Part shown: one piece after another, positions 1 to 64,000 of the stretch
Position numbering within the stretch: the stretch's first letter is position 1
How the letters are laid out: each line of letters starts with the position of its first letter
Origin: Deroplatys truncata
Taxonomy: Eukaryota; Arthropoda; Insecta; Mantodea; Mantidae
Length of the DNA stretch: 64,000 nt
Direction of reading: 5' to 3'
Assembly: GCA_030765065.1 (NCBI GenBank)
Contig: CM060978.1
Span: 220,181,498 to 220,245,497, forward strand
Position numbers and translations under genes: made by a program
Notes under the pieces: model-generated
Databases searched by the model: none
What the model saw: only the letters and a program-made list of their open reading frames with translations
What the model was told of the DNA's origin: nothing

Positions 1-221
1 TCTGTAGCTGATAAAAGTATTTTAAAGAAGGATATATCTGTAGTGACCTGTGAATCAAGCTTTACGGCTATAAAAGGCTTTTAATGATAATAATATGTAT
101 ATATTATTGTATTTTGTGCAAATTAATAATCTATATGTATAGCTAGAAATGATCGTTTTGCAACAAAATACTACGTTGAAGACGTTATAAAATTATAATT
201 CTCTAACGCATAGAAAAACTG

Positions 222-488
222 TTAAATATATTGGACACAACGTGCCAAAGAATCGCTTGTACGTACCAAACAGCGTATGTAGTTTTCCATGCGATAACCA
301 ACAAGCAGAGCGCATTCTAAGATATGTTCCGTGTCGTTTAAATTTAAACCTGCGTGACTTCTACTGGAGCGTTTTTGCTCTTGTATAAACAACACTAATG
401 GTTTAATAACTTTGGTAATAATAGCCCCTAAGTCAGGCAGTTTGGTAGCCAAATTTCGTTGACCTTGAGCAGAATGACATTCTCGCCT
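222..488 (-). CDS. Unidentified coding-like open frame in the 5-HT7 intron
   Basis: I do not recognise this protein. On the minus strand the frame is open from a TAG at 491-489 to a TAA at 224-222, about 88 codons, without a convincing ATG. Its composition is diverse and protein-like, unlike the low-complexity frames around it: a hydrophobic stretch (GAIITKVIKPLVLFI), a basic patch (QEQKRSSRSHAG) and a possible helix (ECALLVGYRMENYIRCLV). The open part begins just inside a possible splice acceptor (gtgtag then AGGCGAG), so it could be a terminal exon. No AATAAA follows the stop; an ATTAAA lies further along. It sits on the same strand as the receptor gene, downstream of exon 1, so it is a nested gene, an alternative exon or a pseudogene fragment. 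Chance remains a serious alternative. Confidence 0.3.
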   Translation of the reverse strand, partial: RRECHSAQGQRNLATKLPDLGAIITKVIKPLVLFIQEQKRSSRSHAGLNLNDTEHILECALLVGYRMENYIRCLVRTSDSLARCVQYI

Positions 489-906
489 CTACACTGCGTT
501 CTGATGATAACTTCTATTTTGACATGTCTGTCAGCCACAAGCTGCAAATACACGCTCGAAAGCATATCAAGTGCTTCTTATCATTTCGATTCTTTACAAG
601 TTTGATGTATTACTTTTACTACAACATTTTCGTAAAACATTGACCTCTACCATAAGCAGAACTTATGTTTTCAAATTCATGATGAGAGTAATTAACGCAG
701 ATGTCATTGTTAGGATATATAAAATACAAAATGTAATTATTAGCTACTAGAAAACAATAAAGAATATGCAGTTATGCTTTGTAATTTAAGGCTTCAATAT
801 CTGTGAAGTTTGGGAAAATGTGAAATCTGTTTTTTTAAGTTTTTTTGCATTTTTATTATGCTTATAATTTGTACTTTTATGCCATAGAATTGGTTTATAA
901 CATAAA

Positions 907-1735
907 ATCACATGACTTTCTCTACTATTGTACAAACTATTTTTACAAATGCTTATTACCCATCTACTTCATGTTAATCGAGATAAACGTTTGCAGACTC
1001 TATCTTATTGCTAATTTTCTTGTAGATGCAAGGGGAATTGGTAGGCTTTAAGCGAGAGTCAAATATTTTAAGAGCTGGTTGCTATGTGGAGCATTCCAAT
1101 CTCTTTGATTGTCCAGAACACACAAAAAAAGAATAACGAATTCCCACTTGAGAAAAAGTATAACTATTGGAAAATTTAAGGGAATAAATAGCAATTCTCG
1201 AAAATGGTTGAATCCAAAAAAAAAATGTATATGACATAAATTGTCTATTTTAGCGCGATCTACATTTTTGTGTGGTAAAATTTTGTCTATCTCTTATGGT
1301 TTACCAGTTATGCAAAAGTCGTTCACAATGAAGAATACTTTTGGAGATATTCCCAGAAAATTCGAGATATAAAATTCATTTGCCATAAATATATGTTAAA
1401 CTTATGGTATTTTATTCAAAATCGTTAGAGCCATTTTGAGAAAATAAAGATTTTCGAAAAATGTTCCATGTAAAGAATAATCTGGGATGGAGGGATTTTC
1501 TTGAAAACCTTCGTGTTGCATTCTGGAAGATACTGAACCTAAATACCAAGTTTGGGGTTTATTCGACTGTTCGGTTCTGAGTTATGCTGTTCACAGACAC
1601 ACACACGGACATGTTTCCAAGAATGCTTTATATGCATTCAGTGCACCTCAAAACATGTATTTCCTGTGAAATCTCGGTATCGAATTTTTGGTTGGAACTT
1701 TCCATACTTACTATACCTAGTAGAGAAAGTAAAAA
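907..1735 (+). repeat. Family A repeat, copy A1
   Basis: This copy runs from a slightly decayed left end (acatgactttctctact) to the right inverted repeat tagtagagaaagt. It contains the short CA stretch near 1597-1610 and the conserved end block before ctatacctagtag. It lies in the receptor intron and the leftmost 15-20 bases of the family are lost. Short frames here are repeat-derived. Confidence 0.85.
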
Positions 1736-4480
1736 TGTTAAAGTCACAAAGGAGTGTAAAAATAGGTAAAGTACAGCAGTGAACTTTAAAGTGACATTTT
1801 TTAATTCATTTTTTGAGTATTTATCACTATTAAAATGCTGGTTGCAGCACAGTTTATAACTTTTTAGGTTAAAATTTTCAGAACAGTTCCAGATATGAAG
1901 TATTTAAAACTTGTTCATTAGCTAAAAGTATGAGATATTAGCCAAAATTATTTTCCACAATTCATATTCAAAAAGTTAAAAAATTCAATAACATGTATAC
2001 ATTTTTGTTTGTTCCATTTATGCCGTCTTTAACATCCATGGTAATGTCGGCGGCTTTACCTTTGGAACAATTGCTCATCGGAGATCATGTCTACTCGTTT
2101 ACTATTGTGTTAATTTTTGGGTTCGTATATGTTGGGTTTTCTTTATAAACATTAAATTCATATACACACATTTACACTCGCTCATATCTCCAGACTCTAG
2201 GTAGGATGGGGTATGATCCTGGCTAAAGAAAAATTCCACCTCTAGCCGAGAATCGAACCCAGGACGTCTTTATTTTTATAAAATTAAGAAATGGCTTGTA
2301 TACTGAGCTCAGATTAAAAATGTACGAGCAATAGGATAAGCTTACCGTCCAAAGAAAATTTAATATCACAATATCAAGAAGTGATTAATTAGAAGTATGC
2401 AAATTAATATCTTAACAACGGTTTTGCATAGATCATTAATACTTTGTGTTTGCTACATGTTTTATTTCTGAGTATATGGTAAAACAAAACCACAAAGCAA
2501 GCAGTAGAAAACCGTGGATTTTTGGATTTTAACAGATACATTGCTTTAAATTGCGTACTTTTACAGTATATTTATACATGTGTAAAATACTATATTTTAT
2601 GGACTGGTAAGGAGAAACAGCTAAAGAGGTATCAAGCGATCTTATTTAGTTTATCATATTACACTGTTTCTGTTGCAGCTTAGAAACGCCAAAAATTATT
2701 GTAACTTTGCTCATGCCTCTTTCCTGGCATTGTATCTTATATTCTTCTTTCTTTTAGTTCATTAAACGTAGTTCATGCTACGGCAGCAAATAACGTAATA
2801 TGCGCTCAGAGAAAGAGAAATCTTATTTTATGTCTTCATAAACTGCTTTTTCTTCTTGCTTAAGGTCCAATAAATAACGTTTACTAATACAGGTTCCCAC
2901 TATTTTCAGTTCCGAGTCTGTTTCAACGTATAGAAACTATGGACTCTGTATAATAAACTGCTTCTCCCCATAGTTTGAAATATTATTGAGTTACTTATAT
3001 CGATTCATCGATACTTGTATTTCTTACTTGCAGAGCAATGTGGAACATACGTGGAAAAGTAGTTTATGGTATGTAGAATCCAGTACAGAAAAGGATTTTA
3101 AACGAATTAAGCTTTAAGAGGTGATGATGATGAGACAAGTAAGTTGAAAATGTTCAAAATTATAAAGAGCAAAATTTATTAAGAGTTGATTTTTGAAATC
3201 CATTTTGAATTCTGTGTTCCGGAGTGATTAAATGCCCTTCTGGGACATCAGCGTTAATCATTTGACTAAATGCACAAAATGTTTGTGGATTTATGTTTTT
3301 GTGTGATCACGATAACATGTTTAAGGTATTCAAAGAAACAACTAATGAATGGTAGCATAAATTGTTTTTTGATAAATATGAATCGCTTGTAAGTTCTTTA
3401 AATTTAAAACGCAGTAGTATCGTTTCATTTTGGTAAAAGAGCATTTTAAAAATTCAGTATTTTTATTTCTTCAGTTTTGCTTTTAATTGAAAATCCTTTA
3501 TTATATTTCTTCACTCACTTTATCCAACATGTCATTAGCCACTTGTAAAGTTTTGCTAAACAATATTAATTTTATACGAGTATTCATCATGAACACGAAA
3601 GTAACATATACATTTTTAAAATGTATGTACCTTCTATGGAAATCGTTATGTGTAGCGAGCAGAAAATTCCAAAATATCTTAAAACTAATCATTGTAATAG
3701 CAAAAAAGGAAGCATGCTTACTGTTTAATGACTTTAGTAACTTCATGAAATTTAAATAAGCATCGCGAAATTTATAATTAGCACTATACAGCCCCTGCAC
3801 AAACACCCGTACTTAAAAAGAACTGCACATCGTAAAATCGATATTTAATATTTTGTTGCCCTGACTGTTTTATATTTGTAAGTTTCCGTAAACCAGTTTT
3901 GCATTCCTACAGTTTGAGGGTGTAATGTGTAGTTACTGAAGAGGGTTGCGTATTTTTCGAGACCTCTTACTATACTTCTTTATGCATTGTGTTTTTCCTG
4001 CCTAAATATTTGAATAATTCAAATATTTTGGAATAAAACTATTCTGAGCTTTATTCTTTTTAACTGTTAACTCTGGGTCCAACAGCAAATGTAAGGATAT
4101 AATCAATAGCATCGTTAGAGAAACAGAATATTGAACGAATTACTAGTACATAATTCACGGGATCTTTACGAATGCTGAAAGTTTGAGGATAGGGTTTGAG
4201 CGGCGAAAGGGAGAGTCACTTACGTTCGGTAAGATAGATTTTTAATTATTTCCCCCAAAGAAGCAAAGAGAGCGATAGTCTCTAGTAAATATCTTTAAAG
4301 CGCTCCACAATATAAATTACAATAAGCTTGGGTGTTGTAAGATGTCCGTCGCCCAGCCTGAAGCCTCTTTGAGGATGCTTTAACTTACACGTGATTTATG
4401 CTTTATCGCAGGAAGTGCGTTGCAACCGAGGATATATAACATAAAACATAAGGAAGAAACACGTTTTATAAAATATTAAA
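1736..4480. other. Receptor intron sequence without recognised genes
   Basis: AT-rich intron of the minus-strand receptor gene. I see no exon for receptor helices TM6-TM7 here, so the intron extends beyond the left window edge. Apart from a SINE relic near 2130-2265 I recognise nothing. Opposed frames at 3487-3806 look like chance in AT-rich DNA. Confidence 0.6.
2130..2265 (-). repeat. tRNA-derived SINE relic
   Basis: On the minus strand a RNA polymerase III B-box-like sequence (GGGTTCGATTCTCGG, near 2263-2249) is followed by a GC-richer body that fades into a CA/AT-rich tail. The A-box half is not clear, so this is a 5'-truncated or old copy. Confidence 0.5.
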
Positions 4481-4486
4481 ACTTAC
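4481..4486 (-). other. Splice donor of receptor exon 1
   Basis: The minus strand reads ACA then gtaagt, matching the consensus donor. It falls in the third intracellular loop coding region and explains why the frame stops after TM5. Confidence 0.85.
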
Positions 4487-5431
4487 TGTAGTGTTAGTGC
4501 TGGTAGTGCTGGTGCGATGATGTTGCACTCTAGCAGCAACTGCCACTGCAGGTGACGATGTAGTGCTGCTGGCTACTCGTGTCTCCGGAGGACCACCGCC
4601 ATTTTTGACGCTGATCTCTAGGTAGCTGTGAGTCTCCAGGTGCGACTGGGCTCGCCTCTCCTCAAGCACGATCCTCCGTGCAGCTCTGAAGATCTTGTAG
4701 TACACCACGATCATGACCGTGAGAGGAATGTAGAATGATCCCAGCGTGGCGTAGATCTGATAGCCGAAGTTCTGACAAACGGTACACTGAGGCGAAGGAT
4801 TATCTTTAGTCGGCCCGTGTTCGTTTCCCAGAATGAGTAACGGTGGTAGACTTATACAAGCCGCTCCCAGCCACACTAGTGATACACAGGCGATCATCCG
4901 CCGCGGCGTCCTCTTCACCCCGTATTCCAGAGGCTTGGTTATTGCATAGTATCGGTCAACGCTGATCATACACAGGTTCAAGATGGACGCGGTGCAAGAG
5001 AGGACATCAAAAGATACCCAGAGGTCGCAGACGACGGGGCCAAAACTCCAGCGACCGAGTATCTCGTAGAGAAGGGCCATAGGCATGACTAGCAAGGCGA
5101 CGCAGAGGTCGGACACCGCGAGCGAGACGAGCAGATAGTTGCAAGGCCGCCGTAACTTTCTCACAAGACATACCGCTACGCACACCAAAATATTGCCCAC
5201 CACGGTGCCTATGATGACGCACAGGAGCACCAAACCAATTATGACGGCCTCGACGGGGCTGTACTGGGAATCTGGACCCGGAAACCACGGATATGGGGAA
5301 ACAGTCGAGGGCAGAATCGACGGAAACGAGGTGCTGAGAACGGCAATAGTGGAGGAAGATGAAGGTGGCTCTGGGATGGCGGAGAGTAATGTAGATATTG
5401 TTGTGGCAATGGTGACGTTGCTGCCCTCCAT
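4487..5431 (-). CDS. 5-HT7: 5-HT7-type serotonin receptor, first coding exon
   Basis: Class A G-protein-coupled receptor; insect 5-HT7 receptors couple to Gs and raise cAMP. The exon codes 315 residues: a Ser/Thr/Pro-rich extracellular N terminus (1-60, NVT glycosylation site at N5), TM1 about 61-88 (N80), TM2 about 98-122 (D108), TM3 about 133-157 (amine-binding Asp D142, disulfide Cys C135), DRY at 159-161, TM4 with W187, a second loop with C216/C219, TM5 with P236, then the start of the third intracellular loop (IFRAARRIVLEE). The stretch LEYGVKRTPRRM after DRY is characteristic of insect 5-HT7 and unlike 5-HT1 or 5-HT2. The start is supported by an in-frame TAG upstream at 5473-5471. The exon ends at 4487 with donor gtaagt (4486-4481); six further codons to a stop are intron read-through. 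TM6, TM7 and the C tail lie off the left edge. Confidence 0.93.
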
Positions 5432-6650
5432 ACGATGTCGCTTCAGATGGTTTAGAGGATACTCTACTGGCTATTTGCCGAAGATCGCACTTCCTTCATC
5501 GGAACATCGCGCACCTCGTTTCTAAAGTTTCTATAAGGTTTAGCATCGGACGAGACGATGTTACCACCCCTTGAGAATGATTGATCGATCTATCGATCAA
5601 TTGCAGCAAATATTTGTGCTCTTTGCTCGGGAAACTTCGACAAACAAGCAGAAACTCCTTTCTTAGGTGAATATTTAACCACAGTATTTCTTGTGTTTTA
5701 GTTACCTCACGCTTTACTTCCAGCTAATGCTTTAATTCGCGTCAACACTTCTAGAAAAAAGAGAGGGCGGAACTTTGTTCTGAGCAATAATAAAATCTCA
5801 TTAAGCTGTCAAGAACAATATTTCTTGATCACCCATCACGACTAAACCTTCAAGGTCTGGGACCTATGATAAAAAGTCGACAGTTCACTCATTATCTTTA
5901 CGAAGGTAACGCAGCTAACCGCTTTCGTATTACGGGAGTTATAATGCATGTCAGTTTTTAGGCCCGGCAACATTTATAAAGTAGTAATTGACATTTAGGA
6001 TCTTGTAAGTGTAGATTTTAGCAACAGAGCATAAATTGTATTAATTTCAAAATTAGTAAAATTCAAGCTTCAGTCATCGAGAGAAAAGTAACTTTTAACA
6101 CGATTTCTGCAAACTTAAGCTTTCTTCACGAGACAGTTATCTGTTTCGCATTCACTTCACTGCAAGACGCTGTTAAGTTCCGCTCCGCCATTTAAACCCC
6201 AACGCTGAAACTAGTCACTTTGTTACAATTTTGCATACACTAGCAGCTTTGAATGATAATAACCTTCTAAAGTTGCTGTAGAAACGCAATTCTTTCTTTT
6301 TTCGCAAGGAAGAACTTGTGCCGGAAGTTTTGACAACTTTAAAGTTCACAACTCTGAAGGTCCGCCGGTGTCATTTTATTACACTCGATCAAAGAGCTTG
6401 CCACTTATCCCGTATCTTGCGTTCACAATATTAAACTTTAATATTTTTAATGACACTTAAAGGGTTTGTTAGGTAGATTTAATAACTCACAAAATAGCAC
6501 CAATAGCAATATCGGGTAAATATTTTTCGTCACATTTAAGTAATCTGTGGGTAATTAGCACCAAAGTGTGTTCACAGCAAAGCTAATTTTAGAGTTTAGA
6601 GCCACTATGGCCACAAAAATCTCAAACGTAAAAGCACCACCCCACAGTTC
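5432..6650 (-). other. Probable receptor 5' leader and upstream region
   Basis: Between the receptor ATG and the CpG-rich block there are no coding frames of note. If the start near 6890 is right this is 5' untranslated sequence, spliced or not; I could not fix an acceptor. The antisense frame 5139-5525 is a shadow of the receptor exon. Confidence 0.4.
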
Positions 6651-6960
6651 TAGGTCTTCAAACTTTGTTGAGCATCCGCGACGTTGATGTGGGAGTCCGC
6701 GGTTGAGGACCGTGCACCGGAGGTGGGAACCCTAGGAGGTCCCCCTTGTAGGGGTAGGGTCGTGGAGCTAATGTTGCCATGGCGATAGCATTGCCCGGGA
6801 TCACGCGCACGCACGCAAACGGATGCACGCTATCACACCGTGTCTCGGCGATGTACGGCGCTCGCCCGCTCTCCAAACACTGAGTACAGACTGACGGTCC
6901 CCGCCACGTTTTAACCGACCGCACTACCGCTCTCCGCCGTGACGTCAGCACATGGCGGAG
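6650..6960 (-). promoter_or_regulatory. CpG-rich candidate promoter with perfect CRE
   Basis: This block is strongly GC- and CpG-rich against an AT-rich background. It contains a perfect cAMP-response element TGACGTCA at 6940-6947 and an initiator-like TCAGTC on the minus strand (6894-6889), about 46 bp downstream of the CRE in that orientation. Alternating CpG runs near 6800-6830 resemble NRF1-type sites. Orientation and distance fit the promoter of the receptor gene. The frame at 6658-6951 is a by-product of base composition. Confidence 0.5.
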
Positions 6961-7129
6961 AAGCGCAGCACGCTACTTTTTTGTTTCCGTAAGAGACGCA
7001 ATTGAATGTATGGGAAAGTAAACAATCGACAGTGACACGTAATGTAACCTGGTTCAGGAAATGAGGCATCGGGATAGCAAAACCGGCGCCACCCTTTTTT
7101 AATTTAAAAGCATACTGGTACCCCCGCAA

Positions 7130-8640
7130 TGGGGCGTGAACCTTTCAGAGGGGCACAATTTATTTTTATTTAGGATACAGGGAAGTGACAACACCCCAAT
7201 TTTCACCGAAAAAGAAGAGGTATAATTATAAGCCGCTTTGATTAACTTACTTTTTGAATAACTGTGACATGTCGAAGCATTAATTCTGGGTGCTGTAATT
7301 ACATAAAATGACCATTAAAATTTACTGACATAGAATATTTTAAAAAATCGTCACCTTCTTAGATATAAAATGCTTCTTTGTTTCACCCCAGTGCACTGAA
7401 TATCCATTATTTACAACATAAATGCATCGATCAATTTAACTCCTCTGAATTAAATTACTTTATTAAAACACTGGATAGCCTTGTAAAGGATCAATACCTC
7501 ATTACCAATTAAAATTTTGCAATGTTTGCGACAAAAATACTAGAACAGCCAATTAATTTTTTTCAGATCCCAGGAGAAAGAAGTAATTTATTTAAATATG
7601 CTTTGATACATAAGATACAATGCATTAAGCAAAATTTCAAATGTTGGAAGAAAAACAAGTTATATTTTATTGATAAAAGGTTTATTCATTACAGAGAAAA
7701 CTCACTCCATTAACTGCATTATTTTTTCAAACAGGTAAGAATGCAAATATAATGGCAAATGAAATAAACATACCTAAACTGTGTGGTTGAGGTGATATTT
7801 TTCTTTTCTTTCCTATATTTTACTTCCTGCTCTTTTCCTGGCGTATAGAAGTTGCAACAGGCGATCCATACGCTTTATAATAGTTTTTATGAGATATCCT
7901 ATGGTTTCTTTTTAAACCTTACTTTTTTGTTCGACAGTTTAGTCAAAAACAAAAACATACGAGTACACAATTTGATAGCTATATTTTGTGAGAATGCGAG
8001 TGAAAATTTTGGAATAATTCATTTTTTACAATGAAAGTTTATCTTAAATTACTATACTTTTACTTTTTCCAGGAGAAAATGTGTATGAAGGCTTTGACTG
8101 AAACATATATATGTAAGACTCGGTATTCTAAATCCCTTCAGGATGAACTGCTAACATTGATAAAATCACTCGGAAATGTCTTAGTCAATGAGATTGTCGC
8201 TACACTGATAGCATTTTAGTTTCATGCAGCTCTTTAAGTTTAAAACGCTACATCACTTGAAACTAATTAAATACTGCTTTATTTTCTATGGTCAACTTGG
8301 ATTGTTTAGGTTAAGTTTTTTCTGAGTACTGTTAAATAAAATAATACTATAATTTAGCTAACGATGACATCTGATTTATCAAAAAATTTGTTCCTTCTGG
8401 TGCTTTTATTCCGCCAAGAATTTTACACATCTAATATACCTGAGTAGCTACGCTAATATTAGTTTCTATATATCGCATGATATATAGGTATCTTGACCAA
8501 AACTGCCAAAACTATCCTAAAATATAAATAAAAATTCAACTGCTTTATCTAATCGAGTTGGAGATGTTGCTTTATTAATAGCAATTGCATGAATAATTAA
8601 TTTATCTATTATTTCTCAAACTTTAACTCAATCAACAAAA
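7130..8640. other. AT-rich stretch, nothing recognised
   Basis: Short frames at 7522-8219 are Lys/Phe/Ile-rich, as expected for AT-rich noncoding DNA. No mobile-element motif or RNA gene seen. Confidence 0.5.
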
Positions 8641-8643
8641 AAA

Positions 8644-9470
8644 TCTAATGTGTGTTACACTCACATGACACTCTCTACTCTTGTACAAACTATTTTTACA
8701 AACGCTTATTCTTCATATGCTTCATGTTAATCGAGATGTTAATCTTATTGCTAATTTTCTTGTAGATGCAAGGGGAATTGGTAGGTTTTAAGCGATAGTC
8801 AAATATTTTAAGAGCTGGTTGCCATGTGGAGCATTCCATTCTCTTTGCATTACCAGGACAAAAAAAATGTATAACGAATTTCCATTTGAGAAAAAGTATA
8901 AGTATTGGATAATGTAAGGGAATAACAAGCAATATCTTGAAAATGGTTCACTCAACAAAAAATGTATATGACATAAATTCTGTATTTTAACCGATCTACA
9001 TTTTTGTGTAGTAAAATTTCGCCTATCTCTTATGGTTTACCAGTTATGCAAAAGTCGTTCACAATGAAGAATACTTTTGGAGACATTTCTAGAAAATTCA
9101 AGAGATATACATTTTATTTGTCATGAAAGCATTTTAAATATATCATATTTTAATCAAAATCTTTAGAGCCATTTTTGAGAAAAATAAAATTGTTCCATGT
9201 AAAGGATGATCAGGGGTGGGGTGATTTTCTTGAAAATCTTCCTGTCCCATCTCTGGAAGATACTGAACCTAAATACCAAGTTTTGGTGTTTATCCGACTG
9301 TTCGTTTTTGAGTTATGCTGTTCACAGACACACACACGGACATGTTTCCAAAAGTACTTTTTTTTGGATTCAAGGTGTCTCAAAACATATATTTCCGGTG
9401 AAATCTGGGTATCTAATTTTTGGGTGGAATGCAATACTTCCCCTACTTACTATATGTAGTAGAGAAAGTA
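8644..9470 (+). repeat. Family A repeat, copy A2
   Basis: Starts after an A-run with tctaatgtgtgttacactc and ends with gtagtagagaaagt. The left inverted repeat carries a change (gacactctctact). The CA tract is short (9328-9338). Confidence 0.9.
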
Positions 9471-10390
9471 AAAATTGTTAAATTTGTCTTATTCGTTTCA
9501 TTCATCTACTTTTCGGATATTCTCAAGCTGTTTACCGGGTCTCTTCTGGTTTTCTTTACTAACTTAATTTCGCTCAAAATTCTCTTTCATGCCATTTCAT
9601 TCTCAAATACCAGTCTAGAACACGGTATCTCATAATATCTGATGGTTACTGAGACTAACGGGAATTTAAAATGTGACATATGTATACCAGAGTTTCCTGC
9701 TTCTTTTAATATACATTCTAGCCATACCAGCCGACTTAAAGATATTCAACATAATGTTTCAACGTTATATTATGTCTTTGATTGTTATTCAACCTTAGAT
9801 TTTACAGCTTTATGCATAAATTCCGCATTTAATCATCTTAATAGAACATAAAAACAATCTTTTTATACACAATTCCATAGCATTCTTATACTAATTTTGA
9901 AAGGAATAGGTACGTCTATTAGTTTTGCTACAAAAATAATTTCGGCAGCAAAACTTGAGCAATATTTGCAAAATCCTATGAAACGTTTTAGCTGGCATTT
10001 CTTCAATATGGTGTTCTAATAAACATAAAACATTTATGCTTCTATTATATGAAAGTTGTGCCACGTTATTTTGAATGGCTGCTAGGATAATGCGGTCAGT
10101 GACACTGTAAATTTCAAAATGATGAAAAATTATTTTTAAAATTTTAAGTTATCCTTAAGAAATAACTTATCTGTTTGAGATAATCTTTGTTTCTGGTTCA
10201 TAAAAAACGTAGAAGAAAGGTTCATGGTTGTATTTAGGGAGGAGACCAGAGCAACTCTTACTAAATGAGTTCAAGATACAAAACATCAGAATGTCAGTTT
10301 CAATACCCTCAGTGACTTAACGTTTCATGATTTAATTTCCTTTGCAATTCTGAAAGCATGGAAGAGCTTTTCCAGTGGCAAAATATAGCA
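9471..10390. other. Unique AT-rich sequence
   Basis: No gene or repeat recognised. The frame at 9642-9851 has a mixed composition but no domain and no splice support. A short CACACT/CTCACA tract lies at 10400-10433. Confidence 0.4.
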
Positions 10391-10431
10391 AGTTGTCACA
10401 TTCACACTCACACACTCACGCTTACACTCAC

Positions 10432-10655
10432 ACTGGCGGAAGGCGATGGATTTTTTGGGGTTGAAAATCCTTAGCATGGCTTCCTTCGGAAGGAGTATAA
10501 AGCCGGTGGTCCCGTGTCGTATATTTGTGGCACGTTAAAGAACCTCAAGCCTGATAAAGAGGTCTCTGAGTAAAATTACGGGCTTTCACGCCCAATATAT
10601 AATGGCATGCTAAGGACCACAGCAGGTAAAGAGCATCCATAAATATATAATAAAA
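10432..10655 (+). repeat. SINE-like repeat S3, copy 1
   Basis: Shares a long body with 58390-58590: GGCGGAAGGCGATGGATT, CATGGCTTCCTTCGGAAGG, GGTGGTCCCGTGTCGTA, CCTCAAGCCTGATAAAGAG and an ending in GCTAAGGACC...CAG...AAAGAGC. This copy lacks the tRNA-like head kept by the other. Family A copy A3 is inserted just after its A-rich tail. Confidence 0.7.
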
Positions 10656-10657
10656 AG

Positions 10658-11616
10658 TCAAATGTGTTACACTCACATGACTTTCTCTACTCTTGTACAA
10701 ACTATTTTTACAAACTCTTATTCTCCATCTATATCATATTAATCGAGATGCAGAAACGATCTCTTGACATGCAAAGAGAATTACGTTTTACACATAGGGA
10801 CCAGTTCTAAAAATATTTGACTATCGCTTAAGGCATACAAAGTTCCCCTTGTTTTGCATGAGCAAGGGCAATATAGAAATACAGTAGCCTTTAAGAATTG
10901 ACATATCTCTTAATAGCTGGTTGCTATGTGAAGCGCCATTCTCTTTGCCACATACTAATACTCTATGCATATCCAAGACAAAAAATATGAATAACAAATT
11001 CCCATTTGAGAAAAAGTATATTGGAAAATTTCAGGGAATAACAAGCAATATCTCGAAAATGGTTCACTCAGCGAAAAAATGTATATAACATAAATTGTAT
11101 ATTTTAACGCGATCTAAATTTTCTGTGTAGTAAACATTTGTCTATCTCTTATGGTTTACCAGTTATGCAAAAGTCCTTCACAATAAAGAATCCTTTTGGA
11201 TACATTCCCAAAAAATTCAAGATATACATTTTATTTGTCATAAAAATATCTTAAACATATGTTATTTAATCAAAATCGTTAGAGCCGTTTTTGAGAAAAT
11301 TAAAATTATCGAAAAATGTTCCATGTAAAGGGTAATCTGCGGTGAGAGGATTTTCTTGAAAACCTTCGTGTCGCATCTCCGGAGGATACTGAACCTAAAT
11401 ACCAAGTTTGGTGTTTATCTGACCGTTCGTTTCTGAGTTATGCTGTTCACAGACACAGACAGACATACACACACAGACACACACACGGACATGTTTCCAA
11501 AAATTCTTTTTTAGGATTCAGGGGGTCTCAAACATGTATTTTCGGTGAAATCTCGGTATCGAATGTTTGGGAGGAATACAATACTTCCCCTACTTACTAT
11601 ACGTAGTAGAGAAAGT
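10658..11616 (+). repeat. Family A repeat, copy A3
   Basis: Near-complete copy with the longer left module. It starts tcaaatgtgttacactcac and ends gtagtagagaaagt followed by caaat rather than the usual A-run, so it helps place the true right end at ...AAAGT. The CA/CAGA tract is at 11451-11490. Confidence 0.9.
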
Positions 11617-12104
11617 CAAATAAGACACACGTAGGTCATATATATTTAAAATATCCTCTGCTTTGAGGGTAACATTCAGTATTTACACAATACATTTAAA
11701 TACCATTAACTGAATAGCTGATCACAAAAAAGAACTAACCATCAATTTAAAAAAAAGAAAAAAAACATTACGTGCTTCGACCTACTTCAGATACTGTGAT
11801 ACACCCTCTCTGGTTTCAGCTAACCTGAAGGTTACTATGTTTGATGAGATACAAAGCTTTTAATTTTATGACAGTTTTTGAAAACATGTCATTTTTTTTG
11901 TGCAGAATTAGGCTCGCCTGGAACTTTTAGAAAGGAAGCCGTGCAGATAGTGTGACTGTGTAAGAGGCTGTATTACTACTTTATTCGTGTGTATGATAGA
12001 AGCTATGGGCGTTTTGTTTTATTGGTATTTACAAAGGCAGACTTCCCTTAGTACTGACAAAATAATGGTCATCCCATTTTTGAGACCACTCATTCAATTG
12101 TATT
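11617..12104. other. Unique AT-rich spacer
   Basis: No gene, RNA or repeat recognised between two family A copies of opposite orientation. Confidence 0.4.
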
Positions 12105-13032
12105 ACTTTCTCTACTACGTATACTAAGTAGGGGAAGTATTGTAATCCACCCAAAAATTGGATACCGAGATTTCACCGGAAATACATGTTTTGAGACCCC
12201 CTGAATTCAAAAAAAGCGTTTTTGGAAACATGTACGCGTGTGTGTGTCTGTGTGTCCGTCTGTCTGTGTGTCAGTCTGTGTGTCTATCTGTGAACAGCAT
12301 AACTCAGAAACGAACAGTCGGATAAACACCAAACTTGGTATTTAGGTTCAGTATCTTCCAGAGATGCGACACGAAGGTTTTCAAGAAAATCTCCCCACCC
12401 CAGACTACCCTTTACATGGAAGATTTTTCAGAAAATTTTAATTTTCTCAAAAATGGCTCTAACGATTTTGATTAAAATATCATATTTTTAAGATATTTTC
12501 ATGACAAATAAAATGTATATCTTGAATTTTCTGGGAATGTCTCCAAAAGTATTCTTCATTGTGAACGACTTTTGCATAACTGGTAAACCATAAGAGATAG
12601 ACAAAATGTTACTACACAAAAAATGTAGATCGCGTTAAAATACACAATTTATATCATATACATTTTTTTGTTGAGTGAACCATTTTCGAGATATTGCTTG
12701 TTATTCCCTTAAATTTTTCAATACTTATTTTCTCAAATGGGAATTCGTTATTCATTTTTTGTCTTGGATATGCAAAGAGTATTAATCTGTGGCAAAGGGA
12801 ATGGTGCTGCACCTAGCAACCAGCTATTAAGAGATATTTATGTGCTTAAAGGCTACTGTATTTCTATATTGCTCTTGTAAATATATATTCCCCTTACATC
12901 TACAAGAAAATTAGCAATAAGATAGAGTCTGCAAATGTTTCTCTCGATTAACATGAAGTAGATGGAGAATAAGCGTTTGTAAAATTAGTTTGTACAAGAG
13001 TAGAGAAAGTCATCTGAGTGTAACACATCAGA
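12105..13032 (-). repeat. Family A repeat, copy A4
   Basis: Inverted, complete copy: begins actttctctactacgta (right end of the family) and finishes gtgtaacacatcaga followed by a T-run. It belongs to the long-module subtype. The TG/CA microsatellite at 12238-12292 is one of the longest in the window. Confidence 0.92.
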
Positions 13033-13399
13033 TTTTTTTTCAATTGCAGCAGTGACATTCCTTTCCGGTTTGTTTCCTAGGATATTTCTTTTTCACTAAC
13101 GTTATTCGCAAGCATCATAAGAAATTTTTCCCCTCAAGGGTAGGTGAAAAATCATGATGATTCCCTTATTGGGTTTTGGCAAAACCCGCAGCTCCGCCCA
13201 CTTTTATCTGCAGATATTCTGCTTCTCTGTCATTCTCTCCCTATCATAGACTTTAATGTGTTGTTATTCAGTTTAATTTAAAAAAGATTATTATTACCAG
13301 ACAGAGTTTCTATGCACATTTATTAAATGCGTATAGTAAAATTCTGCAGTTCCAGTTTTGCATTAAGCAACAAAATCGTGGTATTATGAATTTAATGTA

Positions 13400-14413
13400 C
13401 CTACCTTGCTTACAGGTTAAATTGAAGTAGTTATTTTTTTGTTGTATTTTTGTTTGCCCCACGTTTTGGGAGCCAATTTGAAGAAGGTTTGTTGCTGCTA
13501 CGTATGGAAAGCCAGTTTGAAGATGTATTATATATCGACTGTTGGGGAGCCCAACTTGGAGTAGTTGCAACCGCACGTATGGTACCCGGTAGTCCTCGTT
13601 CCAAATGTTTAAAAAAATATTAACTTTGTAATTTTGACTGTTTCTTTAAATATTATATATTTATGTTTGCCTCGGCTGCGTCAGTATTATTTTTTTAGAG
13701 ACATGAATTCCTTAACAGGGCGTGATGCGGCTGAAAAATGTAGGCTTACACAGATTATGATTTTTAATTCACTCCGTTTTTATTAATTCTTGACACGATT
13801 TTAATAACACTTCACTGGCATAGAGAGCTGTGAGATTCTTTTGTTAATTACTTGCACTTTTTCGTCTCACACGAATACGTATTAAATTTCTCGAGGACAC
13901 ATCTCGTGTCCGGTTAGGAACACTGTCTACAACCAACGCGTCCAGTTATGAGCGCTGTCTACAAGCAATTGACTTCTAAATTTGTACAATTTGCTTCATT
14001 TTAAGACTCTGATTGGCTAATCCTAGTCCAATAGAATAATTTTATTTAACTTTAGCTTTTTTCTGGTTGTTGATATTATAAACTGTCTCAAAATTTACAT
14101 TATTGTTGCTCCAATAATGACTAGCAGTATTGTTAAATTTTAAAATTCATTATTGCCTCAAGGTTACCTAAATGTTACCTCATTGTTAGCAACTTTTAAC
14201 CTATTATTCTCACAGCTCCTACATTATTAAATTAGGTAATACATTCACATAACATTATTACACATGTATACAATAATACAAACGTATACAATGACTGTAA
14301 TATACATTTTTTATATATTATTACATACACATATTGACCTACGGCGTGCTGTTATTGAATTATATATTATATAATTTGACTGAAATCATTTAAGTGTTAA
14401 AAATACTGCCTCA
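13400..14413 (-). repeat. Family B repeat (solo-LTR-like), copy B1
   Basis: Read on the minus strand it begins sharply with TGAGGCAG (14413) and ends in minisatellite units around TTGGGAGCCAACTTGAAG...TACGTATGG (13440-13580). Between are conserved blocks: GTAGGAGCTGTGAGAA-like, two CCAAT boxes (GCCAATCA type), GAATCTCACAGCTC and a CCTCGGCTGCG segment. CCAAT boxes and TG...CA ends suggest a solo LTR; no internal retroelement region accompanies it. Confidence 0.7.
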
Positions 14414-14925
14414 AAATCCTCGATGTAGTTAATAGAAATTAAAGGGGCACAAAGCAAACAATATTTTATGTATTCACCTGTAAAAATTTTGTTAAAAATT
14501 CCACATTTTATTCGACTTTTCTGCTCCATTTTTCGAACGCCAACTGAATATGAAAATCGAACTTACTGATTGCATCAAAATGTGTATTATCAGAGTTCAC
14601 GCTTTCACGACAAATGCTCATTAGCAATTGGCTGGCAATTATGCAGCTCTTTTCAGTGAAATAATAGGAGTATAAAATATTTAGTGTGCAGATAAAGATT
14701 TATAAGAACACTTCACGTGCCAATGTCGAAGCTCTTCAGAACCAATCTCTTTAAAGGCATTGAAACATGGCAGCATAACCTGCATATGCTATTTTATTAG
14801 GCCTCATCTTTTGTATTTATCACTTTTCATGAATGCTGATAATTAATTGATTATACTAGTTGAAGATTGCAGAGAGAGGAGTTGAAATTTTAACTCTTAG
14901 TAGAATTAAATAAATGAATAACTGA
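14414..14925. other. Unique sequence
   Basis: AT-rich; nothing recognised. Confidence 0.4.
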
Positions 14926-14929
14926 GGAT

Positions 14930-15180
14930 ATAGCAGAGAAACAACTGAAGTGGTTTGAACATGACTAGGAAAGGAAAGTTAAGTAGGCAATACAGATGAG
15001 AGTGGAATAATAAATAAGAAGAGGAAGACCAAGAATGAAACATAAAACTACACTAGACAGAATAAAACATAAACCAGGCAAAACAATGGTTGAAATGAAA
15101 AGGATAAGTGAGGATAGAAAAATATAAAAGAAATAAACCCCATGCCTGACAGCAAAAGGATTTGAAGAAGAAGAAGAAAC
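14930..15180 (+). pseudogene. LINE reverse transcriptase 3'-end relic
   Basis: The plus-strand frame starting gca gag aaa reads AEKQLKWFEHD, then MRVE, IRRGRPRMKHKTTLDRIK, EMKRISEDRK, broken by in-frame stops but without frame change. The order (aromatic-GH-like block, then basic GRPR, then W/K-rich tail) is the usual C-terminal tail of jockey/RTE-like retrotransposon proteins. It is followed by a GAA-rich stretch (15163-15178). The long antisense frame here is a shadow. Confidence 0.6.
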
Positions 15181-15189
15181 CATAACTCT

Positions 15190-15850
15190 TATGTTCCGAA
15201 GATAAATGTGCTTAATGAAATTAGAAAGTATACAATGCAATGATTATAACAAGCAGTTACACATATACAGATACATTACATATATTGTGAACGGGTATTT
15301 TAAGTGGGCATCTGCCCCTCTTGCTTCAGCCCTTTTCCGACGTTCATGGTTTGGGAGAAAAGAATATGAGGGAAGCAGAGAAAAGAGAAAAGCAGAGATA
15401 GTAAATGAATAAAAAATGAAACTTCTCATTTTCTATTCTTAGGGCATACAATATTCCGTTGTTGAAGATATGACGTAATTCTTTCTTTCCTTTTCTGATC
15501 TCTGTTTCTAGAAAGCTCAAGATTCTTGAACAATACCTTTCCTCTGCAGTTGGTAGCTAAAAGTAGTCCACATCATGTTTATTAGTACATGGAAAGCATG
15601 TCTTTGGTAGAGGTTATCCGCCTTGAAAGGAAAACTGTACCTCATCAGGGGGCGGTGGGGGAACGCCAAGTAGAACCATGCACTAATACCAGGTGACCCA
15701 CACAAGCCGTTCTTTGTTGAACTTAGTTTATCCGGGTAGCGCGGATGCCAAAAGGTTTGCCTAAGCAAACTGTAAAGGGAACCCCATACAGAAAGAGAGG
15801 GGATATTGCTACATTAAGGACCAATGCTTGAAAACAAACACTAACTGCTA
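15190..15850. other. Unclassified sequence with a weak minus-strand frame
   Basis: The region is slightly richer in GC at 15600-15760. A minus-strand frame (15517-15768) has mixed composition but no domain I recognise and no supporting splice sites, so I do not call it a gene. Confidence 0.35.
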
Positions 15851-15854
15851 TTAC

Positions 15855-16020
15855 TGGTCCCGTAGGTCAATCGGTAGAGCAGGGGGTCTCAGATTAGATT
15901 CCCAGCTGGGCTCCAAAACGTTTCCTTTATCAAGAACGTTTCACGGCATTACCAGGATCTGGTGTTTGAATGTAAGTAAGCAGGTGTGTGTGTTTTTTTA
16001 TCGGTCATTTAAACCGTAGT
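15855..16020 (+). repeat. tRNA-derived SINE
   Basis: A-box-like CGTAGGTCAATCGGTAGAG (15861-15879) resembles the D arm of a tRNA and is followed by a B-box-like AGATTAGATTCCCAG and a body ending in a TG-rich stretch. It does not fold as a complete tRNA, so a SINE is more likely than a tRNA gene. Confidence 0.5.
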
Positions 16021-16170
16021 TGGTAGCGGGGTGAAGCCAGCGCTCACTTCCACTTTTAAAATATGCAACATGAGAAAGGAGCGCAGTTGGTAACTATGAT
16101 TCATGTTAGCTTTCTGTCGTACTGTCTAAATTACGCGGGAAAGGATTTCAGTGAATATTTGCTTATCAAG

Positions 16171-17055
16171 TGAGGCAGTATTTTTAATGTTTAAATGATT
16201 TCAGTCAAATTATATAATATAAAATATAATAACAGCCAGCCTTAAAGCAATATGTGTATAATATAATATATAAAATGCATGTAACAGCCATTGTATTAAT
16301 GTTAATATTATTATGTACATATTCAATAATGTTATGTGAATGTATTACGTAATTTAATAATGTAGGAGCTGTGAGAATACTAGGTTAAAAGTTGGTAACA
16401 ATGAGGTAACAATGAGGTAACCTTGAGGCAATAATGCATTTGAAAGTTTAATAATGATACTTGTGATTCTTGAAAGCAATAATGCAATTTCTGTGACAGT
16501 CTATAAAATAGCCAATCAACAACCAGAAAAAGCTTTAGTTAAATGAAGGTATTCTATTGGACTAGGATTAGCCAATCAGAAACTAAAATGGAGCAAAATT
16601 TACAAATTTAGAAGTCATTTGCTAGCAGACAGCATTACCAACTAGACGCGATAGGCGTCCTCGAGAAGTTTAATACGTATTCAGTGTGAGACGAAAATAG
16701 TTTACGTGTTAAAAAGTGCAAGCAAATAAAAAAAGAATCTCACAGCTCTCTATATCAGTGAAGTGTTATTTAAATCGTGTCAAGCATTAATAAATGGAGT
16801 GAAGAAAAACTTAAAATCTGTATAAGTCCAAATTACCAAGTTAATATTTTTTTAACATTTTTTGGTGCAAAGGCCACCGGAAAGTACATTTTGGGGCGAA
16901 GGCTACCGGAAACTTTTTACCATACGTGCGGTTGCAAGTACTTCAAGTTTGACTCCCAAAGCGTGGGGCAAATAACAATACAACAAAATAACTACTTCAA
17001 AATTGGCTTCCATACGTAGGGCAGAAACTCCTTTCTTCACACGTAGTTGTGGTAT
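16171..17055 (+). repeat. Family B repeat, copy B2
   Basis: Begins TGAGGCAGTATTTTTAATG and continues through the AT-rich head, GTAGGAGCTGTGAGAA, CCAAT boxes near 16508 and 16572, GAATCTCACAGCTC (16734) and two minisatellite units ending near CATACGTAGGG. It is inverted relative to B1, 1.76 kb away. A piggyBac relic lies directly downstream. Confidence 0.7.
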
Positions 17056-17150
17056 GCGCTCACCCGCGACCAACTGTGTTGGACTGTTTCAATCTTCTGT
17101 ATAAACCCACTGAATACTTTTGAGATATCTTATAAATTAATATTGTGAAA

Positions 17151-18851
17151 ATGAGTAGCAAGTACACCAATTTTTCGAATGATGCATAGTGGATAGAAGT
17201 TATGAATGAAGATGAACCTCCATCTGAATTTTTTGTAATGAATGAAGCTTTCACCGACGATCAGGAAGATTCAGACGTGGAAATGGCAGAAAATAGTGAC
17301 CATGATACGGAGAGTGAGCAGTCAGCTAATGAAGAAGATGTATCAGCAATTGGAAGACCCGAATATGTAGGGCGTGATAACATAATCAAATGGAAAGTTC
17401 ATGCTCCACCAAGAAATCGAGACGAAGAGCAAGAGATCTTGTTCTGTGTCCTCCTGGTGTGAAGGTTGTGGCAAAAGAAGCAAGGAGTGTAAAGGATTGC
17501 TAGAAGTTATGTTATCCTAACTCATTCATCGAAAAACTTGTGGTATACACCAACATAAAGCTCCAGGATGTCCGCTCAATATATAGCCACTCTCGAGATG
17601 TGTTGGGGACAAATATGGGCGAAATAAGGACACTTCTTGGACTGTTTAGCAGGCTTCATGAAGTCATCACATCAGCGTGTTGAGGACCTATGGGCAACTG
17701 ATACAACCACACCTGAGCATTTTCATTTAGTAATGAAATACAATCGCTACGGCTTGATGATATGAGATCGACAACTGAAAGAAAGCAGTTTGATAAGCTC
17801 GCAGCGATACGAGAGATATTTGAGGAATTTTTGCAGCTATGCGAGTGTCACTACAGTCCTTCTGAATACGCCACCAAAGGTGAAATCCTGCAGAACTTTC
17901 GGGGGCACTACAGTTTTAGGCAATATATGCCAAAACAGGCAAGAAAGTATGATTTGAAAGTATTTGCAATGGTTTCATTTTCGTATGCTCCATCATCGAA
18001 CATACAAATTTATGTTGAAAAATAACCGGAGGGTCCCTATGCTGTAAACAATCAGCATAGCAGTGTTGTAAAAGGAGTATTACATACTCTGGAAGAAATG
18101 TGACATTTGGTTCACATAAATTGATCTGCTGAACAATCTAGTGTGTGTAAAAAATCCAACCGTTGTTGGAACACTTCGTAAAACCAAGAGGAAGATTCCA
18201 CCAAACATGGTAAAGGCAAGAACGAGGCCAGTGAACAGCAGTTTGTTTGCCTTCGGCGAAGAATCAATGCTAGTATCTTACGTTCCACGACGGTACTGCA
18301 ATGTACTGCTGATTGAATAAATCTTGCATCTGGCATGCACGATGGCGATGAGATTGACAACAATACGGTTGAAAAAATGAAACCAGAAGTTATGATGCTC
18401 TATAACCTAACAAAAGGCGGCGTAGATGTCGATGAACTGAAGTCACGATACACTATTGCCTGAAATTGCTTTAGGTGACCTCTTCGGATCTTATATACTA
18501 TGCTGAACATTGCTGCGATAAATTCCCAAATCAATTTGAAGCAAATGTAGAAACTAGATGACAAGGAGCTGTTACTTGAAGACCTTAGCTCTTCAGCTAA
18601 CAAAGCCTCATCTTGCATCTAGAGCCTCTACTTCAGGGATTCATGAGGACCTTATGTGTAGATTGAAACTGAAGAGGAGAATAGGCCTTGAGGGGGAGAG
18701 AGATTCAGTTCCTTTGGAAACAGCCATTGTAAGTGGAAGAGTCAAATGTGGGTTGTGCCCCAAGAAAAAAAACAGAAAGACAATTGTAACGTGTAAGGAG
18801 TGTACACAACCTATCAGCGATGAATACACTGTCACTGATTGTTGCAAATGA
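17151..18851 (+). pseudogene. piggyBac transposase pseudogene
   Basis: A dead piggyBac-superfamily (DDE_Tnp_1_7) transposase. An ATG at 17151 opens the frame, which meets a TAG at codon 13. An acidic N-terminal region follows (17202-17462), then KWKVHAPPRN, then a core block at 17762-18025 (RSTTERKQFDKLAAIREIFEEF, YSPSEYAT, FRGHYSFRQYMPKQARKYDLKVFAM), YVEK/PEGPY, and in other frames NLTKGGVDVDELKSRYTIA near 18415. The C-terminal Cys-rich zinc finger is readable at 18748-18846 (CGLCPKKKNRKTIVTCKEC). Several frameshifts and stops separate these blocks. I found no clear TTAA-flanked inverted ends; a family A tandem array begins 42 bp downstream. Confidence 0.85.
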
Positions 18852-18892
18852 CATACAAACACTTAATATATTTCCAGTGGCAGTTAAATAAA

Positions 18893-19760
18893 TCTGATGT
18901 GTTACACTCACATGACTTTCTCTACTCTTGTACAAACTATTTTTACAAACGCTTATTCTCCATGTGCTTCATGTTAATGGAGATATCGAGATGTCAATCT
19001 TATTGATAATTTTCTTGTAGATGCAAGGGGAATATGGTAGGTTTTAAGCGATAGTCAAATATTTTAACGCTGGTTGCTATGTGGCGCATTCCATTCTCTT
19101 TGCATGTCCAGAACATAAAAAAATGAATAACGAATTTGAGAAAAAGTATAAGTATTGGAAAATTTAAGGGAATAACAAGCAATATCTCGCAAACGCTTCA
19201 CTCAACAAAAGAAATGTATATACATAAATTGTGTATTTTAACGCGATCTACATTTTTCGTATAGTAAAACTTTGTCTATCTCTTATGGTTTACCAGTTAT
19301 GAAAACGTCGTTCATAATGAAGAATACTTTTGGAGACATTCCCAGAAAATTCGAGATATACATTTTATTTGCCATGACAATATCTTAAACATATGATATT
19401 TTAATCAAAATCGTTAGAGCCGTTTTTGAGAAAATTAAAATTTTCGAAAAATGTTCCATGTAAAGGGTAGTCTGGGGTGTGGGATTTTCTTGAAAACCTT
19501 CGTGTCGCATCTCTGAAAGATACTGAACATAAATACCAAGTTTGGTGTTTATCCGACTCTTTGTTTTTGAGTTATGCTGTTCACAGACACACAGACACAC
19601 AGACACACAGACAGACACACACACGGACATGTTTCCAAAAATGCTTTTTTTGGATTCAGTGAGTCTCAAAACATGTATTTCCGGTGAAATCTCGGTATCG
19701 AAATTTTGGGTGGAATACAATACCGCCCCTACTTACTATACGTAGTAGAGAAAGTAAAAA
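18893..19760 (+). repeat. Family A repeat, copy A5 (tandem unit 1)
   Basis: Complete short-module copy of 868 bp, from tctgatgtgttacactcac to agagaaagtaaaaa. Its last A is directly followed by the next unit. It shares private variants with A6 (gatatcgagatgtcaatc; caacaaaagaaatg), so the two arose by tandem duplication. Confidence 0.95.
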
Positions 19761-20630
19761 TCTGATGTGTTACACTCACATGACTTTCTCTACTCTTGTA
19801 CAAACTATTGTTACAAACGCTTATTCTCCATATGCTTCATGTTAATGGAGATATCGAGATGTCAATCTTATTGGTAATTTTCTTGTAGATGCAAGGGGAA
19901 TATGGTAGGTTTTAAGCGATAGTCAAATATTTTAACGCTGGTTGCTATGTGGCGCATTCCATTCTCTTTGCATGTCCAGGACATAAAAAAATGAATAACG
20001 AATTGGAGAAAAAGTATAAGTATTGGACAATTTAAGGGAATAACAAGCAATATCTCGCAAACGGTTCACTCAACAAAAGAAATGTATATGACATAAATTG
20101 TGTATTTTAACGCGATCTACATTTTTTGTGTAGTAAAATTTTGTCTATCTCTTATGGTTTACCAGTTATGAAAAAGTCGTTCATAATGAAGAATACTTTT
20201 GGAGACATTCCCAGAAAATTCGAGATATACATTTTAATTATCATGACAATATCTTAAACATATGATATTTTAATCAAAATCGTTAGAGCCGTTTTTGAGA
20301 AAATTAAACTTTTCGAAAAATGTTCCATGTAAAGGGTAGTCTGGGGTGGGGAAATTTTCTTGAAAACCTTCGTGTCGCATCTCTGGAAGATACTGAACCT
20401 AAATACCAAGCTTGGTGTTTATCTGACTCTTCGTTTTTGAGTTATGCTGTTCACAGACACACAGACACACAGACACACAGACAGACACACACACGGACAT
20501 GTTTCCAAAAATGCTTTTTTTGGATTCAGTGAATCTCAAAACATGTATTTCCGGTGAAATCTCGGTATCGAAATTTTGGGTGGAATACAATACTTCCCCT
20601 ACTTACTGTACGTAGTAGAGAAAGTAAAAA
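19761..20630 (+). repeat. Family A repeat, copy A6 (tandem unit 2)
   Basis: Complete 870-bp unit, near-identical to A5, beginning at the base after A5's A-run. The ACAC/CAGACA tract has the same order of repeats as in A5. Confidence 0.95.
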
Positions 20631-21213
20631 TGAATAAGGAATTGGAGAAAAAGTATATGTATTGAAAAATTTAAGGAAATAACAAGCAATATCTCGAAAA
20701 TGGTTCACTCAACAACAAAAATGTATATGACATAAATTGTGTATTTTAACGCGATCTACATCTTTTGTGTAGTAAAAGTTTGTCTATCTCTTATGGCTTA
20801 CCAGTTATGCAAACGTCGTTCAAATGAAGAACACTTTTGGAGACATTCCCAGAAAATTCGAGATATACATTTTAATTATCATGACAATATCTTAAACATA
20901 TGATATTTTAATCAAAATCGTTAGAGCCATTTTTGAGAAAATTAAAATTTTCGAAAAATGTTCCATGTAAAGGGTAGTCTGAGGTGGGGGGTTTTTCTTG
21001 AAAACCTTCTGGTTGCATCCTTGGAAGATACTGAACCTAAATGCCAAGTTTGGTGTTTATCCGACTGTTCGTTTCTGAGTTATGCTGTTCACACACAGAC
21101 AGACACACAGACACACACACTGACATGTTTCCAAAAATGCTTTTTTGGATTCAGGGGGTCTCAAAACATATATTTCCGGTGAAATCTCGGTATCGAAGTT
21201 TTGGGTGGAAAAA
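20631..21213 (+). repeat. Family A repeat, copy A7 (partial tandem unit)
   Basis: Joins A6 at the A-run and resumes at tgaataaggaattgg, position 232 of the unit, so the whole left module is absent. It also stops before the right inverted repeat (after aagttttgggtgga). Confidence 0.92.
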
Positions 21214-21895
21214 CGTGGTTATCTAAAAAACTTGGACTAAAATCTGGCTTTATTTGGTCAAACAGTTACTTCCTGGTTTTGAATATAATGAATGAGTAAA
21301 AAGTAACCATATTAAACTGAATTTAAGATTAGAAAAGGAATTGAATGCAGCGTCACCTGCAACTAACGGTTTAACAAATGGAACGCGACCAACTAAGAGT
21401 TAATAAGCAATTTACCCAAAAAAAATGAGTAATCAGGGTAGCGCTGGGCAAAAACTTGGCCACACGAGTTTACTCATAAAATTACGTTGCAGTTAATCTA
21501 AAATTAGTATAACTATATGGCACCAACTGGTACTACAAAGTTGACAAGATTAAATATGCTATTTTTATATATTTATATTCCTTTAATCGTACGCTAGAAT
21601 TAAAATATAATTTATTGGCGAACCATTCATAATAAATATTTTCAAATACATGTCCACCTTGGTACGCGCATTGATGTAAACGTCCCTTAGTATCAGCATG
21701 GACACGTTTTAACATATTTTCTGTTTATATTGAAGCACAGGCATTGAGTGAAGTGAATAAAAATAAGCTTTTGCTAAAACTAGTATAGTTTAAGTTAGTA
21801 CCTACAATTTAGTGAATAACGCTTAAGTTTCTACTTGAATTACTAGTTTTATCTATAAGTAAACATAATGGAATTAATATAAAACTAGTACACTG
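21214..21895. other. Unique AT-rich sequence
   Basis: No gene or repeat recognised. Supplies the left flank (ACTG) of the inverted-arm element that follows. Confidence 0.4.
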
Positions 21896-22326
21896 TGTGC
21901 TGTTATGTGTTCTTTTTATGTTTTGTATCTGTATTATACATCCAGCCAGTCACTTTACGTTGCTTGTCCCCTTTGCTTAACGCTCTCTTTGGTGCTCTCT
22001 TTTTTTTTCCTCTGTGGGTTGCTGACGTGGCATGTGCTTGGGCCGTACGCGCTGAGTGGTGGATTTCTGTCCGCATTGCAGGGATAGCTCTCTGCCCGGC
22101 AACTACTGATGCGGATTGTGGAAGTTTTTGTAATGAATTTTTAAGGAACGTCTTTGTGATTTTCGGTGGATCGACCTTATGTAAAGGTAGGCTTTATTAT
22201 CAGTTTTATGTCCTGGTAATGGTGAGTGAATTTTGGGGCGGAAAACGTTATGTGTGTTTGAAAATAAGAGTTCGTAAAGTGACTGGCTCTTGGGGTTGTT
22301 CATAGGTTTAGTGTGTTTTGTTTCTT
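21896..22326 (+). repeat. Left arm of the long-inverted-arm element
   Basis: Contains CCAGTCACTTTACG at 21946-21959 and its complement at 22273-22286. The arm carries an open frame (21895-22305) whose product would start CCYVFFLCFVSV; I do not recognise it. Confidence 0.9.
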
Positions 22327-22360
22327 CAGTAATTTGCAATGGTTCCGCTGTTTGACTGAG

Positions 22361-22402
22361 TTAGGGAACCCCGGCCAAACGAAAAGGGAAGCCCTAACGA
22401 GT
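22361..22402. other. Hairpin in the element core
   Basis: GTTAGGG and its complement CCCTAAC flank a G/C-rich stretch with further pairing (GGGAA, CCCC). It may be a structured remnant of the original element core. Confidence 0.4.
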
Positions 22403-22946
22403 GCCGTAGGGGAAAACAAAAGGAAACCAGAACTCTCAAAAATATACTACTATTGATAAGTTTGTTTTTGGGTACTTTAATGATAATAATAAACAAACAT
22501 TAATAACCAGAACCGTAAAGCAACCATAAAAGAATAACTGTAAAACAAAAATGGCTTAAAGAGTAAAGCAACCAAAACCAATTGAGCAGAGCAGTAAAGG
22601 CAAGTTTTAAATACAGCAAAATTAAGTAAATCCAAAAATTCAACAAACCAAATCAATTTAGAAAGTTTATAAAACAAGGCCACTATAAACATCAGACCAA
22701 AAGAATTTAATTATGTTTAGCTAGTCAAAGACTAGCTAAGAATGTTGAACAAGACCGAAACAGACTTTAATGAAATTCAGGAAACCGAGAGCTTCAAAGT
22801 CCAGCTAAGCTAGATGTAGATAGCTTTACAACCCAACCGTTTTCAGTTACAAAGTTCAGCATAAATGGGTTCAGCATAACTGGGTTTTAACTGCAATTAC
22901 TGCTCTCATAATTTACACAACAGAATATCTGTAATTTTGAATTAAC

Positions 22947-23170
22947 TATGCATTTTCAAAGTGCCCAAAATATGTAAAGCTCTACTCACAAATTTCTACT
23001 TATATTGCTTCTTGCCCTCCTTTTATCAAACTATGCAATTTCAGACGACAAATGCCAAAAGCTTTTCTCACAAATTTCACACTACTGATGCTTTTTACCT
23101 TCATGAATCAAAATATGCATTTTCAAATTGCACAACTGTGTAAAGCTCTTATCACAAATTTTAAACTAAC
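22947..23170 (+). repeat. Decayed tandem repeat in the element core
   Basis: Three units of about 81-85 bp start with tatgcaWtttca at 22947, 23032 and 23113; each carries aaagct and ctcacaaattt-like blocks. They lie between the inverted arms. Confidence 0.6.
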
Positions 23171-23213
23171 TATACACTGAAAATCACGTACTGAAAATAT
23201 AACTCAACTGGAA

Positions 23214-23644
23214 AAGAAACAAAACACACTAAACCTATGAACAACTCCAAGAGCCAGTCACTTTACGAACTCTTATTTTCAAACACACATAACGTTTTCC
23301 GCCCCAAAATTCACTCACCATTACCAGGACATAAAACTGATAATAAAGCCTACCTTTACATAAGGTCGATCCACCGAAAATCACAAAGACGTTCCTTAAA
23401 AATTCATTACAAAAACTTCCACAATCCGCATCAGTAGTTGCCGGGCAGAGAGCTATCCCTGCAATGCGGACAGAAATCCACCACTCAGCGCGTACGGCCC
23501 AAGCACATGCCACGTCAGCAACCCACAGAGGAAAAAAAAAGAGAGCACCAAAGAGAGCGTTAAGCAAAGGGGACAAGCAACGTAAAGTGACTGGCTGGAT
23601 GTATAATACAGATACAAAACATAAAAAGAACACATAACAGCACA
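23214..23644 (-). repeat. Right arm of the long-inverted-arm element
   Basis: Inverted copy of 21896-22326, with the internal CCAGTCACTTTACG pair at 23254-23267 and 23581-23594. Confidence 0.9.
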
Positions 23645-23727
23645 ACTGAGATAGAATATCTTTACGTCATTAGCACCACGTTTAAGTGCCAATTTGAAGG
23701 TTCTATTATAATTCCACTGTTGGGGAG

Positions 23728-23981
23728 TGTAGCGGGGTTTGGAAAATAAAGGTAACGTTTTCTGGTTGGTAAGGTCTTGGTGTAGGGTTTCAGGTGATTG
23801 CCGGCTGCTCAGGTAGAGGATGATGGGTTACGAGAATCTTACCTCAGGGATTGTGTGGATGGGAGGTGAATGATACTCACAACTCCTCTCAATGGCCCAT
23901 TTATTATGAAGATCCACACTGGTTTTCGTACTGCAGGCCCTTCACACAAGACGCGTTCCGATCAGTTTTTCCCCCGTTACA
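23728..23981 (-). repeat. LTR-like unit 1 of the double insertion
   Basis: A 254-bp unit; its minus strand starts TGTAACGGGGGAA and ends CCCCGCTACA. Confidence 0.8.
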
Positions 23982-24595
23982 GTCTCCGTGCTTTTACCCT
24001 TGAATTTATTCTAGTTCTCATTTACTCATAGTATGACTGTTGTCATCCCTAGGGTTTGGAAAATAAAGGTAACGTTTTCTGGTTGGTAAGGTCTTGGTGT
24101 AGGGTTTCAGGTGATTGCCGGCTGCTCAGGTAGAGGATGATGGGTTACGAGAATCTTACCTCAGGGATTGTGTGGATGGGAGGTGAATGATACTCACAAC
24201 TCCTCTCAATGGCCCATTTATTATGAAGATCCACACTGGTTTTCGTACTGCAGGCCCTTCACACAAGACGCGTTCCGATCAGTTTTTCCCCCGTTACAGA
24301 CGAGGGAGTATCATTCACCTCCCATCCACACAATCCCTGAGGTAAGATTCTCGTAACCCATCATCCTCTACCTGAGCAGCCGGCAATCACCTGAAACCCT
24401 ACACCAAGACCTTACCAACCAGAAAACGTTACCTTTATTTTCCAAACCCCGCTACAAAATGTTGTGTTGGGAGGAGATAGAAAGAGGATGTTAGAATTCT
24501 GTATCGGGAAAAGAGATAGGGTAGCTAGGGATGACAACAGTCATACTATGAGTAAATGAGAACTAGAATAAATTCAAGGGTAAAAGCACGGAGAC

Positions 24596-24849
24596 TGTAA
24601 CGGGGGAAAAACTGATCGGAACGCGTCTTGTGTGAAGGGCCTGCAGTACGAAAACCAGTGTGGATCTTCATAATAAATGGGCCATTGAGAGGAGTTGTGA
24701 GTATCATTCACCTCCCATCCACACAATCCCTGAGGTAAGATTCTCGTAACCCATCATCCTCTACCTGAGCAGCCGGCAATCACCTGAAACCCTACACCAA
24801 GACCTTACCAACCAGAAAACGTTACCTTTATTTTCCAAACCCCGCTACA
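24596..24849 (+). repeat. LTR-like unit 4 of the double insertion
   Basis: Full 254-bp unit in plus orientation, from TGTAACGGGGG to CCCCGCTACA, the mirror of unit 1. AATAAA lies near 24671, in CATAATAAATGG. Confidence 0.8.
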
Positions 24850-25844
24850 GGAGCCAAACTTGATGAAGTAACTGCCCCACGTATGGTACAAATTTTTCGG
24901 TGGCCTTCGCCGCAAGGTTTAGAAATCAACTTTGTATTTTTATATTTCTTTAAATATTATATATAAGGTTTGCCTCGGCTGCGCCAGTATTAATTTGTAG
25001 AAACATATATCTCTTAGCAGGGGGTGATACGGCTAAAGAATGTAGGCTTACAGAAATTATAATTTTTTACTTTACTCCTTTTATTAATCCTTCATACGAT
25101 TAAATAATACTTCACTTATATAGAGAGCTGTGAGATTATTTATTAATTACTTGCACTTTTAACACGTAAACTTTATAATATTCTCGCCGTAATGAATTTT
25201 ATATGTCTCACACTGAATACCTACCGAGGGAACGAACTGCTCAGGTACGTTGCCTTCTAGCGACTGGCGTTTACCGCTTAAATTTGTAAATTTCTCTATT
25301 TGAAGTCTCTGATTGGCTAATCCCACTCCAATAGAATATTTTTATTAAACTTAAGCTTTATCTAGTTGTTGATTGGCTAATCTGTTTTATATATTACATA
25401 ATTGTTCCAACAATTACTAGTAGCATTATTAAACTTTCCAATTCATTATTGCCTCAAGGTTACCTCATTGTTAGCAAATTTCAGCTTCTGTTCTCACAGC
25501 TCCTACATTATTAAATTACCTAACACATTCACATAACATTATTATACATGTACACAATAATATAAACATATACAATGACTGTAGCATACATTTTTATATA
25601 TTGTAGTATACACATATTGCTTTAAGGCGGGCTGTTATTATATTTTATATTAAGTAATTAGACTGAAATCATTTAAGTGTTAAACTACTACCTCAACACC
25701 GAGATGTTGCTTGAATTTTGCAGTTAATCAAAAAATGTGTGTATAAACACAAGCTAGATATTTTTTACTGGTCGTTTAATCGCAAGAATTCCAAGTGTGC
25801 CTCTGACCACGCTTAAATCAGTCTATTCCACTACCGACTAGAAG

Positions 25845-26770
25845 ATGGCAGCTTTTATGAACATTTTCAAAAGTAAATATTACGGAGAACGGATGACATC
25901 ACACGAAGAGGACTCTCATGGTCTTTTTAGGTTCTCGGAAGAGAATGTCGAATGGCTGGTTGAATATTTCTTGGGGAACCTTATAGAAAAAAGAGGGTGG
26001 TGTTCTAAGTAACAACGCACGGCGATGAGGTTTTTAGCAGATCCAGGATTCCAATCAGGAATTGCAAAAGACATAGGAGTTTATCGCACAACGGTATGTA
26101 AAACATTGAAATCCGTGAATGAAAAGATTATTGCAAAGAAGCACTTGTGGAATTAAGTTTCCTGAAACAGATCAAGATAAAAGTGAAGCGAAAGTGCAGT
26201 GGAATGAACGTTGCAGTTTCCCTTGTGCAGTGGGAGCTATAGATTGTACACACATTCGTATTCCAAAGCCTCCAAATCATGGTTAGGATTATGTAAATCG
26301 AAGACTTCTATAGCTTAAATGTGCAGTTTACATGCAATTCAAGAGGAAATAACAAGTGTTGATGTGCAGTCGTCCATCAGTCCATGACAATAGAGTTTTT
26401 CGAAGATTTACAATTTATCAAGTTATGAATGAGGGACCAATGGTGCGCTAGTACTTGGCGATAGCTGATACGAATTATGCCATGCTTACTCTTTATTTAA
26501 AGCCACACACTCCCGAAGAAAGAACGAGTCAACATTAAAAGATGTTTTGGTCAGCTGAAGAAAGGTTCCCTATTCGCAATTTTATACGCGTGAAGCCTGA
26601 CAAGGTGCCATCTGTCGTTATTAGCTGTGCTGTGCTTCATAACATTGCCAAGTATTTGAAGATCCTGTGTAAGAGTAGCAAGAAGATGCAGCTGAAGTTA
26701 TTGAAGAGAAATTGAAGTTGATATCGAAGATGATGGAAACGTGCAACAAAGAGGTGTCTTAAGAGGGGAG
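25845..26770 (+). pseudogene. PIF/Harbinger transposase pseudogene (HARBI1-like)
   Basis: A dead DDE transposase of the PIF/Harbinger superfamily. An ATG at 25845 opens a 55-codon frame (MAAFMNIFKSKYY...FSEENVEWLVEYFL) closed by TAA at 26010. The same frame continues as a helix-turn-helix-like stretch (AMRFLADPGFQSGIAKDIGVYRTTVCKTL). After a one-base shift near 26150 comes the first-Asp block CSFPCAVGAIDCTHIRIPKPP, then VNRRLL. Later, LYLKPHTPEERTSQ, ERFPIRNFIRVKPDKVPS and ISCAVLHNIAKYLKI match the third catalytic region and C-terminal tail of the family. At least four stops or shifts break it. A family A fragment abuts its 3' side. Confidence 0.85.
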
Positions 26771-26787
26771 GAAATTAAAAAAATACG

Positions 26788-26900
26788 TTTTTTTGCATTC
26801 AGGAGGCCTCAAAATTGTATTTCCGATGAAATCTCGGTATCGAATTTTTGAGTGGAATACAATAATTCCTAATTACTATACGTAATAAAGAAAGTAAAAA
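26788..26900 (+). repeat. Family A 3' fragment (A8a)
   Basis: Only the last 113 bp of the family remain, from gcattcaggaggcctc to taataaagaaagtaaaaa. It joins the next unit at the A-run. Confidence 0.85.
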
Positions 26901-27450
26901 TGAATAACGAATTCCCATTTGAGAAAATATCTCTAAAATGGTTCACTCAACAAAAAAACGTATATGACATAAATTGTGTGTTTTAACGCGGTCTAAATTT
27001 TTGGTGTAGTAAAATGTTGTCTATCTCTTATGGTTTACCAGTTATGCAAAAGTCGTTCACAATGAAGAATACGTTTGGAGACATTCCAAGAAAATTCAAG
27101 ATATACATTTCATTTCTCATGAAAGTATCTTAAATATATGATATTCTAATCAAAATCGTTAGAGCCATTTTTGAGAAAATTAAAATTTTCGAAAAATGTT
27201 CCATGTAAAGGATAATCTGGGGTGGAGGGATTTTCTTGAAAACCTTCGCGTCGCATCTCTGGAAGATACTGAACCTAAATACCAAGTTTGGTGTTTATCC
27301 GACTATTCGTTTGTGAGTTAAGCTGTTCAAAGGCACACAGACAGACACACGGAAATGTTTCCAAAAATGCTTTTTTTTTGGATTCAGGGAGTCTCAAAAC
27401 ATATATTTCCGGTGAAATCTCGGTATCGAATTTTTGGGTGGAATATAATA
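26901..27450 (+). repeat. Family A repeat, right-module copy (A8b)
   Basis: Resumes at tgaataacgaattccc right after A8a's A-run and ends at gggtggaatataat, short of the right inverted repeat. It repeats the A6/A7 junction type. Confidence 0.9.
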
Positions 27451-27494
27451 TAATTTACTTAAAAAATAATGTATGAAAATCGTTAACATTTATT

Positions 27495-29118
27495 TTATTT
27501 GAATACATTAAACACAATCAAATACAAACTCAAGCATGTCAATGGGAATGAAATACCTTCACCACCCTCTGTTTCCTTCCCTTGAATATTAGGATTGGAC
27601 TGTAATCGCTGAAGCAGCAGTTCTTCTCTCCTCACCTGAAGCCTAGTGAGATTTAGTTGCTTCAAAATAAGCAGTCTCTGCAATTCGGAAGTGGAGAGAT
27701 TACATGTTTCACAAATTTCCGGCAAAGAAAACCTTTTTCTTTTTAAAGGTAGAGACGTTTGACTCCGTAAGAACTGCATCTGAAGCAGTCGTCTTACTGG
27801 TACGGCATCGCGTGCTCCTGTAATAAGAAATAGCTACTTGTTAAGAGAAAATTACAATTATATCAATGGTGATTATATAAATATGTTCAACATAACTAAT
27901 TACAACAATACCACTAGTTACAATATAAATTAATACGGAAATAATATAACTTACCGAGTATTTTATTAAAAATGGTATTTTGCTCATATGACAGCAGTTC
28001 CAACAGCTCTTTTTTCCCAGTCTATTAAAATCAACTTTTTATTTCCTGTTACGTTTTTATCGCCTTCTTTTTTAATTAATTCTTCATATTTTAAATGTTC
28101 TTTGTCAGTTGTTTTTCGTAAGTGTCTTTAGAAAATATTTTCAAATACTCATTCATATTTCAGGTTCGAAATTACTTTGTCTTTAGGTTCTCTCACTTTA
28201 GGCACTTGTGACTTGTTAAACAGAACGACGTGATCCGCAAGCAACATCACAAGGCTGGGAATCATTTGGCTCTTTTTTCCTTACTTAAAATTTGAGTTGG
28301 TATATGTTAATTCACATCACTTAAAGGCGCTAGTTGTTACCGTAGGAGCGCTTTCGAGAGATTTGTTTCTCTCATCCTCAGCTGAGAACCAACTAACTGG
28401 ATCTCCATTACCCCACACCCCAAGAAATGTTTCATTGAATGTTGCTTCTGCTCTCTGTTGAGAAAAATTGGAACCTGGTGGTATTGCTGCCATCTGTAGT
28501 GTCGGTTGGTCACTCATCATACTTCTTTCTTCAATCTTGTAGTCTAATTGGTCTGCATTCTGTTGAGAAGAATTGGAAACACTTGATCTTGAATTTGTTG
28601 CCATCTGTGGAAGAAGTTGGGAACTTCTATTTTCTCTCTTGTAACTTGATTGGATCAACTGCATTAAGTGGTCTGTCGGTGGTATTTCGAAATTCAAAGC
28701 ATTCTTAATGTTGAAATGAATGAAGATCTTTTCCCATATTTCCAAATGTGAAGGTATCTGAATGAATTATAGTACTTTTATCTCTTGTCCAATTTCATGA
28801 TTACTATTCCAAAAGTGGTTAGCTACTGCTGATCTGTCTGTTTGTTTCAGTTTTATATTTCTTTGATGTTCACTTAGTCTTATTTTTAAATTCCTTTTAG
28901 TTCTTCCTATATATAAGCCTTGACAGTCCTGACGTGGAATGGAATTAACATATACCAAATCAAATTTTAAGTATCATATAACATCACAATAAGAAATACT
29001 TCTGGTTTATTATAAAATCATTTGGCTCTTCTGGAATTTCAGAAATGCCCTCTGTATCAGAATCGCAAATCGTGGAGTAATACGTTTGTGGATTCGAAAC
29101 AAAAGTTTTGGCTGCAGC
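27495..29118 (-). pseudogene. Harbinger-associated partner gene (Myb/MADF-like?), interrupted
   Basis: Coding-like pieces on the minus strand join across plausible splice sites. The first, 29118-29031, reads AAKTFVSNPQTYYSTICDSD and on to EEPND, then across a Penelope-like insertion into SQPCDVACGSRRSV (28260-28219). The next, 28127-27955, reads HLRKTTDKEHLKYEELIKK, ..., LSYEQNTIFNKIL, with one frameshift near 28007; donor gtaagt at 27954-27949. After acceptor ttacag the last exon, 27817-27495, reads ARDAVPVRRLLQMQFLRSQ and a Leu/Arg-rich helix (LKQLNLTRLQVRREELLLQRL). An acidic linker plus a basic helical tail fits the DNA-binding partner protein of PIF/Harbinger elements, and the transposase relic lies convergent 0.7 kb away. 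Family membership is inference; no diagnostic Myb Trp triad is visible. Confidence 0.5.
28275..29016 (-). mobile_element. Penelope-like element fragment with 14-bp target duplication
   Basis: Exact duplicates ATCATTTGGCTCTT flank the insertion (28261-28274; 29017-29030). On the minus strand a GIY-YIG endonuclease domain reads LVYVNSIPRQDCQGLYIGRT, then RNLKIRLSEHQ and NHFWNSNHEI (28967-28767). After a stop, EIWEKIFIHFNIKNALNFE (28745-28689) continues the domain. The frame to 28317 is the low-complexity 3' coding tail. The reverse transcriptase is absent, so the copy is 5'-truncated. The sequence of the 5' end (ttaaaatttgattggta-like) recurs inverted at 28281-28312, as in Penelope elements with inverted terminal pieces. 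Confidence 0.8.
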
Positions 29119-29406
29119 CTACGTTCGTTAGTTTCTTGAATGAAATCACGTTTCCTTTACGAATAATAGAGCATATGCTTTAACAATGTAGTGTTAATAC
29201 TCTATTTATTGTACCCGTTTTAACTACATGGTCATATCGCGACGGATCTGCTAGTAGGTAAGTATTATGAATACTTACTCCGAACATTACCTTCTATACC
29301 ATGTCTACTAGTTCTATACTACTGCCTATTGTATTCCATCCAAAATTTGATATCAATATTTCAATGAAAGTACATGTTTTAAGGTCTCCTACATAAAAAA
29401 ACACGT

Positions 29407-29850
29407 TTACTTTCTTTATTGCTTAGCTATAGTAACTAGAGAAAGTAAGGGGTTGCATCCAAAAATTCAATATCGAGATTTCACCATAAATACATGTTTT
29501 TAGACTTTCTGGATGAAAAAAGCATTTTTAGAAAGGGTATGTTTGCGTGTCTATCTGCGTGTGCGTTTGTGAACAGCACAACTTTGTTAAATACTAAACT
29601 ATTAATCGTTTCCAAGGATACGACACGAACATTTTAAGAAAATCCTCCCACCCCAAACCCCTTTATATGTTCGATATTTTTTATTTCCTCAAAAGTGACT
29701 CTAAAGATTTTTATTAAAATACTTAATTTTTAAGAATTTTGTAAGGTAAATAAAATGTGTATCTTGAATTTTCTGCAAATAACCTTCTGAAGACCTCTTC
29801 ATTCTTAATGACTTTTGTATAACCGGAAAACCATAACAGATCTCATTAAA
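29407..29850 (-). repeat. Family A repeat, decayed copy A9
   Basis: Inverted and old. Recognisable are ccaaaaattcaatatcgagatt, the TG/CA-poor microsatellite site (29545-29573), a CATTTTAAGAAAATCCTCCC-like block and the aaaaccataa block near 29830. Confidence 0.7.
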
Positions 29851-30078
29851 GGGCAGCGTCTATATCGAATGAAATTATTTGTGGCATTGACTATTTGCAA
29901 AAAATTATTCTGCTTTGATTTGAATTTAACACATACACATTTTACAAGTGGTAATTCGCTATTCCTTTTTCTAGTAGTCGTGCTAAAAGCATGGAATTTC
30001 AAACATCTCACAAAGCGATCCATTTTTTGAAAATCTGAGTATCACTTTAACCTATTGTGTCCTCCTTGTACCTAAAAC

Positions 30079-30900
30079 ATCTGATGTGTCGTTTCTTAGT
30101 GGGTATACAAATTATTCTATGAAAATTTATTTTTCTATTATTTCATTTTAATCGTGATAAAATTTGCAGAAACCTGTATTACACATTTAGTTAAGGTACA
30201 AGGGATCAACCATGGTCAAATGTTTAATTGGAATTTATATACTAGCCTTAAAATTACACTCTTTCCATGCAATAGCGAGAAACAAATGAAAATCAAGGGG
30301 ACGAAACAGGAATGACAACATCGAAGTAATAATAACGCCTATCTCGGAAATTGCTGATGTCACAAAAAATGTAATTTAAATAAATTGTTTGCTTCAAAGA
30401 GCACTACATTTTTTGTGTAATACGTTTGCGTCTATTGCTTAACGTTTACCAGTTATACAAAATTATACCAAATGTCTTCCAAATGAAGAGGAATTCACAG
30501 GCTATTCTCAGAAAATTTAAGATGTACATTTTGTCATATAAATATCTTTAATATATAGTATTTTAATTAAGATCATTAGAACCATTTACTAGAAAATAAA
30601 AAATTCGAAAAGCGTTCCAGGTAAAGGGTACTTTGAGGTGAGGAAACTTTCTTGAAAATCTGCATGTCGCATCTTTGGAAGGTACGGAACCTAAATACCA
30701 AATTTGGATTTATCCGATGTTTTGTTTTTTAGTTATACTGTTCACAGACACACACAACCACACTCACACATACGATCACCACACAGACCTTTTTCTAAAA
30801 ATTCAAGGCATCTCAAAACATGAATTTCCGGTGAAATCCCGGTATGGAATTTTTGGATGGACTAAAATACCTTCTATTCTACTAGGTACGTGGTAGGGAA
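30079..30900 (+). repeat. Family A repeat, decayed copy A10
   Basis: Starts tctgatgtgtcgtttcttag and ends near ggtacgtggtagggaaat. Left and right modules are both traceable, with a CACACA/CACTC tract at 30752-30785. Confidence 0.75.
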
Positions 30901-30939
30901 ATAATAACTGTATAAATCTGTAATGAAGGTTTATTTGAA

Positions 30940-31090
30940 TTAACAAGAATGCAAGCTTTTGTAAGGCTAAGTTTGAAAGGTAGAATAAAATTGATAATGC
31001 AATGCCTAGCCAGAGTTTGAACCACGGATCTTCGGCTTCTGACAGTTCTTCCTGTCAACGTTCGGTAGCTTCTCGAGATTGCATGCAAAC
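30940..31090 (-). repeat. SINE-like repeat S7, copy 1
   Basis: On the minus strand GAAGATCCGTGGTTCAAAC contains a B-box-like motif and is followed by a body ending TTCTACCTTTC. The same order occurs at 50950-51050. Confidence 0.5.
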
Positions 31091-31235
31091 AGTACGGAAT
31101 TTTAAGGCCAGCGTATAGCATCCAGTTCTTAAACATTTGACTATCTCTGTTCCCTTTATATCTATAACAAAATGTATAATGCAGCTGTTTCCGCAAACGT
31201 TTATTTGGATTAAAATGAAGTACATATAAAAAAAA

Positions 31236-32036
31236 TCTGATGTGTTACACTCACATGACTTTCTCTACTCTTGTACAAACTATTTTTACAAACGCTTATT
31301 CTCCATCTACTTCATGTTAATCAAGATAAACATTTGCAGACTCTATCTTATTGCCAATTTTCTTGTAGATGTAAGGGAAATATATATTTACAAGGGCAAT
31401 ATAGAAATACATTACCCTTTAAGCACATACATATCCCTTAATAACTGGTTGCTAGGTGCAGCACCATTCCCTTTGCCACAGATTAATACTCTTTGCATAT
31501 CCAAGACAAAAAATCTGATGTGTTACACTCACATGACTTTCTCTACTCTTGTACACACTATTTTTACAAACGCTTATTCTCCATATGGTTCATGTTAATC
31601 GAGATATCGAGATGTCAATCTTATTGCTAATTTTCTTGTAGATGCAAGGGGAATATGGTAGGTTTTAAGCGATAGTCAAACATTTTAAGCGCTGGTTGCT
31701 ATGTGGCGCATTCCATTCTCTTTGCATGTCCAGGACATAAAAAAATTGAATAACGAATTTGAGAAAAAGTATAAGTATTCGAAAATTTAAGGGAATAACA
31801 AGCAAAATCTCGAAAACGGTACACTCAACAAAACAAATGTATATGACATAAATTGTGTATTTTAACGCGATCTACATTTTGTGTGTAGTAAAATTTTATC
31901 TATCTCTTATGGCTTACCAGTTACGCAAAAGTCGTTCACAATGAAGAATACTTTTGGACAAATTCCCAGAAAATTCGAGATATACATTTCATTTCTCATG
32001 AGAATATCTTGAACGTATGATATTTTAATCAAAATA
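31236..32036 (+). repeat. Family A repeat A11 (two left modules, then truncated right module)
   Basis: The first left module (long subtype, 31236-31513) ends in ccaagacaaaaaa and is followed directly by a second (short subtype, from tctgatg at 31514). The right module begins near 31746 and breaks off at attttaatcaaaat (32036). It forms the left side of an inverted pair with A12. Confidence 0.93.
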
Positions 32037-32133
32037 AGCCTTAATAAGTAATAAGCCTTAGCAGCACTAGTTTAAATAACCAATAATGAAGAATAGAAGG
32101 TGGAGACGTGAATGTATCACAACAGATATTTTT

Positions 32134-33678
32134 ACTTTCTCTACTACGTATAGAATGTAGGAGAAGTATTGTATTCCACCCAAAAATTCGATACCGAGAT
32201 TTCACCGGAAATACGTGTTTTGAAATCCCCTGAATCCAAAAAAAGCATTTTTTACAAACATGTCCACGCGTGTGTGTGTGTGTGTGTGTGTGTGTGTCTG
32301 TGTCTGTGAACAGCATAACTCAGAAACGAACAGTCGGATAAACACCAACTTGGTATTTAGGTTCAGTATCTTATAGAGATGCGATACGAAGGTTTCCAAG
32401 AAAATCCCCTACCCCAGACTACCCTTTACAGGGAAAATGTTTCGAAAATTTTAATTTTCTCAAAAATGGCTCTAACAATTTTGATTAAAATATTATATGT
32501 TTAAGATATTGTCATGAGAAATGAAATGTATATCTCCAATTTCCTGTGAATGTCTCCAAAAGTAATCTTCATTATGAACGACTTTTGCATAACCATAAAC
32601 CATAAGAGATAGACGGAATTTTACTACACAAACAATGTAGAGCGCGTTAAAATACACAATTTATGTCATATACACTTTTTTGTTGAGTGAACTGTTTTCG
32701 AGATATTGCTTGTTATTCACTTAAATTTTCCAATACTTGTACATTTTCTCAAATTCGTTATTCATTTTTTACTTTCTCTACTACGTATAGTAAGTAGGGG
32801 AAGTATTGTATTCCACCCAAAAATTCGATACCGAGATTTCACCGGAAATATATGTTTTGAGACCCCCTGAATACAAAACAAGCACTTTTGGAAACATGTC
32901 CGTGTGTGTGTCTGTGTGTCTGTCTGTTTGTCTGACTGTGTATCAGCATAATTCAGAAACGAACAGTCGGATAAACACCAAACTTGGTATTTAGGTTCAG
33001 TATCTTCCACAGATGCGACACGAAGGTTTTTAACAAAATTCCCCCAACCCAGACTACCCTTTACATGGAACATTTTTCGAAAATTTTAATTTTCTCAAAT
33101 ATGGCTCTAACGATTTTAATTAAAATATCATATGTTTAAGATATTTTTACGACAAATAAAATTTATATCTTGAATTTTCTGGGAATGTCTCCAAAAGTAT
33201 TTTTCATTGTGAACGACTTTTGCATAACTGGTAAACCATAAGAGATAGACAAACTTTTACAACACAAAAATGTAGGTTGCGTTAAAATACACAATTTGTG
33301 TCATATACATTTTTTTTGTTGAGTGAACCATTTTCGAGGAATTGCTTATTATTCCCTTAAATTTTTCAATACTTATTTTCTCAAATGGGATTTCGTTATT
33401 CATTTTTTGTCTTGGATATGCAAAGAGTATTAATTTGTGGGAAAGGGAATGGTGCTGCACCTAGCAACCAGCTATTAAGAGATATGTATGTGCTTAAAGG
33501 CTAGTGTATTTCTATATTGCCCTTGTAAATATATATTCCCCTTACATCTACAAGAAAATTAGCAATAAGATAGAGTCTTCAAATGTTTATCTCGATTATC
33601 ATGAAGCATATGCAGAGTAAGCGTTTGTAAAATGTTTGTACAAGAGTAGAGAAAGTCATGTGAGTGTAACACATCAGA
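32134..33678 (-). repeat. Family A repeat A12 (left module, then two right modules)
   Basis: Read on the minus strand: a long-subtype left module (from 33678), a complete right module ending at 32771, and a second right module (32770-32134) joined at the A-run just before tgaataacgaa. The microsatellites are (TG)n at 32271-32295 and a TGTC-rich tract at 32900-32940. Confidence 0.93.
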
Positions 33679-33819
33679 TTTTTTTCCGTGGTAAGTTCTA
33701 GCTTCCTTTCCTTTAGGTTCCCCAGTTTTCTAAAATTTGATCAGAATGAAGATTTCATTTCTTAGAAAATTCTATGTTATACATATCATTCCCATATCAG
33801 AATCTCAACTACATGACAT

Positions 33820-34128
33820 TTTAATCAAATACGTTGCAGATATATGGAAGAAGAAACAAAAAAACTATATATAAAACGTTTTTTCATATACTACATATTG
33901 TTTGACGGTGGGGACTTTAGGGTAGAATTTCACATATAAAATGTAGTACCTATCAGAGTTTCCTTTCTCTGTAATACTCTTCATATATACATAGACTTTA
34001 TTCCAAAAATTTTGCTTTTGGAGACATGAGACCTGAAAATGCGTATTTGTGGTGAAAAATCAATATCTCATTTTTCGGTGGAGAAAAACAGTACTTCCTG
34101 TACTTGCCACGTGTAGGGAAAGTAACAA
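33820..34128 (+). repeat. Family A repeat, decayed 3' part (A13)
   Basis: Recognisable by gagacctgaaaatgcgtatt-like, the cggtggag...aacagtacttcct block and cgtgtagggaaagtaac. It has no CA tract. Confidence 0.55.
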
Positions 34129-34253
34129 GTGAAGCAAAATGATACGAGTGACGCGTTTGAAAGAAGGGGCTTTAAAGTTTGAAAGTAAATAGGAAAATAA
34201 ATGCATGTCTATGGTGTTTTATTTTGATAAAAATGCAAGACTACAGTAAAAAA

Positions 34254-35035
34254 TCTCATGTGTTACACTCACATGACTTTCTCTACTCTTGTACAAACTA
34301 TTTTTAGAGATGCTTATTCTCCTAATGCTTCATGTTAATCGAGATATCGAGATGTTAATCTTATTGCTAATTTTCTTGTAGATGCAAGGGGAATTGCTAG
34401 GCTTTAAGCGATAGTCAAATATTTTGAGAGCTGGTGTATTCCATTCTCTTTGCATTACTAGGACAAAAAATGAATAACTAATTCCCATTTGAGAAAAAGT
34501 ATAAGTATTGGAAAATTTAAGGGAATAACAAGCAATATCTCGAAAATGGTTCACTCAACAACACAAAATGTATATGATATAAATTGTGTATTTTATCGCG
34601 ATCTACATTTTTTGTGCAGTAAAATTTTGTCTACCTCTTATGGTTTATGCTATGCAAAAGTCGTTCACAATGAAGAATAGTTTTGGAGACATTCCCAGAA
34701 AATTCGAGATATACATTTTATTTGTCATGAAAGTATCTTAAATATATGATATTTTAATCAAAATCGTTAAAGCCATTTTTGAAAAAAATTAAACTTTTCG
34801 AAAAATGCTGCATGTAAAGGGTAATCTGGGGTGGGAGATTTTCTTGAAAACCTTCGTGTCGCATCTCTGGAAGATACTGAACCTAAATTTCAAGTCAGGA
34901 CACACGGACATGTTTCCGAAAATACCTTTTTTGGATTCTGGAGGCCTCAAAACATGTATTTCCGGTGAAATCTCGGTATCGAATTTTTAGGTGGAATGCA
35001 ATACTTCCCCTACTTACTTACGTAGTAGAGAAAGT
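34254..35035 (+). repeat. Family A repeat, copy A14
   Basis: Complete ends (tctcatgtgttacactcac to cgtagtagagaaagt). An internal deletion after cctaaatttcaagt removes the 'gttatgctgttcacag' block and most of the CA tract (34893-34905). Confidence 0.92.
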
Positions 35036-35039
35036 AAAA

Positions 35040-36895
35040 AGCCTATATTAATGAGTTTATTTCATATGAACCTAAACGTTACTTCTCACAAAGACATATC
35101 CAAACGTCAGTTACATCACTTGGGTTCTCAGACCTGAATCGAAACCCTAAAAGCAATAATATCAGCTTCTCTTCCCCCTCCTCATCCATTTACCATGCAT
35201 ACATTTCATCTCTTATAGGAACAACAACCAAGGTCGACACTAGCTGTGTGCGCGTACGTTCCACGTTTCGTGTAAATTAGTTGATTCTCAGACCAATGAC
35301 TGTTGTGTGGAGTGCAGATTGGGTATCATGTTTTCGTTATGCCTCGTGCTGGTTTCACGACGCAGCTATTTAAAATAGAAAAAAGTACTTTCATTTCAGG
35401 TAGCTTTTCAGAAAACGAATCCTCTGGATGATATAAATAATAGTTAAAACAAACGTGTTTTCTTTTCTCCTCAAAAGACTATTAAATTAAATTCTCAGAA
35501 CGAAGGGCATGAGGAAGTTAATTCCACATCATTTACATCACCCATTCCTGACTTTTTAAGCCAAATTGGGATGAAATGCAACAAACACGCAAAACGTGAA
35601 TTAGTACTCATCGAATGAATAGAATTTTTTATAGAATTTTTGAATGAACAGAACTTGAGTTCTGTGAAATAATTTTTCTGAGTTTCCTTCTTACGTCATG
35701 AAAAGGAAAAGAGCAAGGAAAAGAGCACAATTTATATTAAGTTTATTCGTATTCGGTTAAACAGTTAGCTATTCGACTCTTCGTCTGTCGCCAGATTATT
35801 ATAAATTTTTCTTTAGCCGGATTTATGCTGGGTTCGGAGCGTTTTTAGTATTATTTTAAATACTTTTTGTACAGTAAATGATTTCACTATAAATATAGGT
35901 CGCGTGTGAAAGCAATTATTCGTCGTTAGCATTCCCTTGTGATTTACTGGTATTGATAGTTATATGCATAGCGATACGTTTATAGACTCAGAGCTATTTT
36001 CAATTCGTTTCCTTATAAGTAGAGCCCGCAGCTTGCTTGTAAGTTAAGTTTCTTCACCACATTCATTTTATCCCCTGTCGCCTACCCTCTCTCTCCGTCT
36101 CTCTCACTGTGTGCGCTTGAGTATTAAGAATTTTTGAAACTATCATAAAAGGTGCTTTGTCTAAGATGCTAATAAAACTTAAATAAAAATAACCGGTTTA
36201 ATGTTACACTAACTACTGTTCAAATGAGTCCGGAGTCCGTAAAGCTTAATAGTTACGAACATTTTCTTCTCAGGATAAACGAAAATTCCAGGAAAAACCT
36301 TATTCAGGTATCTTACACAAATCGAGACTCAAACTAAGTACTGTCAAACAGTGAAGAGACAAGCTACCCAAACAACATAGCATTGGGCTAGAAAACTTGT
36401 CGATTTTTGTGTTTAGAGTGCTTCCCATTGCAATTAGAAAAAGAAACCATAAAGATCTGTAACTGTAATGTATCAAAGCTTAAATGTTTAATAGAAAACA
36501 TAATCAGTCATCTTCCTTGCATATTTTAAGATGGCTTTTGGACATCTTGCAACTTGTGCCAGCTCAATATACGTATATATTTGAAGAAGTTTTCCTCAGT
36601 TTGCGAGAGATAATCCCGCGGTCGCCCAGAGTTTATTGTGCCCTAGGTGACAAACGAGGCCTTACAGGGTAGAATAACTTTGTAGTTGTCTTCAGTGTTC
36701 AAAGGTAAGTCCATGTTAAATTTTGGATAAAAAGTTCCTGTGCGAACCAAGCCCCTTCCCTTGTTAGAGTATTGAGAGCTTAAATTGGTAGAAGAGAAGC
36801 AAATGTGATCCTATTAGAAATTCCATTATTATTAAAGTAGGAAGAATAATAAATTTAATGACTGTTGCTTCCCTCTTGTTATAGTAAGGGTACTG
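35040..36895. other. Long unique stretch
   Basis: No gene recognised. It contains a CT-rich tract (36085-36107). Short frames have no domain. This is the longest repeat-poor part after the receptor region. Confidence 0.45.
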
Positions 36896-36897
36896 TG

Positions 36898-37300
36898 ACC
36901 CAGCGGGATGGCTTAGGCGGTTTCAGGGTTCGAAGTGCCGGCGATGGTGTTTCGGTGCAGTGTGGCAGGGAAAAATGATAGTCTCTCTCCGTTCCTCAGC
37001 TTTCGACTGGCTGCCGGGGGTATTCGAACCCTCTTGAGAGAAGTTGAGCCCCCTCTGTGCGGGATGGGGTCCCTGGTCTGCCTGGGAGTCTCTATCTGAT
37101 AAATTTGGGACCCTGCCATTCCTGTGTAGTAACTCCCGGTTCCGGCCTGCCGGCCGGCGTCTACTCTCGCCTCATCCTTCCTCCCGGGGACGCCCCCTTG
37201 TGGGTCGTAGGTACAATATCCCCTGTGTGGATCACCGCCAAATCCGCTCCGTAGTCAATCCAAGTGTATTGTGGTTGGCCAGAGCAAGGAAATGTGTCTG
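36898..37300 (+). repeat. tRNA-derived SINE S2, copy 1
   Basis: Head with AGCGGGATGGCTTAGGCGG (A-box-like) and CAGGGTTCGAAGTG (B-box-like). The body shares GGTGATGGTGTTT-type, CTCCGTTCCTC and CTTTCGACTGGCTGCCGG blocks with 54775-55375 on the other strand. It is GC-rich against its surroundings. The frames here are composition effects. Confidence 0.7.
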
Positions 37301-37369
37301 AGAACAGTCACCATTTGAAACTGCAGTAAAAATTTCTATTGAATGCTACATTTGGAATCGGAACTACCT

Positions 37370-37370
37370 C

Positions 37371-37421
<51 letters not shown>
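37370..37421. repeat. (AAT)n microsatellite
   Basis: About 17 uninterrupted AAT units, probably the tail of the preceding SINE region. Confidence 0.95.
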
Positions 37422-37424
<3 letters not shown>

Positions 37425-37619
37425 CGTGCTAGCATTTTATTCTGCTCAACTCTCACAAATACAAACTAGTTTGTACCTCTATGTAAATTCAATATAATAC
37501 ATGGTCGAAAGTTAAATCGAGCAAATTAATAATGCTGCATAAAAGATAATTAGACATTATGCCTATCAATATTGTAACAGACTCTCTGAGCAACTTCTGT
37601 ACAAAACCAATTGAACTTT

Positions 37620-37986
37620 ATCATATTGTGACTTCGTCGAGTTTTTTTATGTTGGTTTATTTGTTTTAACTGTTACTTCTCTAAGCTCTAAGTTCTCAAT
37701 ATCTCTTCATTTACTTTTCACACTGTCACTTTATTAATGTGAACTAGTTCAATTTCTTCTGTCACTTCTCTCTCTTCTTGACGTAGCGGCGTAAGAAATA
37801 CGCCCTACGTAGCCTCTTCAATTTCACTCGCTGGGGAGTCGAACACAAGGCTTCTACAATCTCTCGCTCTGCATTAGCACTCGCAGCACGTCACATCAGT
37901 CGTCACCAACTCGCTCGGAGAACCGCAGTTATGTTGCAGCAGAAACGCGCTCACCAATGCTACTCACTCATTGACCGATTCAACTC
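37620..37986 (-). other. Putative leader of the heat-shock-type promoter
   Basis: Downstream of the initiator the sequence first is CpG-rich (37850-37980) and then becomes A-rich on the transcribed strand (aaagtgacagtgtgaaaag), like insect hsp leaders. The first ATG opens only a four-codon frame. There is no chaperone coding sequence after it. Confidence 0.35.
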
Positions 37987-38106
37987 AACTGACTGCTCTC
38001 GCGAGAATGCTCGCTTATATAACCAGGGGAATTTTTCCCAGAACATTCTAGAATCATTTAGACACACGTTCTGGAGGGGTGGGAATAAACTTCCAGAATA
38101 TTCTGG
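37985..38106 (-). promoter_or_regulatory. Heat-shock-type core promoter
   Basis: On the minus strand, from upstream to start site: a three-unit heat-shock element in CCAGAATATTCTGGAA (38106-38091), a half site CTCCAGAAC (38077-38069), a second three-unit element TTCTAGAATGTTC (38053-38041), TATATAA at 38021-38015 and the arthropod initiator TCAGTT at 37992-37987. The initiator A is 31 bp from the first T of the TATA box. Heat-shock factor trimers bind alternating GAA/TTC units at 5-bp spacing, as here. The transcript would run leftwards. No heat-shock protein frame follows within the window. Confidence 0.65.
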
Positions 38107-38489
38107 TTATCTGCTGATAGCGCTTTGGTGTTTATGGCCGGCAAGAGCGCGACTTATCTTTGTTATCTCCGACTGCCTAGCGCTGACCTTCCGATAACCT
38201 TGAGCTATAGCCGCTGCGTCAAAATATAAATTCCAGTGTCTAAAGATTACGAACTTTCTAAGAAAGTAACAAATAATAACAAACAAAATTTCCTTCCTTC
38301 CGTAGGAAAATTAAACCTGTTAAAATACGACGTGCACTGTTTATCTAACCATAGACCATTTGTTTTTCCAAACTATTGAGGTTCATGTTAGTCCAGATAT
38401 TGCTACTCTTAAGCAACACATTGCCTTCAAGGCTAAATAATGTATGTGGTGGAGCTTGTAACAACAATTGTCTTTAATATAAGCGCGGA

Positions 38490-39330
38490 GGAATAAAGTA
38501 TACTTTTCTCTTCATGAGCTTACTGGAAGAGATATTCCGAGAGCTGAGCTGGGGAAAGAAATACGGTATCACAATAAATGGGTAGAGGCTCAAAAACCTA
38601 AGGTTTTCCAATGACGTTGTACTATTCGCCAGTAATGCCAAAAATGTGCAAAATATGATCCAGTTGCTAAACAATGCAGCAAAAAAGGCGACCTATCAAT
38701 GAACATGAGTAAAACACAAGTTCTAACAAATAACCAAGACGTACCAATCAAATTGACACTAAAGTATTATAGCAATACCAGAATACGTATATCAAGGGCA
38801 ACTGGTAGGACTGCAGAACAACATGGACTAAGAAATAAAAGGCCGAATAGCAATAGTATGGAAATCATTTGGGGCCATAAAATTCATTCTACTGGACAAG
38901 AACCTCAACGGGAAAATAAAAATCAAAACACTATACTTCTGCATATTTCCATCACTACTATATGGGTGCCAAACTTTGAATTTGACGGAAACCTAAAAGA
39001 AACGTATTCAAGTTTGCCGGAGAAAAATAAAGAGGAAAGTGTTAGGACCAGCTTAAGGGAAATAACAAAACTGGAAGATGTATCCCAACGAGCCACCAGT
39101 TTGAAATGGGGAGGCTCCAGAACAACAGATGAAACTACATTTCAACAATATGGATCCCCTACATCGGCAAGAGACGACAAGGCAGACCCGGAACAAGATG
39201 GGTCACACCTTCAAGAAAGCAGTAGGAGCACACTGGACATGGATTGCACACGATCGCAGCAGCTGGAGAGACTTTTGAAGAAGGCAGAAAGTGCTAAACA
39301 AAACCACCTAGTGTCCGATGGGAATTAAGG
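38490..39330 (+). pseudogene. LINE reverse transcriptase fragment (RTE/jockey-like)
   Basis: A reverse-transcriptase palm relic: FMSLLEEIFRELSWGKKYG, INGxRLKNLRFSNDVVLFA (FSND in place of the F/YADD motif; 38585-38632), then NVQNMIQLLNNAAKKA. A shift follows, then MNMSKTQVLTNNQ (38700). The end is readable in another frame near 39170-39250 (GKRRQGRPGTRW-like), the usual tail. The 209-codon open frame 38699-39328 follows the true frame only at its start; most of its product is a shifted reading. The active-site change and shifts make it dead. Confidence 0.75.
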
Positions 39331-39544
39331 GAAGAAGTGTGCGAAGTGAGGAACCCCAAACAAGATCATGAAGTGCTGATCGAAAAGAAGTGAGTGAACA
39401 ATAGTGCGAATGCAGAAAAAGAACGCAACGAAAAACACCACTTATGCAGACTAGCTTCTCGCCTGAGTCATATCGAGCTATCCCTCATCTTCAGGGACAA
39501 ATCGGCTATTCTTTCATTTATCCATTCATTCACAAAGACAAATA

Positions 39545-40830
39545 TACGAGGGGCACTAATTATATTTTGAGCCTTGGCAACCCTGAATGTTGTGGGTGCC
39601 ATCTGACGTTTCCAAAGGAAAGTTTAACATTTTTTACCATAATCTACTTTAAACAATTTTTCAATAGAGCGTCATTTGTTTTATTTACACTAACTTGAAA
39701 ATTGTGTGTCAACAAAAACATGGAATTAACTCGTGAAAATGTTCGTGCAATGATTTATTACGATTTTCGACGAGGATTATCAAGACAAAAGTGCATCGAT
39801 CAACTAACTTCCACATTTGGCGACGAAGTTCCATCCTTTGCCACTGTGAAACGCTGGTATAATGAATTTAATCGTGCCCCGCGTTCGCTCAATGATGAAG
39901 TTCGTGATGGTCGTCCAAAATCAGTTGTGCCAGAAAACATTGATGCTGTGCAAAAACTAATAATGAAAGATCGTCATACGACATATTGTGAGATTGAGGC
40001 AACCCTGGGCATTAGTTCCACCAGCATATATAAAATATTGCATGATTATTTAGCCGTGAAAAAGGTTTGCTCTTGTTGGATCCCACATAATTTGATGCAA
40101 TCTAAAAAAATGCTCGTGTCGATTGCTGTACAAAAATGCTCAAGAAATACAATGGCGGTGCCTCAAAAGACGTATATAAGATTGTAACAGATGACGAATC
40201 ATAGATCTATGCGTATGAGCCGGAATGTAACAGCAGTCGACTGTATGGGTGTTTCAAGATGAAGCAAATCCAACAAAAGTCGTTCGCACTCGAAGCACCT
40301 CGAAGCAAATAGTCGCATGCTTTTTCAGCAAAACTGGAAATGTGGCAACAGTACCTTTAGAGGAACGTAAAATGGTCAATGCCGAATGGTACCAGCCATT
40401 TGTTTGCCGGAAGTCTTCGGTGAAGTAAGAAAAACCAAGAACCGTAGGATCGTTCTTCATCAAGAGAATGCGAGCGCACACACATCTCGTCTAACAACAG
40501 AGAATTTGAAGGTTCAAAAAATCGAATTGATGTGTCATTCGCCATACAGTCCTGATTTCGCACCCAATGACTTGTTTTTGTTCCCGAACATCAAGAACAA
40601 ATTGCGTGGACAACGATTTTCGTTGGCAGAAGAAGCCATTAATGCCTTCAAAAACCATGTTTTGTAGGTGTCTCAAGAAGACTGGAATAAATGCTTTGAC
40701 AAATGGTTCAAACGGATGCAAAAGTGTATTGATCATAAAGGAGAATATTTTGAAAAACAATAAATCAGCTTTCAATCAGAAATTACCGTGTTTTAATTAT
40801 TAGGCTCAAAATATAAACAGTGCCCTCGTA
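39545..40830 (+). mobile_element. mariner element, nearly full length
   Basis: A 1282-bp element (39547-40828) between TA dinucleotides (39545-39546; 40829-40830). The ends are CGAGGGGCACTAATTATA... and ...TATAAACAGTGCCCTCG, imperfect inverted repeats of about 26 bp. Size, TA target and the transposase inside fit the mariner family. Confidence 0.92.
39720..40763 (+). pseudogene. mariner transposase pseudogene
   Basis: ATG at 39720; the N-terminal helix-turn-helix region reads cleanly (MELTRENVRAMIYYDFRRGL, ATVKRWYNEFN, GRPKSVVPENIDAV, LGISSTSIYKIL, CSCWIPHNL). Frameshifts near 40100 and between 40200 and 40380 break the middle, where TDDES (first catalytic Asp) is still visible near 40190. 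The C-terminal part is readable from 40386 (LPEVFGEVRKT). The second catalytic position is Glu (LHQENASAHTS); the third is YSPDFAPND, 34 residues on, so the DD34D frame has become D-E-D. A TAG at 40665 interrupts before the normal end (CIDHKGEYFEKQ, TAA at 40761). Confidence 0.9.
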
Positions 40831-41832
40831 GCACAGATTGGCATGCCAACTCTACCGTACTTAAAACCAAATACGGTTGCTCGGTGTAATAGGCGGTCAT
40901 TCGATTGGAACAACCAGGTTTCAACGCAATAATGAGAAAGGTGAGGGAAAACGATGAGAAACTATATATCGGTTTTACTGCGTTGCCATAATAGCTTTTT
41001 GCTTCTTTTCGGGTGCTAGCAAAGAATTCCTATCAATCTAATGGCTGCTTGCGTAATATTATTGGTAACTTTGAAGGATTGTATTGTTTCAAGAATGCAA
41101 GGCACATCTAAACTCAGAGGCTTATCATTCGTGAAATCATTTCATTTCTAGTAATTATAACGAGCTACCGCTGGTAGCCTAGTATAGAATATGCCTGCTT
41201 TAGTTGGGGCAGCCTACAAGCCTATACTGCAAGCTGTGCTCGACTTCACACATATTTCAGGGGAGACTAAATGGCAAAAATAACCAAAGCTGACATTTTT
41301 ATATAAGTAGTCCTCTAAATTGAAAAGTTCTGTTTAATTTTCCATATAGTTTATCAATATTGATACAGTGCTTATAATTTAAAAACATTCTTAAAGTTGG
41401 TTCGAGTCTATCATTTTGTGCTCTGAATTCTGCACTACTTCACAGAAAAAATAATGCTCTACTCTTGGAGTGGAGAGGGGTATTTCAGCTCATGTTTTAG
41501 GTGATTTGCTTTACAAATTTATATTACTTCTAAATATGGAACCTGTCGTATGTCTAAGCAATGTGAGTTTTGGTTTGTAAATATATGCGAGTCTATTTTC
41601 TCCAGTTTTAATTTGAACGCTTTTCTGTGAATTAAATTTACTGATATAAGTGAACCATTGAAGGTAGTTGAATGAAATGTAAATATGAAAGTTATAACGC
41701 CTCAGTGGTGTTCCTTAGCTACTTGGACTTAAGAGATTTCTTATATTTCAAATTTATAATGCACTTTAATAAATTGCGTAATTAAGAAAGATGCTATATC
41801 TTCCTCAATAAACCACACGATTAATATACAAA
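40831..41832. other. Unique sequence right of mariner
   Basis: Just outside the element is a tRNA-like GTAGCACAGATTGGCATGCC stretch, too short to classify. Otherwise AT-rich with nothing recognised. Confidence 0.35.
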
Positions 41833-41833
41833 A

Positions 41834-43601
41834 TTGATGTGTTACGCTCACATGACTTTCTCTGCTCTTCTACAAACTATTTTTACAAACGCTTATTCCC
41901 CATATGCTTCATGTTAATCGAGATGCCAATCTTATTGCTAATTTTCTTGTAGGTGCAAGGGGAATATAGTAGACTTTAAGTGACAGTCAAATATTTTAAG
42001 AGCTTGTTGCTATGTGGTGCATTCCATTCTCTTTGCATACCCAGGACATAAAAAATGAATAACGAATTCCCATTTCAGAAAAATCTGATGTGTTACACTC
42101 ACATGACTTTCTCTACTCTTGTACAAACTATTTTTACAACCGCTTATTCTCCATCTACTTCATGTTAATCGAGATAAATATTTGCAGAGTCTATCTTATT
42201 GCTAATTTTCTTGTAGATGTAAGGGGAATATATATTTACAAGGGCAATTTGGAAATACAGTAGCCTTTAACCACATACATATCTCTTAATAGCTGGTTGC
42301 TAGGTGCAGCACCATTCCCTTTCCCACAGATTAATACTCTTTGCATATCCAAGACAAAAAAAATGAATAACGAATTCCCATTTGAGAAAATAAGTATTGA
42401 AAAATTTAAGGGAATAACAAGTAATATCTCGAAAATGGTTCACTCAACAAAAAAAATGTAAATGACATAAATTGTGTATTTTAACGCGATCTACATTTTT
42501 TGTGTAGTAAACGTTTGTCTATCTCTTATGGTTTACCAGTTATGCAAAAGTCGTTCACAATGAAGAATACTTTTGGAGACATTCCCAGGAAATTCAAGAT
42601 ATACATTTTATTTGTCATAAAAATATCTTAAACATATGATATTTTAATCAAAATCGTTAGAGCCATTTTTGAGAAGATTAAAATTTTCGAAAAATCTTCC
42701 ATGTTAAGGGTAATCTGGGGTGGGGGGATTTTCTTGAAAACCTTCGTGTCGCATCCTTGGAAGATACTGAACCTAAATACCAGGTTTGGTGTTTATCCGA
42801 CTGTTCGTTTTTGAGTTATGCTGTTCACAGACAGACACACACACACAGACACACAGACATACACAGGGACATGTTTCCAAAAATGCTTTTTTGGATTCAG
42901 GGGGTCTCAAAACATGTATTTCCGGTGAAATCTCAGTATCGAATTTTTGGGTGGAATACAATACTTCCCCTACTTACTATACGTAGTAGAGAAAGTAAAA
43001 GGTATTGGAAAATTTAAGGGAATAACAAGCAATATCTCAAAAATGGTTCACTCAAGAAAAGAAAAGTATGACATAAATTGTGTATTTTAATGCGATCTAC
43101 GTTTTTTGTAGTAAATTGTATCTATCTCTGATGGTTTACCAGCTGTGCAAAAATCGTTCACAATGAATAATACTTTTGGGTACATTCTCAGAAAATCCGA
43201 GATATACATTTCATTTGTCATGAAAATTTCGTAAACATATGATATTTTAATCAAAATCGTTAGAGTCTTTTTTGAGAAAATTAAAATTTTCGAAAAATGT
43301 TCCATGTAAAGGGTAATCTGTGGTGGGGTATTTTCTTGAAAACCTTCGTGTCGCATCTCTGGAAGATACTGAACCTAAATACCAAGTTTGGTGTTTATCT
43401 GACTGTTCGTTTCTGAGTTATGCTGTTCACAGACACACACACGCACACACACACACACAGACAGACACACGGACATGTTTCCAAAAATACTTTTTTTGGA
43501 TTCAGGGGGTCTGAAAACATATATTTCCGGTGAAATCTCGGTATCGAATTTTTGGGTGAAATACAATACTTCCCCTACTTACTATACGTAGTAGAGAAAG
43601 T
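41834..43601 (+). repeat. Family A nested pair A15 (outer copy split by inner copy)
   Basis: The outer copy is 41834-42083 plus about 43000-43601. The inner, complete copy is 42084-42996. The outer breaks off in its GAGAAAAA run and resumes at gtattggaaaatttaaggg, the next family block. Both right ends are intact (agtagagaaagt at 42985-42996 and 43590-43601). The outer CA tract (43432-43469) differs from the inner (42829-42865). Confidence 0.93.
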
Positions 43602-43609
43602 AAAAAGAT

Positions 43610-44155
43610 CAGTAGTCTAAAGCGATTATCAGATTTTTAGACGTTGACTTTAAAATTCGTTACCCTTTGCATGAGCACGAGAAAAATGAATAGCACTTAA
43701 CACCTGGGAAAAGTGTATACTACTATAACAAAGACTATCATGAAATGATTAACTCCACAAAACGTGTTATTTAACATAAATTGTGAGGTTTAAGGATATG
43801 CATTTTTATGTAGTAATACTCTATGTATTACAGTTTACCAATTATACAAAGGTTATTCATAATAAGGACTTCACAGGATATTCCCACAAAATTCAAATAA
43901 GGAAAAGTTGTTTTATAAAGAGTAGTTTGGGGGATTTTCTTAAAAGTCTCCATGTTGTATCCGGAAGTTTGAACTTAATTTAACGGACTTTCCGTTTTTG
44001 AGTTATGCTGTTCATACACACACTCACACACAGACCTTTTTATAAAAATGCTTTTTTTTTTATCCAGAGCCTCAAAAAGTGTTTCTGGTGAAATCGCTGT
44101 TCAGAGTTATTGGGTGGAATACAATACTTCCTTTATTTACTATAAGTAGTAACAA
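43610..44155 (+). repeat. Family A repeat, decayed copy A16
   Basis: Traceable by tttaacataaattgtgagg, cagtttaccaattatac, ttttgagttatgctgttcat, the CACACTCACACACA tract (44017-44031) and tattgggtggaatacaatac. Confidence 0.7.
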
Positions 44156-44159
44156 GCAT

Positions 44160-45158
44160 GTACTAACGAAATATCTTTAATGAAACCTTTTAGAACCTGA
44201 AACACATCCAAACTACAATATAATTTTTTAAGCAATCCTGGAATACTTAAAAGTGTAAAGAAGGGAAAAATTTTTGCGTTCTACAAGACTTAAACGCACA
44301 TTTTCAGATAATTTGTGAAATTATTGTGAAAAGTGAGGTACATCTGTTCAGTGTGCTAGATAATAGGAGAAATACAAATTGTGTTGAGTAGAAGGACGGA
44401 AATGAAGGCGAGTAAAACTATTAAATCTGAATATGCAATGGAAAACGCCTGGTTTCTATGATATTTTTCAAGATATAAATCAACACAGATAGCAAAGGAA
44501 TTTGAATTGATTTTATAAAACCTATTTTAAGTAAATCACTGGATAAAAACATTTCAAAAATGTATACTAGTGGATGGAAGGCGACAGGGATGCAGGAGCT
44601 TCCTGTTTGACGTCGGCTTGCTACATTTTCAGTTGCAATTTTATCTCTGACCCAAAGGGAGAACGTCGCGTGACTTAAGTGATCCCGGTTCTTGGGTTTA
44701 TACAATGCTAACATCATCCTTCACCAGCAGTCATCGTCACTAAGATCTCTGCAATGACGTCAGTTATATATATATATATCCAGTTGAACAGTCCACCATG
44801 ATGAACGTTATGCTGACAGTGTCTCAGGAGTGAACATATTTCCAAGCGGTATTTTTAAACTAGCTGGTTATATTAAGGTCCTGATCAATAACACTGCAGA
44901 TAAGGTGCAATAAGCACGATAGTTATGTCAAATGTTACACATTTATCAAGACAGGTTTATTTTCACAAATATGTTTTCGTAAAATACAATATATCATACA
45001 CTAAAATCTCATTGACAATAATATATTATGCCTAAAATTTAACTTACTCTCAAGACGGCACCGCAATGCGCAATCGATAATAACTGATCTCGAGACCAAT
45101 TTAACGTACTGTTAAGACCCTACTGCTCAACTGTTGTTTTGTTGACATGAACCTTTTC
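44160..45158. other. Unique sequence with a short (TA)n
   Basis: No gene recognised. A (TA)8 tract lies at 44764-44779. The minus-strand frame 44421-44717 has no domain. Confidence 0.4.
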
Positions 45159-45159
45159 T

Positions 45160-46110
45160 TGAGGCAGTGTTTTTAACACTTAAATGATTTCAGTCAAATT
45201 ATATAATATGTAAATTCAATAACAGCCGGCCTTGAAGCAATATGTGTATGTAATAATTTGTAAAATGTACGTAACAGTCATTGCATATGCCTATATTATT
45301 GTAAACATGTTAATAATGTTATGTGAATGTTACGTAATTTAATAATGTAGGAGCTGTGAGAAATAGGTCAAAATTTGCTAACAAAGAGGTAACTATGAGG
45401 TAACCTTGAGTAAGTAATGAGTAAGAAAGTTTAACAGTACAACTTGTGATTCTTGGAATAACAATAATGTAATTTTAGGGACTGTTTATAAAAATAGCCA
45501 ATCAACAACCAGAAAAAGCTTTAGTTAAATTCAGGTATTCTATTGGAGTAGGATAAGCCAATCAGAGACTTGAAATGCAGAAATTTACAAGCTTAGACGG
45601 TTGAAATCTATTCAGTTGCCTGTGGATAGTGTTTGTAATTGGATGCGAGATATTCATGTGAGACGAAAAATAGTATAGTTGTTAAAAAGTGCAAGTGTTA
45701 AGTAAAAGAATCTCACAGCTCTTGATATCAGTGAAGTGCTATTTAATTTGTGTCAAGGATTAATAGAAAGGAGTGAATTGAAACTTAAAATCTGTGTAAG
45801 CCTACATTCTTGTCGCATCACGCTCTGCCAAGACTTCCATGTCTCTAACAATAATACTGACGCTGCCGAGGCAAACACAAATATATAATATTTAAAAAAA
45901 CAGTTAAATTACAAAGCTATTATTTTTAAACTTGGAGCAAAGACCACCTGAAGGTACATTTGGGGCGAAGGCTACCGGAAACTGTTTACTATACGTGCGG
46001 TTGCAATTACTACAAGTTCGGCTCCCCAACAGTTGAAATATAATACAACATCTTCAAACTGACTTTCCATACGTAGCAGCAATAATACAACTCCTTCAAA
46101 ACATCTTCTT
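45160..46110 (+). repeat. Family B repeat, copy B4
   Basis: From TGAGGCAGTGTTTTTAACAC through AATAATGTAGGAGCTGTGAG (45341-45360), CCAAT boxes (about 45496, 45555), GAATCTCACAGCTC (45708) and CTGCCGAGGC to minisatellite units ending CTTTCCATACG near 46075. It is the most complete family B copy in plus orientation. Confidence 0.75.
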
Positions 46111-47990
46111 TATTCTTTAAACACAAACTCACTGAAATGAGTTTTTTCTAAAAACCCGATCTGGTTTAATTTTTGTAGCTTTATAATTTCATTATTGCTA
46201 CAGATATTCGTTATAATGTAACTTAACCCACAATGTAATATTCACAAAAATCACTACTTCCTAAATTTAGGTACTATTTCACTCACGACCTTAAATGAGA
46301 GATAATGATCAATGATATTTAAAATAATTTTGTTTATCAACCTTTCACACGCCTGATTCACTCAAACTTTATCGAAATCTCTCTACCACATCCTTCATAT
46401 GTGACAAACTTAGCTCCTTCTGTTTAATATTCTCAACAAGCTTGAATATTATCTAGCTCTAAGAGCATTACTTCTACATTATAAACAAATTAAGGAACTA
46501 TATACTTCGTTATTTACATTAAACATGACAAACGAACAATTTCCTGCCATTTCCTGTTGATTTGATTATTTTGTATTCAATAATTGCTTCTTGTTTCTCA
46601 CGCCAGATACCGGTAAATACTATGAAAGGATCAAGTTTCACTGTTCAAACAAATGAAGTACATCCATATAATTCTGATTTCTTTTCAAACAACTCGGTTG
46701 CATTTCAGGTAAATATAAACGTTCTACGACTGTACTGTAATGATTATGGCTTTTGTTCAAACCAATTCAAATTTTTTTTCGTAAAATAATCCTTGCAGAT
46801 GCTGCTGTTTATTCCCAAACCATCCATAAATTCTCTCGCAGAATAAATTTTTTACTCGAAAATTTATGACGATTTGGAAATTGCTCTTTGCATTACCCAT
46901 GACAAATAAACATTAAAAATTGCTGGTAATGAATCGTCACCCGTTATTTCTATAATGAAGTATAGAAATTTACACGTGTGTCTGAAAATAACATATACTC
47001 TACATAATACAGTGGATATATTAAGATTTTATATTTTTTCTAGATTTCTCATTAGAAAAGGTTTATGTAACAAAAATCTGTGGGACTTTTGGACACCTAC
47101 AAAGCCGTAAATTTTATGAATCACGACTGCAATTGTGTTTTCGGACCTCTTCAGTGATGGTTCTGATTGAAATAGTTATACTTTGGGAATCATTTCTAGA
47201 TAAGAGGTGAGAATCTAAAGAAATGATCAATGGCACGACATAATATACTCTGTAAAAGAGATCTACGGTGTTCTGGAAAGTATTTAAAACAATAAGAAAG
47301 TGCTTGAAAAAATACAGGTTCATCTATCATATATATATATATATATATACAATTAAATAACTGCCGATATTTCCACAAGACCTGTTCTTTATCTGTTACT
47401 TCAGTATTTCGCATGGAATTGTAGGTGCTTCGGTACTTTCCATCTTTATAGTATTGCTGGTTCTTTTGGAGCAGTTGTCTTCACTATTCTATGCTTTTCC
47501 TTTTCCTTTAGGGAGTATCAAATACACATGTTTTTCTCTTTTTTTTCCTGCTGGTTTCTCCATCAGTATTATTGGATATTTGAGCAAAGTGTACCAGCGC
47601 GACGAACTGTCCAGTATCTTTTGACCTCACTCCATCATGCGTGATCGAGAAAGATCGATTGGGTCCCAAAGCGACTTCTGCAACACGGTCACATATTTCC
47701 AATACAAACTACCTCGGTACCTCTTCCTCTATGTAAACTGTGTTCAAGAAGCGTTATAGAAGTTGCCTTGTGTGTATTCAGAGAAATGCTTGAGCGCATT
47801 ATATAAAGCATCTCACGTATGGGACTCGTAATAAGCGCTATATTGTTATATTGCAGGGGAAAACAACACAATAAAACGTTTAAGTAGTCATTTCTATTAT
47901 AAAGAACGAATGTTGGAGTTGTCATAGTGTACAATGTTTTGTTTCTACAAATAAAAAGGTAAATTTAATTCCTTACATGTACATACGGCA
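46111..47990. other. Unique stretch, with one weak coding-like frame
   Basis: Mostly AT-rich. A (TA)n lies at 47330-47350. On the minus strand 47702-47508 a 64-codon frame has a mixed, protein-like composition (DRVAEVALGPNRSF, KDTGQFVALVHFAQ) and a basic tail; I do not recognise it and see no splice support, so it remains a possibility only. Confidence 0.35.
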
Positions 47991-47994
47991 ATAA

Positions 47995-48240
47995 GAATTT
48001 GATATCGACATCAAATGTATCATATGAGATACATTCTTTGAGGTCCCTTAACAAAGAGAGAGAGAGAGAGAGATAGAGCAGCATAACTTAAAAAAAAAGT
48101 AGAATAAATACCAAATTTGATAATGAAGTCCAGCATCTTTCAAAAATGCGATATGAAATTACCTTTATAATCAAAAACGTTTCTTAATTTCTTTTCTCAA
48201 AAGCAGCTCTAAGGATGTCGCAGAAAGCGTAGTTCTTGCA
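47995..48240 (-). repeat. Family A repeat, decayed fragment A17
   Basis: Inverted relic: a GA-rich tract (48054-48074) stands where the microsatellite should be, followed by agcataactt, ataaataccaaatttg and gcgatatgaa...aaaacg blocks. Confidence 0.5.
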
Positions 48241-48649
48241 AAATTTAGAAAAGGTACAAACGATATGCCGCTTCTTTGTAAGATGCTATAAACACGGGCT
48301 TTCAACGAGCCATGTGTCTTGTTGTTTCTTTTTAGAGGCTAGTTATAAATACGGATGTGTTTCTATTACACGGGATGAGAATTGCAGTGAAAATAACCGT
48401 TATACATCTATATGATCACGACAGAATGGCAACTTTTATCACTTCTTTCAAGCGGTATGTCGTTTGAACCTTTTGTAAAATTTGTAACAACTATATCACA
48501 TGGTTGACATAAGTGATATGGAAGGAAATTATCACCAAAGAAGTCCCCTTCATTCTGTTTGAGTTGTGTAGGAAAGCATAAGAGAAAAGAGAACTCTTAA
48601 TTTGAGAAAAAATCTAGGACATGTTTAGATATAAAACTTGTGCCATTTG

Positions 48650-48812
48650 TGCCATTTTTAATTTCCCTACCACGTACATGTAGGTATGCCAATCCATCCA
48701 AAAATTCGATCATGGTTTACACAGGAAATACATACTTTGAATCCCCCAGAATAAAAAAATACACTTTTAGAAAAAAAAGTGTGTATGTGTTATGAATAGC
48801 ATAACTGAAAAT
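48650..48812 (-). repeat. Family A repeat, old copy A18, first part
   Basis: Inverted old copy: ccctaccacgtacatgtagg, ccaaaaattcgatcatgg, ggaaatacatactttgaa, a short TGTG site and tagcataactgaaaat, where copy A19 interrupts it. Confidence 0.75.
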
Positions 48813-49612
48813 TCTGATGTGTTACACTCACATGACTTTCTATACTCTTGTAATAACTATTCTTACAAACTCTTATTCTCCATCTATTCCATATTAATCG
48901 AGATAAACATTTGCAGAAACGATCTTTTTGACATGTCCCCCTTGTTTTGTATTTGCAAGGGCAATATAGAAATATAGTAGCCTTTAAGCATAGACATATC
49001 TCTTAATATCTAGTTGCAAGGTGCAGCACCGTTATCTTTGCCACAGATTAATACTTTTAGCATATCCAAGACAAACAAATGAATAACGAATTCCCATTTG
49101 AGAAAACAAGTATTGAAAAATTTAAGGGAATAACAAGCAATATCTCGAAAATGGTTCACTCAACAAAAGAAATGTATATGACATAAATTGTGTATTTTAA
49201 CACGATCTACATTTTTTGTGTAGTAACATTTTGTCTATCTGTTATGGTTTACCAGTTATGCAAAAGTCGTTCACAATGAAGAATACTTTTGGAGAAATTC
49301 CCAGAAAATTTGAGATATACATTTCATTTGACATTAAAATTTTCGAAAAATGTTACATGTAATCTGGAGTGGGGGGATTTTCTTAAAAACCTTCGTGTCG
49401 CATCTCTGGAAGATACTGAACCTAAATACCAAGTTTGGTGTTTATCCGACCGTTAGTTTCTGAGTTATGCTGTTCACAGACACACACACGGACATGTTTA
49501 CAAAAATGCTTTTTTTGGATTCAGGGTGTATCAAAACATATATTTCCGGTGAAATCTCGGTATCAAATTTTTGGGTGGACTTTCCCTACTTACTATACGT
49601 AGTAGAAAAAGT
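48813..49612 (+). repeat. Family A repeat, young copy A19
   Basis: Complete ends, tctgatgtgttacactcac to cgtagtagaaaaagt. An internal deletion removes the block between gacattaaa and attttcg (near 49332). It is inserted into A18. Confidence 0.93.
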
Positions 49613-49990
49613 AAAAATGAAATGTCGCATAAACACCAAACGTGGTATTCAGGTATAGTACCTTCCAAAGATGCAACACAAAGATTTTCCAAAAAATCCC
49701 TCCACCGCAAATTATATGGAACATTTCTAGAATTTCTTTATTTTATAAAAATGGCTCTAAAATTTTTGATTAAATGCATTATTAAAGATATTTCCATGAC
49801 AAGTAAAATGCATTCCTTGAATTTTCTGGGAATAGCCTCGGAAGTCCTCTTCATTCGAAAGGAATTTTACATCATTCTGTATAACGTGTAAACGCTAAGC
49901 GATAGATGAAAACAAACTACACGGAAATGTAGATCTCTTTAAGACACAAAGATATCCCAGAGATATCCGTTATTAACGGTTCGAAGTCTT
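49613..49990 (-). repeat. Family A repeat, old copy A18, second part
   Basis: Continues A18 without loss: gtcgcataaacaccaaacg, ggtattcaggtatagtacc, gatgcaacacaaag, then the tgaattttctgggaatag block (49818). Confidence 0.75.
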
Positions 49991-51100
49991 CAATATTTAG
50001 TGATTCTTCAAGCGGCAATGCAACGGTTATGTTGGTGCTTTTTAAATGGCCAGAAAACTAAGGAAGGTGTGAAACAAGTATTTTTACATACTTGAAACGA
50101 ATATTCATGGATGTAATTTTTTGTAATAAACATAAAGTTAATAATAGTTTATTTGGGGAGCCTGTTAACCATGTACGATTTTTAGGATTGTTTCATAAGC
50201 CCCAGAATGCAGGAAGCAAGAAATATCGCCATGTTTGCGATTATATTCATCCTGAGTTCACCACCGCTGTAATATCTCATACAGTTTGCTATTTAGAATA
50301 TTTTGCTCTTCTGTAAGAAGTGCCACATCAATAAATCTCATGTTTTATTCCTTTAATGAAAATAATAACTATTTCAGCTTCAATAGGTATTTTTCTCTCC
50401 TCTAAACTCTATTCGTTTGGATTCAGAAGAAAACTCTACACTTTAACATAGAGCCTGTTTTAGTTGTGCTACAGTGCAGCAAATTTATTCAAACATGCTT
50501 AATAGAGGTCCATTAATATTTAACGACGCTCAAAGAAATCTTGATACTGCTCTTCGGTCCTACATACACATGCAATGTACAGCCATTACATTTGGTTCGT
50601 ATGTAAATATCATGATAAACATCTTGCCTATTGATGGCTTAAAATACCAGGCAAGCCGATTAGTTTCGAATGCAATGGCAGATTGTGGAAACAAAGCCAG
50701 GCTTATTGCTGTACCAACAGTCGGCTCTGCGGTATTCTAACAGTCGATATAACGACTTCATTCACGAAGCTATATTGCCAGCTTGACACCTCCACACTTG
50801 CCGGTATTCCAGTCATAGGAGAAAAGTTCAAGCAAGGCTATTACGAAGACAAATGGTTGTCTGAAACGGTTATTTCCAACGGCTATTTTATTTAGCTCTA
50901 TTTTTATTTTTACCGTTATTATTAAATAATTGTTCCTCCACACAACCTGTGTGTAGGCTAAAGTTAGAAAGGTAGAATGAGACTGTAAGATTCAACGCCA
51001 TAGTGATTTAAAGCACGGATCTTCAGCACTGAAAGCTACGTCTGTGGTTCACATTCCAACTACGGCATTCAATCTTTGTCTGATTCTACCTTTCCAAATT
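49991..51100. other. Unique sequence with a SINE-like relic
   Basis: A frame at 50474-50740 (plus) has no recognisable domain. At 50950-51050 (minus) GAAGATCCGTG and TTCTACCTTTC blocks match SINE-like S7 at 30940-31090. Confidence 0.4.
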
Positions 51101-51101
51101 A

Positions 51102-51140
<39 letters not shown>

Positions 51141-51169
51141 CATCATCATCATCATCATTATTATTATTA
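51102..51169. repeat. (ATT)n/(ATC)n microsatellite
   Basis: About 13 ATT units, then six ATC units, then ATT again. Confidence 0.95.
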
Positions 51170-51227
51170 ACACCAAATGTGAAAACTGATATTAGAAAGG
51201 GTAATTATTTGTTGGTTCAGATATGTT

Positions 51228-52089
51228 ACTTTCTCTACTACGTATAGTAAGTAGGGGAAGTACTGTATTCCACCCAAACATTCGATACCGAGATTTCAGC
51301 GGAAATATATGTTTTCATGTCCCCTGAATGCAAAAAAAAAAAAAAATCAATTTTGGAAACATGTCCGTGTATCTCTGCGTCTGTCTGCGTGTCTGTGAAC
51401 AGCATAACTCAGAAACGAACAGTCGGATAAACACCAAACTCGGTATTTAGATTCAGTATCATCCAGAGATCCGACACGAAAGTTTTCAGGAAAATCGCCC
51501 CACTCTAGATTACCCTTTACATGGAACATTCTTCGAACGTTTTAATTTTCTCAAAAATGGCTTTAGCGATTTTGATTAAAGTATCATATGTTTAACACAT
51601 TTTTATGGCAAATAAAAGGTATATCTTGAATTTTCTGGGAATGTCTCCAAAAGTATTCTTCATTGTGAACGACTTTTGCATAACTGGTAAACCATAAGAG
51701 ATAGACTAAATTTTACTACACAAAAAATGTAGATCGCATTAAAGTATACAATTTATGTCATATACATTTTTTGTTGTTGAATGAACCATTTTCGAGATAT
51801 TTCTTGTTATTCCCTTTTCCAATACTTATACTTTCTCTTAAATGGGAATTTGTTATTCATTTTTTGTCCTGGTGATGCAAAGAGAATGGAATACCCCACA
51901 TAGCAACCAGTTCTTAAAATATTTGACTATAGATTAAAGCCTACCAATCCCCCTTGCATCTACAAGAAAATTAGCAATAAGATTAACACCTCGATATCTC
52001 GATAAACATGAAGCATATGGAGAATAAGTCTTTGTAAAAATAGTTTATACAAGAGTAGAAAAATTCATGTGAGTGTAACACATAATTTT
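51228..52089 (-). repeat. Family A repeat, copy A20
   Basis: Inverted full copy, actttctctactacgtatag to gagtgtaacacataat. Short-module subtype. An A13 run stands at 51332-51346 next to the microsatellite. Confidence 0.93.
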
Positions 52090-52480
52090 TTTTAATTTAC
52101 GCAAACTGTTAAGTGGTAAATGTGTGTTAAATTTGTCTTCCCCGTCTAATTAGCTTAATTATAGGTAATTTAGCATAATGCTTTACAATAAATTTTATTT
52201 ACTAAGGATTGTTATTGAAATACGATTAGATGATTGTAAGATTAGTTAAAAAATCATTTAACGGACACAAAATCCTCTGCGTTGATGTCCATCCCAAAAG
52301 TCTAGTTCGTTCTACTAAAGCTTAAAGTTTTCTAGCCGGTTTTATAAACTTTGCTACCCACCTTCGAAACGGTATGGTGAGTGAAACACTTCTTACATGG
52401 GTTTAACATGGAAATGAAAATGGTTTAACTAAACAACTAGTGAAATATTAGGCTACAACTGAGAATGGAGTATTTTATTG
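52090..52480. other. Unique spacer
   Basis: Nothing recognised. Confidence 0.4.
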
Positions 52481-52489
52481 TAGGAGTTT

Positions 52490-53464
52490 GCACCATGTAT
52501 GGAAAGTCGATTTGATATGTAGTTGTATTGTAGTTCAACTGTTGGGGAGCCGAACTTGTAGTAGTTGCAATTGCACGTATAGTAAACAGTTTCTGGTTGC
52601 CTTCGCCACAAATGTACTTTCAGGTGGCCTTTGCCCCAAGTTTAAAAAAACATTAACTTTGTAATTAAACTGTTTCTTTAAATATTTAATATGTATGCTT
52701 GCCTCGGCTGCGTAAGTATTTGTTAGACACGTTTCTCTAAGGCAGGGTTGTGATGCGACAAGAATGTAGGCTTCCACAGATTATAATTTTACTTCAGTCC
52801 TTTTATTAATACTTGATACGATTTAAATAACACTTCACTGAATTAGAGAGCAGTGAGATTCTTTAATTAATTACTTGTAATTTTTAAAACGTAACCTTAT
52901 TTTTCGTGTCACACGAATACGCATTAAATTTCTCGAGGACGCACAAGCAACGCACCCAGTTATGAGCACTGTCTGCAGGCAATAAGTCTGGTTATGAGCA
53001 CTGTTTGGAGGCAACTGAATTGATTTCAACCGTCTAAACTTGTACAATTCTGTATTTCAAGTCTCTGATTGGCTAATCCTAGTCCAATAGAATACTTTCA
53101 TTTAAATAAAGCTTTTTCTCGTTCTCGGTGGCTATTTTTAAACCGTCTCAAAATTTACATTATTGCTTCTCTAATAATGACTAGTAGCATTTAAACTTCC
53201 TTACTCATTATTTCCTCAAGGTTACGTCAATTTTTCTCATTGTTAGCAACTTTTAACTTATTATTCTCACAGCTCCTACATTATTAAATTACGTAATGCA
53301 TTCACTTACATTATTGAACATGTATACAATAATATAAGCATGCAAAGACTGTTACATCATTTTACAATTTATTACATATACATATTGCTTCAAGGCGGGT
53401 TGTTATTGAATTTATATTATATAATTTGACTGAAATCATTCAAGTATTAAAAACACTGCCTCAC
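52490..53464 (-). repeat. Family B repeat, copy B5
   Basis: Minus strand begins TGAGGCAGTGTTTTTAATAC at 53464. CCAAT boxes near 53075-53100, the GAGATTC...CACTTCACTG block and minisatellite units (TTGGGGAGCCGAACTTG, 52543; CATGTATGGAAAGTCG, 52494) are all present. Confidence 0.75.
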
Positions 53465-53920
53465 AACTAATTAAGAAACTCGCTTATATGCCAGAGGAGG
53501 TCACGGGTACCATAAGTAGTAGCTTGTCACACGATTAAGAGATTTAAAACGTTTAAAGCATGCTTAGGTACAGTCATCTTAAGGGCTGTACCATACGACA
53601 AAACTATAGATGAAAACAGCATAAAGCTGAATTGGATACGGCATTGTGATTTCATTCAGGTAACGCAGTGGTCAGATAAACGTACACATGCTCATGTTAG
53701 GAAATGACAGCGCCTACTCGAAACCTACGCAGCAAAAGGTTAAACTTTTCTCACATGACTATTTATTGCTTTGGACTTTTGATGGATATTTCAGCATCAA
53801 GTATTATATGAAATTCACGAAAGTTTATAACTTTTAATTTAGGTTAGAAAGAATTAAAACTTTAATCTCCTGGTTGTTTAAAAAATAAGTAACCTTACAT
53901 GATTAAAAATTACCTAGAGA

Positions 53921-53925
<5 letters not shown>

Positions 53926-53959
<34 letters not shown>
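53926..53959. repeat. (AAT)n microsatellite
   Basis: About 11 units, at the 3' tail of the minus-strand SINE next to it. Confidence 0.95.
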
Positions 53960-53989
53960 TCATTCATTATCTGTTTACCTTCCCCTTAT

Positions 53990-54336
53990 GTAGGACTTAC
54001 ACCCCCAGGACTTACAAGCGGGTGCCTGGGGTCAGAGGCCCGTCGAGGAGCAGACACTCATGGATCAGACAGAGCATCCAGGATGGGTGATCAGCCCGAT
54101 GCCTGATATGGGATGAAGGAAGTAGATGAAACGAAATGTTGGTGAAATGGATGAAAGGAAAGGTGATGATGGAGCAGTTGGTGTAATGAATGGCGGGGGA
54201 AACCGGAGAACCCGGAGAAAACCCGCCCAGACGCCGCTTCGTCCACCACAAATCCCACATGCAGGTCCCTGGGATTGAACCCGGGCTGCCTCGGTGGGAG
54301 GCAGGCGGTCTAACCGCTCGGCCACTGCGCCGCCCC
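53990..54336 (-). repeat. tRNA-derived SINE S1, copy 1
   Basis: On the minus strand the head reads GGCGCAGTGGCCGAGCGG (A box) and later CGGGTTCAATCCCAGGG (B box), close to a Ser/Leu-type tRNA. The body (GTGGGATTTGTGGTGG, GGTTTTCTCCGGGTTC, a CATTTC-rich part) is shared with 55416-55700. It lies between two AAT tracts. Confidence 0.85.

Positions 54337-54417
<81 letters not shown>
54337..54417. repeat. Long (AAT)n microsatellite
   Basis: About 27 perfect units directly at the head of SINE S1. Poly-Asn and poly-Tyr frames in this region come from it. Confidence 0.97.
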
Positions 54418-54774
54418 TTGGCCTAAGCTCTTGTGCGCAGGTGATAGATGATTGCAAATGAATACATAAAAACCATTTTTTTATTTTTTTGCAGAACGAA
54501 TTTAGAACCATGTATCCTCGGGCCATGTATCCGTTTTACAGCTTTTTTCCGCTTGAACTAAGGCTACCTTTGCGGAAGTGCTCTGTAACGAAGCATTTGT
54601 GTAACTTGCTTTCAGAACTATCACACCCGTTTTGGCAGTTTCTTTGTATCTGTTCAAAGACTAGAAATTCAGGTTAGGTACATGAACAAATAACGTATAG
54701 CTCCAGCAAAATCTGTTAATTTGGCAAAACGGGACGCCTGGTGTATGTGAAATTTGGAAAGAATTTAACATCCC

Positions 54775-55375
54775 TATTATTTTCGTATTACTCTTATCAA
54801 TGGAGGGGACTCGGCACCGATCCAGTGAGGATATTGACCTATGCTCCACAAGGTGAAATCCTCGGGAGCGAGGAGGATGTGAGGGGAAACATCGGGCGGC
54901 CGAAGCCAGGAGTGACGGCGCAGCAATGACAGGGTGCCCACAGTTCCCAGATTGAGACGCCCAGAAAAATTGAACAGGCACACCGGAGACCACGCCCCAC
55001 ACAGAAGGGTCCAACGCCTCGTTCCAAAGGGACAGTTCTTATACCCCGGCAACTAGCCGAAAGCCGAGGAACGGAGAAAGTTCCACACGGAGCATGCTTT
55101 TCCCTGCTACGCCGCACCTAAACACCATCACCGATACTTCCAAACCTAAAACGGGTCTAACGGGGTGAAGGATGAGTGAAATGATGCATGGAACGAAATG
55201 AAGGGACAGGAAATTCGGGGGCTGAAACCGTTCCAGCATTCTCCTGACGACTCGGGTAAACCCCGAAAAGACCCATTGGCCAGAGTAAGCGGTTGCCGGG
55301 AGTCGAACCAGGGACCTCCCGAATGCTAGTTGCCTGTGTTACTTCGGTGCTACCTCGCTCGGTCTTCAACATCCC
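54775..55375 (-). repeat. tRNA-derived SINE S2, copy 2
   Basis: Minus-strand head GACCGAGCGAGGTAGC, then CTAGCATTCGGGAGG and CCTGGTTCGACTCCCGG (B box, near 55300), then a body with CTCCGTTCCTCGGCTTTCGG and GGATTTCACCTTGTGG. The body matches 36930-37250. It is longer than a typical SINE and may be a composite. Confidence 0.75.
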
Positions 55376-55415
55376 TAACAGAGTAAGGGAATAAATTATT
55401 CAGCGTATTACTAAA

Positions 55416-55700
55416 GCCGGGGTGACGCCGTGACCAAATGGTTAGACCGCTTGCCCCCACCAGGCGGCCGGGATTCGATCTCAGGCACCCGCATGTGGGA
55501 TTTGTGGTGGGTGAAGCGGTGTCTGGGTTGGTTTTCTCCAGGTTCTCCGTTTCCCCTCCCCCCTGTTCATTACACAGATTGCTCCAACACTTTTCCTTTC
55601 ATCCAGTTCGCCTTGATATCATCTTCTTCCTCACTCTCAAATATGGCTACGATCCCCCGTTTCGGGTTCTTCATTCTCTGATTCAATATTCGTCTGCTTT
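55416..55700 (+). repeat. tRNA-derived SINE S1, copy 2
   Basis: Plus-strand head GACCAAATGGTTAGACCGC and GGGATTCGATCTCAGG (degenerate A and B boxes), then GTGGGATTTGTGGTGGG and the same body as S1 copy 1. It lies about 40 bp from SINE S2 in the opposite orientation. Confidence 0.8.
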
Positions 55701-56230
55701 TCTACAGATCTCTGACCCTAGGCACGGTTGCATACAAAATAAAGCATGCAATTTTTATACAGCTCTTGAGCATTTCTAAATTCCAAATACTAGAGAACGA
55801 TCATGCCAATCAAAATACATAATAAAAATTGAGTGCTTTGTTCTTTTGTGCCATGTGTTAAACGAATACTAGGTCCTATGTAGGTTTACGTAGCCCGGTG
55901 TTTGTCCTTTTAAGAAATTTTCTGTAAGTTTTCTTCTTCTATTATGTCATAATGGTAAGTTTAACTCCGGTAGTCAAGAAGCATCGTTAAATATTAATAC
56001 GATTATTATTATTATTGTTATTATTATTATCATTACATTAATTTAACTAGCGAGAACATAGAGAGTTTATTGAAAGTTTTATCCGTCCATTTTCTTTAGG
56101 TAAACTGCAGCAAGATAACGTACAAAAAGCGAAACTCAATACGCGAGAATCTTTATATCAGTAGCTATTGAGCTATGGAGATATCATGCACAGCAATGAC
56201 ATAAGGCAAGGATTAGAGTGTCAATATTCA
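55701..56230. other. Unique sequence with a short ATT tract
   Basis: Interrupted (ATT)n at 56003-56033; nothing else recognised. Confidence 0.4.
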
Positions 56231-56232
56231 TA

Positions 56233-56657
56233 TACGAGGACTTTTTTTTTCAACCTCCGATCGCACAGAAGCGCAACCACACGAGCAGTGGAAACTGTTT
56301 GTGCGTGGAGGGCGACTGCGCATGACGTTTTCGGCCACCCGCCGTACAGCACTGATTTGGCGCCGAGTGATTTTCACCTCTTCCCTGGAGTGAAAAAGTG
56401 GCTGGGAGAGCGAAACTTTGAGAATGATGAAGTCCTTCAAACCAACGTCCGTTCCTATCTTAACTCACTGGCGGCAACATACAGTGCAGAGGGGATCGAA
56501 AAGCTTGTCCACAGGTATGACAGATGCCTCAACCTTAATGGCGATTATGTTGAAAAGTAAACCCATTTGTACCTAACATTTGGTAATAAATTTATTTGAC
56601 CATGTACTCTTGTCTTTTAATTATGACCCATCGGAGGTTAAAAAAATAGCCCTCGTA
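56233..56657 (+). mobile_element. Internally deleted mariner
   Basis: The 421-bp element (56235-56655) runs from CGAGGACTTTTTTTTTCAAC to GGTTAAAAAAATAGCCCTCG with TA on each side. The inverted ends match over about 26 bp (through CCTCCGAT). Most of the transposase is missing; only its C-terminal part remains, so it is non-autonomous. Confidence 0.9.
56265..56560 (+). pseudogene. mariner transposase C-terminal fragment
   Basis: The open frame reads FGHPPYSTDLAPSDFHLFP (third catalytic Asp region), LGERNFENDEVLQT, then EGIEKLVHRYDRCLNLNGDY and a stop. These are the last third of a mariner transposase, without frameshift. The first two catalytic residues are deleted. The lineage differs from the copy at 39.7 kb, whose end reads CIDHKGEYFEKQ. 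Confidence 0.9.
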
Positions 56658-56784
56658 TAAGTGTAGCACAGGTGATCCATACAAAACTGAACACTTTTAA
56701 ATACTCGCACATACTAAACCAATAATAACAAGCATGTGCAGTCTGCTCTGAGTTTCAGAATTATACCTTTGGCCGATCCAAAAG

Positions 56785-57839
56785 ATCCACTCACATAACT
56801 TTTCTACTCTTGTACAAACTATTTTTACAAACGCTTATTCTCCATATGCTTCATGTTAATCGAGATGTTAATCTTATTGCTAATTTTCTTGTAGATGCAA
56901 GGGGAATTGGTAGACTTTAAGCGACAGTCAAATATTTTAAGAGCTGGTTGCTATGTGCAGTATTCCATTCTCTTTGCATGTCCAGGACAAAAAAAATCTG
57001 ATTTGTTACACTCAGATGACTTTTTCTACTCTTGTACAAACTATTTTTACAAACTCTTATTCCCCATATATATATCGAGATGTTAATCTTATTGCTAATT
57101 TTCTTGTAGATGCAAGGGGAATTGGTAGACTTTAAGCGTTAGTCAAATATTTTAAGAGGTGGTTGCTATGTGGAGTATTCAATTCTCTTTGCATTACCAG
57201 GGCAAAAAAAAATGAATAACGAATTTGAGAAAAAGTATAAGTATTGGAAAATTTAAAGGAATAACAAGCAATATCTCGAAAATGGTTCACTCAACAAAAA
57301 CAAATGTATATGACAAATTGTGTATTTTAAGGCGATATACATTTTTTGTGTAGTCAAATTTTGTCTATCTCTTATGGTTTACCAGTTATGCAAAAGTCAT
57401 TCACAATGAAGAATACTTTTGGAGACATTCCTGAAAATTCGAGATATACATTTCATTTGTCATGAAAATATCTTAAACATATGATATTTTAATCAAAATC
57501 GTTAGAGCCGTTTTTGAGAAAATTAAAATTTTCGAAAAATGTTCAATGTAAAGCGTAATCTGGGGTGGGGGATTTTCTTGAAAACCTTCGTGTCGCATCT
57601 CTCGAAGTTTGATGTTTATCCGACTGTTCGTTTCTGAGTTATGCTGTTCACAGACAGACACAGATACCAGGAGAGACACACACACATACACACAGACACA
57701 CACACGGACATGTTTCCAAAAATGCTTTTTTTTTTGGATTCAGGGGGACTCAAAACATGTATTTCCGGTGAAATCTCGGTATCGAATTTTTGGGTGGAAT
57801 ACAATACTTCCACTACTTACTATACGTAGTAGAGAAAGT
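56785..57839 (+). repeat. Family A repeat A21 (two left modules, one right module)
   Basis: The first left module (56785-56996) ends ccaggacaaaaaaaa and is followed by a second one (tctgatttgttacactc), then the right module to cgtagtagagaaagt. The tract at 57652-57705 is a compound CAGA/CACATA repeat. Confidence 0.93.
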
Positions 57840-58340
57840 AATAAGCTGAAAATGTCTTCCACCTTCATACATACACAACTGTACCACATTTTGTAACGTC
57901 TTCCGAATGTATGCTCGTTATGTTTCTGATTTCTTCATGGAGTTTAGTAAGTGATCGCGCCTATGCTTGAACACACTGCCCTTAAGGTAGACACGAAATA
58001 ATTAGTGAGGTCGGTTGATCTGGGAGACCACAGGTTTTGTTTGAGATAAGACGATCAGCGAAGTAACTGCATATAAGACTCGTTGTAATGTGACCATAAA
58101 CCGCAGTATCTACCTATCGTCGCAGAAAATGGGATCAACCATTCTAGGAGTTCACATCGCGAACCAGACCCCAAGTTTTTCCGAATGCAAGAGAGCTTCG
58201 GGGATTATATTCGGATTCTCAGCGGTCCAATATCTGCTGTTGACAGGTTATAAACCATCCTTTATGCATAGACCAGGTGAAGGAGAGAATAAACATTGAC
58301 AATAACACATCTGCGTTTCCGTCGTCCTCCGTGGAATATT
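57840..58340. other. Unique spacer
   Basis: Nothing recognised; the frame at 58090-58299 has no domain. Confidence 0.35.
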
Positions 58341-58344
58341 GGTA

Positions 58345-58590
58345 TCATGCTAGCCTCCAGTTCCCGAGGTCGCGGGTTCAACCCCGGCGGAAGGCGATGG
58401 ATTTTTTCGGGTGTAAAAATCCATAGCATGGCTTCCTTCGGAAGGGAAGTAATGCCGGTGGTCCCGTGTCGTAGATTTACGCCACGTGAAGGAACCTCAA
58501 GCCTGATAAAGAGCAAATTACCTGTCTTTCATGCCCAATATAGAATGGGGCGCTAAGGACCGCAGCATTTAAAGAGCGTCCACAAATAAA
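58345..58590 (+). repeat. SINE-like repeat S3, copy 2
   Basis: Keeps the B box (GCGGGTTCAACCCCGG, 58371-58386), followed by the body shared with 10432-10655 and an A-rich tail. The A-box half before it is weak. Confidence 0.75.
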
Positions 58591-58689
58591 AAAAAACTAA
58601 ATTAAATGCGTTTCCGCCTCTGGTTCTTTTAATTCATGCACTACATACAATCTATAACCTCGTAAATCCCGTGTCTTCTCTAACATTAA

Positions 58690-59109
58690 GCTGCGGTTTA
58701 CTCGGCTGTCAATGAGGTTGTTCCGACAGCTGACAAATTGTGGCGGCATGGCAGAGCAACATCAAATCTCTGCCTCAGGTGTTCTGCGGTGGAGACCTTG
58801 AGTCACAAGTTGGTGGATTGTGCCGTCGTACGCCCAATATGGGACTGGGTATATGGACGAATAGGAGTGATTTGTAGTGGCGTGCAAGTGTTTCCACTGG
58901 GGGTCTATCTGAACCTCGAATTCCATCACGGTGACCAGAAACTGACAGATGCCATTACTTGGCTAATCTTTGTCACCTATTTTTGGCTACTCAAAGTTGG
59001 GGACGGAGTGAATCTACAGGCCTTCCAGATATTTATACGGAAGGAGCGCTGGGAGTTGGACAAAAGGACCACTTTGGCCTTGGATCTCCCGCATTTAAGG
59101 AAGCTTTAA
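58690..59109 (+). pseudogene. LINE reverse transcriptase C-terminal fragment with zinc knuckle
   Basis: A continuous 139-codon frame after a TAA at 58687 reads NEVVPTADKLWRHGRATSN and the C-terminal zinc-binding motif C-LRC-...-SHKLVDC (CX2C...H...C), then PIWDWVYGRIGV, and ends at KL. This order (PTxxxLW, CxxC, H, C, PxW) is the tail of many non-LTR retrotransposon proteins. The reverse transcriptase core is absent, so it is 5'-truncated. The frame is uninterrupted, which suggests a younger insertion than the other LINE relics here. Clade not assigned. Confidence 0.75.
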
Positions 59110-59149
59110 ATGTCCTCTGCAGGAGGGCATATGATAAGAGTAGGTAAAA

Positions 59150-59670
59150 GAAGCAGAAGCAAGAAAAAAAGAGATCTATACTTCTTGTGTAGTAATTTTC
59201 ATATCCTACAACCTATCTCTAATACGTAAAATAGAAAAAAAATTGAGATAATAATAAAAAAGAATAAAAAAGGTAAAGATGATGTTAATGGTACAACACA
59301 CCAAATAATTTCAGTTGCTGGCAGTACTATTTTGTAGCGAACGAGGAAAAGCTAAAGAAAGCATTATTCAAAACACCAGATGTATGTTTTTCTTCCTTCT
59401 TTTGAACAGGCGATATCATAAGTATTGATGGGAATATGTAAATAATTAAATGAAGAAATAATAGTAAGATGGGGGAAAAAGGGGAACATTTCTCCCGCAC
59501 TTCCGACATGAGTTTTTGCTTTCCATTTGCTCATCATAGTAATCTGAGTTCTTCAGCTTAGTTAGCTCTGGAACGTTTTTTCCTATGACAGGATCTGTAA
59601 TACTATCTAGTGTGGAGACTTCATCAGAATCTCTTTATCTTTAGTGCCTCACATTCAAACAAATTGTACT
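59150..59670. other. Unique A-rich sequence
   Basis: Starts with a purine-rich stretch that may be the LINE tail (59145-59175). Nothing else recognised. Confidence 0.4.
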
Positions 59671-59676
59671 AAAAAA

Positions 59677-60826
59677 TCTGATGTGTTACACTCACATGAC
59701 TTTCTCTACTCGTGTACAAACTATTTTTACAAACGCTTATTCTCCATATGCATCATGTTAATCGAGATGTCAATCTTATTACTAATTTTCTTGTAGGTGC
59801 AAGGGGAATATGGTAGGTTTTAAGCGATAGTCAAATATTTTAAGAGCTGGTTGTTGATATGCGGAGCATTCCATTCTCTTTGCATGTCCAGGACATAAAA
59901 AAATCTAATGTGTTACACTCATATGACTTTCTCTACTCTTGTAAAAACTATTTTTACAAATGCTTATTCTCCATCTACTTCATGTTAATCGGGATAAACA
60001 TTTGCAAACTCTATCTTATTGCTAATTTTCTTGTAGATGTAAGGGGAATATATATTTAAAAGGGCAATATAGAAATACAGTAGCCTTTAAGCATATACAT
60101 ATCTCTTAATAGCTGGTTGCTAGGTGCAGCACCATTCCCTTTGCCACAGATTAATACTATTTGCATATCCAAGACACAAAAATAAATAACGAATTCCCAT
60201 TTGAGAAAATAAGTATTGAAAAATTTAAGGGAATAACAAGCAATATCTCTAAAATGGTTCACTCAACAAAAAAAAATGTATATGATATAAATTGTGTATT
60301 TTAACGCGATCTACATTTTTTGTGCAGTAAAATTTTGTCTATCTCTTATGGTTTACCAGTTATGCAAAAGTCGGTCACAATGAAGAATACTTTTGGAGAC
60401 TTCCCAGAAAATTCAAGATATACATTTTATTTTCATTAAAATATCTTAAACATATGATATTTTAATCAAAATCGTTAGAGCCATTATTGAGAAAATTAAA
60501 ATTTTCGAAAAATGTTCCATGTAAAGGGTAATCTGGGGTGGGGGGATTTTCTTGAAAACCTTCGTGTCGTATCTCTGGAAGATACTGAACCTAAATACCA
60601 AGTTTGGTGATTATCAGACTGTTCGTTTCTGAGTTATGCTGTTCACAGACAGACAGACACACACACACATAGACAGACACACAGACACACACACGGACAT
60701 GTTTCCAAAAATGCATTTTTTTGGATTCAGGATGTCTCAAAACATGTATTTCCGGTGAAATCTCGGTATTGAATTTTTGAGTGGAATACAATACTTCCCC
60801 TACTTACTATACGTAGTAGAGAAAGT
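59677..60826 (+). repeat. Family A repeat A22 (two left modules, one right module)
   Basis: Short-subtype left module (59677-59903), then a long-subtype left module from tctaatgtgttacactc (59904), then a full right module ending cgtagtagagaaagt. After it the A-run extends into an (AAAT)-rich tract (60827-60870). Confidence 0.93.
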
Positions 60827-60870
60827 AAAAAATAAATAAAAATAAATAAAATAAAATAAAAAAAGAAAGA

Positions 60871-62120
60871 CAAAAACATGTGCCATATGAGTAGTCTGTC
60901 TCTTGGCTCAATGATTTCTTTGGCGAGTTCACTAAACGTCCTCGAACATTAATACCATCTAGACTCATTGCATGTCTTCTTTCCAGTGTCGCCGAGGAGA
61001 GAGTTATTGTCTCCAGCTTTCTTGCCGTGGATAAAATTGTTGACCTAACCGTGAGCACATTGAACTATCTTTGAAATTTCTGTTGTGTTTCAATCAATGA
61101 ATTTATGTGCCAATATTTTTCACAATAAAATTACGCTGCCTAATTCAGAACTACATATTCGATTATGACTGCAAAACTAGAGACTGGAAATTAATTACTA
61201 ACAGACGACAGTCATAGGGTAACAATCAATGGTAGGGATAGCAATCAGTACTAACGCTATTCTCACAGTTCATAAGATCATCAGGTTCAATTTAATTATT
61301 TATTACTTTCTTGAGAAAAAAATATGTCTTTAAACGTGTTCAGGTGTGTATGACTCGCACTGTGTGCTTGGAAATAACATGCAGAATAAATAGTACACAA
61401 CATTTCCCTCCAGTTTAAAGCAAAAATATTGAGACTTAAATAAAATGATGCTTATATATATATTAAATCACCTTGGAATCGAATCATTCCTATAAGCGTA
61501 ATCCGTGCGGCAAGGTATAGCATTCTCCGAGATGTGTCTCAGAAGCAAATTAATATTCTATTTACTGCATAGAATTACATAGCTGCAAATATTGAATGGC
61601 AGTTTCGTTGTAGCTCGACATTAAGTGTAGGTTTGGACACAGCTCTTAAAGAATGTTATGCTTCTAAGCTATATCTGCAGACGTGGCAAATATTCCAAAC
61701 ATACATTCAAATCTAGCAGGAGCTGGTCTCATGTAAACTTGAATCTGCAGAATATTTTAGTTGTATTCGCCAGATGTCTATAAACGTCATCATAAGTAAT
61801 AACAATTTATCTCTTCGCAGAAAATGCTAATATCATTCAGCAGCTTTAGATTTTATAAGATAATATAGAATAGAGGTGAAAGATGATTGATAACTCTGCA
61901 GAAAAAGCTGTGTAACAGTTGCAGATTGGCGTACGCCTACTTTCAAGGAAGATTTACAGATGAGATAAGAAGTAACGGAATTGTTTTAGAAGTGATGCTA
62001 TCGTTTCGATTGCAAGAGGTGTTGATATTTTGATAAGCAAATGAAATTCAAATACCTGACATAAAAAACTCTTTTAATGTGTAAATCAAAATTTAGTTGC
62101 AAAGGCATGTTTTATTTTAA
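60871..62120. other. Unique sequence
   Basis: No gene or repeat recognised. The minus-strand frame 60807-61058 partly reads the A-rich tract and has no domain. Confidence 0.4.
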
Positions 62121-62121
62121 A

Positions 62122-63188
62122 AATCTGATGCATAACACTCTCATAACTTTCCCTACCATTCTCGTTTGTTTTCTTTCGTAGGCTCTTAAGGAGAAGAAGA
62201 TAAGCTTATTTTCCTCCATACTTCCCATTTGTCATAAAGACTCTCCAACGGAACTTTGAGGTTAAATACGTATTTCATAAAAAGAAGTACAATTTATATT
62301 TTGCATATGCTCATGAAAAAAGATACTCATATTTAAAATTGTACTGCTTGAAATATTAAAATATGTAAATATGTAGGAAATCCCATTATTTGTGTATTTT
62401 AATGATCTTTATATTTTCTCGCATTAATATTTTTCATATCTCTGATTTCCTAGTAGAAAATTCACTAATTTTCTGCATGGGGTACTTAAATAAAATTAAA
62501 AAATATACATTGTCATGATAATTTCTTAAACATATATTATGCCAATAAAGCTGTTAAAACCGCTTCTGATGTAATAAATATGACCAAAGGGATTCTCGTG
62601 TAAAAAGTGGTTTACGGTGGAGTGAACTTCTTGAAAATCTTCGCTTTGGATCCTCAAAAATACCAGACTGAAGTATGAATTTTTATACTTATTGGAGATT
62701 TCGTTTTGAGTCTCTCTCTATCCAGACCGACAAGGTGGCCGAGGTCGTTAAGGAAAGGATTCGTGATAGGACAGTTGAGAAGGTGTAAAATGAAGATGAA
62801 AGTGGAGTCTTTTTAATGTTTTTGCGATAAATGGTTTGAATTATTCTTCGTGAAGTTTATTAATAATTATATTTTCAAATCCCGCCAGAATAGCCCTCTC
62901 TGACGGATTTTTCTTCCTGGTTTTCCCTAGTCCTCATAATTGCCAAATACAGGGAAGTTATCAAAAACTGAGACCAGTTATCATTTCATTTCATATATCC
63001 ACGACTTGCGCTGAAGAACAGGGATTAAACACAATTCATAAAAGCGCGCGCACACACGCACACACAAAAATACACAGTCCTTTTCCTAAAGCTACTTTTA
63101 AAATGCCTTGAAATGTGATCCAGTGACATCTAGGTATAGAATTTTTGGGACATGTTTCAGTACTTCCTCTAACTTAAGAGAATGTAAA
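62122..63188 (+). repeat. Family A repeat, very decayed copy A23
   Basis: Starts tctgatgcataacactctc and ends near acttaagagaatgt. Traceable blocks include aatctt...cgctttggatcctc, a CACACACGCACACACA tract (63049-63065) and tagaatttttgggaca. It is interrupted by a tRNA-like SINE piece at 62722-62900. Confidence 0.65.
62722..62900 (+). repeat. SINE piece inside A23
   Basis: A-box-like GACAAGGTGGCCGAGGTCG (62729-62747) and a possible distant B-box-like TCAAATCCCGCC (62876). Extra sequence lies between them. Confidence 0.45.
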
Positions 63189-63693
63189 AAGAAAAACAGA
63201 AAGTAATTAGTATAAGTTCATCAAATCACTGAACTGTCTAATGTGAATAATCGTGATCACTTCTTTTCTAGGATTATGTACGAGGCCTGTTCATCTGTCA
63301 CATGATCTTCGAACGTCTCTATAGCCTTGGTGTATAATTTAGTATTTGTTTTGGCAGTCTGATTTTCTTCATGTTTTTCAGATGATATTTCTAGTTATTC
63401 CTAATTCTTTATTTTGTGCTACTGGACTAAAGTTTAAATCTGACCAAAAGTCACGTTGTCTCTGTGAGTTTTCAAAGTGCACCCCTTGACGTATCTTAAT
63501 TATCTCCTTTCGGAGAAGTGAATGTTATTAAAACCTCTGTCTTACAATACACGCGTTTCTGAACCATAAAGCAAAGCTAAAATTGCCGATATTTTATGGA
63601 AGTTTAGTTGCTTTTTTAGTATTTTATGCTGTAAAACCATTTCGATTATATCACATAGGAATTGTATCGTAGGAGTACTAGTCGTACATCTTA

Positions 63694-64000
63694 CCGAGCG
63701 GGATGACTCAGGCGGCAACGCCTGTGGGCCGCATTCCAGAGGTCCTGGGTTCGATTCCGTGGCGGCCCACTCTAGGCGAATGCTGGGATAGTGTATTCTA
63801 CCACGATTTCTCCTTTTTCTCATTTCCTTTAATTTAATCTCTCTCCCTTTCGCCTTTTAGGCAGTGTCTTCGGGTTCCGTAGTTTGGTTAGTATAGTCCT
63901 GACATGGTTGCTGCGCTTTGTAAAGGGTTTCTGGCCGTGAAATAACAGGGTGCGTTGGCCCGCTTGCTAGGGTCACTTCGTCGCCCTCTCGCGGGATTCT
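63694..64000 (+). repeat. tRNA-derived SINE S2-type head, copy 3
   Basis: ACCGAGCGGGATGACTCAGG (A-box side) and CCTGGGTTCGATTCCGTGG (B box, 63744-63762) at tRNA-like spacing. It continues into a GC-richer body that runs off the window. Confidence 0.7.

Follow-up and report, generated by a model that had tools for sequence, protein, structure and literature searches.

We asked how four copies of one LTR, two in each orientation, came to lie between the two copies of a single target-site duplication in the genome of Deroplatys truncata. The window, by which we mean the whole stretch of 64,000 nucleotides that was analysed, carries at 23728-24849 a single insertion with the target-site duplication (TSD) GGAG on both sides. 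This agrees with an initial annotation made from the letters alone, whose coordinates, unit order (minus, minus, plus-fragment, plus) and account of the shortened units, with 7 bp absent from unit 2 and about the first 103 bp from unit 3, were borne out by the layout analysis. The four LTR copies are identical wherever they overlap. Each half reads LTR, internal piece, LTR from the centre outward, so that the halves face away from each other. The parent element, which we call family 1, reads in its sense direction along the plus orientation of the window. The features are as follows.

23724-23727: left TSD, GGAG
23728-23981, minus strand: unit 1, complete 254-bp LTR whose outer end is the U5 end (TGTAGCGGGG on the plus strand)
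23982-24052, minus strand: Q, final 71 bp of the internal region, PPT side
24052-24298, minus strand: unit 2, LTR positions 1-247, without 7 bp at the U5 end and with 1 bp (C) in common with Q
24299-24305: centre joint, one base (C on the minus strand, as before U3 in other copies) plus the filler ACGAGG
24306-24456, plus strand: unit 3, LTR positions 104-254
24457-24524, plus strand: U, 68 bp
24457-24461, plus strand: AAATG, the spacer AAA plus TG, the first 2 nt of the PBS-like TGGCACCCAACGTG
24462-24524, plus strand: U(6-68), internal region -134 to -72
24525-24595, plus strand: Q, final 71 bp of the internal region
24596-24849, plus strand: unit 4, complete LTR whose outer end is the U5 end
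24850-24853: right TSD, GGAG

The outer mirrored arms are 325 bp long and 100% identical, both outer ends are U5 ends, and the TSD sits at the exact TG..CA ends. We scanned the window for mirrored arms by exact inverted seeds of 20 within 6 kb. Exact arms longer than 65 bp were found in just two insertions, this one and a neighbour at 21896-23644, sub-pairs within 23728-24849 being set aside. Both insertions have TG...CA ends and a 4-bp TSD. Rfam gave nothing at gathering scores over the window, RNA folding of U+Q gave no signal (z -0.33), and a BLAST search against phages gave no match. An exact-pattern scan found nothing in viral contigs and 7 matches to an 18-base word in genome contigs, which is about the chance level by an estimated expectation. 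Elsewhere in the window we observed an open frame with the Mos1-type HTH (PF17906) of a mariner transposase (39699-40187, plus strand), an open frame with a rhodopsin-type 7-TM receptor domain (PF00001; 4466-5470, minus strand) and, at many places between 872 and 60862, an abundant interspersed repeat that is followed in places by a CACAGACA-type simple repeat.

The genome (4.29 Gb, 818 contigs) was searched for the 254-bp unit and for U, as had been proposed with the initial annotation, and LTR copies in direct orientation were recovered. The unit gave 42 matches (best 40 of 1824 candidates scored), several of them on the same strand and spaced by about 8.25 (8.2) or about 6.2 kb, as LTRs of whole or tandem elements. 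In the outside loci that were fetched, U(6-68) and Q were contiguous and lay directly before the LTR, so that U(6-68)+Q makes up the final 134 bp of the internal region. In copies with internal sequence following the LTR, we found AAA and then TGGCACCCAACGTG (1 base different in one row), which we take to be a tRNA-type primer binding site. A 1.8-kb piece inside one family-1 element matched RT_RNaseH_2, RT_RNaseH, Integrase_H2C2 and then rve, and from this order of RNase H, H2C2 and rve within one element we read family 1 as Ty3/Gypsy; the rve match is weak (23.4 bits, E 7.5e-5, under the curated cut-off of 32.6). Also in keeping with Ty3/Gypsy are the TG..CA LTRs shared with complete elements, RT/RNase H ahead of integrase in a complete relative, and a short TSD of fixed length, the family-1 case being the GGAG of 23728-24849. 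The 254-bp unit is an LTR that belongs to a multi-copy Ty3/Gypsy element and not to a miniature family. The initial description of two miniature LTR-like elements fused head to head thus keeps its LTR units and its mirrored dimer, but loses the word miniature, the small internal stretch being the internal 3′ end of full-size elements.

No LTR start was present at any of four 5′ ends predicted for family-1 arrays, and in the nearest relative (L010) the stretches reaching C1:265733500 contained no second LTR. A 441-aa open frame after the primer binding site had no retroelement match in Pfam. LTR position 104 was considered as a possible start of R: the initiator-like word TCATTC has its A at 111, and unit 3 does not start exactly there. 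Regular rows of same-strand LTRs, with periods of about 6.2, 8.25 and 7.6 kb, were observed at C1:205934833-205953690, C14:132682846-132699590 and C7:257280311-257295976 as tandem arrays sharing LTRs. At another locus (C16:596447285-596447574, L043), the U stretch occurs twice, 156 bp apart, ahead of the LTR.

The internal structure of the two halves differs. The right half consists of LTR 104-254, AAATG, internal -134 to -1 and an LTR; the left half, in its own sense, consists of LTR 1-247, internal -71 to -1 and an LTR. U is absent from the left half, as had been noted, but it was not simply lost from there: the halves carry two different internal deletions. The joint of AAATG to U6 has no shared base, and the joint of LTR position 247 to Q shares one C. 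Among 41 matches (best 40 of 628 candidates scored), the joint of AAATG to U6 was covered by the window's own copy only. The centre joint, too, was matched in full only by itself, other matches covering at most 60 of its 121 bases (best 40 of 663 candidates scored). No second copy of the whole layout was found in the genome searches, with the best 40 or so candidates scored in each, and no convincing match by eye was found for slippage as the origin of the filler ACGAGG.

Each half has the outline LTR, short internal piece, LTR that is known from TRIM elements of ants, bivalves and plants, as far as the available portions of those reports describe them. Unlike those, the insertion has no primer binding site beyond TG, and its LTR is that of full-size elements. 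We rejected a TRIM family, the primer binding site being lost (only TG of TGG follows unit 3), unit 2 meeting Q without its LTR end, and the small internal region with its joint of AAATG to U6 being shared by no other scored copy.

A single base bears on whether the halves have a common source. Position 22 of the LTR is C in units 1, 2 and 4, the three units that span it, and A in the other tabulated LTR rows except those of C1:265723835 and C8:86371110. The copy at C1:265723835 has 1 LTR mismatch in all, and its U(6-68) and Q are identical to those of the insertion. Unit 3 does not span position 22; over 104-254 it also equals four other LTR rows (L023, L024, L026 and L027), from which it is indistinguishable. 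Given the rare C22 in both halves, both very probably derive from one source. Of the two routes named in the initial annotation, arrival as a dimer is the more likely.

Two further histories were weighed against these data. If two family-1 elements had inserted independently in opposite orientations and the host DNA between them had been deleted, good U5 ends on both halves would be expected, as observed. Such a history is nevertheless very improbable, since the outer 4 bp would match by chance in 1 of 256 cases, units 1, 2 and 4 are identical with one rare base in common, and the neighbour and three other mirrored pairs described below likewise have matching outer TSDs. Replication template switching might instead have produced an inverted duplication of one element after insertion. 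The two family-1 LTR ends (TGTAACGGGG / TGTAGCGGGG) are imperfect inverted copies of each other, and a switch there could put a U5-type end at the TSD. We still regard it as unlikely: the switch would have to fall exactly at the TSD and be accompanied by further deletions, and the account does not extend to the similar outcome in a second family with a tRNA at the centre.

The initial annotation had named a foldback element as the reading to adopt if all genomic copies were mirrored. This was not seen: in 56 of 56 outside family-1 locus rows (some overlapping), a single LTR was found within about 1.5 kb on each side, and none was mirrored at that range. A foldback or Ginger-type DNA transposon, whose TIRs merely resemble LTR ends, would nonetheless fit the TGTNR ends and 4-bp TSD that Ginger and Gypsy have in common (PMC2836005, in the portion available). 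The insertion resembles Ginger in having LTR-like ends as inverted repeats. It differs, as far as that portion describes Ginger, in lacking a transposase between the ends, in showing no sign of remobilisation and in its TSD, GGAG being neither CCGG/CCGT nor derived from RTATAY. With the other copies present as direct-orientation LTRs, RNase H and integrase domains coded inside one of them, and a centre joint that has one full match, such a transposon is extremely improbable, and the foldback candidate was rejected. Penelope-like and DIRS elements were also set aside, on the exact TG..CA ends and the 4-bp TSD. DIRS elements have inverted terminal repeats, no TSD and a tyrosine recombinase; the insertion shares the inverted repeats but has a TSD.

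The second mirrored insertion lies 75 bp away, the host DNA between the ACTG and GGAG duplications being 23649-23723, and is composed as follows.

21892-21895: left TSD, ACTG
21896-22326, plus strand: positions 1-431 of the family-2 LTR, U3 end outward
22327-22334, minus strand: U5-end spacer AATTAC followed by TG, 2 nt from the PBS-like TGG, meeting the opposite LTR piece at its position 431
22335-23644, minus strand: complete inverted LTR, 1310 bp, U3 end outward
23645-23648: right TSD, ACTG

Its arms differ by 1 mismatch in 431. The arm is a portion of a 1310-bp LTR belonging to a second Ty3/Gypsy family, family 2, in which same-strand pairs lie about 7.6 kb apart (best 40 of 1251 candidates scored); a family-2 piece matched RVT_1 and rve above cut-off, and a family-2 element at C1:83242291 has the 4-bp TSD AGAT. 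Among the matches of the search with this arm, the sole close opposite-strand pair was the neighbour's own. Its inversion joint had one full match, also its own (best 40 of 1644 candidates scored). The ACTG in which the AATTAC+TG terminus ends could base-pair with a CAGT located 3 nt away from the joint. Plus-strand strong-stop DNA consists of U3-R-U5 and a copy of the tRNA end, and the structure of the neighbour is that expected from self-priming of such DNA, but for three missing bases.

Among the 41 matches of the neighbour-joint search (best 40 of 1644 candidates), we found one further mirrored pair, two facing U5 ends 59 bp apart on C1 (L082). It is a mirrored pair of complete LTRs with the TSD TAGT, and between its U5 ends lies the 3′ part of a tRNA with CCA. 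Rfam placed the tRNA model at 18.4 bits (gathering score 29, E 0.1) on this centre, behind three likewise sub-threshold miRNA rows, which we read as an effect of the palindrome; we base the tRNA identity on the matches and the gene call that follow. A search with the centre gave 153 matches (best 39 of 357 candidates scored), including clusters that match without CCA; one match of this kind (L091) is a tRNA-Met (CAT) by ARAGORN, which we take to be the initiator. Dense clusters of this tRNA-Met-like kind without CCA were observed at C9:56623711-56626140, C12:144592213-144596464 and C12:145673502-145705466. Among the matches listed, nine places (L082 to L090) match through CCA.

Several of these places are themselves mirrored. 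The pair at L083/L092 has the TSD ACAT, 4 extra bases and an LTR that is 87.5% alike to family 2 over 64 bp only. The pair at L084/L093 has the TSD TGCT, TC for TG in its left LTR, 21 extra bases and diverged arms (about 95%). In both, as in L082, facing U5 ends flank the copied 3′ part of tRNA-Met with CCA. The place at L085/L095 (C2:227028120-227029959) is also mirrored, its right LTR stopping at position 959; between the U5+TG end and its tRNA-Met copy lie 281 bp that include an open frame coding for kinesin motor sequence (PF00225, E 1.7e-32), apparently a captured piece of host mRNA. L087/L094 is a probable mirrored pair: its facing LTR-like ends are of another kind, and its arms are short (49 and 157 bp) and diverged. 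By eye, no mirrored partner was recognised within about 400 bases at each of L086, L088, L089 and L090. Other mirrored dimers with their own duplications, for which the initial annotation had proposed to look, are thus represented by L082, L092, L093 and the neighbour. Mirrored LTR insertions bounded by 4-bp TSDs are a recurrent feature of this genome. Several of them have a tRNA copy at the centre, and this tRNA-Met 3′ part ties mirrored insertions to strong-stop DNA.

The copies also record how far the tRNA was read. Among the matches listed, 9 of 9 CCA-bearing copies start at position 14-17 of the tRNA gene; much shorter copies would rank lower, and the search therefore accounts in part for the constant start, though not for the absence of longer copies. 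A total of 7 mismatches separate the nine copies from one tRNA gene, and A58 accounts for 3 (binomial P 0.00015 at this one site under equal rates). The flanks of L086 and L089 resemble each other, and these two copies may have a common origin. A58 is presumably the usual m1A58 (1-methyladenosine) site. m1A makes reverse transcriptase misread.

A palindromic chimeric read might be suspected in view of two perfect or nearly perfect palindromes with 75 bp of host DNA between them. A folded read would mirror the flanks too, whereas the flanks here differ and are bounded by TSDs; the same type occurs on other contigs, in L093 with diverged arms. An assembly artefact is accordingly most improbable.

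Counts of mirrored pairs are lower bounds, because about 40 best candidates were scored per search. Mirrored insertions look like a small but recurrent minority, affecting no fewer than three types of LTR, namely those of families 1 and 2 and of the relative in L092. The pattern CCATTGCAAATTACN{45,75}GTAATTTGCAATGG, which describes tRNA-length centres between exact family-2 ends, matched L082 only, with 0 matches in the control; L092 and L093 do not fit it. In the literature on palindromic, inverted or strong-stop products, as represented by titles and opening lines of abstracts and mostly from outside subscription journals, no integrated mirrored LTR pairs with the primer tRNA at the centre were found. 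An 'inverted pair of LTRs' is stated for a locust Gypsy element in the available part of PMC8786324, which may or may not mean the same layout.

The insertion at 23728-24849 shares with L082, L092 and L093 the inverted LTRs within one TSD. Those three have U3 outward and U5 facing, and the neighbour also has U3 outward, whereas in 23728-24849 the U5 ends are outward. It has a U5+AAA+TG terminus, in which just 2 bases could be tRNA-derived, and no longer tRNA copy. These differences indicate that it is not the same product as the other mirrored elements. Its family shares with ordinary Ty3/Gypsy elements the TG..CA LTR ends, the PBS-like site and the RNase H-H2C2-rve order, and family 2 has the 4-bp TSD; unlike in such elements, the LTRs of the insertion are inverted, its internal region is nearly gone and both its outer ends are the same LTR end.

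We consider it probable that the insertion arose when aberrant Ty3/Gypsy cDNA formed a palindromic dimer and an integrase, acting on two like (U5) ends, inserted it in one event. A source in reverse-transcription error, suggested in the initial annotation, is likely on this account. Where the primer is not removed, the copying of plus-strand strong-stop DNA would run into the tRNA, here halting in the D loop; where the primer has been trimmed, TG would be left. Such molecules may be joined U5 to U5, fold back, or prime at the wrong place. The resulting dimer would have two equal LTR ends, and its insertion by integrase would leave a 4-bp TSD. In 23728-24849, each half would start as plus-strand strong-stop DNA (LTR, or LTR+AAA+TG with the tRNA primer trimmed to 2 nt) that was extended or joined wrongly, 134 or 71 nt before the 3′ LTR and not at the primer binding site. 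The two small products would then be joined at their U3 sides with the 6-bp filler. Mis-transfer beside the 3′ LTR in both halves, together with the joint at the U3 sides, would leave the U5 ends for integration. We infer the order of these steps, the choice between polymerase jump and end joining at each joint, and the use of two U5 ends by integrase.

Related reactions are described in the available portions of two reports. In Ty3, tRNA-iMet pairs with the PBS, and the PPT seems to prime more than once (PMC5371799), so several strong-stop DNAs would be supplied. Self-priming is known for HIV-1 strong-stop DNA as a side product of reverse transcription (PMC4668388); unlike the plus-strand products proposed here, which were integrated with TSDs, that DNA is minus-strand and abortive.

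The main rival for the joints is nuclear end joining of cDNA ends, and it may be part of the same story. In its full form, reverse transcription was normal, host end joining linked linear cDNA pieces from a single element inside the nucleus, and the product was then integrated. Two joints with 0-1 bp of homology and a centre with a 6-bp filler fit end joining as well as they fit polymerase jumps, and U5+TG resembles a trimmed cDNA end. Set against this, integrase normally uses the two ends of one cDNA, and the related mirrored elements have tRNA copied to a near-constant stop and exact U3 ends, which point to reverse-transcription steps. We regard the full form, which overlaps the dimer of aberrant cDNA, as a real possibility, though short of an even chance.

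More broadly, and tentatively, we propose that Ty3/Gypsy elements in this genome may, as a regular occurrence, insert strong-stop or mis-transferred cDNA in the form of palindromic dimers, using two like LTR ends. The products would be TIR-like elements, of which several contain a reverse-transcribed copy of the primer tRNA at their centre and one (L095) the captured host kinesin fragment. Such a side pathway would preserve primer tRNAs as fossils that bear a modification mark, and it would be a concrete step by which LTR elements approach inverted-repeat elements moved by integrase, such as Ginger. The authors who described Ginger suggested that its TIRs could derive from two oppositely oriented LTRs (PMC2836005, in the portion available), and mirrored insertions are a candidate precursor for this passage from inverted LTRs to DNA transposons with TIRs. 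Natural integrations with the same LTR end on both sides bear on the question of whether a U3 end and a U5 end are both required by Ty3/Gypsy integrase. The tRNA-centred insertions name the primer, record the depth to which reverse transcriptase read into the tRNA and may record its methylation, and mirrored insertions are a possible route for the capture of pieces of host mRNA.
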